Shown here: positions 1-64,000 of the stretch, one piece after another
Layout of the letters: every line of letters starts with the position of its first letter
How positions within the stretch are numbered: position 1 is the first letter of the stretch
From: Desulfobacterales bacterium
GTDB lineage: Bacteria; Desulfobacterota; Desulfobacteria; Desulfobacterales; JAHEIW01
Direction of reading: 5' to 3'
DNA length: 64,000 nt
Assembly (NCBI GenBank): GCA_030066985.1
Contig: JASJAN010000007.1
Span: forward strand, 1 to 64,000
Notes under the pieces: model-generated
What the model was told of the DNA's origin: nothing
The model's database searches: none
The model's input: the letters and a program-made list of their open reading frames with translations, nothing else
Program-made: the position numbers and the translations under genes

Positions 1-129
1 CAACAACCTTCGATCGTGTAAAGCCTTTCTTCTTTCAGGCCCTTTGTGAAAAAACCGGTGCAGACTAAAGATTTTACGTCTATCTTTGCCGGTACGTCTT
101 TCGGGAATGATACGAAGAGGCTGTTGCAT
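1..129 (-). CDS. Arg-rich hypothetical protein, 5' end only (runs off the window)
   Basis: An open frame starts with ATG at 129 on the minus strand and stays open for 43 codons to the window edge. An AGGAGGT-like Shine-Dalgarno lies 5-6 nt upstream (133-140), which fixes the start. The visible N-terminus begins MQQPLRIIPERRTGKDRR and is very basic, with repeated ERR/DRR clusters. Short proteins with such motifs are common in Desulfobacterales, but I do not recognise a family, and the rest of the protein is outside the window. No function is assigned. Confidence 0.6.
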   Translation of the reverse strand, partial: MQQPLRIIPERRTGKDRRKIFSLHRFFHKGPERRKALHDRRLL

Positions 130-208
130 GGTTGACCTCCTGAGAAGTTTGATAGAGTTGAAACGAGGCGGCCCACTGCATTGATGGGCTACCACGTTAA
201 GGAGGAGA

Positions 209-246
209 ACAGATGAATAGGGCAATTTTATTCCCCGTTCATCTGT
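209..246 (+). other. Stem-loop containing a possible 11-codon leader ORF
   Basis: ACAGATGAA (209-217) pairs perfectly with TTCATCTGT (238-246), and an inner GGG/CCC pairing extends the stem. A strong AAGGAGGAG ribosome site (199-207) is followed by ATG at 213 and a stop at 246, giving MNRAILFPVHL. The start codon therefore sits inside the stem. It could be a leader peptide or a structured RNA, but no gene follows closely on this strand (the next begins at 911), so translation is doubtful. Confidence 0.35.
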
Positions 247-344
247 AGAGAGCCAGAATATTATGATGTGGTTACATTGTTTGCCCTGCCGGCCCTATCG
301 ATTACGCACCCGATGGACCAATACAATGTCAATATTAACAAAAA

Positions 345-369
345 GGGGCGGTTCAAATTGAACCACCCC
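345..369 (-). terminator. Strong hairpin, terminator-like on the minus strand
   Basis: GGGGCGGTTCAA (345-356) is complementary to TTGAACCACCCC (358-369) apart from one C/A mismatch. Read on the minus strand, the stem is followed by TTTTTGTT, the usual shape of a Rho-independent terminator. No minus-strand gene lies immediately upstream, so it may protect the gene at 1-129 from read-through, or be one of several palindromes in this AT-rich stretch. Confidence 0.45.
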
Positions 370-401
370 CTAATGGTTGATGCTTCCAAAATGCTGTTGA
401 T

Positions 402-453
402 AATTTTTCTGCTGTTGCCAGCCTAAATGGCTTAACAGAAAGGCAGAAAAATT
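402..453. repeat. 52-bp imperfect palindrome
   Basis: AATTTTTCTGC (402-412) is perfectly complementary to GCAGAAAAATT (443-453). Inside it, TGTT/AACA and GCCA/TGGC pairings close a small loop, giving a nearly continuous hairpin. It is the third strong hairpin within 250 bp. It has no U-tract beyond the stem itself and no coding potential. Function unknown: a structured RNA or a remnant mobile palindrome are both possible. Confidence 0.5.
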
Positions 454-910
454 GCACAAACATTCCAGAAGGCACGAAACAGATTAATGCAATGTTTTAG
501 AAACGCAAGGGGGAATGGCAATTTTTTTCACTGAGGTATGGGTTGATTGGTATTGGGCTTCAGACTGATGACACCAAGACAGCACTCCCGGTCAAAACGG
601 CATACATGTGATATCATCTCTGATATTTCAAATATCACAACAATTTTATGACCCTAAAAACCTTTGATTTGTTGGAGATACCAAAGGTGTCACAACCCTG
701 TAAATACGTATAACCTCAGTAACCAAATCATGTATGAATTCGGAATACGCTATCTTTTCGAATCCTATTAACCAAGTATTTCTTCTATTAATGAACCCCT
801 ATTTTGAAAAAAATTTAACCTCTGTAATATAAAGATAATTAAATATAATCATTGAAAATATTAATTTTCGTGTTACTTTAGTATTATAACCTATTTCTAT
901 TCCTAATAAA
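454..910. other. AT-rich non-coding stretch upstream of the AAA-SPOR gene
   Basis: No open frame with a convincing start is present. The right-hand half (about 770-905) is strongly AT-rich with runs such as TTTTGAAAAAAATTTAA and TATAAAGATAATTAAA, which would suit a promoter for the gene at 911, but no unambiguous -35/-10 pair can be fixed by eye. Low GC continues into the following gene. Confidence 0.4.
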
Positions 911-2767
911 ATGAAGATCAAGATCATACCGATTGTGGCAAGTATCAGTTTGTTGTTTTTCGGTATCGGATTCTTCGGAATACACAGTAAGCTGCTGAAC
1001 TTGCGACATGCCCATCATCAAGAAAAATTGGAACAAGATAGACAGAATTCTGTTCCAATTTCGACGGGTACTTTCCTAATCCTACTGACTATAGGCGTTG
1101 CCGGCGCGTTAGGTATCCACCGTAAAAATAAGACCTCATATAACACTTCTCAAATAAAAGCGTCATCAAAATCATATGATCCAAAATTCAATCCGTTTTC
1201 CAAATCAGTTGGAATGAAGAATTTTTGGTTCGGTGAATCGCAGTCGAAAACTCTTAACGCATTAAAGAAAGCGGTCTGGGGTGACGCGAATTTTATAGTG
1301 CTCACTGGGGATTCTGGAGTTGGAAAAACGACCCTGATTAAATATCTTGAAATGGAGCTTTTACCTGAATTTATAAGCGTTGAGATAAGTGATGAGTTTC
1401 AGGATGAAAAAGACTTGTTCATGTTGATAGCCGCCAGCGCAGGCATAAACGAAAATTTTAAGAATAAAGGTGCATTCTTCATTCGCTTCAATCAATATTT
1501 ACACAGCGTTCATGCTGAAAATAAAAAAATCTTACTCATATTAAATGGTCTTACTGAAATAAACGACAACCTTATTAAAGAATTGTCATTTTTATCAAAC
1601 ATAACGATTCAGCATCAGAAAATTATAAAGATTCTTATTTCATGTGAAAGAATACCATTTAGCCCAAATGAACAATTTAAACCGACAAACAGTTCCATAA
1701 TTATATGCCGTCTTGAGCCATTAAACAAAAGTGAGACCAACAGCTATATTGACTATATGCTTGGGACCGCCGGTATAAAAAATAGTATTTTTCCCCAGGA
1801 AACCATTCAGAATATTTTTTTGCACTCCCAAGGAATTCCCCGAGAAATAAATAAGATTTGTGATTGCGCATTAAATTTTGCAAATGAACTGAAATTGAGG
1901 ACTGTTGATCCGGTAGTCATAGAGAACTGTTGTAAAGAGCTAAATCTTCTAATGAGGGAACAAAAAATTAATTATGGAAAGATTCCTCGGAAAGCTGAAC
2001 AGACAATGGGTCTGTTTGATAATTTCTTCAGCCGATTTTCAACTTGGAAGTTGTTTGACCAACAAAGAACCTTTCCCGATATAAATAAGCAAAGGGTTTT
2101 CGGTAGTTTTAGGAAAGCAGGGGCGAAGTTCTATTTATTTATTCACAGCACGACAAAAAGCTTCTACCTAAAACAGCGCAATTATTGGAGCACCAATATT
2201 TTTATTTCAAGGCTCTTTGATTCTTTTTTGTGGAATAGTGTATTATCAGTAGGTTTAGTTGCTTTAGCACTAACATTTGCTCTTTGGTATCAGGGGATTT
2301 TACCACTTAAGCCGGATGCCCCTAAGTCTGCCGATTTTCAAAAAGAATACTACTCACCCGATATGGATAAGGAAATTCTTTATGATAAGAGAAACATCCA
2401 ACCATCGGAACAATTGAATACTCTCGCAATGAAGCAACTTAGCAATGATCAACAATTGTATAACTTTGATAGACAAAATGAATTGGAATTGAAACCTCGA
2501 GTTAACGAGCTTAAGTCGGCTAAAGCAGGTTATTTTGTTCAAGTAGGTGCATTTCGCATTAAAGAAAATGCCATTAACACTACACGCATGTTAAAAAAGA
2601 AAGGGTATCTAGCTAGAATCGTAATGCTCAATGATTCAAAAGGCCGATTATGGCATACTGTTCGAATCGGCGAATATGCCTCCCTAAAAAATGCATCGAA
2701 AAATGCCGCTAGCTTTTCAAGGCAAGAAAAAACAGATTCAATTGTCCTTCCATTGAGACAACCATAA
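911..2767 (+). CDS. Membrane-anchored ExeA/GspA-like AAA ATPase with C-terminal SPOR domain
   Basis: The 618-residue protein has an N-terminal hydrophobic segment (about 5-24), a second at about 53-69, then an ATPase module of the ExeA/GspA type: Walker A GDSGVGKT at 133-140 and a GIPREINKI sensor-like motif near 308. A third membrane segment lies near 440-460, and a SPOR peptidoglycan-binding domain fills about 540-618 (begins GYFVQVGAFRIKENA, ends in a VRIGEY-type strand). The ATPase-TM-SPOR plan recalls DamX-like and type II secretion ATPases acting at the cell wall or septum. The expected Walker B (hhhhDE) reads ILLILNG at about 207-213, so both acidic residues are absent and ATP hydrolysis is doubtful. 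The start has only a weak ribosome site. Base composition is clearly more AT-rich than the core genes. No operon partner is evident. Confidence 0.75.
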   Translation: MKIKIIPIVASISLLFFGIGFFGIHSKLLNLRHAHHQEKLEQDRQNSVPISTGTFLILLTIGVAGALGIHRKNKTSYNTSQIKASSKSYDPKFNPFSKSVGMKNFWFGESQSKTLNALKKAVWGDANFIVLTGDSGVGKTTLIKYLEMELLPEFISVEISDEFQDEKDLFMLIAASAGINENFKNKGAFFIRFNQYLHSVHAENKKILLILNGLTEINDNLIKELSFLSNITIQHQKIIKILISCERIPFSPNEQFKPTNSSIIICRLEPLNKSETNSYIDYMLGTAGIKNSIFPQETIQNIFLHSQGIPREINKICDCALNFANELKLRTVDPVVIENCCKELNLLMREQKINYGKIPRKAEQTMGLFDNFFSRFSTWKLFDQQRTFPDINKQRVFGSFRKAGAKFYLFIHSTTKSFYLKQRNYWSTNIFISRLFDSFLWNSVLSVGLVALALTFALWYQGILPLKPDAPKSADFQKEYYSPDMDKEILYDKRNIQPSEQLNTLAMKQLSNDQQLYNFDRQNELELKPRVNELKSAKAGYFVQVGAFRIKENAINTTRMLKKKGYLARIVMLNDSKGRLWHTVRIGEYASLKNASKNAASFSRQEKTDSIVLPLRQP

Positions 2768-2955
2768 CGAATCTTACAAAAAGCTAATCAAATAGATTCG
2801 TATAACTTTTTAAAATGAAATACTGGCCTATTGCAGATTCATTGAGATAATCTGTATTTTGCTAAAATTGCAGATATGCTAATATGACACAACAAGACGT
2901 ACTGACAGTTTGAAGGTCAGAGTCGCTTAGGCCCTGCCTGTTTTCTCTCTATAGG

Positions 2956-3438
2956 CTATTGAGTAGAATTTAAATAAATATCTATTATATAAAAAATAAA
3001 TATGCTTGCCATGAATGAGAAGATTAGTAGCAAAAGGAATCCATGACCAATGTTTATACGTTTTGCAGAATATCTATTACGAATGTCAACAAACGTATCA
3101 TTAAAAATGTTAACAAGCTTATCAAAATAAATTTGATTATCGGGTTTATTTATGGCAGTAGTGAGGGCTTCTTTGCAGAATCTACAAAATTTATCATCTT
3201 TTCTTAAAGGTGTATCGCAATATGGGCATATTAAAAAAAAGTTTTTGCATAAGCTGCAAAATTCAGCATTTCTTTCTACAGGCTTATCGCAATAAGGACA
3301 CATCAATGCAAAGATTTTAACAGGAGGAAAATCCTTAAATAACTTTTTATGGTAATCGCAAAAATCCGAATCATTCGTTGCATAATTTTCACAACGAATT
3401 TTTTCCCTTGTATACGCGTAGCATTTGTTTTTGTTCAT
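2956..3438 (-). CDS. Zinc-ribbon protein with C-terminal membrane anchor
   Basis: About 160 residues. The first 95 carry three cysteine clusters: an N-terminal C-x9-C-x10-C-x2-H set, then two CPYC-x10-CxxC ribbons (CPYCDKPVERNAEFCSLC and CPYCDTPLRKDDKFCRFC), each expected to hold one zinc. A hydrophobic segment of about 22 residues near the C-terminus predicts one membrane anchor with the ribbons on the cytoplasmic side. The start is ambiguous: ATG at 3438 has a weak GGA 8 nt upstream, whereas a TTG at 3450 sits 4-5 nt after GAGAGGTG and would add four residues. Zinc-ribbon anchors of this kind occur in adaptor proteins, but no specific role can be read from the neighbours. AT-rich like the gene before it. 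Confidence 0.65.
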   Translation of the reverse strand: MNKNKCYAYTREKIRCENYATNDSDFCDYHKKLFKDFPPVKIFALMCPYCDKPVERNAEFCSLCKNFFLICPYCDTPLRKDDKFCRFCKEALTTAINKPDNQIYFDKLVNIFNDTFVDIRNRYSAKRINIGHGFLLLLIFSFMASIFIFYIIDIYLNSTQ

Positions 3439-3534
3439 TTTCAGTTCCAAAAAACACCTCTCAATCTGAGAAATGGGGTCTTGATTTCAGCCCAAGACAG
3501 CCTCCAAATGGTTATCCGTTGCTCGACAAACAAA

Positions 3535-3571
3535 AAATAGCCAAGTCCCCTAATAGGCTACTTGGCTATTT
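3535..3571. terminator. 12-bp perfect stem-loop, terminator-like in both directions
   Basis: AAATAGCCAAGT (3535-3546) and ACTTGGCTATTT (3560-3571) are exact complements around a 13-nt loop. Runs of A on the left and T on the right let it act as a terminator in either direction. It sits upstream of the zinc-ribbon gene's start, so it may block read-through from the right. Confidence 0.5.
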
Positions 3572-3831
3572 AATTAAGACACATTGCATACTGTCTCCCC
3601 CCAACAGATGCTTAAGCCTTGTTATTTAACCCTCAGATGTTTGTTGTTGAATATAAAAGAAAAAATAATGAAAAATCAATAGATTTATATTAAAATTTGT
3701 CAGAAAACCATACACCAACTAATTACAGTATATTGAGAATACATGCACTTTAGCGATTTTACAGATACATATCGAATATCAAGGTTTTTAGGGGGATGAT
3801 ACTTACATAGTTGTTGTAGGTATCAAAGGAA

Positions 3832-3896
3832 GGGAGCCCTTGCGAAAAGGAGGAATAAACCAACCCTTGGCAAATGAATGGGTCTCAAGGGCTCCC
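3832..3896. repeat. Long palindrome downstream of the small secreted-protein gene
   Basis: GGGAGCCCTTG (3832-3842) is the exact complement of CAAGGGCTCCC (3886-3896). The 43-nt interior has a weaker ACCC/GGGT pairing. On the minus strand it follows the gene ending at 3966 and could be its terminator, though the T-tract is poor. Confidence 0.5.
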
Positions 3897-3965
3897 AAAA
3901 CAAATTGGTGAACAATTATTAGAATGCTTCAAGCAGCCATCTGATGCTTTAGGCAACAACCTTCA

Positions 3966-4304
3966 TCAATGATATATTTGATGGAATCTTTTATTCAAAT
4001 AGTATTCTATTTTGTAGGGTTTTGTGCCAATCTGATTTTTAATCATTTCATTGACAAGCATGTTCTGGTTATTCGTTAAAAAAACAACCTTTTGTTTGGA
4101 AAGGGTTCCACAACTTCGCAAGTTCGCAGATTTTGAGCTTTGCAGGCCTGCTTTAGAGTGGTTTTTGGAGATACATTTAGAAATAAATTCGTTATAGTAT
4201 TTCCTTAATTGTTCGTTACCCGTTCCCTGTGCGGTTGCCGAGACCGCTCCCATTAAAATGGCCACCATTAACAACGCTGTAATGATAAAAATTTTTCCTC
4301 CCAT
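3966..4304 (-). CDS. Small secreted protein of unknown function
   Basis: 112 residues. It starts MGGKIFIITALLMVAILMG, a clear Sec signal peptide with probable cleavage after the ATA near residue 25. The mature part is basic, about 87 residues, with two cysteines (in CISKNH and LRSCGT) that could form one disulfide in the periplasm. The start is supported by AGGAGG 7 nt upstream. It stands alone on its strand, followed by the 3832-3896 palindrome. I recognise no family. Confidence 0.6.
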   Translation of the reverse strand: MGGKIFIITALLMVAILMGAVSATAQGTGNEQLRKYYNEFISKCISKNHSKAGLQSSKSANLRSCGTLSKQKVVFLTNNQNMLVNEMIKNQIGTKPYKIEYYLNKRFHQIYH

Positions 4305-4783
4305 TTTAATCCTCCTTTTCTGTTATTGGATTTGATTGAGATTTAATCCACTAACATGACCTTGCTATTAGGGCCGGATGCAATTTCAATTAGAAGAATC
4401 AGGGATCGCTGTCGTTTTCAGACAACTTGAGCTCTGGAAACCAGATACCTTTTAGACGAGTAGAATAAGCTATCGGCCATTGGCTTAGCCAAGTAACTTT
4501 GGGGGGATATTGAAATAGCGATCAAGGGTTTTATGTCGTATCTTTATCAAGACGATTTACATCCTGTCCCCACCATCAGAATGTTATCGTCATTTGATTT
4601 AAACGACCATATTGCCTTTTGGCATGGGGATGCCCCTGAAGCAGAAAAGGCAACCAAACCTTACTTCAGGGGCAATGATTGGAAGGTTGCATTGAGGTGC
4701 AAACCTAGTTTCTAATTTTACATATAACAGAATTATTGTAAACCATAGTAGATCAAGTATAAAACACTAGGTAAAAACCAGGG
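4305..4783. other. 479-bp non-coding stretch with one palindrome
   Basis: The only structure is TGCCCCTGAAG (4631-4641) paired exactly with CTTCAGGGGCA (4664-4674), with inner AAGG/CCTT pairing. A 60-codon open frame spans it, but it has no ribosome site and contains the palindrome, so it is not called. The right end (4720-4783) is the 3' flank of the LuxR-type gene. Confidence 0.45.
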
Positions 4784-6241
4784 TTACTTAAGAAATGAAA
4801 GGCGGGTTCTGAGATTTTCCTTGGTTCTATTTAATCCCAGTTTTTTACGAATGTTTCTTCTGTGGAACTCGATCGTTTTCGGAGAAAGATTCATTATTGT
4901 GGCAATTTCTTTGCTTGTATTGCCCTGTTTGATTTGGTTTGCGATTTTAATTTCCTGAGGGGTTAAACGGTAATAACTTGACGAAAAATTCCGGGCGAAG
5001 GGGGAGACGATATTATTTAAATTCGTTTGAATTATTTCCAGATAGGCTTTTTGTCTTTCACTAAGGCCACCATTTTGAAGTTTTTCAAGATAAGGTTTAA
5101 TTAAGGATTTTACGTTTGAAAGTATATTGTCTTCAAGTTCATTTTTTTCTTCCTCTATTTTTTTTAACAAGACCTTGAGGGCGGCATTAAGCTCTTCCAG
5201 ATCACGTGCTTTGGATTCCAGCTCTTTGTCTTTTAATTTTAAAGCCTCTTCAGATCGTTTACGTTTGGTAATATCAATTAATATTCCGTTAACGTATCTG
5301 TTCCAACCTTTTTCGTTCTTACCTCCGGTTGAAATTCCATGAATCCAGCGCCATTCACCTCTATCTTTGTGATACGTTCTATATTCCTCATTGAAACGGT
5401 TGGTTTTGAATGCTCGTTGGTTAGCTTCAGATAATCTTTTCACGTCATCGGGGTGCGCATTTTCAAACCATGTCTCAAATTTCATCGGCTCTGGAATACC
5501 CAATATCGTTTTAGCTGAAGGACTTATAAATTTAATCCTGAGCTTATGGGGACTTTTTCCATCACTAACTAACCGGTAGATGGCAAAATTTGTTGCACTC
5601 TCCATTAGCGATTCGAGATGCTCTACACTCTCTTGAAGTGCATCCCTTGTTTTTAACCGGCCAATGGCACCTCCAATTTGAGCAACTACCGCCTCGATAG
5701 CAATTCGAACTGGTAAAGGTATGTCCTCCACACTGTGGGAAGCAAGGTTCATACACCCTACTACTTTTCCTTCGTCTAACAACGGCAAAGTCATGAAGGC
5801 TCGGATTCCCTCACGTTGTTCCTCCGGAGTCAACGAAACCTCCAAATCTTTGTGTGAGATATAGGCTGGTTTACCCTTCTTTACATATAATGAATTATCT
5901 GAGTTTTTGTCATAGTGAGAAACGGCTTGGACAAATTCCTCAGATAATCCTTGGTGGACTATTAGATTTAAATCTTCGTTTCGTTTATCAAAAAGATAAA
6001 TTCCACCACAATCCATACCAGACATTTGTATGCTGATCTGAAGACTTATGTGTAATCCCTTTGTTAAATCACTAGTTGAAGCGATCGAAACGGATAGATT
6101 CCGCTGATATTCCATCAGCTTTTTTGACTGTTTGTATTCATTTTCTCTTTGTAAGAATAGTTCGTTTGTTTTTGCTGCTTCATTTGTTCGTTTTTCCAGC
6201 AATTCTTCAAGTTCTTCATACGTTGGCTTTATGGTCATCAA
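4784..6241 (-). CDS. Cytoplasmic GAF-PAS-LuxR sensor-regulator
   Basis: 485 residues with a GAF domain at about 45-195, a PAS domain (PAS_3 type, about 215-330, closing with the GILIDITKRKRSEE linker), a coiled coil at about 333-375 and a LuxR/FixJ helix-turn-helix at about 422-480 (LTPQEIKIANQIKQGNTSKE, then IATIMNLSPKTIEFHRRNI). No membrane segments, so it probably senses a soluble ligand or redox state and acts directly on DNA. The start ATG at 6241 has AGAGGA 6-7 nt upstream; a second ATG follows immediately. It is monocistronic. The target genes are unknown; no kinase partner is adjacent. Confidence 0.8.
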   Translation of the reverse strand: MMTIKPTYEELEELLEKRTNEAAKTNELFLQRENEYKQSKKLMEYQRNLSVSIASTSDLTKGLHISLQISIQMSGMDCGGIYLFDKRNEDLNLIVHQGLSEEFVQAVSHYDKNSDNSLYVKKGKPAYISHKDLEVSLTPEEQREGIRAFMTLPLLDEGKVVGCMNLASHSVEDIPLPVRIAIEAVVAQIGGAIGRLKTRDALQESVEHLESLMESATNFAIYRLVSDGKSPHKLRIKFISPSAKTILGIPEPMKFETWFENAHPDDVKRLSEANQRAFKTNRFNEEYRTYHKDRGEWRWIHGISTGGKNEKGWNRYVNGILIDITKRKRSEEALKLKDKELESKARDLEELNAALKVLLKKIEEEKNELEDNILSNVKSLIKPYLEKLQNGGLSERQKAYLEIIQTNLNNIVSPFARNFSSSYYRLTPQEIKIANQIKQGNTSKEIATIMNLSPKTIEFHRRNIRKKLGLNRTKENLRTRLSFLK

Positions 6242-6554
6242 AAATCCTCTAACGGCCTTGAGAATAGAAATGGCTCATAGCATTTTTCGGATATGTTTGG
6301 GCAATCCGAAAAAATGATTGCCGGTGAATAAAGTATGTTCTGTTATTTTCGGTCTTTTAAAATTAGAATCTATATTGAATAATAGAAGTTGTAATTATTG
6401 TCAATAATACTGGAGTATTATACTACAGAGTGGTAATTTATGGTGTGGGTATTATAGAAAAGTCAATTGGTGATATATTGATACATGAACTTTGGCAATT
6501 TTTCATATATGAAATGGATATCACAAGAATTTTAAGATTGTGGATTGAATTCGG
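6242..6554. other. 313-bp AT-rich gap
   Basis: This lies between the start of the GAF-PAS-LuxR gene and the stop of the aldehyde oxidoreductase gene, both on the minus strand. It must hold the regulator's promoter. I see AT-rich sequence, no coding frame and no strong terminator. Confidence 0.4.
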
Positions 6555-8603
6555 TTAGCTTCCCAGCCTGCCGTGGGCTTCCAGTTCATCGGCTACGTAT
6601 GACAATTCAAGCGATTGGAGGGTGTTCCGCTTCGGCCATCCCGTGTTGGGATCCCAACCCTCGAAATTATAATACCGGGTTTTGAAATCGTCGAATTTAT
6701 CGCGATCGTGACACCGGTAGCTGACCAAAAGCCAATCCCATTTCCCGTTTTTTCGGCCGGGCAGATAATAGGAACGATGATTAAAAGGACTTGGTTCTTT
6801 AACGTTGTAAATATAGTCGGAAAAATGCACCATGTCCCGGTGACGACCCTGCAGAGTCCAGATGGCGTTGTCGAGATTCCATATTTTTCTTCCCATTTCC
6901 ATACCGTCGACAAAGCTATAATTGTTACCCGTCACATCGTTGAAGAATCGTTGTTCTCCTTCGCCTGTGCACCCCAGATAATCCTTTGTTCGACCACAAA
7001 CAAATTGCGGCCATTTGTGATCACAATATAGCACGGATTGTTTCCAGAATCGGGTATAGCGTCTCTGCCAGGCTACCAGTTTGATCATATGATCCGAGTA
7101 GATGTTCTCATCACTGTAATCGAGCATCAACGGGTCTCCTTGGAAAGGAAACAGCTTGCTGCTAAAGGCGTTCACAAATGATTCGGCGGGTACCGGAACC
7201 TTTTTTCCGTGATCTTTGAAAGACTTGGCGTACCAAAATAGTAACGTAAATTCGTGTTCGTTGCAGTCCCGATCGCCCAGGATCGTGCTGTATCCCCAGC
7301 AGACCTGACTTCTGGGATCGTAACCATGTTCGGGTAGTCCCCAGTACGGGTACAAAAGCAAACCGGTTTTCAGATCCTGCTCCAACCGCCCCCATCTTTG
7401 AGCTGCACGGTAAAATCCCTCGGCCATGTCGTCGCCGATGCCTTCTCGATTGCTGATCATTCCTACGAACTTCTCGGCAAATTCAACTGTACCCAACCTG
7501 CTAAAATCAAGGTCGCTGTCGATTTTCCTACCAGGGCCCAGCACGCCCTTTTTAGCCAGCGCTAAAATATAAGGCAGACCGCGCAAAGCTTCATAGGCAT
7601 TGACACCCTGTTTCTGTAGCAAATCCGTTGCGATGTAAGACGCATTCGTCTGCCTCCAGTGTTTCCTTTTGTCGGCCCAGGTGTAGAAAACCGTTTCGGC
7701 GCAGGTCGAATCGGTCCCCATCCCGGATGAATTCCTTTCCTGGCAACCGGCATGGCAGCCCACACATGCGTGAATGCGGGCGTTTTTGTCGCCTTTCCAG
7801 AGATAAATAAGCGGCCTTTCCTTGCCGCGTTGATGATCGACATTGAAAGCGTATTCCTTGTTCGCCCAGATACGGGATTCCATCAAGGCGTTCGGATCCG
7901 AGACCTTGACGCTGCCCGTTCCGATAACGCTGATAGCTTTGAGGTTTTTCGATCCCCACACACCACCGAATCCCCCTTGGCCCGAAGCGTTGGCTACGTC
8001 GTGAATAAGACAGGCGATCCGTCCCAGGTTCTCTCCTGCCGGTCCGATGGTGAGAACGGCCGGTTTTTGGGTCGTTCTGGCCTCGGAATCCTTTCCGCCG
8101 ACTTTCATCCAGTCGCCAAAGGCCTGGCCTTCCATCACTTCAGCCCATATCTTCTCCTGGGTCTGCCAGGTATCCAAACCCCACAGATGCCCGGCGTCTT
8201 TAATCCGGACCTTGTCGTTTCTGATATCGATCCAGACCGGTTTGTCCGCTTTTCCCTCGACAACGATGCCGTCCCAGCCCGCGTATTTTAGCATGGGAGC
8301 AAATCTGCCCCCGAAATTGCTCCGGGTAAACCATTCAACGGGGAAAGACTGCACTCCGATTCCTTGCACCTCCGTTCGTGCGGAGGCACCAGGGACCAGG
8401 GTTCCGGATAAGGGAGACGTCATAATCGTTACGATGTTTGCGGGCTCGAATCCACTGATGGCCTTGTTCTTTACCAGATCCCAAAAAATGGCCGAACCCA
8501 TTCCATGCCCCCCGCCCCATTGTTGATATTTTTCGGTATTGATAATAGAAATCTTTCCGGCGGTAAGATTCAGCCTCAGTATTTTACCTGTATATCCATT
8601 CAT
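6555..8603 (-). CDS. Tungsten-type aldehyde:ferredoxin oxidoreductase family protein
   Basis: 682 residues from the start chosen here, MNGYTGKILRLNLTAG, the usual N-terminus of the family; an upstream in-frame ATG at 8666 would add 21 residues unlike the family. Visible features are WGGGHGMGSA (29-38), the cofactor-domain stretch GQGGFGGVWGSKNLKA near 208-223, and the [4Fe-4S] cysteines C280, C283 and C287 in CVGCHAGC, with a fourth ligand probably among C527, C536 and C545. The family oxidises aldehydes to acids, or reduces acids, on a bis-pyranopterin tungsten site. BamB of benzoyl-CoA reductase belongs to the same superfamily and also travels with Fe-S partners, so the substrate cannot be set from sequence alone. 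It lies about 110 bp downstream of the Fe-S protein gene on the same strand, probably one operon. No cofactor-synthesis genes are nearby. Confidence 0.88.
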   Translation of the reverse strand: MNGYTGKILRLNLTAGKISIINTEKYQQWGGGHGMGSAIFWDLVKNKAISGFEPANIVTIMTSPLSGTLVPGASARTEVQGIGVQSFPVEWFTRSNFGGRFAPMLKYAGWDGIVVEGKADKPVWIDIRNDKVRIKDAGHLWGLDTWQTQEKIWAEVMEGQAFGDWMKVGGKDSEARTTQKPAVLTIGPAGENLGRIACLIHDVANASGQGGFGGVWGSKNLKAISVIGTGSVKVSDPNALMESRIWANKEYAFNVDHQRGKERPLIYLWKGDKNARIHACVGCHAGCQERNSSGMGTDSTCAETVFYTWADKRKHWRQTNASYIATDLLQKQGVNAYEALRGLPYILALAKKGVLGPGRKIDSDLDFSRLGTVEFAEKFVGMISNREGIGDDMAEGFYRAAQRWGRLEQDLKTGLLLYPYWGLPEHGYDPRSQVCWGYSTILGDRDCNEHEFTLLFWYAKSFKDHGKKVPVPAESFVNAFSSKLFPFQGDPLMLDYSDENIYSDHMIKLVAWQRRYTRFWKQSVLYCDHKWPQFVCGRTKDYLGCTGEGEQRFFNDVTGNNYSFVDGMEMGRKIWNLDNAIWTLQGRHRDMVHFSDYIYNVKEPSPFNHRSYYLPGRKNGKWDWLLVSYRCHDRDKFDDFKTRYYNFEGWDPNTGWPKRNTLQSLELSYVADELEAHGRLGS

Positions 8604-8712
8604 AATATTGGTCTCATAGTAACTCGAAAGTCTTGAGTTCTTCCGTCCTTGCGAGGAGCAAGGCACGGGCGATGTGGCTCCCAGTTATAGATTATGGTCA
8701 ACGCTGGACGTT

Positions 8713-9432
8713 TCAACGTCTCGAGTATCCGAGATTCTCCCAGCCATCTCCTCTGAGATTGACGTGGTATCCCTCGTCCCCTTCCTGAACGGGTATCTTT
8801 TTCGTGAACTTAATGGCGCCCAGTGGACATATTTCGACACAGGCTTGCAAACCGGCCGGTCCCCCTTCTCGGTTCCAGTGCGGGGTATCAGCGCAAAGGT
8901 CGCATTTTTGAGCGCGGGCCTCCTGAAAATTCCAGACAGCCCGGCTGGGCTCGTAGGGGCAGGCCTCCACGCATTGCATGCAGCCGATTTATTTTTCAGC
9001 GTAGATTCTTCTGACGTTCCCATGCTCGACATCGACCGTCAGCGCTTCCTCGAGGCAGGCTTCCAAGCAGGCGGGATCAACGCATTGTCTGCACTGCTCT
9101 AAAGTCAAATCATCCGGAAATTTTCCAAACGGGTTCTGGATTATCTGTATCCTGGCCAGTGACAAATTCTCTTCTCCATCATGGACCAGAGAACAAGCAA
9201 GCATGCAAGACATACAGCCTTGACATTTTTTTGTGTCGACCAGCAGATATCCCTCGGATACGGGGATCCCGGACTTTCCATCCTCCAACATTACAAGGGA
9301 CTCCAACCTCTCACCGGAGTCACAACCAGCAACGCCGATCAAGACCACAACGCCCCCAGCCCTTTTTAAAAAAGTCCGGCGAGATATTCCAATATCTGCT
9401 TTGTGGGGTTTTTGACTTCCTTGATCTTTCGT
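8713..9432 (-). pseudogene. Tat-signal polyferredoxin (DmsB-like), start codon ACG and internal TAA
   Basis: A single reading frame from 9432 to 8713 encodes about 240 codons: a twin-arginine signal SRRTFLK (codons 17-23), a hydrophobic stretch ending in a lipobox-like VAGC, then four [4Fe-4S] motifs: CQGCMSCMLAC, CRQCVDPACLEAC, a third reading xIGCMQCVEACP, and CDLC...CVEICP. It would carry electrons for the adjacent aldehyde oxidoreductase. Two lesions are visible. No ATG, GTG or TTG lies upstream of the Tat signal; ACG at 9432 sits where a start is expected, with AGGA 6 nt upstream. The codon for the first cysteine of the third motif is TAA (8989-8991), in frame, with no frameshift. Either the gene is decayed, or two polypeptides are made (GTG at 9348 and ATG at 8979 could restart), with loss of the signal and one ligand. 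Confidence 0.75.
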
Positions 9433-10030
9433 GGGTTATCCTATTGAATTGATCAAGTTTTAGATTGTAGATTTCGGACAAGAAGTGAATTATTGCTAAT
9501 ATTCTGAGGATCCTAAGGAATCCGTTTTTCAAAGTCAAGAGGTTGTGCTCATTTTCTCAAATTTAAGTTGGATATTATAAAATCAACTCCATACACCAAC
9601 AATGTAGCTAATGCTGACTATAAATTAGCTAGGGCTTATACACATTTTTTTTAGTCTCGATTTATTTTAGGTTTCGTGCCTTCTCCTAAAATGATGAAAA
9701 TGTAGAGAATGCATATCAATATGTACACGGTTTATAAATTATATTTTTAGCGAGCCACCACATTATATAATGGTACCGCATACTGGAGAGGGAATAGGGG
9801 ATATGGATCGTATATCGCAATTAATTCAAAGCGTTTCAAAATACCGATTCATACAGCCATTTCTTAATTATGTGAAGGATTCACGAACTCATGTATCTGA
9901 AAAATCGCCCGTTGAAAAGCATTGTTATGGTAAAAGGATTTGATATTTAAGAAGCAGCTGATTAGTTGTGATTCTATATTGTCAATCGAAATCTTGACTC
10001 ACATTCCAAATCTGTCAAACCAAGTACAGA
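9433..10030. other. About 600-bp AT-rich gap
   Basis: This lies between the polyferredoxin gene and the stop of the OYE gene, both minus strand. It contains a CCATTATATAATGG-type small palindrome near 9758 and one short plus-strand frame (9803-9943, listed separately). No RNA gene is recognised. Confidence 0.4.
9803..9943 (+). CDS. Possible 46-residue small ORF
   Basis: ATG at 9803 follows a purine-rich GGAGAGGGAATAGGGG, which could serve as ribosome site. The frame encodes MDRISQLIQSVSKYRFIQPF and ends at 9941-9943. The product is short, basic and has one cysteine. It lies alone on its strand in an AT-rich gap, and I recognise no homologue. It may be the remnant of a longer gene. Confidence 0.22.
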   Translation: MDRISQLIQSVSKYRFIQPFLNYVKDSRTHVSEKSPVEKHCYGKRI

Positions 10031-11119
10031 TTATTGCAGATAAGGTTTGTAATCCGTATACCCTTTAGCTCCCGGAGTATACCATAATGACATATCGTCA
10101 AAGGCCGTCAGGGGCCAGTTGCTCTTCAAACGCTCAGGCAGGTCCGGATTGGTGATGAAAGGGCGGCCGAAGGCCGCCAGATCCGCGTGGCCAGCTGAGA
10201 GCCTCTCTTCTGCTGTTTCCTTGGTGTAACCGCAATTGCCCATGATAATGCCGTCATATTCAGCCCGAAATTCAGCCAGCGCCATCGGCTCTCCCTGTTC
10301 ATGAAAACCAAAAGCAAGCCCATCCATGATGTGAACATATGCCAGATTCAATTTATTGAGCTCTTTTATGGTGTAGAGAAATGTATCTCGAAAATCAGGA
10401 CTGCCCATATCGTTGAACACGCCATTGGGAGAAAGACGGATACCCACCCGGTTTGACGGCCATACCGCCAGAACAGCCGCCATCACTTCTCTTAAAAAAC
10501 GATACTTGTTCTCTAAATTGCCGCCGTAATCGTCGGTCCTTAAATTCGTTTTTGAGTCCAGAAATTGATTGAGCAGATAGCCATTGGCGCTATGAACTTC
10601 GACACCGCTGAAACCGGCTTGTTTGGCATTTTGGGCAGCCTTTCGATAATCTTTCACAGTGGCCTTGATGTCATCAATTGTCATGGCCCGTGGGGTTTCG
10701 TAATCTTTTTTCCCAAGCGGCGTGTGAATCTGATCACCGTTAAGTTTTACCGCTGAGGCTGAAACCGGCAGTGCGCCATCGTGAAAGTCGCTGTGGGATG
10801 CCCGGCCGCAATGCCATAGTTGCAAAAAGATGGGCGTGCCGGTGGGCTTTAGCTTCTGGGTGACGATTTGCCAGCCCTCCACCATCTTATCGGTATAAAT
10901 GCCCGGTGAGCCCACCCAACCGTTGCCCTGGGCGGAAATGACGGTTGCTTCGGTAATCAACAAGCCGGCTGAAGCCCGTTGGAAATAGTATTCGGCCATC
11001 AGCGCATTCGCAATGCGCTCCGCACCTGCACGTCCCCTGGTCATGGGTGCCATTACGATTCTGTTTTTAAGCTTTAGGTCTCCCAACTGCAATGGTTCAA
11101 ACAGCTTGTGGTTCGTCAT
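10031..11119 (-). CDS. Old Yellow Enzyme family alkene reductase (NemA-like)
   Basis: 362 residues, the full length of the OYE (beta/alpha)8 flavoenzymes. It starts LFEPLQLGDLKLKNRIVMAP, the typical first strand binding FMN. The active-site pair is HSAN near 175, and YGGNLENKYRFLREV and AFGRPFITNPDL are both strongly conserved in the family. It should reduce activated C=C bonds such as enones or maleimides with NAD(P)H in the cytoplasm. AGGAGA lies 7 nt upstream of ATG 11119. It is monocistronic, upstream of the polyferredoxin region on the same strand but 600 bp away, so co-transcription is unlikely. Confidence 0.92.
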   Translation of the reverse strand: MTNHKLFEPLQLGDLKLKNRIVMAPMTRGRAGAERIANALMAEYYFQRASAGLLITEATVISAQGNGWVGSPGIYTDKMVEGWQIVTQKLKPTGTPIFLQLWHCGRASHSDFHDGALPVSASAVKLNGDQIHTPLGKKDYETPRAMTIDDIKATVKDYRKAAQNAKQAGFSGVEVHSANGYLLNQFLDSKTNLRTDDYGGNLENKYRFLREVMAAVLAVWPSNRVGIRLSPNGVFNDMGSPDFRDTFLYTIKELNKLNLAYVHIMDGLAFGFHEQGEPMALAEFRAEYDGIIMGNCGYTKETAEERLSAGHADLAAFGRPFITNPDLPERLKSNWPLTAFDDMSLWYTPGAKGYTDYKPYLQ

Positions 11120-11681
11120 GACGATCTCCTGTTATCCAATAGTTGATAAAATAAAGAATAGAAATTGTACAATAAGCATCTTTTAACTTTTGTCTGCTAT
11201 CAAATCGATGTTTTATACTGATATGTGATCTTATGTGATCACCGCTTGGCGGGATTCTTGGGTAATTACTGTTACATGTTGTCAGAATTAACCGATTGAG
11301 GGGCAGACAGGTTTTAACAATCGTGCTCAAACATATAAAAATTTAATGTACTTAAAAATTTGCTCTAAATATTAATTTGGGGGCAATAAGGCACCTTATG
11401 AATTAGATCTGTCTTTTTGATATTTTTTTCATACCTGTAAAATGGCTCAGGTTGTGGTATTTTCAATATATCACCACCTGTAATAATCTATATTTTATTG
11501 ACTAAAATTTAACTATTTGGTTATAAAATCGATAACGATTTCCGATGTTCCTATTCCACATGACCTGAATCGGTACGCCATTTTCAGAATCGAAGCCTCT
11601 TTCTGACCTGGATTTTACGTTCCTACGAAATTCCACATTATGAGTTCATTTGTTTGAAACCTATATGGGGGAGGTGCCATT
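11120..11681. other. Divergent promoter region between OYE and cyclase genes
   Basis: 562 bp between two divergent genes. Near 11220-11245, TATGTGATC is directly repeated (TATGTGATCTTATGTGATCA) and includes the palindrome GTGATCAC, reminiscent of a CRP/FNR-type operator but not a clean consensus. Near 11450-11480 an imperfect CAGGTTGTGGT/ACCACCTG inverted repeat is present. These are candidate regulatory sites only. Confidence 0.35.
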
Positions 11682-13967
11682 ATGGCAGATGAAGGTTTTA
11701 AACGTAAACTCACCGCTATCCTCAGTGCCGATGTTGAAGGCTATAGTCGTCTTATGGGCGATGATGAAGAAGCCACTGTCCGTACCCTGACAGCCTACCG
11801 AGAAGTTCTCAATGCCCTTATCCAGCAACACAATGGCCAGGTGTTGGATTCTCCGGGTGACAACTTGCTGGCTGAGTTTGTCAGCGTGGTCGATGCGGTG
11901 CAGTGTGCGGTGGCCGTTCAAAAAGAGATAAAAGCCCGTAACGATCAACTGCCGGAAAACAGAAAGATGCGGTTCAGAATCGGTATCAATCTGGGTGATG
12001 TCATTCAGGAAGAAGAGCGAATATATGGTGATGGTGTTAACATCGCTGCAAGACTGGAAGGTTTGTCTGAGCCGGGAGGCATCTGCATCTCCAAGACCGC
12101 TTTTGATCACATCGAAAGTAAATTACCTTATGGATATGATTTTATTGGCGATCAGATGGTAAAAAATATTACTAAACCAGTAGGTGCCTATCGGGTTCTG
12201 ATGGATCCCAGAGTGACGGTTTCAGGAAAGCCCGTAGTTGAAAAATCTTCACCAACACGGCGAACGCCGATTCTGGTTGGAGCGGTGGCGGTGCTTTTAT
12301 TGGCAGTTGCTGTGGGAATATGGCAGTTTTATTTGCGTCGCCCGGCAACCGAGCCTGCCGAGGTAAAAGAGATGGCCTCTGAAGTAGCTGATAATCCTTC
12401 CATTGCTGTGCTGCCCTTTAGCAATTTGAGCGATGACCCCAAGCAGGAGTATTTTGCTGACGGTATGACCGATGAGCTAATAACGGATCTTTCTAAAATA
12501 TCGGGCCTAAGGGTCATCTCCCGTAATTCATCCTTTACTTATAAAGGAAAACCGGCGAAGGTGCAGCAAGTTGCCGAGGAGCTAAATGTAAAATACGTGC
12601 TCGAAGGCAGCATCCAAAGGGCCGGTGACCGTGTGCGAATCAGAGCTCAGCTCATTGATGGCGCCACAGATCACCATCTTTGGGCGGAAAGCTACGATGC
12701 TGTCATGGAAAACATCTTTGATCTGCAGGATAGGATCACGAAGGAAATTGCAGCAATCCTGGAGGTTAAATTGACAGTTAAAGAGCAGAATCGACTGGCC
12801 AAAAAAGAAACAACAAACATTAAAGCTTACGATGCTTTTGTTAAAGGGTGGGAGCATTTACATCGACAGACGCATGATGATTTAATCCAGGCTATCGCTT
12901 CATTTACGGAAGCCATCGAGTTAGACCCTGCGTACAGTCGGGCGCACGCCGCTTTAGCGTGGGCGTATCTAAGTACTTCACTTCGGTTTAAATGGCGGGA
13001 CCTTTTCGAATGGCACAATCATTACAGGGTCACTGCACGGAAATATTTAAATTTAGCCATGCGCAATCCGAATTCCACTTCTCACCTGGTGGCAAGCAAA
13101 ATGGCGATGTTTCGGCGTCAATACGAAGACTCTCTTTCCCATGCCCAGCTCGCACTTACCTTTGATGCCAACGACCCGGACGCTAATTTAAACATGGCCT
13201 GGATTTTAATGGCCACTGGAAAGCCCGAGGAAGGTCTTGACTTTGTGAACAAAGCAATGCAGCTCGACCCTCGTAACATCGCCGCTCCCTTATCCGCTTC
13301 AGGAATGGCCTATTTTATAATGGGTGACCTGCAAAAGGCTGCAACGATGACCGAAAGAGCGATAAATCACAATCCGACAATCGCTGATCACTATGAGAGG
13401 CTTTCAGTAATCTATGCACTCTTGGGCCGAAACCAGGATGCTGAGGCTGCCTACAATAAATGCCTGAAGGATTGGACTACAGGGAGATTTCCAGCAACCG
13501 TGACAACCGTTATGAGCTCTTTTTGTATTAAAGACCGAAAAGTTGCCGATCGTTACGCTGATGGACTGGTTAAAGCGGGTTGGCCGGGAAAACCCACGGA
13601 ATATTACAAAATTTATCAGGAAAATAAATTGACGGGTGAAGAGATCCGAAGCTTAGTCTCGGGTCAGGAAATTACAATATACGAATTTGGCAAAACAACC
13701 TGGGTTGATTATGACGAAAACGGTAGGTTGAATGATTTATCTAGATTGAGAGAAGGACAATGGTGGATTGCGGGTGACAGTTTCTGCTACAGATTGGAAG
13801 GCGAAACAGCTGAATATCATGTAAAAGGGGCTGAGAAAGATTTACCCAGATTAAAAGGCTTAGACAACTGTGGAGAAATATATCGCAATCCCGATTCAGA
13901 GCCCGGCTCAGGGCAACAATATTTATATGTTAAGGACTACTTCATCGCAGCACTGACAACTAAATAA
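11682..13967 (+). CDS. Class III adenylate/guanylate cyclase fused to TolB-like and TPR domains
   Basis: 761 residues. The class III cyclase domain is at about 8-175, with metal aspartates D17 (SADVEGYSRL) and D60 (GDNLLAEF) and transition-state residues N120 and R124 (NIAARLEG). One membrane segment lies at 195-217, then a TolB-N/FlgO-like domain at about 238-350 (PSIAVLPFSNLSDD), then TPR repeats at about 380-600. The last 120 residues are unassigned and include a WVDYDENGRLN strand pattern. The cyclase is cytoplasmic and the TPR part should be extracytoplasmic. This architecture is widespread in proteobacteria, but the signal is mostly unknown. GGGGAGGTG sits 5 nt before ATG. It is monocistronic. 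A cNMP-binding receptor is encoded at 60675, a possible but distant effector. Confidence 0.88.
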   Translation: MADEGFKRKLTAILSADVEGYSRLMGDDEEATVRTLTAYREVLNALIQQHNGQVLDSPGDNLLAEFVSVVDAVQCAVAVQKEIKARNDQLPENRKMRFRIGINLGDVIQEEERIYGDGVNIAARLEGLSEPGGICISKTAFDHIESKLPYGYDFIGDQMVKNITKPVGAYRVLMDPRVTVSGKPVVEKSSPTRRTPILVGAVAVLLLAVAVGIWQFYLRRPATEPAEVKEMASEVADNPSIAVLPFSNLSDDPKQEYFADGMTDELITDLSKISGLRVISRNSSFTYKGKPAKVQQVAEELNVKYVLEGSIQRAGDRVRIRAQLIDGATDHHLWAESYDAVMENIFDLQDRITKEIAAILEVKLTVKEQNRLAKKETTNIKAYDAFVKGWEHLHRQTHDDLIQAIASFTEAIELDPAYSRAHAALAWAYLSTSLRFKWRDLFEWHNHYRVTARKYLNLAMRNPNSTSHLVASKMAMFRRQYEDSLSHAQLALTFDANDPDANLNMAWILMATGKPEEGLDFVNKAMQLDPRNIAAPLSASGMAYFIMGDLQKAATMTERAINHNPTIADHYERLSVIYALLGRNQDAEAAYNKCLKDWTTGRFPATVTTVMSSFCIKDRKVADRYADGLVKAGWPGKPTEYYKIYQENKLTGEEIRSLVSGQEITIYEFGKTTWVDYDENGRLNDLSRLREGQWWIAGDSFCYRLEGETAEYHVKGAEKDLPRLKGLDNCGEIYRNPDSEPGSGQQYLYVKDYFIAALTTK

Positions 13968-14403
13968 TGATTTTTGAATACTTTATGTTTCTGCCAAAAA
14001 AGCAATCACTCAATATTGAAGATACCGCCAACCTATATGTAATTTAGCGCCCCCAATATTCTTGTGATATTCATTTTATACTTCAGCATTAAAATATGAT
14101 CACCCTCGCTATATGCCACTTTTGCAAATTTGTTTAGGCAACCATTTTAATGCGCACCCACTTAAAAAATCGCCTACCGAGCGGTCAGCGCGTAGAATTT
14201 TATAATATATTGATATTATGTAAAAATATTTACTTTATTTGCATTCAAAAATAGACTGTGATAAACTTTTTATAGGCAACATCACAAACAAAATCGATAA
14301 CCTACGTCAAGTTTCAAGCCTGCCCGTTTGATACCTTGTCCGGCAGATTTGAACAGCCACCGATCTGTCTCATCGGGTTAACAATAGATCGATAAGGACG
14401 CCT
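13968..14403. other. 436-bp gap upstream of the histidine-kinase gene
   Basis: This holds the promoter of the two-component operon and the 3' flank of the cyclase gene. It is AT-rich at 14190-14260 (TATAATATATTGATATTATG). No coding frame, hairpin or RNA gene is evident. Confidence 0.4.
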
Positions 14404-16011
14404 TTGTTTATTCGCGGTCTGAGAACAAAAATTGCGCTCAACATTGCCATTCTCTTTTTAGTGGCCATGCTGTTGATTAATATTGTTGCCATGATGACAG
14501 CCAAGCGGGTCATCATCCGCAAAGAAGCCTCGCGGGGTCATTTTCTGTTATCCACCTTAACTGCTGATCTGCAGGCCATGCTGAACTTGGGTATGGCCTC
14601 AACACCCCGGCTTTCGAAGGCACAGGTATTTGGTTTATTGGCTGAAGGTGGTGTCTCCGGAGCCCTGGTTGTGGGCAAAAACAATGAGCGCGTCACTTTC
14701 GGCAAAAGTTCTGAGGTCTTGCAGGATACGATGTTAAAGTACTGCCGCACCGTGATGCAATCCAAGAAGCGAACGACCCACTTTTTCGGAAACACCTGGG
14801 GTGTTTTTTGGCAGCAGCACAGCGATCTCATCATTTCGGCCCCGTTGCTGGAAAACAGCCGGGTTGTCGCCGCTGCCAGCATCGTCTTGCCGCTGGAGGG
14901 AATTTACCAAGCCCTGCGACGCTCCCAGAAGATGCTGTTTATCTATTTATTTCTCAATACCGTCATTTTAACCTTCATTGGCATTTATCGGCTTTCAAAA
15001 GTATATTTTTTGCCATTGGCCAGGCTGGCGCGCCGGGCAGAAGAATATCAGGAAGATGATGACATGCTGTTTTCGGTGCGCAAAGAGGATAATGAGCTAA
15101 ACAAGCTGTCGGGCTCCTTAAACAGCATGTTGCGGCGCATATCCGCGGATAAAGAAAAGCTACGGTCAACCGTCAATTCGCTTGAGATCGCCAACCTGGA
15201 ATTGAAAAAAGCCCAGGAAGAAATCATTCGTGCTGAAAAATTGGCTTCGGTGGGGCGGTTGTCAGCCGGGATCGCTCATGAAATCGGCAACCCCATTGGG
15301 ATTGTCATGGGATATCTCGAATTGCTCAAGCAAAAAGACACGCCGGCCAGTGAGAAAGAAGAGTATATTCAACGCACAGAGGATGAAATTGAGCGGATCA
15401 ACACCATCATTCGTCAACTTTTGGAAATCTCGCGACCGTCAAAAGCCGGCTTAAAGGTTGTGGCGGTTCATGATTTAATTGATGATATTTCCCAGGTCCT
15501 CAACGTGCAACCGTTGATGTCCAACATTAAACTTGAATGCAAATTGGAAGCCTACAACGACAAGGTAGTTGCCGATGCCAATCAACTGCGGCAGGTATTT
15601 TTGAACTTGATGATCAATGCCGCCGATGCTATCTCATCCGCCGACAGGCCCGCTAACGGAAAGCTCGTTATCGAAAGCGCGCAGGTCACAGAAAAACAAG
15701 ATCAATCTGCTCAAGAACCACCGCTTTTAAAAATCACTTTTATAGATAATGGCCCCGGCATTTCCGAAGATAACATCGGCAATATTTTTGATCCCTTTTA
15801 CACGACCAAAGAACCCGGTAAGGGCACTGGGTTGGGGCTTTCGGTTAGTTTTATGATCGTTCAGGGATTTGGCGGTAAAATGACGGTAAACAGCAAAAAG
15901 GAAGAGGGCACCAGCATGACAATTTTGCTGCCGCTGGTTGCAAACGAAGGCGACATTAATGCGCAGCAAGATCCCTCGGCCCAACTACAAAAAGGAATGT
16001 TAACTCAATGA
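14404..16011 (+). CDS. Membrane sensor histidine kinase
   Basis: 535 residues. TM1 at about 10-32, a periplasmic sensor of about 140 residues, TM2 at about 177-197, HAMP at about 198-250, a coiled linker, then HisKA with phospho-acceptor H292 (SAGIAHEIGNP) and a HATPase_c domain with NLMINAADAI (N box), DNGPGI (G1) and GTGLGLS (G2). The start is TTG at 14404 with AAGGA 6 nt upstream; no ATG or GTG fits better. It overlaps the response-regulator gene by 4 bp (ATGA), so the two are translationally coupled and form a pair of the NtrB/ZraS kind. The stimulus is not evident. Confidence 0.9.
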   Translation: MFIRGLRTKIALNIAILFLVAMLLINIVAMMTAKRVIIRKEASRGHFLLSTLTADLQAMLNLGMASTPRLSKAQVFGLLAEGGVSGALVVGKNNERVTFGKSSEVLQDTMLKYCRTVMQSKKRTTHFFGNTWGVFWQQHSDLIISAPLLENSRVVAAASIVLPLEGIYQALRRSQKMLFIYLFLNTVILTFIGIYRLSKVYFLPLARLARRAEEYQEDDDMLFSVRKEDNELNKLSGSLNSMLRRISADKEKLRSTVNSLEIANLELKKAQEEIIRAEKLASVGRLSAGIAHEIGNPIGIVMGYLELLKQKDTPASEKEEYIQRTEDEIERINTIIRQLLEISRPSKAGLKVVAVHDLIDDISQVLNVQPLMSNIKLECKLEAYNDKVVADANQLRQVFLNLMINAADAISSADRPANGKLVIESAQVTEKQDQSAQEPPLLKITFIDNGPGISEDNIGNIFDPFYTTKEPGKGTGLGLSVSFMIVQGFGGKMTVNSKKEEGTSMTILLPLVANEGDINAQQDPSAQLQKGMLTQ

Positions 16012-17396
16012 CATCTAAAATGCCGGGAAAACAGCTCCTCATCATAGATGACGAAGAAAACATGCGGCACATGCTGTCAAAGGTGCTCAGCAAAGCCGGT
16101 TATGCCATAGAGACGGCTTCGAACGGTCATGAAGGTTTGAAAATGACAACCGGCAACGATTTTGATTTTATTCTCTGTGATATAAAGATGCCCAATATGA
16201 GCGGTATGGATTTTTTAAAAGCCGCGCGTGATAAAATCAGCTCCACCACCGTGATCATGATGTCGGCCTACGGGACGATTGACACGGCTATTGAGGCCAT
16301 GAAGCTGGGGGCCTATGATTATATCTCAAAACCATTTAAAACCGATGAAGTTTACCTGACGCTAAAAAAAGCAGAAGAACGCGAAAGTCTCAGACAGGAA
16401 AACCGTCTGCTCAAAGAGCATATCAAAAAAATTGAAGGCAATCTCAATTTTGGCAATTTGGTGGCCAAAAGCGACGCCATGCAGAAAACCCTGCGTATAG
16501 CCGCTAAGGCCGCCCAATACAAGACCACCGTATTGATCTTAGGCGATAGTGGCACGGGCAAAGAGTTAATTGCCCGGGCCATTCATAGTGAAGGCGATCG
16601 GTCAGATATGCCACTGGTTCCGGTAAATTGCGGCGGTATTCCCGAAACATTGCTTGAAAGTGAATTGTTCGGTTATAAAAAAGGCGCTTTTACCGGTGCC
16701 GACAAAAACAAAAAGGGGTTATTTCAGGAAGCCCACAGGGGGACGATTTTTTTGGATGAAATCGGTGAGCTGCCATTGGCACTTCAGGTTAAACTGTTAA
16801 GGGTTTTGCAGGAAAATGAAGTCCGCATGATCGGTGACTCAAAGTCGACTCAAATTGACGTACGGGTCATTGCGGCCACATCCAGAAACCTTGAAGAAGA
16901 CGTGAAAATGGGGGCCTTTCGAGAGGATCTTTATTACCGCCTGAATGTGCTGTCTATAAAGATTCCCCCCTTGCGGGAACGGGCAGAGGACATCCCTTTG
17001 TTATGTGATCATTTTTTAGAGCGCTATTCCCGCAGCCTCAAAAAACACATAACTGACATTTCGCCCGCTGCCATGTCGCGTTTGCTGGAATACCCCTGGC
17101 CTGGAAATGTGAGAGAGCTGGAAAATGCCATCGAACGAGCGCTTGTGCTGGTTGAAGGGGATGTGCTGCTTCCCGAGCATTTTCCTTCCGAGCTCGGCCA
17201 GCAGGTGGGAGGGGATGCCACCGATTTGCCATTTGATGGTTTCTCTTTGAAAGCTGCACAAAAATTGATGGAAGAAAAACTGATCACCAAGGCGCTTACA
17301 GAGACCGGCGGCAATCGCACTCAAGCAGCCCGGTTGCTGGAGATCAGTCATCCGTCGCTGCTTACTAAGATCAAAGCCTACAATATCGACCTTTGA
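16008..17396 (+). CDS. Sigma54-dependent response regulator (NtrC family)
   Basis: 462 residues: receiver domain with acceptor D58 (LCDIKMP), AAA+ sigma54-activation domain with Walker A GDSGTGKE (179-186), the GAFTGA loop at 226-231 that contacts sigma54, Walker B FLDEIGE, and a Fis-type helix-turn-helix at the C-terminus (ETGGNRTQAARLLEIS). The cognate kinase is encoded immediately upstream with a 4-bp overlap. It would activate sigma54 promoters on phosphorylation. The target genes are not identifiable here. Transcription probably ends in the palindrome at 17398-17505. Confidence 0.93.
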   Translation: MTSKMPGKQLLIIDDEENMRHMLSKVLSKAGYAIETASNGHEGLKMTTGNDFDFILCDIKMPNMSGMDFLKAARDKISSTTVIMMSAYGTIDTAIEAMKLGAYDYISKPFKTDEVYLTLKKAEERESLRQENRLLKEHIKKIEGNLNFGNLVAKSDAMQKTLRIAAKAAQYKTTVLILGDSGTGKELIARAIHSEGDRSDMPLVPVNCGGIPETLLESELFGYKKGAFTGADKNKKGLFQEAHRGTIFLDEIGELPLALQVKLLRVLQENEVRMIGDSKSTQIDVRVIAATSRNLEEDVKMGAFREDLYYRLNVLSIKIPPLRERAEDIPLLCDHFLERYSRSLKKHITDISPAAMSRLLEYPWPGNVRELENAIERALVLVEGDVLLPEHFPSELGQQVGGDATDLPFDGFSLKAAQKLMEEKLITKALTETGGNRTQAARLLEISHPSLLTKIKAYNIDL

Positions 17397-17397
17397 T

Positions 17398-17505
17398 GGT
17401 TAACCCGTTGAGCCCGTTAGCCCGTTTCCGGTTAAAAAATATAACCAGAGCTTTTCCATTTTTAACGGGCTCAACTGGCCCAACTGGCTAACCGGCCCAA
17501 CCGAT
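17398..17505. repeat. Palindromic element A (CCCGTT words) in a convergent gap
   Basis: GTTGAGCCCGTT (17407-17418) is the exact complement of AACGGGCTCAAC (17464-17475). The left arm repeats CCCGTT three times and the right arm repeats CAACTGGC/CAACCG words. It fills the whole gap between the response-regulator and FabH stop codons and probably terminates transcription in both directions. A related element lies at 23648-23735. Confidence 0.65.
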
Positions 17506-18495
17506 TTAATCGATCGCCCAGCGCAGCAACACGCTGCCCCAGGTGAAGCCGGCACCAAAGGCCGCCAAAACGATCCAATCGCCTTTCTGCAATTTATTCG
17601 CCCGGTATGTCTCTGATAAGGCAAGCGGAATGGTGGCGGCTGTTGTATTGCCATATTTACTGATATTGATCACCACCCGTTCGGGATCCAGCCCTATTTT
17701 TTTTGCAGTTGCATCAATGATGCGGTAATTGGCTTGATGGGGTATGAGGAAACGAATATCGTTGTCGCTTAAGTTATTTCGTTCGACGATTTTTGCCGAT
17801 ACGTCCGCCATTCCAACCACCGCATGCTTGAATACCGTCCTGCCGTCCTGATAGATATAGTGCATTTTTTTATCAACTGTTTCGTGCGATGCCGGATAGA
17901 TACTGCCACCTGCCTCAATACTGAGGGATTCGGCTCCGGAGCCGTCCAAGTGCAGGATAAAATCCTCGATCCCCAAATCGTCATTATCGTATGCTTCCAA
18001 CAGAACTGCACCGGCTCCATCTCCAAAGAGCACACAGGTGGATCGGTCCTCATAATTGGTGATCGCGCTCATTTTATCGGCACCGATAACCAGCACTTTT
18101 TTGTGACGACCGCTTTCTATAAATGATGCCCCGGTGGTCAAGGCACACATAAAGCCGGTACAACCACCGTTGATATCATAGCCCCAGCTATTGCTGGCGC
18201 CCAGATCTCTTTGAACAAATGAAGCCGCTGAGGGAACCGGCATATCCGGTGTCACCGTAGCAAACAGGATTAAATCTAAATCCTCAGGGGCAGTGTGTGT
18301 TTCTTCAAGAACAACCTGGGCTGCTTTAGTTGCCATGTAAGAGGTGCCGATTTCTTTGTCCAGTATGCGACGTTCTTTTATTCCAGTGCGGCTGGTAATC
18401 CATTCATCATTGGTGTCGACCATTTCTTCCAGGTCACGATTGGATAGTATTTTATCCGGCACATAATGTCCGACTCCGGAGATGATTGCACGCAT
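17506..18495 (-). CDS. fabH: 3-oxoacyl-ACP synthase III (FabH)
   Basis: 329 residues. It condenses acetyl-CoA with malonyl-ACP to begin fatty-acid synthesis in the cytoplasm. The catalytic triad is visible: Cys112 in DINGGCTGFM, His in LIPHQANYR and Asn in KYGNTTAATIP. It has the usual FabH N-terminus (RAIISGVGHYVPDKILSN) and normal length. ATG 18495 is preceded by AAGGAGG at good spacing. It is not in a fab cluster here; it stands alone, convergent with the response regulator. Confidence 0.95.
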   Translation of the reverse strand: MRAIISGVGHYVPDKILSNRDLEEMVDTNDEWITSRTGIKERRILDKEIGTSYMATKAAQVVLEETHTAPEDLDLILFATVTPDMPVPSAASFVQRDLGASNSWGYDINGGCTGFMCALTTGASFIESGRHKKVLVIGADKMSAITNYEDRSTCVLFGDGAGAVLLEAYDNDDLGIEDFILHLDGSGAESLSIEAGGSIYPASHETVDKKMHYIYQDGRTVFKHAVVGMADVSAKIVERNNLSDNDIRFLIPHQANYRIIDATAKKIGLDPERVVINISKYGNTTAATIPLALSETYRANKLQKGDWIVLAAFGAGFTWGSVLLRWAID

Positions 18496-18801
18496 TCAGA
18501 TCCTCCTTTAACTGACGTCCACCTCTATCAGCGTTTGTGCAGTATCTGCTGCGAACTGCCATCGAGCTCGAGACAGGGAGGGGACAGATGATCGATTTTG
18601 ACATGATTAGCACACGTAGCAAAAAAAATAAACCGATGATAATGATCTAAGCGCAAATACAAGAAGATGGTTCAGGAGTCAAAAATTAACCCGCTTCTGT
18701 TATAGAAGCGGGTTCGGCTGGTTGGCCTTTGTGAAAAGGGTGAGCTGGCTGGATCTTGCCCTTTATTCACAGGTTCCAGATGTAACCTGACATTTAGGGC
18801 G
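18496..18801. other. 306-bp gap: fabH promoter and ihfA terminator
   Basis: The left part must contain the fabH promoter. A strong terminator (18681-18714) belongs to the ihfA side. A second weaker palindrome (GTGAAAAGGG near 18731 with CCCTTTATTCAC near 18760) lies next to the ihfA stop codon. Confidence 0.45.
18681..18714 (-). terminator. Rho-independent terminator of ihfA
   Basis: AACCCGCTTCT (18688-18698) and AGAAGCGGGTT (18704-18714) form a perfect 11-bp stem with a 5-nt loop. On the minus strand it is followed by AATTTTTG, and it lies downstream of the ihfA stop codon at 18802. Confidence 0.8.
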
Positions 18802-19086
18802 TTATAATAATCCGTTTATTTTTTTTCTAAGTTTTCCTGAGCATTTAAAGGTGACAACCCTTCGTTCCCTAAGAATCAGATCTTCGCCGGTTGCCGGATT
18901 GCGACCGCGACGTTTGTTTTTGTCTTTTACACAAAATTTTCCAAAACCGGAGATCAATACATCCTCATTTTTTTCGAGTGAGCCTTTAATGATCTCAAGC
19001 AAGGTTTCAATGATGTCGACAGATTTTTTCTTGGTAAAGCCAAGTTCATGAACTGCAGCAATGATATCACTTTTGGTTAATGCCAT
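18802..19086 (-). CDS. ihfA: Integration host factor alpha subunit / HU-family protein
   Basis: 94 residues of the HU/IHF DNA-bending family. It begins MALTKSDIIAAVHELGF and has the IHF-alpha style core EDVLISGFGKFCVKDK, the RRGRNPATGED beta-arm with the intercalating proline, and VVTFKCSGKLRKKING at the end, all closer to IHF alpha than to HU. IHF bends promoter DNA and is required by many sigma54 promoters such as those the regulator at 16008 would control. AGGAGG precedes the ATG. Assignment to IHF rather than HU is by pattern only; the second HU-type gene is at 49600. Confidence 0.85.
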   Translation of the reverse strand: MALTKSDIIAAVHELGFTKKKSVDIIETLLEIIKGSLEKNEDVLISGFGKFCVKDKNKRRGRNPATGEDLILRERRVVTFKCSGKLRKKINGLL

Positions 19087-19224
19087 ATGGGCCTCCTCAT
19101 GATAACCTGTTCCTTTTCCTTATATGAAAGCTGTGCGTTCATTTGACGGGTTCGGCGCCAGTGTCGGTTGTGATAACTTTAAAGAGCACGGTCTGTTATG
19201 CTACTGGTGCGCAAGTTCCCGGTT

Positions 19225-19398
19225 TCATTCATTGTGAGTAGGGCTAGTGCCCGGTGAATCAGGGTTTTGGTCTTGATCTCCAGACGGTTCTGGTTCTTCC
19301 TTGGGTGTTACAGCATCAATTTTTTTCATGATGTCTTTGACGCCTTTCATAATTCCATCAATTTCAGCTTTAATCTGAGCATCATCTATATCGTTCAT
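19225..19398 (-). CDS. Small acidic hypothetical protein
   Basis: 57 residues from ATG 19398, preceded by GGCGGAG at usual spacing; a longer frame from 19446 has no ribosome site. It starts MNDIDDAQIKAEIDGIMKGV, predicted as an amphipathic helix, followed by a Pro/Glu/Asp-rich disordered tail (EPEPSGDQDQNPDSPG). No cysteines, no membrane segment. It lies about 140 bp upstream of ihfA on the same strand. I recognise no family. Confidence 0.5.
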   Translation of the reverse strand: MNDIDDAQIKAEIDGIMKGVKDIMKKIDAVTPKEEPEPSGDQDQNPDSPGTSPTHNE

Positions 19399-19841
19399 TG
19401 CGAAATCTCCGCCGATCGGCTTGAATAAGATTTTATTCAATGGCACGCTGTTTTTATTTGGTGATTTTCATTTTTTCAGCTATCATAGTACTTTTAACGC
19501 GCCATCAAATGAATTGCATTTGTGTGATAAGCTAATAGCTTATACGTACCGAAATCATATGTCAAGATTCGAATTAATTAAATAATGATGATTCAAAAAC
19601 TAATCCAAGGGCGTTTTTCCTGCAAATTATGAATCAAATTCAATTTTTTGGTAATCATTTTTGCAGTTCAGATACGCGCTAGATAATCAATATAGTTGAC
19701 TTTATAGTGGTAGTCGGTTGATGCCCCCATCCAAGCCTATGATCGACAACCCTTTTTTAGCATAAATTAGCTCGTGATGTTTAAAATCAGTAAATGTTTT
19801 GGCCTTTAGAGCCGCAGAAATAAGCAAGATGGTCTTTAAGA
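19399..19841. other. 443-bp AT-rich gap
   Basis: This contains the likely promoter of the small acidic protein and a short perfect palindrome, ATAAGCTAATAGCTTAT near 19528-19546. No coding frame with a ribosome site was found. Confidence 0.4.
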
Positions 19842-19877
19842 TAATAAAAGGGTTCCCCTTAAACCTGCCGGGAACCC
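19842..19877 (-). terminator. Terminator of the tRNA-Thr gene
   Basis: GGGTTCCC (19850-19857) pairs with GGGAACCC (19870-19877). On the minus strand the stem is followed by TTTTATTAT, 12 nt after the tRNA 3' end. Confidence 0.8.
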
Positions 19878-19889
19878 GAATCAATCTCA

Positions 19890-19965
19890 TGGAGCCACCG
19901 TGCGGAGTTGAACCGCAGACCTGAGCATTACGAATGCCCTGCTCTACCAGCTGAGCTACGGTGGC
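19890..19965 (-). tRNA. tRNA-Thr (anticodon CGU)
   Basis: The minus strand folds into a complete cloverleaf of 76 nt. Acceptor GCCACCG/CGGTGGC, D stem GCTC/GAGC, anticodon stem GGGCA/TGCTC with loop TTCGTAA giving anticodon CGT, T stem TGCGG/CCGCA with loop TTCAACT, and an encoded CCA end. It decodes ACG as threonine. It is a single-gene unit with its own terminator. Confidence 0.93.
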
Positions 19966-20090
19966 ACATGTGCGGTTAATGGTTCTGCAAATCGCTAGAT
20001 GTGAAACACTGAATGTTTGCGGCATTTCAGCCGCTATACTGATTTCAAACCTCGCGTCATGCGGGAATTCGATGACTCCTTACTGTTTTT

Positions 20091-23000
20091 ATGATTCAAA
20101 ATCAAGTAATAAATTCGCTCCCTGACCTCATTGCTCAGACGCCACAAAGAGCGGGTCAAATTGAATGTTATGGTCTGAATGCCGCCGACAGAGCGCTGCT
20201 GATTATCAGACTATACCAGCATTTTCGAGTCCCAATTTTTGTGGTGGCATCTTCGCTAAATCAAGCGGATTCGATTTTAACGGATCTGCGATTCTTTAAG
20301 CCATCCCATGATGTGCCCCTGTATTTATTTCCCTCGTATAATATATTACCTTTTAAATCAATGGCATATCACAATGAAACAGCTGCGCGCCGTATTCGTA
20401 CCCTCTATCACATGCTGGAATCGTCAACACCACCAATAGTGGTGACGGCTGCTGAAACGCTTTTGCAAAAAATTGTTCCGAAGCAAGAGATCATTCGTTA
20501 TGCCGAATTGATACTGGCTGGCGAGGAAGTTGATCGGGAGCGTCTGATCGAAAAATTGATTGCAGGCGGGTATACACACGCAGCCATCGTAGAGGAGCCG
20601 GGCGACTTTTGCGTACGCGGCGGAATTCTCGATATTTACTGCCCGCTCTATTCAGATCCGCTGCGAATTGAGTTTTTTGGCGATGTGGCAGAGTCCATTC
20701 GCTTTTTCTCCGCTTCCAGTCAGCGAACGATATCAAACATAACTGAAGCTATCATTTTACCAGCCCGTGAGATGATCATTGAAAAAGCCCTCTTGCCGCA
20801 GATTATCAGCCGCATCCGATCCCGGGCATCTGATGTCGAAACACCGTTGAGCGAGACCCGAAAAATTATCGACTCAATTAAAAACGGACAGGGATTTCCG
20901 GGAGTGGAAAATCTCATCTCTCTGATTTATCCCCAGCTCGACACCGTTTTTGATTTTCTGCCCGACAATGCTCTGGTGGTATCGATATCAGACGAAGATC
21001 TGGCTGAAGCGGTCAAAATGCAAGAGAATCACATCGCTAAAAATTATAAAGCTGCTTATCTCGCCAAACACCTGTGTGTCGAACCGTCAAGCCTGTATAT
21101 GAGCGGCAGCCAACTTCAAGCGCTGATCACACAACGCAATCCGCTGATTTTTAAGATGTTGGACATTCAAGCAGGATCGACACAACGTTTTTCAAGGCGT
21201 CTGCAGTTTAAGTCTGTGATTGAGGACAATAGCGACATCCGTTTGCAGTTAAATAATTATCAAGAGAAAGAAAACCTTCTTAAACCACTGGCGGATTGGC
21301 TCGATACGAACAGGCGTAATGGATTGACCCCCGTTCTGGTGTGTCGAACAGAGACTCAGGCCCAACGCTTAAAATCTTTACTGCAGCCTTACGGGTTCCA
21401 ATTTAAAATAGTCAATGCATATGCCGATGTAAAATTTGAGCCCAACACACTATGGTTGTGCATCGGGCATATTTCTGCCGGGTTTGTTTGGCCAACAGAG
21501 TCTCTGGCGATCATCACAGAGGCCGAAATTTTTGGTCTCAGGTCGCGCCGCAAAAAAGCATTGCGCCCTCGGCGGCCATCTGAACTGCTGGATCTGCAGG
21601 ATTTAAAAAAGGGCGACCTGGTCGTGCATGTCGAGCATGGTATCGGGCGCTATGAGGGCCTGGTGAAGCTGCAAATTGATGGACTTGCCAATGATTTTCT
21701 TAAGCTGGTTTATAAGGATGACGACAAGCTTTATTTACCAGTTGATCGCATGAACCGAGTCCAGCAGTACATGGGAGTGGAAGGCGTTGAACCGGTCATT
21801 GATAAAATGGGCGGTAATTCCTGGAAGCGCATTAAGGCGCGGGTGAAACGCTCTGCCGAGAAAATTGCCGGTGAGCTCCTGAGATTGTATGCAACTCGAA
21901 AATACGAGTACGGATTTGCCTTCAGTGCGGTTGACGACTATTTTCGTGATTTCGAGGCTGGCTTTGAATATGAAGAGACGACCGATCAAGTAAATGCCAT
22001 TGAGGTGGTACTCGAAGATATGTATCGTTCTACACCGATGGATCGGCTCATTTGTGGGGATGTCGGTTATGGCAAAACAGAGGTGGCTCTGCGTGCATCC
22101 TTTTTGGCCACCCACAATGGTAAACAGGTTGCGGTTCTAGTCCCAACGACGATCCTGGCAGAGCAGCACTTTGCCACCTTTAGCATGCGTTATGAGCGCT
22201 ATCCGATTAACATCGCCTGTTTGAGCCGTTTTCGACCGGTGCGCGAGCAAAAGCAGATCATAGCGGACCTGAAAGCGGGCAAACTGGATATTGTTATCGG
22301 TACGCATCGCTTGCTGCAAAAAGATATCGCATTTAAAGATTTGGGATTACTCGTTTTGGATGAAGAGCAGCGTTTTGGTGTTCGCCATAAAGAAAAACTG
22401 AAAAAATTAAAACACAATGTAGATGTGCTGGCGCTCACTGCTACGCCGATTCCGCGAACACTGCATATGTCGCTGGTGGGTATCCGGGATATCAGCATCA
22501 TTTCGACACCTCCTGAATTTCGACAATCGATTATCACCACCGTCTCGGAATTCAATGAGGAAATGATCATTGAGGCGATTCGAAAAGAACTACAGCGCAA
22601 TGGTCAGATTTTCTTTGTGCATAACAATATTCAAAGCATCAGCAAAATGGCGCGCAAACTGCAGCAACTGGTGCCGGAAGTCAAATTAGAAGTTGCTCAT
22701 GGCCAGATGAACGAAAATGATCTTGAGCAAGTCATGTATCGTTTTTTCAATAAGGAATTTGACCTGCTCGTCTGTACAACGATTATTGAGTCGGGGTTGG
22801 ATGTTTCTTCGGCCAATACCATTATCGTCAACCGGGCAGATCGTTTTGGCCTGGCGCAGATTTATCAGTTGCGAGGTCGTGTCGGCCGCTCAGATGAGCA
22901 GGCCTATGCCTATTTAATTGTTCCACAGGAAAGCGTGTTAACAACAGATGCTCGCAAGCGGCTCAAAGTCTTAATGGAGCACAGTGATCTGGGATCCGGT

Positions 23001-23606
23001 TTTCAAATTGCGATGAACGATTTAAAAATCCGTGGCGGCGGCACAATTCTTGGTGCGTCTCAGTCCGGTCATATCGCGGCTGTGGGCTACGATATGTTTT
23101 TAAAGCTAATGGAAAATGCGATTGCCGAATTAAAAGGTCAGATAACCATCGAACCGCTGGACCCTGAAGTCAATGTTCACCTTTCGGCCTTTCTATCTGA
23201 GTCCTATATCCCGGATATTGACCAGCGAATGGCCGCCTACCGTCGACTGGCCCGTATGACAGAGCTGCCGGACGTGACTGAATTTAAAAATGAGCTCATT
23301 GATCGCTATGGGAAACCGCCGCAGGAGGCCGATAATTTGTTATTTAAGATCGGATTAAAAATTTTATCCAAAAAGGCTGGGATTTCCAAGTTGGATCTAT
23401 CCGAACGCCAGATGCACCTTCAATTTTCTGCTGCACACCTGAAAAATACCGACGCGCTGGTGGACTTAATTCAATCGACCCCCCAGCGTTATGAGTTGAC
23501 GCCTGGGCAAGTGCTGAAAGTAAAATTGGCAAATAGCCATGACAGAAGGCATTTAAGGCAAGCTAGAAATATATTGAAAGATATTATAGAGCGTGTTAAA
23601 AATTAA
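20091..23606 (+). CDS. mfd: Transcription-repair coupling factor Mfd
   Basis: 1171 residues, normal for Mfd. UvrB-homology region at the N-terminus (YLFPSYNILPFKSMAYH), RNA-polymerase interaction domain near 500-570 (LKKGDLVVHVEHGIGRYEGL), RecG-like translocase with Walker A GDVGYGKTE near 656 and DEEQRFG near 757, helicase C domain with LRGRVGRS, and the TRCF C-terminal domain from about 1025. It removes stalled RNA polymerase from lesions and recruits UvrA. The ATG at 20091 has no strong ribosome site. It heads the plus-strand run but is separated from the next gene by repeat element B. Confidence 0.97.
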   Translation: MIQNQVINSLPDLIAQTPQRAGQIECYGLNAADRALLIIRLYQHFRVPIFVVASSLNQADSILTDLRFFKPSHDVPLYLFPSYNILPFKSMAYHNETAARRIRTLYHMLESSTPPIVVTAAETLLQKIVPKQEIIRYAELILAGEEVDRERLIEKLIAGGYTHAAIVEEPGDFCVRGGILDIYCPLYSDPLRIEFFGDVAESIRFFSASSQRTISNITEAIILPAREMIIEKALLPQIISRIRSRASDVETPLSETRKIIDSIKNGQGFPGVENLISLIYPQLDTVFDFLPDNALVVSISDEDLAEAVKMQENHIAKNYKAAYLAKHLCVEPSSLYMSGSQLQALITQRNPLIFKMLDIQAGSTQRFSRRLQFKSVIEDNSDIRLQLNNYQEKENLLKPLADWLDTNRRNGLTPVLVCRTETQAQRLKSLLQPYGFQFKIVNAYADVKFEPNTLWLCIGHISAGFVWPTESLAIITEAEIFGLRSRRKKALRPRRPSELLDLQDLKKGDLVVHVEHGIGRYEGLVKLQIDGLANDFLKLVYKDDDKLYLPVDRMNRVQQYMGVEGVEPVIDKMGGNSWKRIKARVKRSAEKIAGELLRLYATRKYEYGFAFSAVDDYFRDFEAGFEYEETTDQVNAIEVVLEDMYRSTPMDRLICGDVGYGKTEVALRASFLATHNGKQVAVLVPTTILAEQHFATFSMRYERYPINIACLSRFRPVREQKQIIADLKAGKLDIVIGTHRLLQKDIAFKDLGLLVLDEEQRFGVRHKEKLKKLKHNVDVLALTATPIPRTLHMSLVGIRDISIISTPPEFRQSIITTVSEFNEEMIIEAIRKELQRNGQIFFVHNNIQSISKMARKLQQLVPEVKLEVAHGQMNENDLEQVMYRFFNKEFDLLVCTTIIESGLDVSSANTIIVNRADRFGLAQIYQLRGRVGRSDEQAYAYLIVPQESVLTTDARKRLKVLMEHSDLGSGFQIAMNDLKIRGGGTILGASQSGHIAAVGYDMFLKLMENAIAELKGQITIEPLDPEVNVHLSAFLSESYIPDIDQRMAAYRRLARMTELPDVTEFKNELIDRYGKPPQEADNLLFKIGLKILSKKAGISKLDLSERQMHLQFSAAHLKNTDALVDLIQSTPQRYELTPGQVLKVKLANSHDRRHLRQARNILKDIIERVKN

Positions 23607-23647
23607 AGTTTAAATAACCTATTATTAAAATGCATCTAACAGTTACT

Positions 23648-23735
23648 GGTTGAGCCCGTTGCCCGTTAACCCGTTTACCGGTTAGCGGCTGTTTTTTAAT
23701 ATTCTAACGGGCTCAGCTGGTTTAGCCGGCGCGAC
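23648..23735. repeat. Palindromic element B (CCCGTT words), homologous to element A
   Basis: GAGCCCGTT (23652-23660) pairs with AACGGGCTC (23706-23714). CCCGTT occurs three times in the left arm. The core words GTTGAGCCCGTT and AACGGGCTCA are shared with 17407-17475. The 14-mer AAAATGCATCTAAC just outside it (23627-23640) recurs at 49318-49331 in element J. It lies between mfd and the next plus-strand gene. Confidence 0.65.
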
Positions 23736-23835
23736 AGGCAAGCTCAATCAGAATATCGAATATTTTGGGGATAGCGTACACCTTTAAGAACCGATAAAGT
23801 TAGCTGGTGGCTGAATATCCGGTTGTTTTTCCCTT

Positions 23836-24597
23836 ATGAATAATTTATTGAAGACCAAAAAGATATCACAGAAAATTAGATTGCTGTCAGTGTTATTGAT
23901 TTTGGGATTGCTGACAAGTTGTATGAATTCAGGGCCAAATTCCGGCAATGAACCCTTAATCCAGGTTGGTGACCGAGTGATGACTGTTCTTGAGTTTAAT
24001 GAGGCTTTTGAAATTGTCCGATCGGCCTATCCACAGAACATAAAGGATGAGCCCGATGACCTAAGGAATGCGCAATTACGCCTTTTAAACCAGCTGGCGA
24101 TCGAGATGATTATTCTTGAGAGGGCTGAAGAATTGGAACTTTCGGTTTCAGATGACGAGATGAATAAAGCCGTAAATGATATCAAAAGCGATTATCCTGA
24201 AGATACCTTTGAGAAAACGTTGCTAAAAACGGCTGTCTCATATGAATCATGGAAGGCCCGTTTAAAAAACAGAATGCTGATGCAAAAGGTGATTGACCAC
24301 GAGCTGAAGGATCAAATTGTCATCACGCCTGAAGATATTGCTGACTACTACGAACGTAACATAAAGACGCGCGCGCCGGAAGCTGAAACAACCGCTTCAA
24401 AGGAAGAAATGAATGAAATGATCATAAAGTTTTTACGGCGCGAGAAAACAGAGCAGGCTTATCAAAGATGGATTAATAATCTTAAAAAAAAATACCCCAT
24501 TGATATCGACAGTGTCCAGTGGGAAAACATCAGTGGCTCTAAATACATCCAGGATCAGAATTTAAAAGACTTGGATTTAACTCAAAAACCTGAGTAA
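23836..24597 (+). CDS. SurA-N-like periplasmic chaperone lipoprotein without a PPIase domain
   Basis: 253 residues. The N-terminus carries a lipoprotein signal ending LLTSCMNSG. The rest matches the helical SurA N-terminal chaperone fold (VGDRVMTVLEFNEAFE, then a LLNQLAIEMIILERAEEL helix), but no parvulin (PpiC) domain follows, unlike the next gene. It would bind unfolded outer-membrane proteins in the periplasm. It sits about 75 bp before the complete SurA-like gene on the same strand, so the two probably act together. Confidence 0.7.
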   Translation: MNNLLKTKKISQKIRLLSVLLILGLLTSCMNSGPNSGNEPLIQVGDRVMTVLEFNEAFEIVRSAYPQNIKDEPDDLRNAQLRLLNQLAIEMIILERAEELELSVSDDEMNKAVNDIKSDYPEDTFEKTLLKTAVSYESWKARLKNRMLMQKVIDHELKDQIVITPEDIADYYERNIKTRAPEAETTASKEEMNEMIIKFLRREKTEQAYQRWINNLKKKYPIDIDSVQWENISGSKYIQDQNLKDLDLTQKPE

Positions 24598-24671
24598 TGT
24601 TGTTTGAATAATCAATATCCTCTTGCCGCATTGTACGAGATGCAAAAAAACGGATAGCGGTCAATTCAACG

Positions 24672-25682
24672 ATGCTTTGTTTAAATAGAAACATAAAATT
24701 TCATTTTATTTTGTTTGCATATTGCCTGCTGGCATTTAACGGGCTTTATTTTTCGACCCCTGTCCGGGCTGATACAACCACTGTCGTCGATCGCATTGTC
24801 GCGGTTGTCAACGATGAGATCATAACACTCTATGAGCTTAATAAAATGTTGCAACCCTATGAAGAAAATATCGAAGCCCTTGGTTATGCACCTGAGAAAA
24901 AACGTGAGACGCTTTTTAAGCTTCGCACCGACCTGCTCAACAAGCTTATCGACCAAAAGCTAGCAGATCAACAAATCAAAAAGAACAATATCAAGATCAG
25001 TACCAAAGAAATCGACATGACCATAGAGCGCTTAAAAGAGACGCGCTCTTATACCGATGAAGACTTAAGAGCGGGATTGGCCCAGCAGGGTTTGACCATG
25101 GAGGAGTACCGGGAAAATCTAAAGCAGCAATTGCTAAGAAGCAACCTGGTAAATCGCGAAGTCAAATCAAAAATCGTTGTGACCACACAAGAAATTGAAG
25201 AATATTACAATGCCCATCGTGATAAGTATGCCGGTCAAACAAAATACCATATCTGGAATATCGCCATTCGCTTTTCGGCGTATGCTGATTCTGCTGAAAT
25301 ACAAAGCGCCCTTGAAAAAATGGAGGCTGTCTTAAGGCAGCTTGAACAAGGTCGCTCCTTTCAAGAAATTGTAAATGAAATCCCGAACCGACCAGGGATG
25401 CTGGAAGGCTCGGATTTGGGTCTATACGAACTAAATGAAATGTCTTCTGACCTGCAAAATACCGTCAAAAATATGAAAGCGGAAGAATTCAGTCCGATTT
25501 TAAGCTCCAGCGGTGGGCATCAGATCATCTATGTTGAAGAAATCCTTTTGACTGATCCTAAAGCGATGTCTGATGCGAAAGCTGAAATTCAGGAGATTTT
25601 GTACAATGAGGCGGTTGACAATCGCTACGAGACCTGGCTGACTGACTTGCGCAAGCGGTCACATATCAAGATCATAAAGTAA
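24672..25682 (+). CDS. surA: SurA-like periplasmic chaperone/peptidyl-prolyl isomerase
   Basis: 336 residues. Signal peptide (cleavage near PVRAD), then VDRIVAVVNDEIITLYEL, the standard SurA N-terminal start, a helical chaperone core, and one parvulin-type domain at about 190-290 (GSDLGLYELNEMSSDLQ, FSPILSSSGGHQIIYVEE). E. coli SurA has two parvulin domains; many Desulfobacterota proteins have one. It helps fold outer-membrane beta-barrels. Its neighbours, a lipoprotein SurA-N protein and a RodZ-like protein, suggest an envelope-biogenesis unit. Confidence 0.85.
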   Translation: MLCLNRNIKFHFILFAYCLLAFNGLYFSTPVRADTTTVVDRIVAVVNDEIITLYELNKMLQPYEENIEALGYAPEKKRETLFKLRTDLLNKLIDQKLADQQIKKNNIKISTKEIDMTIERLKETRSYTDEDLRAGLAQQGLTMEEYRENLKQQLLRSNLVNREVKSKIVVTTQEIEEYYNAHRDKYAGQTKYHIWNIAIRFSAYADSAEIQSALEKMEAVLRQLEQGRSFQEIVNEIPNRPGMLEGSDLGLYELNEMSSDLQNTVKNMKAEEFSPILSSSGGHQIIYVEEILLTDPKAMSDAKAEIQEILYNEAVDNRYETWLTDLRKRSHIKIIK

Positions 25683-25724
25683 TTTGCGCCAATATACAAA
25701 TGATAACCCGCAACCCCAAGCGCG

Positions 25725-26465
25725 ATGATGAAACCTGAGAAAGAATCTTTTTCATTTGGCTACTATCTTCAGTCGATAAGGCTTGAAAAGAATATCACTT
25801 TGGAAACAGTTGCCGAAGAGACCCGCATCGCAATCAGTAATTTAATTCTGATTGAAAAAGAAGATGTTGAGTCGCTACCAAATCCGGTTTTTGTGAAGGG
25901 GTTTCTGCGCTCTTACGCACAGGCTATAGGAGCTAACGGGGAAGAAGCTGTCAGGCTATACGAGGCCAAGCTGGATATGAAAAACCGTTTTGACGATACC
26001 ACTCGTATTTCACCCAAATTTAAGCTTTCTCCCTGGCGCAATCTAATATTGTCCATTGTCGCAGTCGTCGGTTTGATTGCTATGTCGTTGTATGGGGTTT
26101 CCTATTTTCAGCACCGCACAACGCATTCTGACAAAACTGAAACTGCTGGTCCCGGCGAACTTGCGCCAGAAGCGCATGCCACGGACCCAAATACATCAGC
26201 AGCAAAAAACAAAATACCATCTGCGACCCTCACGAAAAAGGTGTTGCACATACGAGCACTTGAGGACACTTGGGTGAAAATCATCGTAGACAATCAGGAA
26301 CCCAAGGAGTACAATCTGCGCTCCGGAGATCAATTGGAAGAAGAAGCGACTGTGGGTTATAACCTGCTGATCGGAAATGCTATCGGGCTGGAACTGAAAT
26401 TAGATGGCAAACCTGTCAACATTTCCGGCAAAGCCGGCGAGGTCGTTAATATTCAAATTCCTTAA
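25725..26465 (+). CDS. RodZ-like cytoskeletal anchor protein
   Basis: 246 residues: an N-terminal RodZ-type helix-turn-helix (FGYYLQSIRLEKNITLETVA to SYAQAIGANGEE, about 10-85), one membrane segment at about 107-125 and a C-terminal DUF4115-like beta domain from about 175 (LHIRALEDTWVKIIVDNQEP). RodZ links MreB to the cell wall in rod-shaped bacteria. Two ATG codons lie at the start (25725 and 25728), with only a weak ribosome site. It is close to its neighbours on both sides (about 42 and 31 bp). Confidence 0.85.
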   Translation: MMKPEKESFSFGYYLQSIRLEKNITLETVAEETRIAISNLILIEKEDVESLPNPVFVKGFLRSYAQAIGANGEEAVRLYEAKLDMKNRFDDTTRISPKFKLSPWRNLILSIVAVVGLIAMSLYGVSYFQHRTTHSDKTETAGPGELAPEAHATDPNTSAAKNKIPSATLTKKVLHIRALEDTWVKIIVDNQEPKEYNLRSGDQLEEEATVGYNLLIGNAIGLELKLDGKPVNISGKAGEVVNIQIP

Positions 26466-26496
26466 AATGTTCATCTGAAGATTTCTGTTATACAAA

Positions 26497-27849
26497 ATGC
26501 AAACCGACCGCATCAAAATATTAGTCGACAGCATAAAACGACTGTTAAGGCGCGGGGCGATGTCACATCTAAGCAATATTGTCGCCAAAACGCATGCGGC
26601 GGACCTGTCGGTTGTTTTCCGATCACTGTCGATTTCCCAACAGCTCCGATTATTTAACCTGATCACGGATGTCGAACAAAAAGGTATATTGTTCAGCGAG
26701 CTGGATGCCGATTCATTTTTAGATCTTATTGAAGAAATCAAGATAGACGATATCGTTGAAGTTTTTGAGCATATGCCCAACGACGATGTGGCTGATTTGT
26801 TGGAGCGCTTGCCGGAAGAAAAGGCCGACGCCATCCTCGAGAAGATGAAAAAAGATGAGTCGGCAGAGGTCGAAGATCTGCTGCAGTATGAAAAGGATAC
26901 TGCCGGCGGCATTATGGTGACAGATTTTATTGCCCTGGCAGAAGATACGACCGCACAAGAAGCCATTGAGGCTCTACAAAAGGAATATTCTGACGTGGAG
27001 ATGCCTTTCTATCTCTATGTCGTCGATGATTACGCCAAGCTGGTCGGTGTTAGCTCTTTGCGCCAGCTGGTACTGGTGAGGCCAGAAACACCCCTCAAAG
27101 CCTTTATGACCACAGATGTGTTTTCTGTTCAAACCGATATGGATCAGGAGGAGGTCGCCAAAATCGTCGCCCGCTATGACATTTTAGCCGTGCCGGTGGT
27201 AGATGATACCAACCGGCTGGTCGGAATCGTTACGGTGGATGACGTTATCGACATTTTTCGTCAAGAGGCGACTGAGGACATTTTAAAGATGGCCGGTGTC
27301 GGAGAGGAATTTGTCGAAACCAAGTCGGTTTTAAAAAGTACGCGTATCCGCTTGCCCTGGCTCTTCGCCAGCTGTGTAGGGGGCATCATTGCATTTTTTA
27401 TCATCGGCAAATTTGAAGGCTCTTTGTCCAAAATTACCACCCTGGCGGCATTTATTCCCGTCATAATGGGCATGGGTGGGAACATCGGTACCCAGTCCTC
27501 CACCATCGTCGTTCGCGGTATCGCAACGGGTCGAATCGATATTCGCGATTTTTGGTCGGTCCTGCTCAAGGAATTGGCGATCGGGGTTATTTTAGGTGTT
27601 ATCTATGGCATACTCATCGGCAGCGTCGCTCAGGCGCGTTACAGCACAGTCGCCTTGGCCCTTGCAGTTGGTTTGGCAGTTATCAGCTCAATGTCGATAG
27701 CCGCCCTGGTTGGCTCGTTGGTCCCGATGGCCTTTGCACGAATCCATATCGACCCGGCTGTCGCCACCGGACCTTTTGTCACGACAGCCATTGATATCAT
27801 TAGCGTTTCGTTTTATTTTATGATTGCCACTGCGCTCTTGGGTCTGTAG
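26497..27849 (+). CDS. mgtE: Magnesium transporter MgtE
   Basis: 450 residues: MgtE N-domain at about 30-130, two CBS domains at about 135-255 (VVDDYAKLVGVSSLRQL and VVDDTNRLVGIVTVDDV), and a five-helix membrane domain at about 285-450 including GMGGNIGTQSSTIVVRG, the conserved pore motif. CBS and N domains sense internal Mg2+ and gate the channel. It ends 4 bp before the recO start. Confidence 0.95.
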   Translation: MQTDRIKILVDSIKRLLRRGAMSHLSNIVAKTHAADLSVVFRSLSISQQLRLFNLITDVEQKGILFSELDADSFLDLIEEIKIDDIVEVFEHMPNDDVADLLERLPEEKADAILEKMKKDESAEVEDLLQYEKDTAGGIMVTDFIALAEDTTAQEAIEALQKEYSDVEMPFYLYVVDDYAKLVGVSSLRQLVLVRPETPLKAFMTTDVFSVQTDMDQEEVAKIVARYDILAVPVVDDTNRLVGIVTVDDVIDIFRQEATEDILKMAGVGEEFVETKSVLKSTRIRLPWLFASCVGGIIAFFIIGKFEGSLSKITTLAAFIPVIMGMGGNIGTQSSTIVVRGIATGRIDIRDFWSVLLKELAIGVILGVIYGILIGSVAQARYSTVALALAVGLAVISSMSIAALVGSLVPMAFARIHIDPAVATGPFVTTAIDIISVSFYFMIATALLGL

Positions 27850-27853
27850 TTTC

Positions 27854-28618
27854 ATGTCTGTCTTCTCCACGCCTGCCATCTTGCTTCGTAGACTCGATTA
27901 CGGGGATTATGATCTGATCCTGACTTTTTTGTCATTGCAGCGGGGAAAAATATCTCTGATTGCGAAGGCTGCCAAGAAAAGCACTAAACGCTTTGCAGGC
28001 GTTCTGGAGCTTTTTTCGCTCGTTGAAGTCGTCGCCAGCACAGGCAAACGGCGGGGTCTACCTGTCCTGCAAGAAGCAACCCTTAAGTCTCCCTTTAGCA
28101 CCATTCGAAGCGATATGACCAAGACCGCGTTTGCCAGCTACTGGTGTGAGTTGATCCACAGCTGGCTCGAAGAAAACCAGGAACAGGATCAGCTTTACTA
28201 TTTATTGAAACATGTCCTCAGTCTGCTTGACAGCAACACTGCCAGCGCTGCGGAGCTAAGTGTCCTATTTCAAATGCGTCTGCTCTATATTTCTGGGCAT
28301 CGCCCTAATTTGGGTCATTGTGTCCGTTGCCGCAAACACCTTGAATCGATTGGCTCCCAGCATGTCGTCTTCGATATTACCAAAGGTACTATTCTGTGTG
28401 GTGATTGTGCTTCCGGATCTGGTGGTCGCATCCAGCTTTCCAAAGGAACGATTAAACAATTGATGTGGTTTGAAAATGGAGACCTTAATAAAGCCTCCAG
28501 GATTCGTTTCGGTGCTCAGGCGCTCAAGGAAAGCATCCAGATGCTTGAGGCATTTGTGCCGTATATTCTGGGGATACAACCGCGCAGTCTTAAGTTTTTG
28601 AAAGAAATTAGAAAATAA
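27854..28618 (+). CDS. recO: DNA repair protein RecO
   Basis: 254 residues from ATG 27854, which begins MSVFSTPAILLRRLDYGDYD, the standard RecO OB-fold start. A longer frame from 27824 overlaps mgtE and is not needed. A zinc site is formed by CVRC (near 155) and CGDC (near 183). RecO loads RecA on SSB-coated gaps with RecR. It is packed tightly behind mgtE and followed by repeat element C. Confidence 0.93.
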   Translation: MSVFSTPAILLRRLDYGDYDLILTFLSLQRGKISLIAKAAKKSTKRFAGVLELFSLVEVVASTGKRRGLPVLQEATLKSPFSTIRSDMTKTAFASYWCELIHSWLEENQEQDQLYYLLKHVLSLLDSNTASAAELSVLFQMRLLYISGHRPNLGHCVRCRKHLESIGSQHVVFDITKGTILCGDCASGSGGRIQLSKGTIKQLMWFENGDLNKASRIRFGAQALKESIQMLEAFVPYILGIQPRSLKFLKEIRK

Positions 28619-28645
28619 TTGCTATGTCATGTAAGGACCGATAAT

Positions 28646-28735
28646 TTTCGTCCTCGCCCTCGAAAATGTAAATTGAAAATGAGTGATTGAAAGGTATCGA
28701 GGACGAGTACGAGGACGACGACGAGTACGATTCGG
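28646..28735. repeat. Palindromic element C (CGAGGACGA words)
   Basis: TCGTCCTCG (28648-28656) pairs with CGAGGACGA (28698-28706). The right arm repeats GAGGACGA/GACGAGTACGA several times up to 28730. It lies directly upstream of the GHMP-kinase start and, if read as protein, would add an Arg-rich tail unlike the family, so it is non-coding. Confidence 0.6.
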
Positions 28736-28742
28736 AAATATT

Positions 28743-29801
28743 ATGACAAAAAATTTTAAACGCATTCTTGAAAATCAACCCATTGAAGCATCGGCACCCT
28801 GCCGAGTTGATATGGGGGGCACTTTGGACATCCGCACTTTTTATTATCCCCTGCGACATTTGTCACCCTGCACCTTCAACATTGCCATGGGACTCAGAAC
28901 CCGGGTGCAACTGATGCCGTATCATAAAGACCGCATCAAAATTTCTTCCAAAGGCTTTAAAAGCGCGGAATTTACCATCGATCAGGTACCTTTTACGCAT
29001 CCTCTGGGTCTCATGTTTGCCGCCGGAGTATATTTTAATGCCAAAAATATTCATGTTCGGATCGAATCCGAATCACCCCCGCGAAGTGCGCTGGGCGGCT
29101 CATCGGCAGCATTGGCGGCACTGATTGCGGCGCTTTCGAAGTTATGCCACCAGGCGGCTTCAACACAATTACTGACGCGTCCCGAAATGGCGATCCTGGC
29201 GCAGGGACTTGAGGAAACGGTTGCCGGAGTACCTTGTGGCTTTCAGGATCAGCTGGCAGCCATATATGGTGGTGTCAATGTCTGGGAATGGCCGCAGCAC
29301 ATCAGCAGCCCGCAATTCCGCAAAAAAGTGATCGTGCCCAAAAGGCAGCATAAACATTTTGAAAAGCACCTGCTGGTGGCCTACTGCGGAAAACCGCATG
29401 CGTCCAAGGATATTAACGGCCGTTGGGTCCGGCAATTTCTAAAAGGCCAATTTCGGGGTCGTTGGGCCGACATCATTGCATGTACTCGGCAATTTGTTTC
29501 AGCAGTAGCGGATCGACAGTATACTCTGGCCGGCGAATTGCTGAACAGGGAAACTGCATTGCGTCAGCAGATGACGCCTGATGTGCTTGATAAGATTGGT
29601 AAACAATTGGCCAGATCCGCTCGAACTCACAAATGTGGGGCCCGATTTACAGGTGCCGGAGGCGGGGGATGTATCTGGGCCATGGGCGAAATTGAAAATA
29701 TTGACAGATTAAGATCATTGTGGGAAGAGATACTTTCATCTGAAAATGAGGCCCGGCTGCTAAATGTCAAAATTGACTCCCAGGGGCTGATCGTCAATTA
29801 A
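28743..29801 (+). CDS. GHMP-family sugar kinase
   Basis: 352 residues from ATG 28743. GHMP motifs are seen in order: CRVDMGGTLDI near the N-terminus (substrate site), PPRSALGGSSAALAAL (about 112-127, ATP loop) and GARFTGAGGGGCIWA (about 300-314). The EETVAGVPCGFQDQLAAIYG motif resembles D-glycero-D-manno-heptose 7-phosphate kinase and galactokinase-type enzymes. The substrate cannot be fixed; heptose or another sugar is possible. An in-frame ATG at 28683 starts in repeat element C and is rejected. The product should be cytoplasmic. It lies in the plus-strand run between recO and glyQ, flanked on both sides by repeats. Confidence 0.8.
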   Translation: MTKNFKRILENQPIEASAPCRVDMGGTLDIRTFYYPLRHLSPCTFNIAMGLRTRVQLMPYHKDRIKISSKGFKSAEFTIDQVPFTHPLGLMFAAGVYFNAKNIHVRIESESPPRSALGGSSAALAALIAALSKLCHQAASTQLLTRPEMAILAQGLEETVAGVPCGFQDQLAAIYGGVNVWEWPQHISSPQFRKKVIVPKRQHKHFEKHLLVAYCGKPHASKDINGRWVRQFLKGQFRGRWADIIACTRQFVSAVADRQYTLAGELLNRETALRQQMTPDVLDKIGKQLARSARTHKCGARFTGAGGGGCIWAMGEIENIDRLRSLWEEILSSENEARLLNVKIDSQGLIVN

Positions 29802-29818
29802 CCAATAGATGCCAATCA

Positions 29819-29924
29819 TCAGGCGTCAGAAATAATCATCAGGTTTCAGGTATCGGGTTTCAGGTGTCAGGGTTGATTAGAAGGGCTGACACCTGATCCG
29901 CCTTCGGCGGAAACACTGACACCT
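29819..29924. repeat. Palindromic element D (CAGGTGTCAG words)
   Basis: CAGGTGTCAG (29861-29870) and CTGACACCTG (29886-29895) are exact complements with a 15-nt loop. Left-arm variants (TCAGGCGTCAG, ATCAGGTTTCAGG) precede, and a CCGCCTTCGGCGG mini-hairpin plus CTGACACC follow. The stretch 29867-29896 matches 42310-42339 at 28 of 30 bases. It lies 17 bp before glyQ. Confidence 0.7.
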
Positions 29925-29940
29925 TGAGGAAGAGGAAAAA

Positions 29941-30810
29941 ATGTACTTTCAGGATGTCATTGCAGGACTAAACAATTTCTGGGCCCGCAAGGGCTGTGTG
30001 ATGGTGCAACCGTATGATCTGGAAGTCGGCGCCGGAACATTTCATCATGCCACGACCTTAAAAGCGCTGGGTCCTGAGCCCTGGAATGTCGCCTATGTCC
30101 AGCCATCTCGGCGTCCGACCGACGGTCGTTACGGCGATAATCCCAACCGGCTGCAGCATTACTATCAGTATCAGGTACTTTTGAAGCCGTCGCCCTTTGA
30201 TGTCCAGAAGCAATACCTTCAGAGCATGAAGGCACTGGGCATCGATCCGCTGGATCATGATATCCGTTTTGTGGAAGATGATTGGGAATCACCCACTTTA
30301 GGCGCTTCCGGTCTGGGCTGGGAAGTCTGGCTGGATGGCATGGAGATTACCCAGTTTACCTATTTTCAGATGGCCGGCAGCGTTGAGTTGCATCCGATTT
30401 CAGTCGAACTCACCTATGGCTTGGAGAGAATTGCCATGTATCTGCAGGGGGTGGATAATGTCTATGATCTGCAGTGGAATGCAGATATTAAATATGGTGA
30501 TGTCCATCACCAGCAGGAGGTCGAACAATCCACCTATAATTTTGAAAAAGCCGATGTGCCAGTCTTGTTTGATCTATTTACCAAATACGAAAAGGAAGCC
30601 GGACGTCAGATTGAAAACGGGCTGGTTTTGCCGGCTTACGAATACTGCCTGAAATGCTCCCATACATTTAATCTGCTGGATGCCCGCGGTGCGATAAGTG
30701 TGACCGAAAGGACCGGTTTTATCGGCCGCATTAGAAACTTAGCCCGCGCGTGTGCAGAAGGGTATTTGAAACAACGCAAAGAAATGGGTTATCCGTTGCT
30801 CAAAAAATAA
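29941..30810 (+). CDS. glyQ: Glycyl-tRNA synthetase alpha subunit
   Basis: 289 residues, the usual length. It begins [20 protein letters not shown] and shows class II motif stretches [20 protein letters not shown] and [20 protein letters not shown]. The alpha2-beta2 enzyme charges tRNA-Gly, with alpha forming the catalytic core. GAGGAAGAGG precedes the ATG. It is followed by glyS across repeat element E. Confidence 0.97.
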
Positions 30811-30946
30811 GGTTCAGAGGTTCAGGGTTCAGGGTTCTGGGTTCGGCGTTTTTGACCACTGGCTTCTCACTCCTGGCAGATGGCCAGCAAGCAGCCAATA
30901 ACCAGCAACCAGCAACCTCTGAACCTTTGAACGTTGAACCCGAAAT
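30811..30946. repeat. Palindromic element E (GGTTCAG words) between glyQ and glyS
   Basis: GGTTCAGAGGTT (30811-30822) pairs exactly with AACCTCTGAACC (30914-30925). The left arm repeats GGTTCAGGG, and the right arm repeats TTGAACC. An inner CTGGC/GCCAG set also pairs. It begins immediately after the glyQ stop codon and ends 10 bp before the glyS start, so any structure lies in the intercistronic mRNA. Confidence 0.65.
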
Positions 30947-30956
30947 TGAGGAAAAT

Positions 30957-33059
30957 ATGGAAACACTATTGCTTGAGATTGGAACTGAAGAAATTCCTGC
31001 CGGATACATTAAGCCGGCCTTGAAGGCCTTGGCGGGTGCGTTGCAGAAAAAATTAACAGAAGCGCGCATCTCCTACGGTGATGTAAAAATATTCGGATCT
31101 CCGCGACGACTGGCGGTCCGAATTGAAAAGGTTGCCGCTAAGCAATTGCCGTTGAAAACAGAGATGACCGGGCCACCGGTTAAGGTCGGGCTTGATGATT
31201 CCGGCAAACCGACTATGGCCGCCAAAAAATTTGCTGAAAAAGCCGGAGTCAAGATTAATCAGCTGAGCGTCAAAGAGACGAAGAAAGGGTCCTATTTGTG
31301 TGCGGTCATTAGGCAACGCGGCCAGGCAACGCGAACCCTGCTTAAAGCGATCCTGCCCGACATCATCCTGGCGACCCCATTTCCGAAAACCATGCGGTGG
31401 GCGGATCTCGATATCGCCTTTGCTAGACCGATTCATTCCTGCCTGGCGCTGCTGGGGTCTAAGACCATTGCCTTTAAATTGGGAAATGTAAAGGCTAATC
31501 GTTACACTCACGGGCATTACTTTATGCAGCCAGGAAAGATTAAAATAGATTCAGCCGGCGACTATTTTAAACGCTTGAAAGCTGCCCAGGTGATTGTTGA
31601 TTTGGCTGAGCGCCGCAAAGCGGTTGAAAAAGAGATCAACAAAGCGGCTAAAAAAGTCGGAGGCCGTATTTTACCCGACCCTGAGTTGGTGGACATTGTC
31701 AACAACCTGGTGGAATATCCGGTGGCTGTGGCCGGTGAATTCGACAAAGAATTTTTGGATCTTCCCGACGAGGTGCTCATCACTGCTATGCGGGAACACC
31801 AAAAATATTTTGCTGTGGTCAACAAATCCAAAAAGCTGCTGCCGTTTTTTGTGGCGGTCAACAATACTATCGCCAAGGACATGAAACTGGTGACCACAGG
31901 CCATGAACGCGTGCTGAGGGCGCGTTTGTCCGATGCCAAATTTTTCTATCAGGGGGACTTGGAAGTCTCCAATGACATAAGGGCGGAAAGGCTCAAAGGG
32001 GTCTTATTTCAGGCTAAGCTGGGCACCATGCATGACAAAATGAAACGGGTTGCCCGCATTGGTAAATTTATCGTCAAAACGATGGATATCGATCTGGATG
32101 GTGAGCAACAGGACAATGAACTCAAAGCGCAAGTGACGCGGGCGGCCAAATTATGTAAAGCGGATCTGGTCAGCCAGGTTGTTGGGGAATTCCCAAAACT
32201 GCAGGGTGTCATGGGTAGAGTTTATGCTGCCATTGCCGGTGAACTGCCCAGCGTCTCAGTGGCCATCGAAGAGCACTATCGTCCCACTTACTCTGGCGGC
32301 CCTTTGCCAGATACGATTACCGGCAGTATTTTAAGTATTGCGGACAAGATCGATACGATTTGCGGTTGTTTTAGTGCCGAGCTGATTCCTACCGGTGCCT
32401 CCGATCCATATGCCCTCAGACGCCAGGGGATTGGCATTATTCAAATTATGAATGAGCGGGGGTTTTCATTTTCGCTCAGAAAGCTGATCAAAAAAAGCCT
32501 GGCAAATTTTGACATCAAAAACAGTGCGGATTTAAGCGCAAGTGTTGAAAAAGTATATACGTTTCTGCGAAACCGAATCTATCAATTGCTTGCCGATCAG
32601 GGATATGCCAAGGATGCCGTTGCGGCGGTTGTGGATGTATCCATTGATCGTGTGCCTGATTTATGGAGTCGTTTGGAAGCGCTTGAATCACTCAAAGCCA
32701 AACCGGATTTTGAGCCGCTGGCGGTGGCGTTTAAAAGGGTGGTCAATATTTTAAAGAAATCGGGCAAGGGCGCAGGAACCGGCAAGATCAACAGTGACCT
32801 ATTTGAACACAAGAGCGAAGCTGATCTTTTTAATGCCTACCAAAAAGTCGCAAAAAGCGTGTCGGATGCTAAACAAAAAGGTCTGTTTGAGAAAGGGCTA
32901 CTCGATATTGCGACATTGCGCGGTCCGATTGATGCTTTTTTTGACGGTGTTATGGTCCTGGCAGAAGATAAAAGCATTCGCCGTAATCGCATGGCTCTGC
33001 TTGAACATATCGCAGCGCTTTTCAGTCAAATGGCGGACTTCTCAAAACTGTCGACCTGA
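30957..33059 (+). CDS. glyS: Glycyl-tRNA synthetase beta subunit
   Basis: 700 residues from ATG 30957, which begins METLLLEIGTEEIPAGYI as in all GlyS; GAGGA lies 5 nt upstream. A longer frame from 30750 runs back through repeat E and glyQ and is rejected. The conserved HGHYFMQPGKI and KTMRWADLDIAFARPIHSCL stretches and the C-terminal anticodon-binding DALR-like domain are present. It pairs with the upstream alpha subunit. Confidence 0.97.
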   Translation: METLLLEIGTEEIPAGYIKPALKALAGALQKKLTEARISYGDVKIFGSPRRLAVRIEKVAAKQLPLKTEMTGPPVKVGLDDSGKPTMAAKKFAEKAGVKINQLSVKETKKGSYLCAVIRQRGQATRTLLKAILPDIILATPFPKTMRWADLDIAFARPIHSCLALLGSKTIAFKLGNVKANRYTHGHYFMQPGKIKIDSAGDYFKRLKAAQVIVDLAERRKAVEKEINKAAKKVGGRILPDPELVDIVNNLVEYPVAVAGEFDKEFLDLPDEVLITAMREHQKYFAVVNKSKKLLPFFVAVNNTIAKDMKLVTTGHERVLRARLSDAKFFYQGDLEVSNDIRAERLKGVLFQAKLGTMHDKMKRVARIGKFIVKTMDIDLDGEQQDNELKAQVTRAAKLCKADLVSQVVGEFPKLQGVMGRVYAAIAGELPSVSVAIEEHYRPTYSGGPLPDTITGSILSIADKIDTICGCFSAELIPTGASDPYALRRQGIGIIQIMNERGFSFSLRKLIKKSLANFDIKNSADLSASVEKVYTFLRNRIYQLLADQGYAKDAVAAVVDVSIDRVPDLWSRLEALESLKAKPDFEPLAVAFKRVVNILKKSGKGAGTGKINSDLFEHKSEADLFNAYQKVAKSVSDAKQKGLFEKGLLDIATLRGPIDAFFDGVMVLAEDKSIRRNRMALLEHIAALFSQMADFSKLST

Positions 33060-33103
33060 TCGTTTTATAAATAGGATGTGGTGCGAATTGCTTAAACGGC
33101 ACT

Positions 33104-33679
33104 TTATTCCGGCAGTGAGTATAGCGGGGGTAAATAGTCACGTTCTTTTTTAATATCAGCGACTATCTTTCCGACATCCGCGGACGTCCATTCATTATCT
33201 CCGTTTAGCGTGTGCAGCCCCTCCAGGCGCAAAGCAGAAGCGATCATTGTTAAATTTGCGCCAACCCGATGCATATCCCTGACCACTTGAAAAATTTTTT
33301 CTTTCTGCGGATGTTGACGCCAGGGATGTCTTGATCCGATAACCACCACCCTTGAGTCCTGCTGTTTACCTGCGATTTTTTTTGGGGTAATTTTGTTGAT
33401 TTTGTTTATAATTTTTCTAAGATCGATGGCGATTTCGTTTAATTGTCGGGCGATGCGCTCTTGTTCGGCGGCAAGGCATGGCGAATTTTGGTTAGTGTCG
33501 AGCAAATTTGCAATGGCTCTTTCGACCATATTGCTAAGGGTTTCCCCGGTTTGTTTTTTTTGATCTTCGAGTTTACACTTTAAATCAGCTGATATTCGAA
33601 TCATAGGGGTTTTTTGGCTTCCTCGGCTTTGGATATCTTTGGGTTTCATGGCGTCAGCACAGATTTTGGTGTTCAACAT
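33104..33679 (-). CDS. Orphan ribbon-helix-helix protein with recombinase-like C-terminal helix-turn-helix
   Basis: Up to 191 residues. An N-terminal segment TPMIRISADLKCKLEDQKK followed by GETLSNMVERAIANLLD (about 24-60) fits a ribbon-helix-helix DNA-binding fold. A middle region is helical (KIINKINKITPKK). The C-terminus (VGANLTMIASALRLEGLHTL, then NEWTSADVGKIVADI, about 139-175) resembles the DNA-binding 'Recombinase' motif of serine recombinases (GxxxxxIAxxLxxxG...W...V..I), but no serine-recombinase catalytic domain is present. The start is uncertain: ATG 33679 and ATG 33649 both lack a good ribosome site. It is convergent with glyS. A DNA-binding role is an inference. Confidence 0.5.
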   Translation of the reverse strand: MLNTKICADAMKPKDIQSRGSQKTPMIRISADLKCKLEDQKKQTGETLSNMVERAIANLLDTNQNSPCLAAEQERIARQLNEIAIDLRKIINKINKITPKKIAGKQQDSRVVVIGSRHPWRQHPQKEKIFQVVRDMHRVGANLTMIASALRLEGLHTLNGDNEWTSADVGKIVADIKKERDYLPPLYSLPE

Positions 33680-34163
33680 TTAAAACAAATGGGTAGAAAA
33701 ATTGTTATGGTTAATTAAAACGCATGTCAACCTTAAATTTACAGAAATATCAGTTAGTTATTAATTGCTAACCTCATTTTTTATTTTAATTTATTTTTTG
33801 AACTTTTATCCAGTGATCCTTCAGAGAATCATTAAACATGGGATTTGCCCCACCCGCAACGAGATATGCCCCAGCCGCATGCAGTCAAGCACTTTACAGA
33901 AAAAATCACTGCCTTATTTTTCTCAAAAGATTTTATATAGTTATACATTAAATCAGTAAGAAACGGCCAATTGGCATGGTAATTGACTTCTTCTGAACGA
34001 CATAAAGGGGAAGAAAAGGCAATGTCGTACAGAGGGTCGTTCGGCTTCACTATCTGAAGGTAAGCAATGTGACCGTTTCTTCACCAAGTTCCGTACCGCA
34101 TTATTCAAGTTGCTTGTGCAACGAGATCATCTTTCCTCAAGCCAATAGAAAGGAGGCAGGACT
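33680..34163. other. 484-bp region upstream of the OmpA-like lipoprotein
   Basis: AAGAAACGG (33958-33966) is complementary to CCGTTTCTT (34073-34081), bracketing about 106 nt, so a leader RNA with a long-range stem is possible. TTGGCATGGTAATTGA at 33971-33986 resembles a sigma54 -24/-12 element with the -12 GC altered to GA. No coding frame is convincing: a 72-codon minus-strand frame here lacks a ribosome site. Confidence 0.35.
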
Positions 34164-35336
34164 ATGAGAAAAAATGTTGTATTGCTGATTCTAATATTCG
34201 TGATGGGTGTCGTATTCATCAGTTGTCAGGCCCATCATGCACCAGTGGTCCATCCCCAGTTTCAACCGGTGGATCTCAATGCTCAATTGAAATCCGGTGC
34301 TTATAAACCCAAAGTCAATAACTTTGCTGTTCTTTTGGATGCGTCGCCCTCAACCCGGGACATGCAGAGCGGCATGACCAGCTTTGAAGCTTCCAAAGCG
34401 TTTCTATACCGCATGAATCGAACCATTCCCAAAATGAATCTAAATTCTTCATTGAGATCGTTCGGTCACTGGCAAGACGGTGGAGAGACCACCCTGCATT
34501 ATGGCCCTACGCGCTGGCAGGCGGAATCTTTTCAAGGTGCTCTGGATGGCGTCCCCCAGGGCAAAGGACGCAGTCCCGTGGATCAGGCGTTTGATCTTAG
34601 CACCAATGATCTGAATAGCATGCAGGGTCGAACAGCAGTGATCCTGGTCGGTGACGGGCAGTACCGCGGTGTCGACGCCGAAGGCGCTGCCAAACGCCTG
34701 GCGGGGCAATTTGGCAGCAATGCGTGCATTCACACCGTACTGACTGGTAGTGCCGGACCCGAGGATGTGGCGACCATGAAAGCGATTGCTGCTGTCAGCC
34801 AATGCGGTTCGTTTCAAAACGCCGCCAACCTGGATTCACCGCAGGCCATGGCCAACTGGGTGGAGAGCGTTTTTCTGACCAGGTCACCGAAAAAGGCCGC
34901 GCCAGCTCCCGCCCCCATGGACAGTGACGGGGATGGCGTCTATGATAATGCGGATCAGTGTCCGGATACCCCCAAAGGTGCCACCGTTGATAAGCGCGGT
35001 TGCTGGGTGCTGTCAGGTGTTACCTTCGACACTTCCAAATGGGAAATTAAATCTCGCTACTATCCCATTTTGAACAGTGTGGTAAACATTCTGCAGAAAA
35101 ACCCGGATCTGAAATTGGAGATCGAAGGACACACCGACAACCGCGGGGCCGTCGATTACAACCAGCGACTATCCGAAAACCGTGCCAAGGCAGTAATGGA
35201 CTATTTGATCGCCAGAGGCATTGCGTCTAATCGTCTGTCGGCCAGAGGCTATGGTTTTGATCGACCGGCTGCCTCTAATGCCACTGCTGCCGGTCGGGCG
35301 GAAAATCGCAGAGTTGAACTGCGACCCGTACCGTAA
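34164..35336 (+). CDS. vWA-like, TSP3 and OmpA domain outer-membrane lipoprotein
   Basis: 390 residues. A lipoprotein signal ends at VFISC (acylated Cys21). A von Willebrand A-like domain at about 50-240 begins FAVLLDASPST, with a DxSxS metal-site pattern at D59/S61/S63. A thrombospondin type 3-like calcium motif DSDGDGVYDNADQCPD follows at about 252-282, then an OmpA peptidoglycan-binding domain to the end (LEIEGHTDNRGAVDYNQRLS, RVELRPVP). It should be anchored in the outer membrane and grip peptidoglycan, while the vWA part may bind a protein partner. GGAGG lies upstream of the ATG. It is monocistronic with a strong terminator at 35361. Confidence 0.85.
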   Translation: MRKNVVLLILIFVMGVVFISCQAHHAPVVHPQFQPVDLNAQLKSGAYKPKVNNFAVLLDASPSTRDMQSGMTSFEASKAFLYRMNRTIPKMNLNSSLRSFGHWQDGGETTLHYGPTRWQAESFQGALDGVPQGKGRSPVDQAFDLSTNDLNSMQGRTAVILVGDGQYRGVDAEGAAKRLAGQFGSNACIHTVLTGSAGPEDVATMKAIAAVSQCGSFQNAANLDSPQAMANWVESVFLTRSPKKAAPAPAPMDSDGDGVYDNADQCPDTPKGATVDKRGCWVLSGVTFDTSKWEIKSRYYPILNSVVNILQKNPDLKLEIEGHTDNRGAVDYNQRLSENRAKAVMDYLIARGIASNRLSARGYGFDRPAASNATAAGRAENRRVELRPVP

Positions 35337-35360
35337 ATCGGTATAACCTCCATCAAACCC

Positions 35361-35397
35361 AAAGGGATGGATGCATCGGCATCCATCCCTTTTTTTT
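35361..35397 (+). terminator. Rho-independent terminator of the OmpA-like gene
   Basis: GGGATGGATGC and GCATCCATCCC form a perfect 11-bp stem with a 4-nt loop, followed by eight T residues. Confidence 0.93.
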
Positions 35398-35624
35398 GCG
35401 ACAGCGCTCTTGAGATGTCTGTTTTGGTCCGCAACCGAATTCAATTCATCCGCTGCAATGATTGAACAACAGGGCGTTATTGCTCTAAGCGTAGCAGTGC
35501 ACCCAATGAATGATCGCTTGCCAATAGCGCGCACTGCTTGAATCTATCTGCACGCTTTTGCGCGAATTTCACCTAATACTCATCCATCGAGCGGCTCAAC
35601 CGCCAAAACACCCCAATCCCTCAT

Positions 35625-36767
35625 CTAATTTTGACCGGCCAAAAATGCGCGGACCGCCTGTTCGGTCACCCGTGTTAGATGATGTTTGGAATTTTCCATT
35701 GAATCCTTGAGGGTCATCGGGCCGACACACAAACTAAACACGGCATCGATGCCGCTTTCATGCAGCGCTCCTAACTTCGATCCAACGGCGCCGGCAATGG
35801 CAAAACAGGGTATTCCCCGTGCTTTGGCAGCAGCCCCCACTCCGCCTGGGGCTTTGCCAAAGACGGTTTGAAAGTCGATCTGTCCTTCCCCGGTGAGCAC
35901 CAGATCGGCGCCTTTCAGTTTTTTATCCAGATCGACGAGTTCAAAGATGAGATCGATCCCTTTGCAGAGCTTAGCGCCAAGAAAGGCATGCAAGCCGGCA
36001 CCCAGCCCGCCGGCTGCACCGGCACCCGGCATATCGATCACGTCTACACCCAGCTGTTTTTTAATCAGTTGGGCCAGATTTTTCAGTCCGTGGTCGAGCT
36101 CTTTGACCTGTGCAGGACTGGCCCCTTTTTGGGGCCCATAGACCGCTGCGGCACCTTTTGGTCCGCAGAGCGGATTGTCGACATCGCAAACCGCATCAAA
36201 GAGGGTGGTTTTAACACGGGGGTCCAGTCCTGACATATCAATTTCACGGATGGCTGCCAGAGAGGATCCTATACCTGGTAATTCCGCACCCTGTTTATCC
36301 AGAAAACGAACGCCTAACGCCTGGGCCATGCCGATACCGCCATCATTGGTGGCGCTGCCCCCGATCCCCACATCGATGCGTTTTGCGCCCAGGTCCAGGC
36401 CGGCTCTGATTAATTCACCGGTGCCGAACGTGGTCGTCAGGGTTGGATCCTGCAACTCATTGGGCAGCAGGGCCAGACCGCTGGCCAAGGCCATCTCCAC
36501 AGTCACCAGATTCATGGTTTTCACATAACAGTATTCCGCTTCTACTTCACTGCCGCGCGGACCGGTCACTTTAAGAACGCGTTTTTCGCCGTGTAAAGCC
36601 TCCAGCGCCACATCCACCAGCCCGTCTCCGCCGTCTGCCACCGGGACCTGAACCACCTCGGCTTCGGGAAGCACCTGAGCGATGCCCTTGGCCATGGCAC
36701 GCGCGGCCTCAATGGCAGTCAGCGACCCTTTAAACGCATTTGGCGCTGCAACGATTTTCATTGGCAT
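35625..36767 (-). CDS. Glycerate kinase (GarK/GlxK family)
   Basis: 380 residues, normal for the GarK family. It begins MKIVAAPNAFKGSLTA, with GGDGLVDVALEAL, GIGGSATNDGGIGMAQALG and GAGAAGGLGAGLHAFL, all family signatures. It phosphorylates D-glycerate, producing 2- or 3-phosphoglycerate for glycolysis. The start could be the first or third residue (MPMK). It sits 120 bp downstream of ackA on the same strand, possibly one transcript. Confidence 0.92.
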   Translation of the reverse strand: MPMKIVAAPNAFKGSLTAIEAARAMAKGIAQVLPEAEVVQVPVADGGDGLVDVALEALHGEKRVLKVTGPRGSEVEAEYCYVKTMNLVTVEMALASGLALLPNELQDPTLTTTFGTGELIRAGLDLGAKRIDVGIGGSATNDGGIGMAQALGVRFLDKQGAELPGIGSSLAAIREIDMSGLDPRVKTTLFDAVCDVDNPLCGPKGAAAVYGPQKGASPAQVKELDHGLKNLAQLIKKQLGVDVIDMPGAGAAGGLGAGLHAFLGAKLCKGIDLIFELVDLDKKLKGADLVLTGEGQIDFQTVFGKAPGGVGAAAKARGIPCFAIAGAVGSKLGALHESGIDAVFSLCVGPMTLKDSMENSKHHLTRVTEQAVRAFLAGQN

Positions 36768-36886
36768 TTTCTTTTCGATTTGCTTATTGATAAATTCGTT
36801 CTGGAGCGCTTGGCAAAATTTGAATTCCTCATTTTTCGCTTTTCGGAGAAACCTGTTTATTCCTGGTATAAAACGCTATCATCTAC

Positions 36887-38089
36887 TTAGCTTTGGATAC
36901 ATACTACGGTCTCTTGGGCAATTTCAAGTTCTTCATTGGTGGGAATAACGAGGATCTTGGTGGTACTATTTTGGGTTTGAATTTCAAAAGCATTTTTGGA
37001 GGGGCTGCTGTTCTTCAAAGGATCGACTTCGACACTCAGATGTGTCAGCCCCTGGCAGGCGCGCTCGCGGATCAGCGCCGATTTTTCACCGATTCCGGCT
37101 GTAAAAATAAGCGCATCCACACGGCCCAGGACGGCATAGTATGCACCGATATATTTTTTAATGCGGTAGCAAACCATATCGATGGCCAGCTGTGCCCGGG
37201 AATCACCCGCTTGAGCTGATTGTATGATCTCGCGCATATCAATGATATCGCAGATACCTTTCAAGCCGCTGTTTTTGTTGAGCAAGGTTTCGACTTCATC
37301 TCGGGTCAGCCCGGTTTTTCTTTTGAGATAGAAGACAATGGCCGGATCGATATCACCGCAGCGGGTGCCCATGATTAGCCCCTCCAGAGGTGTCATACCC
37401 ATTGAGGTATCAATACTTTTGCCGTCTTTGATGGCGGCCGCGCTTGCACCATTGCCCAGATGCAGCGTGATGAGGTTCAACCTATTCAACGGCCGGTTCA
37501 TCATTTTTGCAGCCTGTTTGGCAACATAGCTGTGAGATGTGCCGTGGAAGCCGTACCGGCGCACCTGATGGGCTTTGTAGAGATCATGAGGTATGGCATA
37601 ACGATAGGCATGTTCGGGAAGCGACTGATGAAAGGCCGTATCAAACACAGCCACCTGCGGAACATGCGGTGCACTCTGCATGGCGACTTCGATACCCATC
37701 AAATTGGCCGGATTGTGTAACGGCGCCAAAGCACTCAGCTGGTGGATGGTGTCGATCACGGTTTTGTCAATCAGGGTGGTCTTTTTAAATGCTTCGCCGC
37801 CATGAACCACGCGATGGCCGATACCCGCCAGTTCTTTGGTGTTCCGCAATGCGCCCGATTCGCGCAACGTATTGTCCATCAATTGAAATCCGGCCAGATG
37901 ATCGGCAACGGTTTCTGTTTTAACGATTTCATCCATTTTTCCCCGTTCGTTACGGGTTTTATGCGTCAGTCGACTCTGCGGTTCACCGATCTGCTCTATC
38001 AGGCCGGACGCCAAAACGGTTTTGGCGTTCATGTCAAAAAGCCGGTATTTAATCGAAGAACTGCCGGAATTGAGCACCAATATCTTCAT
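36887..38089 (-). CDS. ackA: Acetate kinase
   Basis: 400 residues. It interconverts acetyl phosphate and acetate with ATP. It begins MKILVLNSGSSSIKYRLFD, and has FDTAFHQSLPEHAYRYAIP, RRYGFHGTSHSYVA, NLITLHLGNGASAAAI and MGMTPLEGLIMGTRCGDIDP, all hallmark motifs. With the phosphotransacetylase gene at 38365 on the same strand it forms the Pta-AckA pathway. Repeat element F separates the two genes. Confidence 0.97.
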   Translation of the reverse strand: MKILVLNSGSSSIKYRLFDMNAKTVLASGLIEQIGEPQSRLTHKTRNERGKMDEIVKTETVADHLAGFQLMDNTLRESGALRNTKELAGIGHRVVHGGEAFKKTTLIDKTVIDTIHQLSALAPLHNPANLMGIEVAMQSAPHVPQVAVFDTAFHQSLPEHAYRYAIPHDLYKAHQVRRYGFHGTSHSYVAKQAAKMMNRPLNRLNLITLHLGNGASAAAIKDGKSIDTSMGMTPLEGLIMGTRCGDIDPAIVFYLKRKTGLTRDEVETLLNKNSGLKGICDIIDMREIIQSAQAGDSRAQLAIDMVCYRIKKYIGAYYAVLGRVDALIFTAGIGEKSALIRERACQGLTHLSVEVDPLKNSSPSKNAFEIQTQNSTTKILVIPTNEELEIAQETVVCIQS

Positions 38090-38156
38090 AAATGCCTTCT
38101 TTCCAGGTAAAGGGTGTTGGCTATCAACTTAACTGTCACATTTTGGTCAAAAATTT

Positions 38157-38303
38157 GGTTTCAGGTGTCAGTGTTCAGGTGTCAGCAAAAAAAAATGCCA
38201 GAGGTCAAAAGACAGAGTGCAGCGGGCAGGTAGGCACATCAAGTGGCAGCTGTTTTCATATGTTTTCTTAAAACCTGACACCCGAAACTTGACACCTGAA
38301 ACC
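38157..38303. repeat. Palindromic element F (GTGTCAG words) between pta and ackA
   Basis: GGTTTCAGGTGTCA (38157-38170) is the exact complement of TGACACCTGAAACC (38290-38303). A second GTTCAGGTGTCAG copy and its complement CTGACACCCGAAAC lie just inside. The interior (about 38186-38274) is unique sequence. It uses the same word family as elements D and G. Confidence 0.7.
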
Positions 38304-38364
38304 CATTGAATGTAATTTTTAACCAACAGCACTGATCCGATATGATAGAAAATTGTATACCTAC

Positions 38365-40458
38365 TTACGCGATATTTTGAGCCTGAATAGCGGTAATAGC
38401 GACGGTATTGACGATATCGGGTATTGTGCAGCCTCGGCTCAAATCGTTGACCGGTTTGTTCAATCCTTGCAGAATGGGGCCAATGGCCACGGCATTGGCA
38501 GATCGTTGCACGGCCTTATACAAGTTATTGCCGGTATTTAAATCCGGGAAAATAAAGACAGTGGCTGTACCGGCCACCTCGCTTTTGGGAAGTTTGGTCC
38601 TGGCAACTCCCGCGTCCACGGCGGCATCGTACTGAATCGGTCCTTCAATCTTCAAATTTGGCAGACGTTCTTTAACGATCTGGGTGGCCTGCCGTACTTT
38701 ATCGACATCTTTGCCTTTACCGGATTCGCCGGTGGAGTAAGAGCACATCGCAACGCGCGGCTCGATTCCATAGATGGCAGCGGTTTCAGCCGAGCTGATG
38801 GCGATTTCTGCCAGCTGTTCAGCATTGGGGTCCGGATTGACCGCACAATCACCGTAAACCAGCACACGGTCGGCCAGGCACATCAGAAACACGCTGGAGA
38901 CAACTGAAAAACCTGGCTGTGTGCGGATAATCTGGAGGGCGGGCAGGATGGTCTCCGCCGTTGTGTGAATAGACCCCGACACCATACCATCAGCCAAATT
39001 ATGGTACACCATCAAGGTACCGAAAAAATTGACACCGGTCACTGAGTCGGCAGCCATTTTTTCAGTTACGCCCTTGTGTCGGCGCAATTCGAAATAGGTC
39101 TTGGCAAAATCCTTAAGGTGGTCGGAAGTATGGGGGTCAATTATCTTAACCCCTTTCAGGTTGAGACCCAGCGTTCCGATTTTGTTTGTAATTTCCTCCG
39201 GATTGCCCAGCAACGTGAGTTCGGCGACCCCGCGCCGCAAAATGATTTCGCCGGCGCGTAATATACGTTCCTCTTCACCTTCCGGCATGACAATGTGACG
39301 CCGGTTGTCCTTGGCACGTTCAATCAGTTCATATTCGAACATAATCGGCGTGACCCGGTTGGAACGCACGACTTCAATCCGGTCTTCGAGTTGTTGGGTA
39401 TCAATATGGCTTTCAAAAACACCCAGGGCCGCAGCGATCTTGCGATCATTTTCAGGTGTCAGGGCCGCGCGCACGACGCTGGCATTCATGGCGGTGTCAT
39501 AGGTGTCTGTCTTAACGCTGATCACCGGTATTGGAGAATAATTTTTCAAGCCTTTGATTAGGTCCTGGACGGGGTCTTCAGGTGTCAGTCCGCCGCTTAA
39601 CATCAAACCGGCAATATTGGGCGACGTCTCGGAGACACTGGAGGCAATGCAAGCCAGGACAACATCAGCACGGTCGCCCGGTGTGATGATCAGATCCCCA
39701 TCCCCAATGCGGTCTAAAAAGTTGGGTAAATTCATGGCAGCGATTTTAAGATCATGCACTTCCCGGTTTAATCCCTTGGGGTCACCCTGCAGGATATGTG
39801 CTCCGAGGCTGCGCGTGATTTCCCCCACCGTTGGTTTGCCAAGGCTGGGCTCTTCGGGCAATATGTATATTGGATCCTTTTCCAGCCCTATTTTTTTGAT
39901 TTGATCCTGGATCGCTGCAATGGCGTTGCGATCCACACGGTTAACAATCGTCGCCAGGACCGTACACCCTTTTTCTTCAAACAATTCCCTGGTTACCTGG
40001 ACGGTATCTACAGCTTCATCTGCTGATTTACCGCGCCCATTGACAAGGGTAAGGATCGGGGCTCCCAGATTATTGGCCACTTCAGCGTTAAATTCGAACT
40101 CAAACGCCGACGCCACACCGGTAAAATCTGTGCCCTCGCATAGAATAAATTGGCATTTGCGCTGCAACTCTTTGAATTTTTTCAAAATGCCCTTTAAAAG
40201 GCCTTCGTCTTTTCCATCCGCAACAAGATTTCGCGCCTCTTCGTGTGTATAGGCAAACATCTCTTCATAAGCGAGCTCTAAATTATAACGTGTCTTAATT
40301 AAACGGATATTGTTATCCGGTTCTTTGCTCGAATGCACCACGGGCCGGAAATAGCCGACTCGGCGAATGCGTCTGGAAAGCAACTCCATCAGACCGAGGG
40401 CCACAACCGATTTGCCGCTGCCCGGTGCTATGGCGGCGATATATAGACTGGTTGCCAT
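38365..40458 (-). CDS. pta: Phosphate acetyltransferase with BioD-like N-terminal domain
   Basis: 697 residues, the long Pta form. A P-loop BioD-like domain at about 1-210 (SLYIAAIAPGSGKSVVALGL) is followed by a DRTGG domain at about 215-325 and the catalytic PTA_PTB domain at about 370-690 (RHIVMPEGEEERILRAGEII, GMVSGSIHTTAETILPALQI). It makes acetyl phosphate from acetyl-CoA, feeding AckA. AGAGGAGG precedes the ATG. It lies upstream of ackA on the same strand. Confidence 0.96.
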   Translation of the reverse strand: MATSLYIAAIAPGSGKSVVALGLMELLSRRIRRVGYFRPVVHSSKEPDNNIRLIKTRYNLELAYEEMFAYTHEEARNLVADGKDEGLLKGILKKFKELQRKCQFILCEGTDFTGVASAFEFEFNAEVANNLGAPILTLVNGRGKSADEAVDTVQVTRELFEEKGCTVLATIVNRVDRNAIAAIQDQIKKIGLEKDPIYILPEEPSLGKPTVGEITRSLGAHILQGDPKGLNREVHDLKIAAMNLPNFLDRIGDGDLIITPGDRADVVLACIASSVSETSPNIAGLMLSGGLTPEDPVQDLIKGLKNYSPIPVISVKTDTYDTAMNASVVRAALTPENDRKIAAALGVFESHIDTQQLEDRIEVVRSNRVTPIMFEYELIERAKDNRRHIVMPEGEEERILRAGEIILRRGVAELTLLGNPEEITNKIGTLGLNLKGVKIIDPHTSDHLKDFAKTYFELRRHKGVTEKMAADSVTGVNFFGTLMVYHNLADGMVSGSIHTTAETILPALQIIRTQPGFSVVSSVFLMCLADRVLVYGDCAVNPDPNAEQLAEIAISSAETAAIYGIEPRVAMCSYSTGESGKGKDVDKVRQATQIVKERLPNLKIEGPIQYDAAVDAGVARTKLPKSEVAGTATVFIFPDLNTGNNLYKAVQRSANAVAIGPILQGLNKPVNDLSRGCTIPDIVNTVAITAIQAQNIA

Positions 40459-40694
40459 ATGAGCCTCCTCTGGCTATAAATGTATACTGTTTTTTTGACT
40501 TAATGTCATAGTTATCTTCTGAGTGTCGGCAGATGTCAACATCTGATACGCTGAATTGTAGATGGCTGTTTGCCGACGCTATCCGTGTGATGGCGGGCGC
40601 ATGGGTCTCCGGCGATACGGTTGCTGTAATTTTTAAATTTATGCTGTAGGAATTTAGACTGAACTAGATATCATGCGCCACGCCGAAGCTGCTT

Positions 40695-42257
40695 TCAGGC
40701 TTGTGCGATCACTGAAGCGGCCAAAACGCCCGGTCCGCCGGTAATGCCCCCGCCGGGATGGCTGCCGCTGCCGCATAGATACAACCCTTTGATCGGTGTT
40801 TGGTAACGGGCACATTCGGGGCTGGGTCTTAAAAGCATCTGATCAAGGGCGTTCTCGCCGTGCAGAAGATGCCCTTGAACCAGACCGTAGCGCTCCTCCA
40901 GGTCAACCGGAGTCAATACTTCTCGGCCCACGATGGCATTGCGCACCCCCGGAGCGTATTGCGTCAGGGTTGTCACGACGCTATCCCCTAATTTTTCAGC
41001 CTGGTCATGGCTCCATTGCGGTTGCAGATGATAGGGCACGCAGTAAACCAAAATCGAAACCACGCTGTGTCCGGTTGGGGCCAGATTCGGATTTGACACA
41101 GTGGGGATATGAATGTCCAGAATGGGATCGGCGGGCAAATGGCCGTACTTGCAAGCGTCAAAGGCCTTTTCAATGTGGTCCAGGTGGTGGCCGGTCCGGG
41201 CAAAGGCGATTCTTTCTCCGGCACGGCCCTGAAACGCCAGCTGGGTATTTAATGCCAGATTTACTTTAGCAGTTGTTCCGGTACCGCGAACATGCTGCAA
41301 CCGCTGCTCTTGCCAGTTTGTAACCCGATTGCCGGCTATCAGTTCCAAAAAGGTATGTCGGGGATCGCATGAGGCCGCCACAATATCGGTTGGAATCTGC
41401 TCACCATCTTTGAGCACCACCCCTTTAATTTGCCCTTGGACAACCCGTATTTCGCTGACTGTGGTGTCGGTTCGAATATCACCCCCGAAAGAGCTGACGG
41501 CTTTCTCAAGAGCGTCAATCAGAGACCGCGGTCCGCCTTTTATGCGGTATCGGGCGCTACATTCCCACAATAGCAGGTTAAAGGCAGTGCCGGGGCTCCA
41601 GGGGCCGGCGAAACTGTTGCTTAAACCCGTTCCCGCTAAAGCGGCCTTTAAGCGGTTATTGTCAAACCATTCGTTGAGCCAGTCTGCGACGCACATGGGT
41701 GCGATGCGCATTAAATCCATCATGGTCGTTTTGCCCAACCGGCGCAGGGCAAAACCGGTTTTGAAAAGCGCCCACAGTGCTCGTTTATCTGAAGCATTCA
41801 TATCCGGCGGAAGCTCATCGAAGATGCGATTCATTACACCGGCAACATGTCTGATAAATCTGCGGTACAGACGATACTGACCCGCATCTTGCGGTGAGTA
41901 AAAACCGATTTCTTTGGCCGTTTGGCGCTCCTTATGGCCAATAAGTATGCCACGGTCCTCAGGGTCTAAAGCCAGAAATGACGGTCTTCCCGGACGGATT
42001 TCAAGACCATGGGTTTTTAAATCGAGACGTTTGATCATTTGGGCCCGAACCTGGCCGGAGTCGTGCAATACCCCGTCTGTGTGATATCCGGCATGAAATT
42101 CCTCTCCCGCCGCCAAGCCGCCGATGGTGCTGCGCCGTTCAAGGACCAGAACCTTGCGGCCCTGTTTGGCCAGGTAAGCAGCGGCAGTCAAACCGTTGTG
42201 CCCGGCACCAATGACGATGACGTCGTAGGCGTTCTTTGCCGATGTTTCCATTTTCAA
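40695..42257 (-). CDS. FAD-dependent oxidoreductase, phytoene-desaturase/PYROXD2-like (first copy)
   Basis: 520 residues. An N-terminal Rossmann dinucleotide fold, VIVIGAGHNGLTAAAYLAKQGRKVLVLERR, begins near residue 12 (GxGxxG/N plus ERR), and the C-terminal FAD motif is LYLCGSGSHPGGGITGGPG. The body matches the CrtI/phytoene dehydrogenase-like family that includes human PYROXD2. Substrate unknown; no carotenoid genes are nearby. It is the third gene of a minus-strand unit with a GcvT-like protein and a second oxidoreductase, and palindrome G lies between the two flavoproteins. The start is ATG 42257 or 42251. Confidence 0.82.
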   Translation of the reverse strand: MKMETSAKNAYDVIVIGAGHNGLTAAAYLAKQGRKVLVLERRSTIGGLAAGEEFHAGYHTDGVLHDSGQVRAQMIKRLDLKTHGLEIRPGRPSFLALDPEDRGILIGHKERQTAKEIGFYSPQDAGQYRLYRRFIRHVAGVMNRIFDELPPDMNASDKRALWALFKTGFALRRLGKTTMMDLMRIAPMCVADWLNEWFDNNRLKAALAGTGLSNSFAGPWSPGTAFNLLLWECSARYRIKGGPRSLIDALEKAVSSFGGDIRTDTTVSEIRVVQGQIKGVVLKDGEQIPTDIVAASCDPRHTFLELIAGNRVTNWQEQRLQHVRGTGTTAKVNLALNTQLAFQGRAGERIAFARTGHHLDHIEKAFDACKYGHLPADPILDIHIPTVSNPNLAPTGHSVVSILVYCVPYHLQPQWSHDQAEKLGDSVVTTLTQYAPGVRNAIVGREVLTPVDLEERYGLVQGHLLHGENALDQMLLRPSPECARYQTPIKGLYLCGSGSHPGGGITGGPGVLAASVIAQA

Positions 42258-42283
42258 TTTTTATTTCGTCTAATCCATTTTTA

Positions 42284-42353
42284 AGGTTTCAGGTGTCAGG
42301 TGTCAGGTTTCAGGGTCGATTAGAAAGGCTGACACCTGAACACTGACACCTGA
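42284..42353. repeat. Palindromic element G (TTTCAGGTGTCAG words)
   Basis: TTTCAGGTGTCAG at 42287-42299, followed by further GTGTCAGGTTTCAG words, pairs with CTGACACCTGAA at 42329-42340 and again at 42343-42354. The segment 42310-42339 is 28/30 identical to 29867-29896 in element D. It lies between two minus-strand flavoprotein genes. Confidence 0.7.
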
Positions 42354-42377
42354 AAAATTTTTTTGAAATTTCACGAG

Positions 42378-42402
42378 TAACCAATAACGAATAACGCCTG
42401 CT
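42378..42402. repeat. Dispersed 25-mer K, first copy
   Basis: TAACCAATAACGAATAAC followed by GCCTGCT occurs here and, with one base difference, at 49491-49515. A diverged inverted copy of the same words is at 46044-46080. All three copies are intergenic. Confidence 0.6.
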
Positions 42403-42417
42403 AAAGTTCTGATTCCA

Positions 42418-44043
42418 TCAGGACTTTAGCAAGGTTTTGGCGGCCAGCTCCCCGGGTGCGCCCATGATCCCGCCACCCGGGTGAACACAGGAACCACACA
42501 TCCAGAGCTGATCGATGGGTGTCTGGTAGCGTGACCAGCCGGAAACCGGCCGAAAAGGCCCCAGTTGCTCCAAGCTCAATTCTCCCTGGAAAATATTGCC
42601 CTCGGTCAGACCCACTTCCTGCTCCAAATCCCAGGGCGTAATAACCTGGCGGTGCAGGATACTGTCTTTTAAATTGGGGCAGTATGCGGCCAGCGTGTCA
42701 ACCACTGTATCTCCCAGTGCTTCCCGTTTTGACGGCCATTGTGCGGCGCCTTCTTTCAAATGGTAAGGTGCATATTGGACAAAAATGGAGATCACATGTT
42801 TGCCCGCTGGCGCTACGGTTGGATCCGTCAACGATGGGATGACGATGTCCAGGAAGGGGCGTTGCGAGAAATTGCCGTATTTGGCATCATCATAGGCTTT
42901 TTCCAGGTAATCGACTCCCGGTGCAATCGTGATATCACCCCGCAGATGCGGCCCGTCGCCCGGTTTGCTGCTGAAATTCGGCAGGCGGTCCACAGCCAAA
43001 TTAACTTTAGCCGAACTGCCTCTGTATTTGAAGCGTTTAAGCTGTTGCACAAAATCAGCGTCCAGGTGCTTTTCGCCCACCAGCTTAAAAAACGTTTGAT
43101 GGGCATCGGCGGCGGAAATGACGGTCTTGCTCCTGATTTCATGACCTCCCCGCACCACCACTCCAGCAGCCTTTCCCGCCCGTAAGATTATTTTTTCTAC
43201 GGCGGCTTCGGTTCGAATGTCAGCGCCAAAAGATCTGGCGGCCCTTGCACAGGCCAGGCTGACCCCACCGGTACCCCCTTTGGAAAACCCCCATGAACGA
43301 AAAGCACCATCAATTTCTCCCATGTAATGGTGCAGCAGCACGTAGGCGGTGCCCGGAGACCTTACACCCAAAAAGGTTCCGATAATGCCGCTGACCGACA
43401 TGGGACCGATCAAGCGGTCGGATTCAAACCACAGCTTCAAAAACTCAACCGCACTCATGGTCATCAGCTTGGTAAACACATATTTATCACCATCGCCGAG
43501 CGCCTTGAAGCGTCGTCCCAACCCGAGCAATTTCGTCAGTTCACCGATGCGCAATGTGGTCAGATCCGCAGCCGGTTCGTCAATCAAATGCTTTATAAAA
43601 CTGGCCATTTGTGTCATGGCCAAAGAAAAGCGAGGTGCGACTTCCGCATCTTTGCGGCTGAAGCGTGCAATTTCGCGCCGGGTGGCCTCAGGGTCTCCGC
43701 AACGGGTCATCGATTCCCCGTCGGGAAAGGGCGTAAATGTGCATTCCAGCGGGATGACTTGGTATCCGTGCCGGGTGAGGTCGAGTTCGCGCACGATATG
43801 CGGACGAAAGAGGCTGACAACGTAAGAGTAAACTGAAAATGTGAATCCCGGAAAGATCTCATCACTGGCGGCGGCCCCTCCCAGAATATGCCTATTTTCC
43901 AGAACGAGTACTGTTTTACCGGCTTTTGCCAGATAAGCCGCACATACGAGCCCGTTATGTCCGCCACCGACCACAATAGCATCATAACTGGCAGTCGGGA
44001 TGTCAGATTTAAACGGGACTGCAATTTGGGTGACTTGAGGCAT
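42418..44043 (-). CDS. FAD-dependent oxidoreductase, phytoene-desaturase/PYROXD2-like (second copy)
   Basis: 541 residues from ATG 44043, which has TAGGAAAT upstream; a frame from 44163 would overlap the GcvT-like gene by 89 bp and is rejected. The N-terminal YDAIVVGGGHNGLVCAAYLA and the C-terminal WMCGSCVHPGGGIMGAPG are the FAD-binding ends. It is a paralogue of the product of 40695-42257, with the same domain plan but clearly diverged. It follows the GcvT-like gene with a gap of only 31 bp, so the two are probably co-translated. Confidence 0.82.
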   Translation of the reverse strand: MPQVTQIAVPFKSDIPTASYDAIVVGGGHNGLVCAAYLAKAGKTVLVLENRHILGGAAASDEIFPGFTFSVYSYVVSLFRPHIVRELDLTRHGYQVIPLECTFTPFPDGESMTRCGDPEATRREIARFSRKDAEVAPRFSLAMTQMASFIKHLIDEPAADLTTLRIGELTKLLGLGRRFKALGDGDKYVFTKLMTMSAVEFLKLWFESDRLIGPMSVSGIIGTFLGVRSPGTAYVLLHHYMGEIDGAFRSWGFSKGGTGGVSLACARAARSFGADIRTEAAVEKIILRAGKAAGVVVRGGHEIRSKTVISAADAHQTFFKLVGEKHLDADFVQQLKRFKYRGSSAKVNLAVDRLPNFSSKPGDGPHLRGDITIAPGVDYLEKAYDDAKYGNFSQRPFLDIVIPSLTDPTVAPAGKHVISIFVQYAPYHLKEGAAQWPSKREALGDTVVDTLAAYCPNLKDSILHRQVITPWDLEQEVGLTEGNIFQGELSLEQLGPFRPVSGWSRYQTPIDQLWMCGSCVHPGGGIMGAPGELAAKTLLKS

Positions 44044-44074
44044 ACCATATTTCCTAAAAAATAAGCGTTCCGAT

Positions 44075-45268
44075 TCAGGCTTTTTTGTGTTCCGGGTTAT
44101 AAAACGGCATGGGCGCCACTTTTGCGGTAACGGTTTCGCGCTGGTATTCCACGGTATATTCAATTTTGAGCTCCGTGCCGATCTTTGCGTATTGGGATTC
44201 TACCGATGCCAGCGCCAGGTTTTTTTTGATCATTGGTGACCAGGCACCACTGGTGGCTTTGCCGATTTGTCGGTTGCCGTCACTATCATAAACCGGAACG
44301 CCACTGCGCCAGGCGCCGGGATGGACCTGTACCGGCAGCCCATGTTTGGCGTAAAGGGCTTCCTGTTCATCCCAGTGCAGCTCCAGCCCGACAAGTGACA
44401 GCTGAGGCCCTGCTGCAGACTCGGCTTTCAAAGCCGCCTGACCGCAAAAGGCCTCCCGCTCCAGGTCTACCGTCCAGCCAAGACCCAGCTCAAAAGGGGT
44501 CGATTTTTGTGATTCGACCAGGCAATGGGCAGCATTGTGAAATTCGATCCCGTTTAAAATAAGGCCAGCTTCAATGCGGGCAATGTCCAGAACATTCAGA
44601 CCGAAGGGTTGCAGCAAATAAGATTGGCCAGCGGACATGAGCGCATCCCAGAGGGGCAGGGCGGCGGCATGATCCAGCCAGATCTCATAGCCCAGGTCAC
44701 CGGTATATCCGGTACGGGATATCAGCACAGGCAGCTTGTCGATTCGGGTCGCCATGATATGGTAATAGGCCAATGCTGCCAGATCCATATCGCTGATCTG
44801 GCTGAGAATATCGCGGGATGTGGGTCCCTGGATAGCCAATGCAGCAATTTTTGTGGTGATATCTTCGACAGTGACATTCAGACCACGTTTGAACTGTTCG
44901 AACCAGGCGAGCATGGGCTCGGCAGTGTGTACCCGCAAACGGTCTGGGTCCAATCGAAAGACGGTGCCATCATCGATGATTTTGCCAAAGTCATCGCACC
45001 AGCAGCAATAGACCGCCCGACCGATCGGGATGTCTTCAATATTCTTGGTCATGATGCGGGACAAAAATAAAGCCGCATCCGGTCCGCTAACCTCGTATTT
45101 GAACAGCGGACTAATATCGATAACAGCGGCAGCATGCCGCAAACTGTAGTACTCGCTGTCGTTTGGCCAGCTATAGGAGGATACAGCGTAATAGCCGGCC
45201 CAATCGGTCCAGCGGTAGCTGGTGCACAATTCAAACGTGCGTTCATGAAAGGGAGAGGGTATTGGCAT
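44075..45268 (-). CDS. GcvT-like folate-dependent aminomethyltransferase family protein
   Basis: 397 residues with the GcvT fold: FELCTSYRWTDWAGYYAVSS near the N-terminus, a central IAALAIQGPTSRDIL strand, SRTGYTGDLGYEIWL, which is the GcvT/DmdA/dimethylglycine-dehydrogenase folate-site motif, and GLILNGIEFHNA. No glycine-cleavage partners (GcvP, GcvH) are nearby. GcvT relatives move methyl or aminomethyl groups to tetrahydrofolate, and it heads a unit with two flavoproteins, so demethylation or oxidation of a methylated amine or sulfur compound is plausible. The substrate is not established. Confidence 0.75.
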   Translation of the reverse strand: MPIPSPFHERTFELCTSYRWTDWAGYYAVSSYSWPNDSEYYSLRHAAAVIDISPLFKYEVSGPDAALFLSRIMTKNIEDIPIGRAVYCCWCDDFGKIIDDGTVFRLDPDRLRVHTAEPMLAWFEQFKRGLNVTVEDITTKIAALAIQGPTSRDILSQISDMDLAALAYYHIMATRIDKLPVLISRTGYTGDLGYEIWLDHAAALPLWDALMSAGQSYLLQPFGLNVLDIARIEAGLILNGIEFHNAAHCLVESQKSTPFELGLGWTVDLEREAFCGQAALKAESAAGPQLSLVGLELHWDEQEALYAKHGLPVQVHPGAWRSGVPVYDSDGNRQIGKATSGAWSPMIKKNLALASVESQYAKIGTELKIEYTVEYQRETVTAKVAPMPFYNPEHKKA

Positions 45269-45788
45269 CTTTACAAAGGTTCAAGGGTTTAAAGGTTCAG
45301 GGTTCAAGGATTTCCGGTTTCGCTTTCGCAAGCTTCCGTCTTCGCATTAATATGCTGCGCCATGACAAGTCGCAGCGGCAAGCAGGGTTCAGAGGATCGG
45401 GAATTATCTGTTCTCTGTCATCTGACCTCTATCTTCTGACCTCTGGAACTAAACCGTGCGGGTTCGATATCTGGGATGCCTAAAGTTGTCAAGTCATTTT
45501 TATTTGCAAAAGACTGATTGACAAGCGATTTTTGACCCATTAGATTTGAAAACGCTCAAATCGGACAATACTGAACCCAAAAAGAAAAAAGTAACCAGGA
45601 AATCAAAAAAGAGCACCGGTTAAACGCTATAAAAAGGTTTAACCGGGCAGGCAACATCACGGGAAAAAACATCATAAATTTCTTGCTTTTATGCTTTCGT
45701 GTTTTTGTGGTAAATACATCATAAAGCAACCAACTATTATAATCTTGCAGTAAAACTTTAAACATGTTCCTGTTGAGTGGAGGTGGTT
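45269..45788. other. About 520-bp region: repeat element H and an upstream zone
   Basis: The left part (45276-45452) is element H. The right part, to 45788, holds the promoter side of the small gene at 45789; AT-rich runs and phrases such as CTTTCGTGTTTTTGTGG look like another degenerate repeat. A 69-codon minus-strand frame here is low-complexity and is not called. Confidence 0.4.
45276..45452. repeat. Palindromic element H (GGTTCAGGG words)
   Basis: The left arm (45276-45310) repeats AAAGGTTCA, GGGTTTAAAGG and TTCAGGGTTCAAGG. The right part repeats TCTGACCTCT twice near 45420-45444, and the middle contains GGGTTCAGAGG near 45386. It is less perfectly paired than elements D-G but uses the same words as element E. 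Confidence 0.45.
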
Positions 45789-46043
45789 ATGCCGTACGAT
45801 CCGGAAAAAGACGTGACATTAAAAAGATGGAAATGCGATGAAACCGGTTTGGTGGTGTCAATCAATCAATATGGCGATAGCGAGCCAAAAGTTCAGATCG
45901 GACCTCGGATTTTATTGAAAAAAGACGGTAGCGAAAGAGCTCCGGTAAAAGCCGGACGACTGACAATCGAGGATCTGATGTGGCTATACGATATCATTGA
46001 TGAGGTTAAAGAGGAGCTGACTGCTTTGCACAAACCGCAGTAA
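45789..46043 (+). CDS. Small protein with a PC4-like single-strand-binding pattern
   Basis: 84 residues from ATG 45789, which has GGAGG 6 nt upstream; a GTG at 45777 adds only four residues. It begins MPYDPEKDVTLKRWKCDETG, followed by LVVSINQYGDSEPKVQIGPR and a C-terminal helix TIEDLMWLYDIIDEVKEEL. The strand-loop-strand plus terminal helix (KAGRLTIEDLMWLYDIIDEV) loosely resembles the PC4/coactivator p15 fold that binds single-stranded DNA. This is inference by pattern only. It may be co-transcribed with the nucleoside phosphorylase at 46162. Confidence 0.5.
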   Translation: MPYDPEKDVTLKRWKCDETGLVVSINQYGDSEPKVQIGPRILLKKDGSERAPVKAGRLTIEDLMWLYDIIDEVKEELTALHKPQ

Positions 46044-46080
46044 TGGTTTTTGGTTATCCGCTAGTGGTTATTCGTTTTGG
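46044..46080. repeat. Dispersed element K, diverged inverted copy
   Basis: TGGTTATCCGCTAGTGGTTATTCG is the reverse complement of ATAACC/GAATAACC words, as at 42378 and 49491. It starts just after the stop codon of the gene at 45789. Confidence 0.4.
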
Positions 46081-46161
46081 CACTTTGACCATCGGGGCAA
46101 AACCAAATAAAAAATAACTGACCGAAAATCCTTTGTTGTTTGGAATCATCTATTAGACGAG

Positions 46162-48917
<2,756 letters not shown>

Positions 48918-48920
48918 ACC

Positions 48921-48993
48921 TGATGCCTAAAAGGCTTGGAGGCTGGCAAGCTGATCTGATTATCGCCTTAAGCTTTCCAGCTTCCTGGCATCA
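48921..48993. repeat. Palindromic element I (GGCTTGGAGGCTGG words)
   Basis: TGATGCC (48921-48927) and GGCATCA (48987-48993) close the stem. Inside, GGAGGCTGGCAAGCTG faces AAGCTTTCCAGCTTCC. The words GGCTTGG and GGCTGG are degenerate repeats. It fills the gap between ligA and acyP. Confidence 0.5.
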
Positions 48994-49025
48994 TAGCTTA
49001 CAAGCAAAACATTTGTGAGGTTCAC

Positions 49026-49307
49026 ATGGAAAAACAGGTGCGTGCGCATGTGATTATATCCGGACGCGTGCAGGGCGTATTTTTCCGGGTCGAAACCCAG
49101 CGTGCTGCCGAACAATTTGGCGCCCTGGGTTGGGTTCGAAACAGACCCGACGGCACGGTTGAAGCTGTGTTCGAAGGCCAACAGCCGGATGTGGATGCTG
49201 TTCTCCAATGGTGCCAGGAAGGCCCTAATCTGGCAGTGGTTGAAAATGTAGACTTAGAGTGGCAGGATTATACCGGAGAGTTTAAACGCTTTGACATCAC
49301 CTATTAA
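49026..49307 (+). CDS. acyP: Acylphosphatase
   Basis: 93 residues, the usual size. SGRVQGVFFRVET (phosphate loop with the catalytic Arg) and GWVRNRPDGTVEAVFEG (catalytic Asn) are the two family signatures. It hydrolyses carboxyl-phosphate bonds such as acetyl phosphate, the intermediate made by the Pta/AckA enzymes encoded elsewhere in this window. The ATG at 49026 is preceded by GAGG at about 7 nt. The stop codon overlaps the first bases of repeat element J. Confidence 0.95.
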   Translation: MEKQVRAHVIISGRVQGVFFRVETQRAAEQFGALGWVRNRPDGTVEAVFEGQQPDVDAVLQWCQEGPNLAVVENVDLEWQDYTGEFKRFDITY

Positions 49308-49450
49308 AGCTGTCTTAAAAATGCATCTAACGCCCAAGGGCTGTGTTAAAAACCGATTCAAAATGCTCGAATACTAACGTGTATGCTCCACTTTTGAATC
49401 GGTTTTTTGCCTTGCCCTTGGACGTAATCTACTATTTTTAAGACAGCTTT
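49306..49450. repeat. 145-bp nested palindrome J beginning at the acyP stop codon
   Basis: AAAGCTGTCTTAAAAA (49306-49321) pairs with TTTTTAAGACAGCTTT (49435-49450), a perfect 16-bp arm. Inside, CGCCCAAGGGC (49331-49341) faces GCCCTTGGACG with one mismatch, and AAAACCGATTCAAAA (49349-49363) faces TTTTGAATCGGTTTT (49392-49406) exactly. The three helices stack into one long hairpin. It lies between acyP and the convergent HU gene. Confidence 0.85.
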
Positions 49451-49490
49451 AAGTCTTTTTAAGCGTTGTTTTCGATAAACGAATAACAAA

Positions 49491-49515
49491 TAACCAATAA
49501 CGAATAACTCCTGCT
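49491..49515. repeat. Dispersed 25-mer K, second copy
   Basis: TAACCAATAACGAATAAC followed by TCCTGCT, one base different from 42378-42402. It sits between element J and the HU terminator. Confidence 0.6.
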
Positions 49516-49545
49516 GGGCTTTAGCGCCAGCGGGTTTAGAAACAG

Positions 49546-49586
49546 AACGGGCGATTTATTACAACAATAAATCACCCGTTGTTTTT
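49546..49586 (-). terminator. Hairpin terminator of the HU gene
   Basis: AACGGGCGATTTATT (49546-49560) faces AATAAATCACCCGTT (49566-49580). In the minus-strand RNA the only imperfection is a G-U pair, whereas the plus-strand RNA has an A-C mismatch, which favours use by the HU gene (minus strand, ending at 49600). A T-run on the plus side (49582-49586) would also support plus-strand termination. Confidence 0.7.
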
Positions 49587-49599
49587 AGAATGAAAATGC

Positions 49600-49872
49600 T
49601 TAAACGGCGTCTCTGAGTTTTTTGCCGGGTCGAAATTTGACGACGTTGGTGGCCTTAATTTTAATCGGCGCGCCGGTTTGCGGATTGCGTCCCTTACGGG
49701 CTTTACGGCGGACTTTCTGAAAAGTGCCGAAACCGACCAGGGTCACTTTGCCGTTCTTCTTCTTCAGTGCTTTGGTTACACCGTCCATAAACGAGTTAAG
49801 CGCGGCTGCTGCTGCAACCTTTGAAATTTTTGCATCTTTAGCCGCTTTTTCTACAAGTTCTGCCTTTGTCAT
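49600..49872 (-). CDS. Histone-like DNA-binding protein HU
   Basis: 90 residues: MTKAELVEKAAKDAKISKVA at the start, VTLVGFGTFQKVRRKARKGR and NPQTGAPIKIKATNVVKFRPG, giving a clear HU monomer. It compacts and bends DNA without sequence preference. AGGGGG precedes the ATG. It differs from the IHF-alpha-like protein at 18802, whose core reads VLISGFGKFCVK. Confidence 0.95.
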   Translation of the reverse strand: MTKAELVEKAAKDAKISKVAAAAALNSFMDGVTKALKKKNGKVTLVGFGTFQKVRRKARKGRNPQTGAPIKIKATNVVKFRPGKKLRDAV

Positions 49873-50118
49873 AATGCTTTACCCCCTTCTAGTTTTGTTG
49901 ATCTTAGGTTATGATTAATACGAACCGATCGCCTATTTGCCTGTTTCCATATAGAAAGATAAAATCGATGTCAACAGAAATCGACTTTTTACAATACTTT
50001 TTTTGAAAGAATCCCCGCTGAACGGCTGCATAACCGCATTTACAGGAAAATAAAATTCAAAATTCTGGTTTTTTGGCCGCACTTGCCAGGCGATCTTTTT
50101 GCTTCCGATGAAACAACT

Positions 50119-51126
50119 TTAGATCAGGGCATCGACAAATTTAGCAGCATCAAATTCCTGCAAATCATTCACCTGCTCACCGATGCCGATATATTTTAAA
50201 GGTATTTTCAGGGTATTACATATGCTGATGACAATGCCACCCTTGGCCGTGCCGTCAAGCTTGGTCAGTGCCAAACCCGTAACGCCAAGGGCGTCATTAA
50301 ATAATTCGGCCTGTGATATCGCATTTTGACCGGTGGTGGCATCTAAAACCAGCAACACTTCATGGGGCGCATCCGGGATGGTTTTTGATATCGCCCTTTT
50401 TATTTTTTTTAATTCTTCCATTAAATTGACTTTGGTATGCAATCGACCGGCTGTGTCAATCAGAACCAGATCGGCACCACGGGCCTTTGCCGCCTCGACA
50501 GCATCAAATGCAACCGCTGCCGGATCAGCCATTTCTTTATGCTTGACAATATCCGCCTTGGCGCGATCAGCCCAGATGATGAGTTGATCGATTGCCGCCG
50601 CTCTGAAGGTGTCCGCTGCGCCAATCAGTACCTTTTTTCCAGCGCGGTTCGCGTGGGCCGCCAGTTTTCCAATTGTGGTGGTTTTCCCGGTCCCATTTAC
50701 ACCCACCACCATGATGACTTGGGGCTGCGCCGAAGGCTTTTTGTTGTCGGGTGCCTGGGGTGCAAGAATTGAAAAAATTTCAGTCTTGAGCAAGGTTTTA
50801 ATTTCAGCTGTATCGGATATTTTTGACGCCGCGATCTTTTCCACGAGCGTCAGCGCTGTTTGAACCCCGATATCTGATGTAATTAACAATTCCTCAAGCT
50901 CTTCCAATAGATCGTCATCGATCTTTTGTTTCTGCGAAAAAATTCTATCAAAACCACCGGAGAACGTCTTGCGCGTCTTCGATAGTCGCTGCTTTAAGCG
51001 CTGAAAATAACCAACCGAAGGCTCGTCTTCGGTTTGCAGATCTTGGTCCTCAGGCCCACTTTCAGATGGCTGCGGGGGAGCATTTTCGCTATCGGTTGTA
51101 TTTTTCTTGGATTTACCAAAAATCAT
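50119..51126 (-). CDS. ftsY: Signal recognition particle receptor FtsY
   Basis: 335 residues: a short acidic A domain at 1-35, an N-domain four-helix bundle, and the SRP GTPase with G1 GVNGTGKTT near 140, ADTFRAAAIDQL, DTAGR and TKLDGTAKGG. It docks the signal-recognition particle at the membrane with Ffh. It lies downstream of smc on the same strand, an order found in several proteobacteria. Repeat L separates them. Confidence 0.97.
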   Translation of the reverse strand: MIFGKSKKNTTDSENAPPQPSESGPEDQDLQTEDEPSVGYFQRLKQRLSKTRKTFSGGFDRIFSQKQKIDDDLLEELEELLITSDIGVQTALTLVEKIAASKISDTAEIKTLLKTEIFSILAPQAPDNKKPSAQPQVIMVVGVNGTGKTTTIGKLAAHANRAGKKVLIGAADTFRAAAIDQLIIWADRAKADIVKHKEMADPAAVAFDAVEAAKARGADLVLIDTAGRLHTKVNLMEELKKIKRAISKTIPDAPHEVLLVLDATTGQNAISQAELFNDALGVTGLALTKLDGTAKGGIVISICNTLKIPLKYIGIGEQVNDLQEFDAAKFVDALI

Positions 51127-51159
51127 TCCTGATCCTTGTAATCAACTTTTGTCACTCAG

Positions 51160-51246
51160 CACGAAGAACACGAAGATGCACGAAGTTGAACTTAAGATCA
51201 TAGAGAATACTTGTTTTGTAACCTTCGTGATCTTCGTGGTTAAGTT
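51160..51246. repeat. Palindromic element L (CACGAAGA words)
   Basis: CACGAAGAT (51169-51177) pairs exactly with ATCTTCGTG (51230-51238). CACGAAG occurs three times in the left arm and CTTCGTG twice in the right. It lies between smc and ftsY, both transcribed leftwards. Confidence 0.65.
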
Positions 51247-51324
51247 AAATGTTGTTTTGAAAGTTTGAGCGGCTCAATTTTTGTTGTGTTTGATTTCAAA
51301 GAAAGCTGATGTCAGCCTCTGAGC

Positions 51325-54300
51325 TTAGTTGGCAGATTGCGCGGCCTCAAAATTAACGGAGACAATCTTTGATATGCCTTTTTCTTCCATGGTGATGCCG
51401 AATAACGTATCGGCAAATTCCATACTGTGCTTATTATGCGTAATCATAACAATCTGAGATTTTTCTCCGATAACCTTGAGCAAATCATTAAACCGGTAGA
51501 CATTGGCGTCATCCAACGGGGCATCAATTTCATCCAGGAGACAGAAGGCCGTCGGTTTAATCATAAAGATCGAAAATATAAACGCGATAGCGGCCATAGC
51601 CTTTTCACCGCCGGAAAGTAAACTCAAGCGGGTTAGCTTTTTGCCGGGTGGATGGATCATCAACTCGACCCCGGTTTCTAATGGCAAATGGGGTTCTTTC
51701 AGGATAAGTTTGGCCAGACCGCCGCCAAATAGCTTGGGAAAGATCTCTTTCAATTTCTCATTGATGAGAGCAAAGGTCTCCAGGAATCGTTTTTGGGTGA
51801 TATGGTTAATTTTTTTGATGACCTTGTGCAGATCTTCAATGGCGCGCTCGAGGTCATCTCGTTGTTCTTTAAGAAAATCATAACGATCTTTCAGCTGTTC
51901 ATATTCCCGAATAGCGCCTAAGTTAACATCGATGATTCTATCTATTTTATTTTGAACAGTTGCCAGTTCCGTTTCCATTTGTTCGATGGTTTTTCCCTCG
52001 GTCAGGTCAAGCGCATCTGAATTCTGTTTGAAATCAGCTCTAATCGTCGCAAAGGCAGCCCGGTATTTTTCCTCCAGACGGCTGGCCACATTTTCTTTTT
52101 TAATTTTGCGCTCGGATTGCTCCAATTCCAACAGCCTGACTTTTTCCAGCACCTGCTCTCGTTCACTTTTGATTTGTGATATTTTCGTGTCACTTTCTTG
52201 AAGCTCTTGATCGATAACGCGGTAATGTGCCTCATTGCTCTTCAGCGACTGATCGAGCGATTCCATGTTCTTATACATTCCAGAGAGCTTTTGATCATAG
52301 TCGGCGATTTGTTGTTTGGCGTTTTCTTTCTTTTGCTGTTTGGTACCAATTTCCTGAGCAAGCTGTTCAAGCCTGTTCAGGCTGTCATTATGAAACTCGT
52401 TTAATCGCCGTGAGCTGTTGTTTGCATTCTCTAATTTGGCATTCAACGCCGTCAGCTGCAATTGCAGATCGACAACCTTTTGCTGATACTGTTCCAAATC
52501 AGACGAGACCGTGTCAATGGAAGATGAAATCTGGGAAACCGTCTGCTGGGCCGCCTGTACCTCAGCGGACAAGTCGGCCAGGGCCGAATTATATTTGGTC
52601 ATTTCAACATCGATATCGTTGGCTTCACCCTGCAACTGCTCTTTTTCCAACCTGACGATTTCAAGATGACGCTCGGCATTTTTGAGTTCTTCCGAAGCCC
52701 GCACCAGTTCTTTTTCGGCCTCGATTTCGGTTTTGACGGCGTTATTTTTTTGCTCGCTTAATTGTTGTAGTTGAATTTCAAGCTGCCGTGCCTCCGACTC
52801 CAATTGGTTTTGCTCTGAGCGGGCTTTCTCCAATTTTTGGTCGAGTTTGATGGCCTGGCCACTCAGGGTTTTGAGCTCCTGCTTTTTGGCCAGAATGCCG
52901 TTTAGTTTATCTTTGCTGCCGCCTACCAGAAAACCCTGCGGCGAGATGACGTCACCGTTTTTGGTGACAATGGTCTTCAGGGTGCCGTTGCGATTGTACA
53001 TCTGGATGGCTTCAGTCATGTCATCTGTAAAGACAACATGGCCCAGCAGAGCCCTGACAATAGGCTCATAGCCGGGCTTTATAGTAATCTGGTCCAACAG
53101 CAGTGAGCCGGAAACGGGTGCATCCGTTTGCAGGCTGTTGACTGTTTTCACGGTGGACAGCGGGATGAATCCGCTGCGGCCGGCTTGTCGGGTCTGCAAA
53201 TAATCGATGGCCTCCAGGCCCGCATCCTGGTCTTTAACAATAATGTACTGGAGTGCATCACCCAGGACCGCTTCCACAGCGGCTTCAAAGCTCGGTTTGG
53301 CTTCGATGATATCCGCCATAAGCCCAACGATCTTTTGGGTAACATTGGAGCCGACGGCGGGTTCATCATCGCCGCGGGGCTTCATGATCGCTTTGACACC
53401 GTCGCGGTACCACTCAAAATCATCGGCCATTTTCTTGAGGGTGTTTAAATTTGACTTGACGGTGTTGCGCTCCAGTTCAAGCGTCTGGGTCGTTTTGACC
53501 TGTTCGCTCAGAGCGCTGTTTTTTTGCGTCAATTGCTTGCCGGTTGAGGCGATTTGTGCTTCTAGGTCATGGATTTTGTCTTTTATATCTGCCAGCCGTT
53601 CGCGGGCGTTTTCTTCCTGCTTGCGAACCCCTTGGATTTGCTTGCGGGCTTGGGTTTCATCTTCATCAACCCGGGCCAGGCGTTTTTGCAAGCTTTCTTT
53701 ATTATTGATGGTGGTTTGATAGATGTTTTTGTATTGGGCTTCTCGGGCAATAAGGTCCATTAAGCTGGATTTTTGGGCTTCTTCATCTTGATTGAGCGCT
53801 TCCAACTTTTCTGCGATGGATTCACTGGCAGATTTTTCGGCATTGATCTGGCTTTTTTTAGCAGTGATTTCTTCATTGACTTGATCTGTTTCTTTTTTGA
53901 CCTGTTCAATTTCAGCCAGCATTTCCTGATTTTTTTCTTCCAGATCGGCGCGCACTTTTGACAGCTCCTCGGATTCTTCGGCAAGTCTTTTCACTTCGTT
54001 GCGTAAGTGAACGCGGTCATTTTCAGTGCGGTCGATATGACGCTGGGTTTCGTACTGATTCGATTTTTGTTCGGATATCTCCTGATTTTTTTGCCAGCGT
54101 TTGAGCTTAATTTCTTCAACCGAGGCATCCAGCTTTTTAAGTTCGGTGGTATGGCTGATGTCCAAATCCTGCAGTTCATTAAGTAAGGTGTCGGTTTCCT
54201 GGATCTGGCGGGCATAATCCTCAAAATAGTGCAGGGCGAGAAATGTTTCAAAAGCCTTAATTTGGATGCGGTAACTGTTATAAATCTCGGCTTTGCGGGC

Positions 54301-54933
54301 CTGACGTTTCAGACTCGCCATTAGGCGTTTTATTTCCAGGATAATATCGGTAACGCGCAACAGATTGTTTTTGGTAACATCGATTTTGCGCAGGGCTTCG
54401 TTCTTGCGGTTTTTGTAACGGGTAACGCCGGCAGCCTCTTCGATGAAATAGCGAAGTTCTTCCGGGCTGGCATCGGTAATGGCGCCGATTCGGCCCTGCT
54501 GTATGATCGCATAAGATTTTGATCCCAGTCCGCTGCCCCAGAAGACATTGTGAATATCTTTTAGGCGGCACGGTTGTTTGTTCAGAAAATAAGCACTCTC
54601 CCCGGAGCGATAAATGCGACGGGTCAGGTTGATCTCCGTAAAATCTTTTAGCTCTTCAGGGCTGTCCCCGTTGTCATTTGCCAGGGTCAAGGAGACTTCA
54701 GCCATATTTAACGGCGGCTTGCCGTTGGCCCCCGAAAAGATGACATCTTCCATTTTTTTGCCCCGCAGCTGTTTGACGCTTTGCTCTCCCATGACCCATC
54801 TGAGCGCGTCAATAATGTTGCTTTTGCCGCAACCGTTGGGGCCGACCACCGCGGAGACGCCCTGCGGAAAAGAGATTCCCGCTTTATCGTAAAAGGATTT
54901 GAATCCCGTAATTTCAAGCTTTTTTAATTTCAT
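51325..54933 (-). CDS. smc: Chromosome segregation ATPase SMC
   Basis: 1202 residues. Walker A GPNGCGKSN at about 32-40, a long coiled coil, the hinge at about 520-640, a second coiled coil and the C-terminal ABC head with LSGGEKAMAAIAFIF near 1105 and LLDEIDAPLDDANVYRF (Walker B/D loop). It organises and separates chromosomes with ScpAB; those genes are not in the window. ATG 54933 begins MKLKKLEITGFKSFYDKAGI, as expected. Confidence 0.97.
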   Translation of the reverse strand: MKLKKLEITGFKSFYDKAGISFPQGVSAVVGPNGCGKSNIIDALRWVMGEQSVKQLRGKKMEDVIFSGANGKPPLNMAEVSLTLANDNGDSPEELKDFTEINLTRRIYRSGESAYFLNKQPCRLKDIHNVFWGSGLGSKSYAIIQQGRIGAITDASPEELRYFIEEAAGVTRYKNRKNEALRKIDVTKNNLLRVTDIILEIKRLMASLKRQARKAEIYNSYRIQIKAFETFLALHYFEDYARQIQETDTLLNELQDLDISHTTELKKLDASVEEIKLKRWQKNQEISEQKSNQYETQRHIDRTENDRVHLRNEVKRLAEESEELSKVRADLEEKNQEMLAEIEQVKKETDQVNEEITAKKSQINAEKSASESIAEKLEALNQDEEAQKSSLMDLIAREAQYKNIYQTTINNKESLQKRLARVDEDETQARKQIQGVRKQEENARERLADIKDKIHDLEAQIASTGKQLTQKNSALSEQVKTTQTLELERNTVKSNLNTLKKMADDFEWYRDGVKAIMKPRGDDEPAVGSNVTQKIVGLMADIIEAKPSFEAAVEAVLGDALQYIIVKDQDAGLEAIDYLQTRQAGRSGFIPLSTVKTVNSLQTDAPVSGSLLLDQITIKPGYEPIVRALLGHVVFTDDMTEAIQMYNRNGTLKTIVTKNGDVISPQGFLVGGSKDKLNGILAKKQELKTLSGQAIKLDQKLEKARSEQNQLESEARQLEIQLQQLSEQKNNAVKTEIEAEKELVRASEELKNAERHLEIVRLEKEQLQGEANDIDVEMTKYNSALADLSAEVQAAQQTVSQISSSIDTVSSDLEQYQQKVVDLQLQLTALNAKLENANNSSRRLNEFHNDSLNRLEQLAQEIGTKQQKKENAKQQIADYDQKLSGMYKNMESLDQSLKSNEAHYRVIDQELQESDTKISQIKSEREQVLEKVRLLELEQSERKIKKENVASRLEEKYRAAFATIRADFKQNSDALDLTEGKTIEQMETELATVQNKIDRIIDVNLGAIREYEQLKDRYDFLKEQRDDLERAIEDLHKVIKKINHITQKRFLETFALINEKLKEIFPKLFGGGLAKLILKEPHLPLETGVELMIHPPGKKLTRLSLLSGGEKAMAAIAFIFSIFMIKPTAFCLLDEIDAPLDDANVYRFNDLLKVIGEKSQIVMITHNKHSMEFADTLFGITMEEKGISKIVSVNFEAAQSAN

Positions 54934-55319
54934 ATATCCAAGATCTCCTCAGATCGTTTCGCCAAATATGCAACTGTTTTCCGCTGTAATGTCTATTTGA
55001 TCACAGGCGGTCGCCTGTCATTTAAATGCTGCGCCTTTTGCAGATGTTGTCATTGCCCAAAAAAGGTAAAAAAAAGGCCGCAAATTTGCCGGCCAATTTT
55101 TTTCAGGCAAATTTTGGCTTACAAAAAGATGGAAAGACGGTTTTGATTTTCACTGCCAAATCATATCAGGATACAAAACGCTTGTAAAGAAAAAACACAA
55201 GTTAAGGTATAATTTTAGTGGTTTGGGTACAAGATGTGGTGTGTCAGCATAGGGCAAGGAGCATAGGGCATAGCGTTTTCATTCTACATTTTTTGCGCTT
55301 TGCGCTCTGCCCTTTGCAT
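54934..55319. other. 386-bp gap upstream of smc
   Basis: This holds the smc promoter and repeat element M (55248-55316). Nothing else is recognised, and no coding frame is present. Confidence 0.4.
55248..55316. repeat. Element M (GCATAGGGCA words)
   Basis: The left arm repeats GCATAGGGCA (55248, 55261) with a variant GCATAGCG. The right arm repeats GCGCTTTGCGCTCTGCCCTTTGC, an imperfect complement. It ends next to the glnQ-type stop codon. Confidence 0.4.
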
Positions 55320-56051
55320 TTATAAAATCTGGCTTAAAAATAATTTGGTGCGCTCGTGGGTGGGGTTTTTGAAAAAGTGCTCAGGGGTGCCGATTTCGAC
55401 AATCGCACCTTCATCCATAAAGATCACGCTATCGGCCACCTCGCGGGCAAATCCCATTTCATGGGTCACACACACCATGGTCATGCCCTCTTTGGCCAGG
55501 GTTTTCATCACATCCAGCACTTCACCGATCATCTCCGGATCCAGGGCCGAGGTCGGTTCGTCAAACAGCATGACTTTGGGGTCCATGGCCAGCGCACGCG
55601 CAATGGCCACCCGCTGCTGCTGGCCGCCGGACAAATTGTCCGGAAAAGCGCCGGACTTGTCATGGATCCCGACCTTTTTGAGCAGAAAATCGGCTTTTTC
55701 TTTGGCTTCGGCTTTAGAACGCTTGCGGACCACTTTCTGGGCCAAGGCGATATTGTCAAACACCGATTTGTGCGGGAAAAGGTTAAAGGATTGGAATACC
55801 ATGCCCACTTCGGCCCGCAGCTTGTTGATGTTTGTCTTGGGATCCAGCACGTCGATGCCGTCGATAAAAATGTGGCCGGAGTCGGCCTTTTCCAGGCGAT
55901 TGAGGCATCTGAGAAGCGTGCTTTTGCCGGAGCCGGACGGCCCGCAGACCACCACCACCTCCCCGGCCTCGATTTTGGTCGACACATCCACCAGCGCTTT
56001 GACCTCATGGGGCACATGAAAGGTTTTATTGACATGTTGGACTTCAATCAC
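55320..56051 (-). CDS. Polar amino-acid ABC transporter ATPase (GlnQ-like)
   Basis: 243 residues: Walker [10 protein letters not shown] near 38, the Q loop, [17 protein letters not shown] signature and [18 protein letters not shown] (Walker B/D loop). It powers import of a polar amino acid. It overlaps the permease gene by 4 bp and is the last gene of the three-gene minus-strand unit that starts at 58058. Confidence 0.95.
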
Positions 56052-57058
56052 GAGATGGCCATCCTTCTTTCAAGATGCTGAACAAGCATTGACAGGGTAA
56101 ATGTTAAGACCAGATACAATACAGCGCAAAGCATAAAGACTTCAAATGGCTGCAGACTGGCTGTCACGGCCTCACGGGAGGCCTTGGTCAATTCGCGAAT
56201 CGCAATGATTCCCAGCAGCGAAGAATCCTTAATGAGACTGATAAACTGGCCTGCCAGGGGCGGTAGAATTCTACGCAGGGCCTGGGGCATAATGATATAG
56301 CGCATGGCCTGGCCATAACTCATGCCCACCGAGCGCGCTGCTTCCATCTGACCGCGATGAATGGATTGGATACCGGCGCGCACAATCTCGGTGACATAGG
56401 CCCCCGCAAAACAGGCCAAAGACGCCACCCCGTACCACCAGGCTGGAATATGGCCCACCCCATAGGCCATCAGCAGTTCATTGATGACGGTGCCAAGGAT
56501 AAAATACCAGATCAGGATCTGCACCAGCAAGGGCGAGCCACGGATGATTTCCACGTAGACCATTGTCGTCCACTTGAGCGCCGGGTTGCCGGAAATACGG
56601 GTCAGACCGCCGATGATTCCGATAATGACCCCGAAAATGGTTGCCAGGACACTGATCTTGAGCGTAATCCAGAGACCCACGATCAGAAGACCGGGCTTCC
56701 ATTGGGTGTAGGATGCCAGCGTATCGCCGATGGAGATAATCTCACCTTCATCGACGTTAACCCCGGCGGCCGGGGCTTCAACTGATATTGACTCCCCCAC
56801 ACCCTTGACCGTAATGATGGCCGTGTCGCCTTCTTTGGTAATAGAGGCCACCTCACCATCGATCTCCGAGGTAATGTCGATCGTATCCTTGTAGGCAAAA
56901 TAAACGGGAACGCGGTTCCAGCGCCAAACATATTCGATTTTCTGGGTGGCATAGTAAAACAGACCGATAACAACCACGGTAAAAACACAGAAGACGCCCA
57001 CCCAGATGTAATAGGATTGCGGCCGTGCAGCGCTTCGCTGATTATTTGATGGTTTCAT
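56048..57058 (-). CDS. Polar amino-acid ABC transporter permease
   Basis: 336 residues. A first membrane segment at about 18-37 is followed by roughly 80 mostly polar residues (about 40-120, [20 protein letters not shown] region), then the HisM/GlnP-type permease core with the EAA-like loop [20 protein letters not shown] and [13 protein letters not shown]. The insert after TM1 is not usual in GlnP-type permeases and should lie outside the membrane. The ATPase gene follows with a 4-bp overlap. Confidence 0.9.
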
Positions 57059-57149
57059 GGTATGTATGTGTGGTTTAATGGGTTATCGATGAAGACCTGC
57101 CCGATCGAAACCGAGCGCATCTGAAGCGCTCTATTTTAAGGGCCCACAT

Positions 57150-57191
57150 GTAAAAAGGCCGGCCAGCTCCTCTAAGGAAACGGCCGGCCTT
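57150..57191 (-). terminator. Terminator between the binding-protein and permease genes
   Basis: AAGGCCGGCC (57155-57164) pairs exactly with GGCCGGCCTT (57182-57191). In minus-strand RNA the stem is followed by TTTTTACATG, placing a terminator after the binding-protein gene and before the permease. Partial read-through would give much more binding protein than membrane components. Confidence 0.85.
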
Positions 57192-57230
57192 CGCATTCAA
57201 CCAGCAGTCAGACGGTTCGATTCAGGTGAC

Positions 57231-58058
57231 TTATTCCAGCTCTTTTTTCCAGTCTGATCCGATAATCCACTTCTGATAGAGCCTGTCATAGAAGCCGTCG
57301 CCTTTGGTCTGGCGTAAGAAGTTATTCAGCCAGTTGAGAAAATCCGGGTCCCCTTTGTTGATGGCCCAGGCCAGCGGCTCATAGGTAAACGGTTCATCTA
57401 AAAAGACCGTCTTGCCCTTGCCCTGGCTGCCGTATAAAAAGCCGCAAAACGGCAGATCATACACGAGGGCGTCGGCCTTGCCGTTGATCACTTCAAGACC
57501 GGCTTCGGCTTCGGATTGAAATGATTTATAAGTGGCTTTGGGCATGTATTTTTTAATGGCCTGCTCGCCGGTGGTTCCCAGGCGGGAGGTCAGGATATAC
57601 TTGGGATCGTTAAGGTCTTTGTAAGACTTGACTTTGCCGGCATGTTTTTTATTCAACAAGATGGACTGGCCGACAACGATGTAGGGATCGGCAAAATTAA
57701 TCTTCAGATTTCTTTCCTGGGTGATGGTCATGCCGCCCATAATAATATCAAATTTGTCGGTCATCAGGGCCGGGATGATACCGTCCCATTCGGTATTGAC
57801 CGGCACGAACTTAACGCCCATTTCTTTGGCCATACGGCGGGCAAAATCCATATCGAAACCGATAAAATTACCCTTTTTATCGGTCATTTCAAACGGAACA
57901 TAGCCGGATTCAAAACCAACGCGAAGTTCACCTCTTTTGAGGATTTTTTCAATCGTCGATTTTTTGGCCAGCTCGATGTCAGCGCTAAACGCCGCTGTAC
58001 TGAAAATAAACCCGGCGGCGAATAGGGCCACCAAACTATAAACCAATACTTTTTTCAT
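57231..58058 (-). CDS. Polar amino-acid ABC transporter periplasmic binding protein
   Basis: 275 residues: signal peptide ending at AAFSA, then a family 3 solute-binding fold (GELRVGFESGYVPFEMTDKK, GFDMDFARRMAKEMGVKFVP, IMGGMTITQERNLKINFADP). It captures a polar amino acid in the periplasm for the permease and ATPase encoded next. The ligand is undetermined. AGGAGG precedes ATG 58058. It is the first gene of the unit. Confidence 0.94.
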   Translation of the reverse strand: MKKVLVYSLVALFAAGFIFSTAAFSADIELAKKSTIEKILKRGELRVGFESGYVPFEMTDKKGNFIGFDMDFARRMAKEMGVKFVPVNTEWDGIIPALMTDKFDIIMGGMTITQERNLKINFADPYIVVGQSILLNKKHAGKVKSYKDLNDPKYILTSRLGTTGEQAIKKYMPKATYKSFQSEAEAGLEVINGKADALVYDLPFCGFLYGSQGKGKTVFLDEPFTYEPLAWAINKGDPDFLNWLNNFLRQTKGDGFYDRLYQKWIIGSDWKKELE

Positions 58059-58454
58059 GCCAAACCTCCTCTTTATTGGGTTAAGATTTACTTTCAGGGG
58101 CTCACGCGTTGCAGATGATGCCCCATTAAGTAGCTTTGATGTTTGTTTTTGCTTTCGGATGTGTTGGCCTAGTCAACATAGGATGCTGAACTATAAACGA
58201 TGCTTACTTATCACAATCCATATAAATGGCAAGTCGTTTTTTATAATTGGGTTCTGTTTATCACAGCCCTTCAACCATTAAACGAGATTCAAATCGCCCG
58301 TGGCAGTAGTGATCTGAACCGGGTGGGCCAATTCATAAAAAAAGGTTCGTTTTTACAAATAATATTGACACCCTATGATGAGGTTGGATAAAACCGACGG
58401 TAACCATTGTCTGAGTGTATCAAATGCTAGGAATCTATTGTTGCGGAGATGTTC
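58059..58454. other. 396-bp divergent promoter region
   Basis: This lies between the ABC-importer gene and the PPi-phosphofructokinase gene, which are divergent, so it carries both promoters. I see no clear operator or riboswitch. Confidence 0.4.
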
Positions 58455-60545
58455 ATGCCAGAAAAAAAGTCAATTCAGATCAAAGATCTGTTAAAGCATC
58501 CCCAGGTGCTCAAAGTCACTGACAATGTCAATGCGGAACTGCTGGAACGAAGACAATATTCGCCGCCGGTCTGCCAGGCCTTAACCAAGAAATTTTCCCG
58601 TCTGCAGCAAGCCGATGGATTTCAATTTTCGGTGGATCCAGAAGCACAAAAGCAGCTGCCCGACATTATCGGCAATACGGTTCAGAAAATACAGGGTCTT
58701 GACAAGGCTGATACCAAGTTAACCGAGACCTATCAAAAAAGGCGAAACATCGGCATTGTCTTTTCCGGGGGGCCGGCTCCCGGCGGACACAACGTGATTG
58801 CCGGGCTGTATGATGCCGTGAAAAAGGCCAACCCAAAATCCAGGGTGTACGGATTTCTAGTCGGTCCGGATGGGATTATCGAAAATGAAGCGCTCGAACT
58901 CAACGATGAGCTGGTAGATGCTTACCGCAATCTGGGCGGTTTTACCATGATCAAAACCGGTCGAACCAAAATCGATACGCCTGACAAGATGGCACTGTGC
59001 CGGGCTACCTGTAAAAAACTGGATTTGGATGCCCTGGTAATTGTGGGCGGAGATGATTCCAACACCAATGCTGCTTTTTTGGCCCAGGAAATGTTTGCCG
59101 ACGGGGTGCAGGTTATTGGTGTCCCCAAGACGATCGACGGCGATATCCAGGTCAGAGATGATAACGGCCGCATCCTTTGCGCCATGTCATTCGGATTTCA
59201 CACCGCCGCGCGTGCATTTGCCAATTCCATCAGTAATTTGTGCACCGACAGCAGCTCCGATGTGAAATACTGGCATATTTGTAAAGTCATGGGCCGGGTG
59301 GCCAGCCACCTGGCGCTGGAGGTGGCTTTGCAAACCCATGCCAACATGACGCTCATCGGTGAGGACCTGGCCGATTATGTCGATCAAAGGCGGCTTGAAA
59401 AAGCGAGCAAGGAGGGCAGGGTTGATTACCATGCTTACGGGATCACTTTGCGTCATCTCTCAAGGGTCATCTGTGAAGGCATCGTGCGGCGGGCAGCCAT
59501 TGGCAAAAATTACGGTGTCATCGTGGTACCCGAAGGGGTTTTGGAATTTATCAACGAAATTCAGGTATTCATCATCAAGTTGAATACCATAATTGCTGAT
59601 CACAACCAAACCCGCGATCAGGATTTTCATGCCGCCTTTCCACTACTGGAAGACAAACTGGAGTATTTGCGACGTCTGGCCCAGCGCTCCAGAGAGGATG
59701 CCTCTTTTACGCTCTGGAACACACGCGATGACGACCTGTTTAACGACATTCCGGCTTTTTTTCAGGAAGGGCTCTTGATGGAAAGGGATAGTCACGGTAA
59801 TTTCCCGTTTTCTCAGGTTGAAACCGAGAAGGTCTTGATGGATCTGGTCACCGATTATCTGAACATTCTAAAAGAAGAAGGCCGTTACCGTCTGGGTATT
59901 CACAAAAACCATTACCGCAAAACCTTGAAGCGTGCCGATCTGGACCCAGACATATTTGGTCCCCTGCTATTTGAAAATTACGGACAGGCTGACATTTTGT
60001 TGAGAAAATCTGCCATTATGTCTCTCAAAACCCTCAAGCAGACCCTGGCCGATGGCGAAATGCTAAAGGCAAATAAAGCCATTCCGGCGGCAATTGAAAA
60101 AATCTTTAAAAAGTCGGTTCCGGCCTTAAAGACGCAAAATCATTTTTACGGATATGACGGCCGGGGTAACGATCCAACGCGTTTTGATTGTATATACACC
60201 TATAATCTGGGGCGGACCGTCTTCAGCCTGATTGCCAACGGGGCCACTGGGCAGATGGCCGCCATTCGAAATCTGGAGCAGGATTTTTCTAAATGGGAGC
60301 CCATCGGCATACCGATTGCGCCCTTGATGCATCTTGAAGAACGTAAAGGCCGTCTGGCACTGGTATTGGAAAAAAGTATTGTCGACGTCCAGTCTGCCGC
60401 GTTTCAAATCGTTAAGGCCAATCGTGAACGTTGGTTGGCGGCGAATACCGCAGGCGACCATTTCAGAAGGCCGGGTCCCATCAGATTTACCGGAAAAAGC
60501 GAGGAGGAACGACCCATCACCCTTGAATTAAATGCGATTTGTTGA
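58455..60545 (+). CDS. Pyrophosphate-dependent 6-phosphofructokinase
   Basis: 696 residues from ATG 58455, which has GGAG 6 nt upstream; the ATG at 58449 sits directly on that site. PPi-type motifs: GIVFSGGPAPGGHNVIAGL, VGGDDSNTNA (the Asp after GGD marks PPi use), PKTIDGDIQV catalytic loop, MGRVASHLA and PEGVLEF. It interconverts fructose 6-phosphate and fructose 1,6-bisphosphate using PPi, saving ATP; such enzymes are reversible and common in anaerobes. It is longer than the 550-residue plant/spirochaete-type enzyme, with about 140 extra C-terminal residues of unassigned function. Monocistronic. Confidence 0.92.
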   Translation: MPEKKSIQIKDLLKHPQVLKVTDNVNAELLERRQYSPPVCQALTKKFSRLQQADGFQFSVDPEAQKQLPDIIGNTVQKIQGLDKADTKLTETYQKRRNIGIVFSGGPAPGGHNVIAGLYDAVKKANPKSRVYGFLVGPDGIIENEALELNDELVDAYRNLGGFTMIKTGRTKIDTPDKMALCRATCKKLDLDALVIVGGDDSNTNAAFLAQEMFADGVQVIGVPKTIDGDIQVRDDNGRILCAMSFGFHTAARAFANSISNLCTDSSSDVKYWHICKVMGRVASHLALEVALQTHANMTLIGEDLADYVDQRRLEKASKEGRVDYHAYGITLRHLSRVICEGIVRRAAIGKNYGVIVVPEGVLEFINEIQVFIIKLNTIIADHNQTRDQDFHAAFPLLEDKLEYLRRLAQRSREDASFTLWNTRDDDLFNDIPAFFQEGLLMERDSHGNFPFSQVETEKVLMDLVTDYLNILKEEGRYRLGIHKNHYRKTLKRADLDPDIFGPLLFENYGQADILLRKSAIMSLKTLKQTLADGEMLKANKAIPAAIEKIFKKSVPALKTQNHFYGYDGRGNDPTRFDCIYTYNLGRTVFSLIANGATGQMAAIRNLEQDFSKWEPIGIPIAPLMHLEERKGRLALVLEKSIVDVQSAAFQIVKANRERWLAANTAGDHFRRPGPIRFTGKSEEERPITLELNAIC

Positions 60546-60674
60546 TTGCAATCATGGTGGGCTTAGCGGTAGGATAATAGTTTGATAGATATCGGTAACT
60601 TATTTTCGGTCGCCTGCGACGGCAAACCGGCGCTTTTCCATTTGGTTTTTTTGATCCGATGATCTGAGAGGCTC

Positions 60675-61808
60675 ATGAAAACGCAGTTGAGTAAACAAAT
60701 TAGCATTGCCAAGCATATCATTGATGGAACCATTACGATTGATTCCATCACTGAATTCCACGGCATGCTTCAAATTTTCCCTAATGACCCGGCCTTACAC
60801 CGGGCATATGCCGATCTTCTGCTTCGCAAGCAACTACCGGATGCGGCCGCTCAAGCTTACCATCAGGCGGCAAATTTATATACCACAGCCGGTCTGCTGC
60901 TGCAGGCAATTGTTTGTCAATTCCTAAAATGGCAAGTCAAAAAGCCGTTGGCGGCTGAAACACAAGAACTGTGGCAAACCCTGCAAAATAGCAAATACCA
61001 CGAAATACCGACGAATGCGTTTTTTGCGAGTTTATCGCAACCAGCACTTTTAGAGCTGATTAAACAAATCGAGATCGTTCGTCTGCCGGCTGGAAGGACG
61101 ATCAGCAAGATCGGCAACGCGGAAAACGCACTTTATTTTATTGTTGCCGGCGCGATCAAAGCGACAACCTATGAACCGCTAAAAAAAGCCGATGATGATC
61201 AGCCCAAATCAAGTGTCATCTTATCCGAAAATGATTTTTTCGGGCACGTTTATCCATTAAAAGAAAAGCGACTGTCTTACTGCCATACGGTGACCACCGG
61301 TCGGACAGAGCTTGTCAGAATCATGCAGGAAAATCTGCGACAGGTTTGTCGCAAACACCCCAAGATTGAATTGGCCCTTATCGATTTGTTTAAGGTGCGT
61401 TCCGAAAAACAGGATATAGAAGCCTTGCGCGCGGTTCGCAAGGCGGATCGGCATAAACTGCCTATCAAAATGAACCTAAAGATCTGGCCGGGAACAGCCG
61501 GACATTATGGACTTATTCTGGATGGTCTCTGCCGGGATATTTCAATCGATGGGATGTGCATTGTGCTGGATGCCAAATATGCCAATGTCTCATCGATCTA
61601 TAAATCGATCCAAAATGCAAAAATAGAAATGTCCATGCCGTCAGAAGCAATGACCATTAATGTGCTGGGCTCAATTGCCTGGAGTAAGGAAATATTCGAT
61701 GAGCAGCAGCAACGAACGGTTGCCCTGGGGATCCGGTTTGAGGAGATGTCGCCCCAAATGAGCGGATTGTTGATGGTATTTGCGAATCTGCTGAATGAAA
61801 GCGAGTAG
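60675..61808 (+). CDS. cNMP-binding and PilZ domain signalling protein
   Basis: 377 residues. An N-terminal TPR-like helical region (LHRAYADLLLRKQLPDAAAQ, about 35-105) is followed by a cyclic-nucleotide-binding fold (about 115-240, LPAGRTISKIGNAENALYFI) and a PilZ domain (about 255-375), with RxxxR-type RKADRHK and CRDISIDGMCIV, which supplies the DxSxxG c-di-GMP motif. No DNA-binding helix-turn-helix is seen, so it is a soluble receptor coupling two second messengers. The cyclase (11682) and HD-GYP (62332) genes in the window could supply and remove such messengers, by inference. Confidence 0.8.
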   Translation: MKTQLSKQISIAKHIIDGTITIDSITEFHGMLQIFPNDPALHRAYADLLLRKQLPDAAAQAYHQAANLYTTAGLLLQAIVCQFLKWQVKKPLAAETQELWQTLQNSKYHEIPTNAFFASLSQPALLELIKQIEIVRLPAGRTISKIGNAENALYFIVAGAIKATTYEPLKKADDDQPKSSVILSENDFFGHVYPLKEKRLSYCHTVTTGRTELVRIMQENLRQVCRKHPKIELALIDLFKVRSEKQDIEALRAVRKADRHKLPIKMNLKIWPGTAGHYGLILDGLCRDISIDGMCIVLDAKYANVSSIYKSIQNAKIEMSMPSEAMTINVLGSIAWSKEIFDEQQQRTVALGIRFEEMSPQMSGLLMVFANLLNESE

Positions 61809-61928
61809 CAACTGGCAGCAAGGTTGGATGCCAGCGCCTAATAGACTCAAAAATGAATCGATTGACTGAGATTAGAGACGATACGCGTTTAGGCGTAACC
61901 TGGACTTTAAATGAACTAAAGCAGTTGG

Positions 61929-62213
61929 CTATTCGTAATACTCGCTTTCCAGCTTATGTCTTTGATCTTCGTTAATCATTCCCAATTCCACGAGCAAATC
62001 GCCGATACCCGCGTCGCGCAAGTAATCGATTTTGAGTATCTTTGCCGGCTTTTTCTCCTTCAAGCTGAAAAAGGTGTAATGCAGGTGCAGATTCGTTTTC
62101 TTAAGAAGGTGAACATCTTTGCCGTGAAATATGAAATGATTGTCCATAATGAAATAGCCGACTGCCGCTAGGATACCAATCAGGATATAGTTCTTAATTC
62201 TTGCATTCATCAT
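61929..62213 (-). CDS. Small membrane-anchored hypothetical protein
   Basis: 94 residues. It begins MMNARIKNYILIGILAAVGY, with one hydrophobic segment (about 8-24), followed by a basic soluble domain ending in LLVELGMINEDQRHKLESEY. No cysteines. The C-terminal helix resembles motifs found in type II secretion/GspE N-terminal regions (IGDLLVELGMINEDQ), which is a weak resemblance only. It faces HD-GYP divergently. Function unknown. Confidence 0.5.
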   Translation of the reverse strand: MMNARIKNYILIGILAAVGYFIMDNHFIFHGKDVHLLKKTNLHLHYTFFSLKEKKPAKILKIDYLRDAGIGDLLVELGMINEDQRHKLESEYYE

Positions 62214-62331
62214 TATGACCTTATAATATTGAGATACAATATACGTGGGTTTGTGTGATCACCAATTCTTATCATTTTATCAAACCACGCCTGGTTCGTC
62301 AATTACCGCCGATTTTTAGGAATATAACTAT

Positions 62332-63675
62332 ATGAATAAATTGAAAAAACTTATGAGATATCGTGTCGATATGGCCGATTACATGGTCCTGACCGCCATC
62401 TTTTTAGGGGCCTTGTATTGGGCGCTGGAATCCCTTCTCAATGTTTTTTCACCGGACGAAATCAGTTTCTACCAGCAGATCTTCGGGCCCAATATCAGTG
62501 AAATCTGGCCGCGGCTCATCGTGTTTTGCCTGTTTTTGATGTTTGGCTCTCACGTTCAATTTACGATCAATGAACGCAAGAAAGCGGCGGAAGCGTTGCG
62601 GGAAAGTGAGGAAAAATATCGAACGATTCTCGAAAGTATCGAAGAGGGGTACTATGAGGTCGACTTTGAGGGGTATTTTACGTTTGTAAATGATTCGCTG
62701 TGTAAAATACTCAATATACCCAAAATGGATCTGAGGTTTATGACCCTTTGGGAATTTATGGATGATGAGAATGCCGGCCTCATCTATGAAACCTTTTTGG
62801 AGTGCCGTCGCAGCGGCAGGCCGGTTAAAGCTTTTGACTGTGAATTCAAGATAGAAGGCGCCACTTTATTCATTGAAGCCTCGGCCGCTTTGTTGCAGGA
62901 TTCAAAGGGTGCGCCCATCGGATATCGCGGTGTGTTGCGGGACCGGACCGAAAAGAAGAAAATGGAAATGGATTTGCTCGAATCCTACCGCAAAGTGCAT
63001 GAAGCCCGTAGTGCCACCATCTTGGGTCTTGCCAAACTCGCCGAATATCGTGATGAGGGCACCGGCACCCATCTGGAAAGGATTCGGGAATATTCCAGGA
63101 TTCTGGCGGTGCAATTGGCTGAAAATTCCAAATTTAAAGACCGCATCGACCAACTGTATATTGACGATATTTATCAGTCCTCCATTTTACACGATATCGG
63201 AAAAGTCGGCACACCAGATGCGCTTTTGCTTAAACCCGGGGAACTGACTGAGGAAGAGTTTGATATCATTAAACGCCATACCATCATGGGCGGCAATGCG
63301 TTAAAGGCTATCGATTCACAGATCGAGGGGAAATCCTTTCTGGCGATGGGCAAGGAAATTGCCTACAACCACCACGAAAAATGGGATGGTACCGGTTATC
63401 CTCGCGGCTTAAAAGGCGAAGCCATTCCATTATCGGCGCGCATCATTGCTGTCGCAGACGTGTATGATGCCCTGACCACCAAACGTTTTTATAAAGAAGC
63501 CTATTCACACGACAAAGCCAAAACAATGATTATCCGCTTAAAAGGCAAGCACTTTGATCCGGAGATTGTTGAGGCCTTTATAGTTATCGAAAAAGAATTC
63601 AACCGCGTGCGCAAGGAACGGCTGCAAGAGGAAGCGGCTTTTGATCAGGAGAGGGTGCAAGCGGTCGGCCACTAA
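62332..63675 (+). CDS. Membrane PAS-HD-GYP cyclic-di-GMP phosphodiesterase
   Basis: 447 residues. Two membrane segments (about 19-38 and 60-78), a PAS domain (about 90-210, EEKYRTILESIEEGYYEVDF), and an HD-GYP domain (about 225-430) with the HD dyad at 287-288 (SSILHDIGKVG), HHEKWDGTGYPRGL including GYP at 355-357, and a third ligand region IIAVADVYDALTT. It should hydrolyse c-di-GMP in response to a PAS-sensed signal. It lies near a PilZ receptor gene (60675). The start ATG at 62332 has only a weak AGGAA-like site. Confidence 0.92.
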   Translation: MNKLKKLMRYRVDMADYMVLTAIFLGALYWALESLLNVFSPDEISFYQQIFGPNISEIWPRLIVFCLFLMFGSHVQFTINERKKAAEALRESEEKYRTILESIEEGYYEVDFEGYFTFVNDSLCKILNIPKMDLRFMTLWEFMDDENAGLIYETFLECRRSGRPVKAFDCEFKIEGATLFIEASAALLQDSKGAPIGYRGVLRDRTEKKKMEMDLLESYRKVHEARSATILGLAKLAEYRDEGTGTHLERIREYSRILAVQLAENSKFKDRIDQLYIDDIYQSSILHDIGKVGTPDALLLKPGELTEEEFDIIKRHTIMGGNALKAIDSQIEGKSFLAMGKEIAYNHHEKWDGTGYPRGLKGEAIPLSARIIAVADVYDALTTKRFYKEAYSHDKAKTMIIRLKGKHFDPEIVEAFIVIEKEFNRVRKERLQEEAAFDQERVQAVGH

Positions 63676-64000
63676 TTCGTTTCCATATGGAAATGGCCCT
63701 TTGTTCGATGAGCTGCGTTCTCCGCGAATTTTCCGTCTGCAACGTACTTCATGTACGCCTTGACGGAAATCCTTGTGTCCGCCTCAGGCGGACTCATCAA
63801 AATCCGCCTGCGGCGGACCAAATTGGAAACGATTTATCACTCTCCAATAATGCCCTATCATTCTTGGATTGGCGCCTATCCTTAATTTAAATGCAACTGA
63901 TAGTTATTTCCGCTTTCGTCAAAGTCAGGTAGAAAAATCCCCAATCCTTCCTTTTCATGAAAATTTGCAGTGTGGCGCTAAACTCTAACAATACCTGAAA
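63676..64000. other. Right-end gap with palindromic element N
   Basis: Non-coding to the window edge as far as can be seen. Its left part is element N (63680-63818). The last 150 bases show no gene. Confidence 0.4.
63680..63818. repeat. Palindromic element N with CCGCC hairpins
   Basis: TTTCCATATGGAAA (63680-63693) is followed by GATGAG (63707-63712) paired with CTCATC (63793-63798), TTCCGTC (63731-63737) with GACGGAA (63762-63768), GTAC/GTAC at the tip, and two small hairpins, GTCCGCCTCAGGCGGAC (63777-63793) and TCCGCCTGCGGCGGA (63803-63817). The whole forms a branched stem downstream of the HD-GYP gene. Confidence 0.6.

Follow-up and report, generated by a model that had tools for sequence, protein, structure and literature searches.

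A polyferredoxin gene that has probably been lost recently

We find that a gene for a WorS-like small subunit carries an ACG in the place of its start codon and a TAA in the place of a cluster cysteine, and we consider it probable that both lesions arose recently by mutation and put the gene out of action in this lineage. The frame lies on the minus strand at 8713..9432 of the window (the whole stretch of 64,000 nucleotides that was analysed), contains a predicted Tat motif and four Cys4 motifs, and stands beside an intact gene for a WorL-like large subunit. Judged by sequence, the two form an aldehyde-ferredoxin-oxidoreductase-type pair of a small Fe-S subunit and a large subunit, from an oxidoreductase of the tungsten or molybdenum type. 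Recent decay, as the original prediction had proposed, is the reading best supported by our results: the lesions are private, the rest of the frame is intact, and the gene thereby presents what is expected of a pseudogene, namely disabling lesions that its homologues lack.

An in-frame TAA at a cluster cysteine

The frame runs from ACG (9432-9430) to TGA (8715-8713), a span of 240 codons with a single internal stop, and translation confirmed the earlier claim that it is unbroken between ACG 9432 and the stop at 8713 except for the TAA at 8989-8991. A frame shift or an assembly join within the gene was rejected on account of this continuity. The TAA (8989..8991, minus strand) is codon 148 and occupies the position of the first cysteine of the third cluster motif, where the translation reads RRIYAEK, the stop, and then IGCMQCVEACPY. 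The remaining ligands are intact, as had been predicted, only one of the 16 cluster positions in the four Cys motifs being a stop codon.

Two bases separate TAA from either Cys codon, which is slightly unusual. One slippage event is a possible origin, because the TAA turns the run around it into a direct AAAT repeat; another is an initial stop that later changed into a different stop codon. By counting, 17 of the 108 single-base nonsense changes available to the gene hit Cys codons, with the TAA codon taken as one Cys and with one of the 17 being a signal-region Cys that is not a ligand. The stop's position on a Cys codon is therefore weak evidence of anything special, about one in six being expected there.

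A predicted Tat signal without a usual start codon

At the position of the start codon stands ACG (9430..9432, minus strand), with AGGA, a possible ribosome-binding site, 6 nt ahead of it (9439..9442, minus strand). Downstream, the twin-arginine motif SRRTFLK (9364..9384, minus strand) aligns with a similar motif in most relatives and is followed by a hydrophobic stretch, so that the region is predicted to encode a Tat signal that lacks a usual start codon. Both elements cited in the original prediction for the placement of ACG, the AGGA before it and the Tat motif after it, are thus present, and its statement that no ATG, GTG or TTG lies in frame upstream of the signal also holds, the first usual start codon being GTG 9348, within the signal peptide. 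A TAA lies in frame two codons ahead of ACG, such that the open frame starts CCC ACG, and among the start-like codons looked for, only ACG, ATT and ATA were found in the window row. In all 25 other loci compared (L064 apparently duplicating L015) a usual in-frame start, ATG, GTG or TTG, is found near the start. ACG is a very weak start codon. A paper search for ACG or all-codon initiation in bacteria found no usable literature.

The RNA of the start region is predicted to fold little better than shuffled sequences (z -1.35). A scan for promoters and terminators was uninformative, because the site counts were close to those of shuffles (3 promoter sites against 3.6; 1 terminator site against 1.2); TTGACT-17-TAGGAT at 9538-9510 is only a possibility as a promoter. 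In three other loci (L063, L076 and L077) the small subunit seems by eye to be without a Tat motif, and two of these, L063 and L077, have in common an upstream gene of ~470 aa with a similar N-terminal sequence.

Both lesions are private among the loci compared

A homologue search at E <= 1e-30 across 95 other genomes of the same order matched 6. When the query carried X at the stop, a search of 388 other genomes of the order (E <= 1e-40) gave 15 other places, spread over 14 genomes and with 50-63% identity, and none of these places has an internal stop. A class-level search likewise matched 14 of 388 other genomes, 13 of which were shared with the order-level sampling, and all 15 other places there were free of internal stops; both searches scored 7 first-look candidates per genome. 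A species-level genome collection gave 10 loci of the pair. Of 25 other loci searched for the two genes, 24 gave matches to both; in L021, the one exception, the contig breaks off within the ferredoxin gene.

The alignment called for in the original prediction shows that the column of the TAA, which had been said to fall on the first cysteine of a cluster motif, is indeed Cys in 23 of 23 other rows. This alignment left out the distant L022, L064 (which seems to be L015 again) and L136; in L022 the column is also Cys, as judged by eye. Homologues conserving the same stop would have spoken against decay, and there are none among those aligned or matched. The stop is thus not normal for the family, and from the uniform cysteine and the usual starts of all 25 loci it follows that, among the genomes seen, neither the stop nor the lack of a usual start occurs in any but this one.

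Several relatives have further genes at the locus. In L013 (8816-9193), L016 (3477-3824) and L017 (8755-9129) the large subunit has a small conserved protein of ~120 aa as its neighbour, and a membrane-type protein of ~300 aa is encoded upstream in both L013 and L017. Neither accessory candidate has a match in the window.

No relaxation is seen in the remainder of the gene

We compared 20 full-length rows, omitting L063, L076, L021 and L077 as short or N-terminally different. Among 57 columns invariant in the 19 other full-length homologues, the WorS of the window departs at one, and that one is the TAA. The other 56 show no changes over about 131.7 nonsynonymous sites, from which the neutral changes per site accumulated after the loss are bounded at 0.023 (approximate upper 95% limit; ~2% divergence); the limit is approximate because invariant columns are treated as wholly intolerant of change and 9 of the 20 rows are also without departures. 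Beyond the TAA and the start, there is thus no sign of further decay at invariant columns. With the tree fixed for 22 rows, the window's terminal branch measures 0.311 in WorS and 0.412 in WorL. The resulting WorS/WorL ratio of 0.75 is the third lowest of the 22, and that of the whole tree is 1.10. The sequence comparison therefore shows no sign of relaxation or acceleration in WorS and suggests that, if the gene is dead, it died very recently.

Matching stretches of the flank longer than 100 bases have 79-85% DNA identity to the same-genus genome G002. Set against the bound of ~2%, this places the loss, if real, long after the split from G002. At the bound of 0.023, ~0.8 nonsense changes would be expected across the gene, and we estimate at only ~1-2% the chance that a second change hits one particular base within the neutral period.

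The large subunit is intact

The WorL-like gene (6555..8603, minus strand) encodes 682 aa with AFOR_N and AFOR_C domains (PF02730, 179.1 bits; PF01314, 87.3 bits; both above cut-off), and departs at 1 of 118 invariant columns. A spacer of 109 nt separates it from the WorS-like frame; its RNA folds little better than shuffles (z -1.03), and two small hairpins occur in it at 8620-8668. Residue 536 of WorL (codon 6996-6998, minus strand) is Cys in the window and Asn in 21 of 21 other aligned WorL sequences. It lies nine residues past the invariant Cys 527, and a further Cys follows nine residues after 536, where the rows shown have other residues. We regard it as very improbable that WorL has been altered to work without WorS or with another partner, and that the loss of WorS was tolerated on that account.

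Genomic context

The genome (G000) contains 18 AFOR_N matches, that is, 17 besides WorL, seemingly a large number for one genome, and 17 Fer4_11 places in all, so that other Fer4_11 proteins are present; a search with the N-terminal half of WorS found no paralogue closer than one of 40% identity. We infer from the AFOR_N count that the loss of one small subunit would be easily tolerated. The original prediction held that, if the gene is dead, the aldehyde oxidoreductase has lost its electron partner or uses another. This stands insofar as its dedicated partner is interrupted; it does not follow that the enzyme lacks any partner, given the 18 AFOR_N matches and the other Fer4_11 proteins.

The WorS and WorL genes were found, at the thresholds used, in none of three same-genus genomes (one of them 79% complete). 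From these sequence searches the unit seems to be patchily distributed, gained here or lost in the same-genus genomes, and its absence there makes it look dispensable. Gene order in G002 is the same from the ketoacyl-synthase-like gene through the old-yellow-enzyme-type gene. Similarity ceases near window position 10040, at the end of the latter gene, and the G002 contig ends ~0.8 kb beyond that point; a DNA comparison with G002 gave no match for the region 11.3-14.1 kb. The 600 bases past ~10040 are A+T-rich (~34% G+C) and without a clear gene. The neighbours of the pair are a GAF/PAS/LuxR-type regulator (4784-6241) and a protein of the N-ethylmaleimide-reductase/old-yellow-enzyme type (10031-11119), neither of which is a candidate for a third subunit. 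A search of a plasmid collection with 8500-9700 gave no match, and over 8500-10100 no Rfam family reached its gathering score.

Alternative explanations

What counts against recent loss is that the TAA needs a double change, or a stop and then a second change within a short neutral period. A literature search found no report of premature stops in metagenome-assembled Desulfobacterota. A living gene with a miscall would look as this one does, its frame showing perfect conservation elsewhere and no acceleration; furthermore, the TAA sits in an A/T-rich run (AAAAATAAAT), and the genome is a draft in 81 contigs, 97.79% complete and with 2.89% contamination. That the bases are wrong, through a consensus error or a strain mixture in this draft, is nevertheless rather unlikely, for two separate places would have to be wrong, one of them with two bases. 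In addition, internal stops elsewhere are few: 0 of 18 AFOR_N places, 1 of 17 Fer4_11 places (the worS-like gene itself) and 1 of 104 ABC_tran places, where 150 of 201 first-look ABC_tran candidates were scored and some places in these families are pieces of one gene. These counts argue against a generally error-rich assembly, though not decisively at the two positions themselves.

The gene might also be alive with its stop in place. ATG 8979 lies 9 nt past the TAA and opens an 88-aa frame (8713..8979, minus strand) whose status as a separate protein is unsupported; a terminating ribosome could restart there, and conserved residues are kept in both halves. However, this ATG is inside the third cluster motif, a restart would lose two of the motif's ligands, and split homologues are absent from the 15 other places of the order-level search and the 15 of the class-level search, so that the two shorter polypeptides entertained in the original prediction are not borne out. 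Low-rate readthrough with another residue would call for a suppressor tRNA, and none appeared among the tRNA candidates scored: in a genome 97.79% complete, with 150 of 249 first-look candidates scored, there were at least 43 tRNA matches and a tRNA-Sec, and ARAGORN gave none of them the anticodon TTA or CTA. The structure predicted for the read-through WorS is poor (mean pLDDT 45.2, 13 sequences) and plays no part in this argument. We judge it improbable that either route leaves a modified or scarce WorS that still works. Recoding of the UAA, for example as selenocysteine or cysteine, can draw on the tRNA-Sec (75.2 bits), and a Sec site is usually recognised by Cys in homologues. Yet this tRNA has the anticodon TCA and reads UGA, so that a selenoprotein gene would carry an in-frame UGA where this one has UAA; a tRNA with anticodon TTA is absent among the matches; the 63-nt stretch that starts 6 nt ahead of the stop, where a SECIS stem-loop would be sought, is no more stably folded than shuffled sequences (z -0.67); the aligned homologues are all free of a stop at this column; and the ACG start would be left unexplained. 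Taken together, these points make recoding scarcely credible. RNA editing of the UAA to a Cys codon was rejected, no single RNA edit being known to make this conversion.

Discussion

In intact relatives, as judged from the family, WorL, with its pterin site and Fe-S cluster, most likely exchanges electrons with the four clusters in WorS. With the worS-like gene inactivated, a ribosome starting at ACG would yield a fragment of 147 residues, comprising the Tat signal and cluster motifs one and two. In the four-cluster ferredoxin-type fold, Cys motifs share clusters in pairs, and because of this pairing the fragment would be unable to hold a complete chain of four clusters. This would deprive WorL of its dedicated exported electron conduit, and the enzyme might be idle, be served in trans by another Fe-S protein, or be on its way out.

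If real, the locus offers a snapshot of the first step in losing a two-gene redox unit, in which the conduit goes before the catalytic subunit, and a natural test of whether a large subunit of this kind has any function in the absence of the small one. It also carries a warning for annotation, as an intact large subunit should not be taken for a working complex. Otherwise this is probably an ordinary pseudogene, early in its decay, and its stop at a Cys codon is nothing remarkable.

Comparison with known systems

The closest described group is the Class V tungsten-containing oxidoreductases, in which WorL is accompanied by a Tat-tagged WorS, as in E. coli YdhV/YdhY and C. somerae WOR41 (PMC13328260). 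The holders listed for the class include sulfate-reducing Desulfobacterota, and every Class V enzyme is there given at least one additional subunit (PMC13328260). As in this description, the WorL of the locus has both AFOR domains, and its WorS has a twin-arginine motif and four Cys4 motifs. Unlike in Class V as described there, the WorS of the locus is interrupted and falls short of four [4Fe-4S] clusters, and beside the pair, within the window, no gene for a third subunit is recognised. For these two reasons we do not file the locus as Class V. Nor can a substrate be named, because PMC13328260 assigns the class neither an activity nor a physiological role; "aldehyde" in the family name is no evidence of a substrate. 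The match of WorL to the NCBIfam model NF007354 reaches 229.3 bits against a cut-off of 868.

The best solved relatives of WorS are the small subunits of WOR structures 8c0z (chain C), 9mqx (chain E), and 6x6u and 6x1o (chain B), matched by profile A1, into which the window row was entered with Cys at the stop, at E 1.8e-24 to 9.5e-21. These are complete proteins from other organisms. All four alignments shown have Cys opposite the TAA; they start past the signal-peptide region, and a Tat counterpart is not seen in them. With electron-transfer subunits of the NrfC/DmsB/HybA type, which also carry four clusters, WorS shares a general cluster-binding domain, and its NCBIfam scores are far under the curated cut-offs (best 81.5 against 263). 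In contrast to that type, the gene neighbour of WorS here encodes an AFOR protein.
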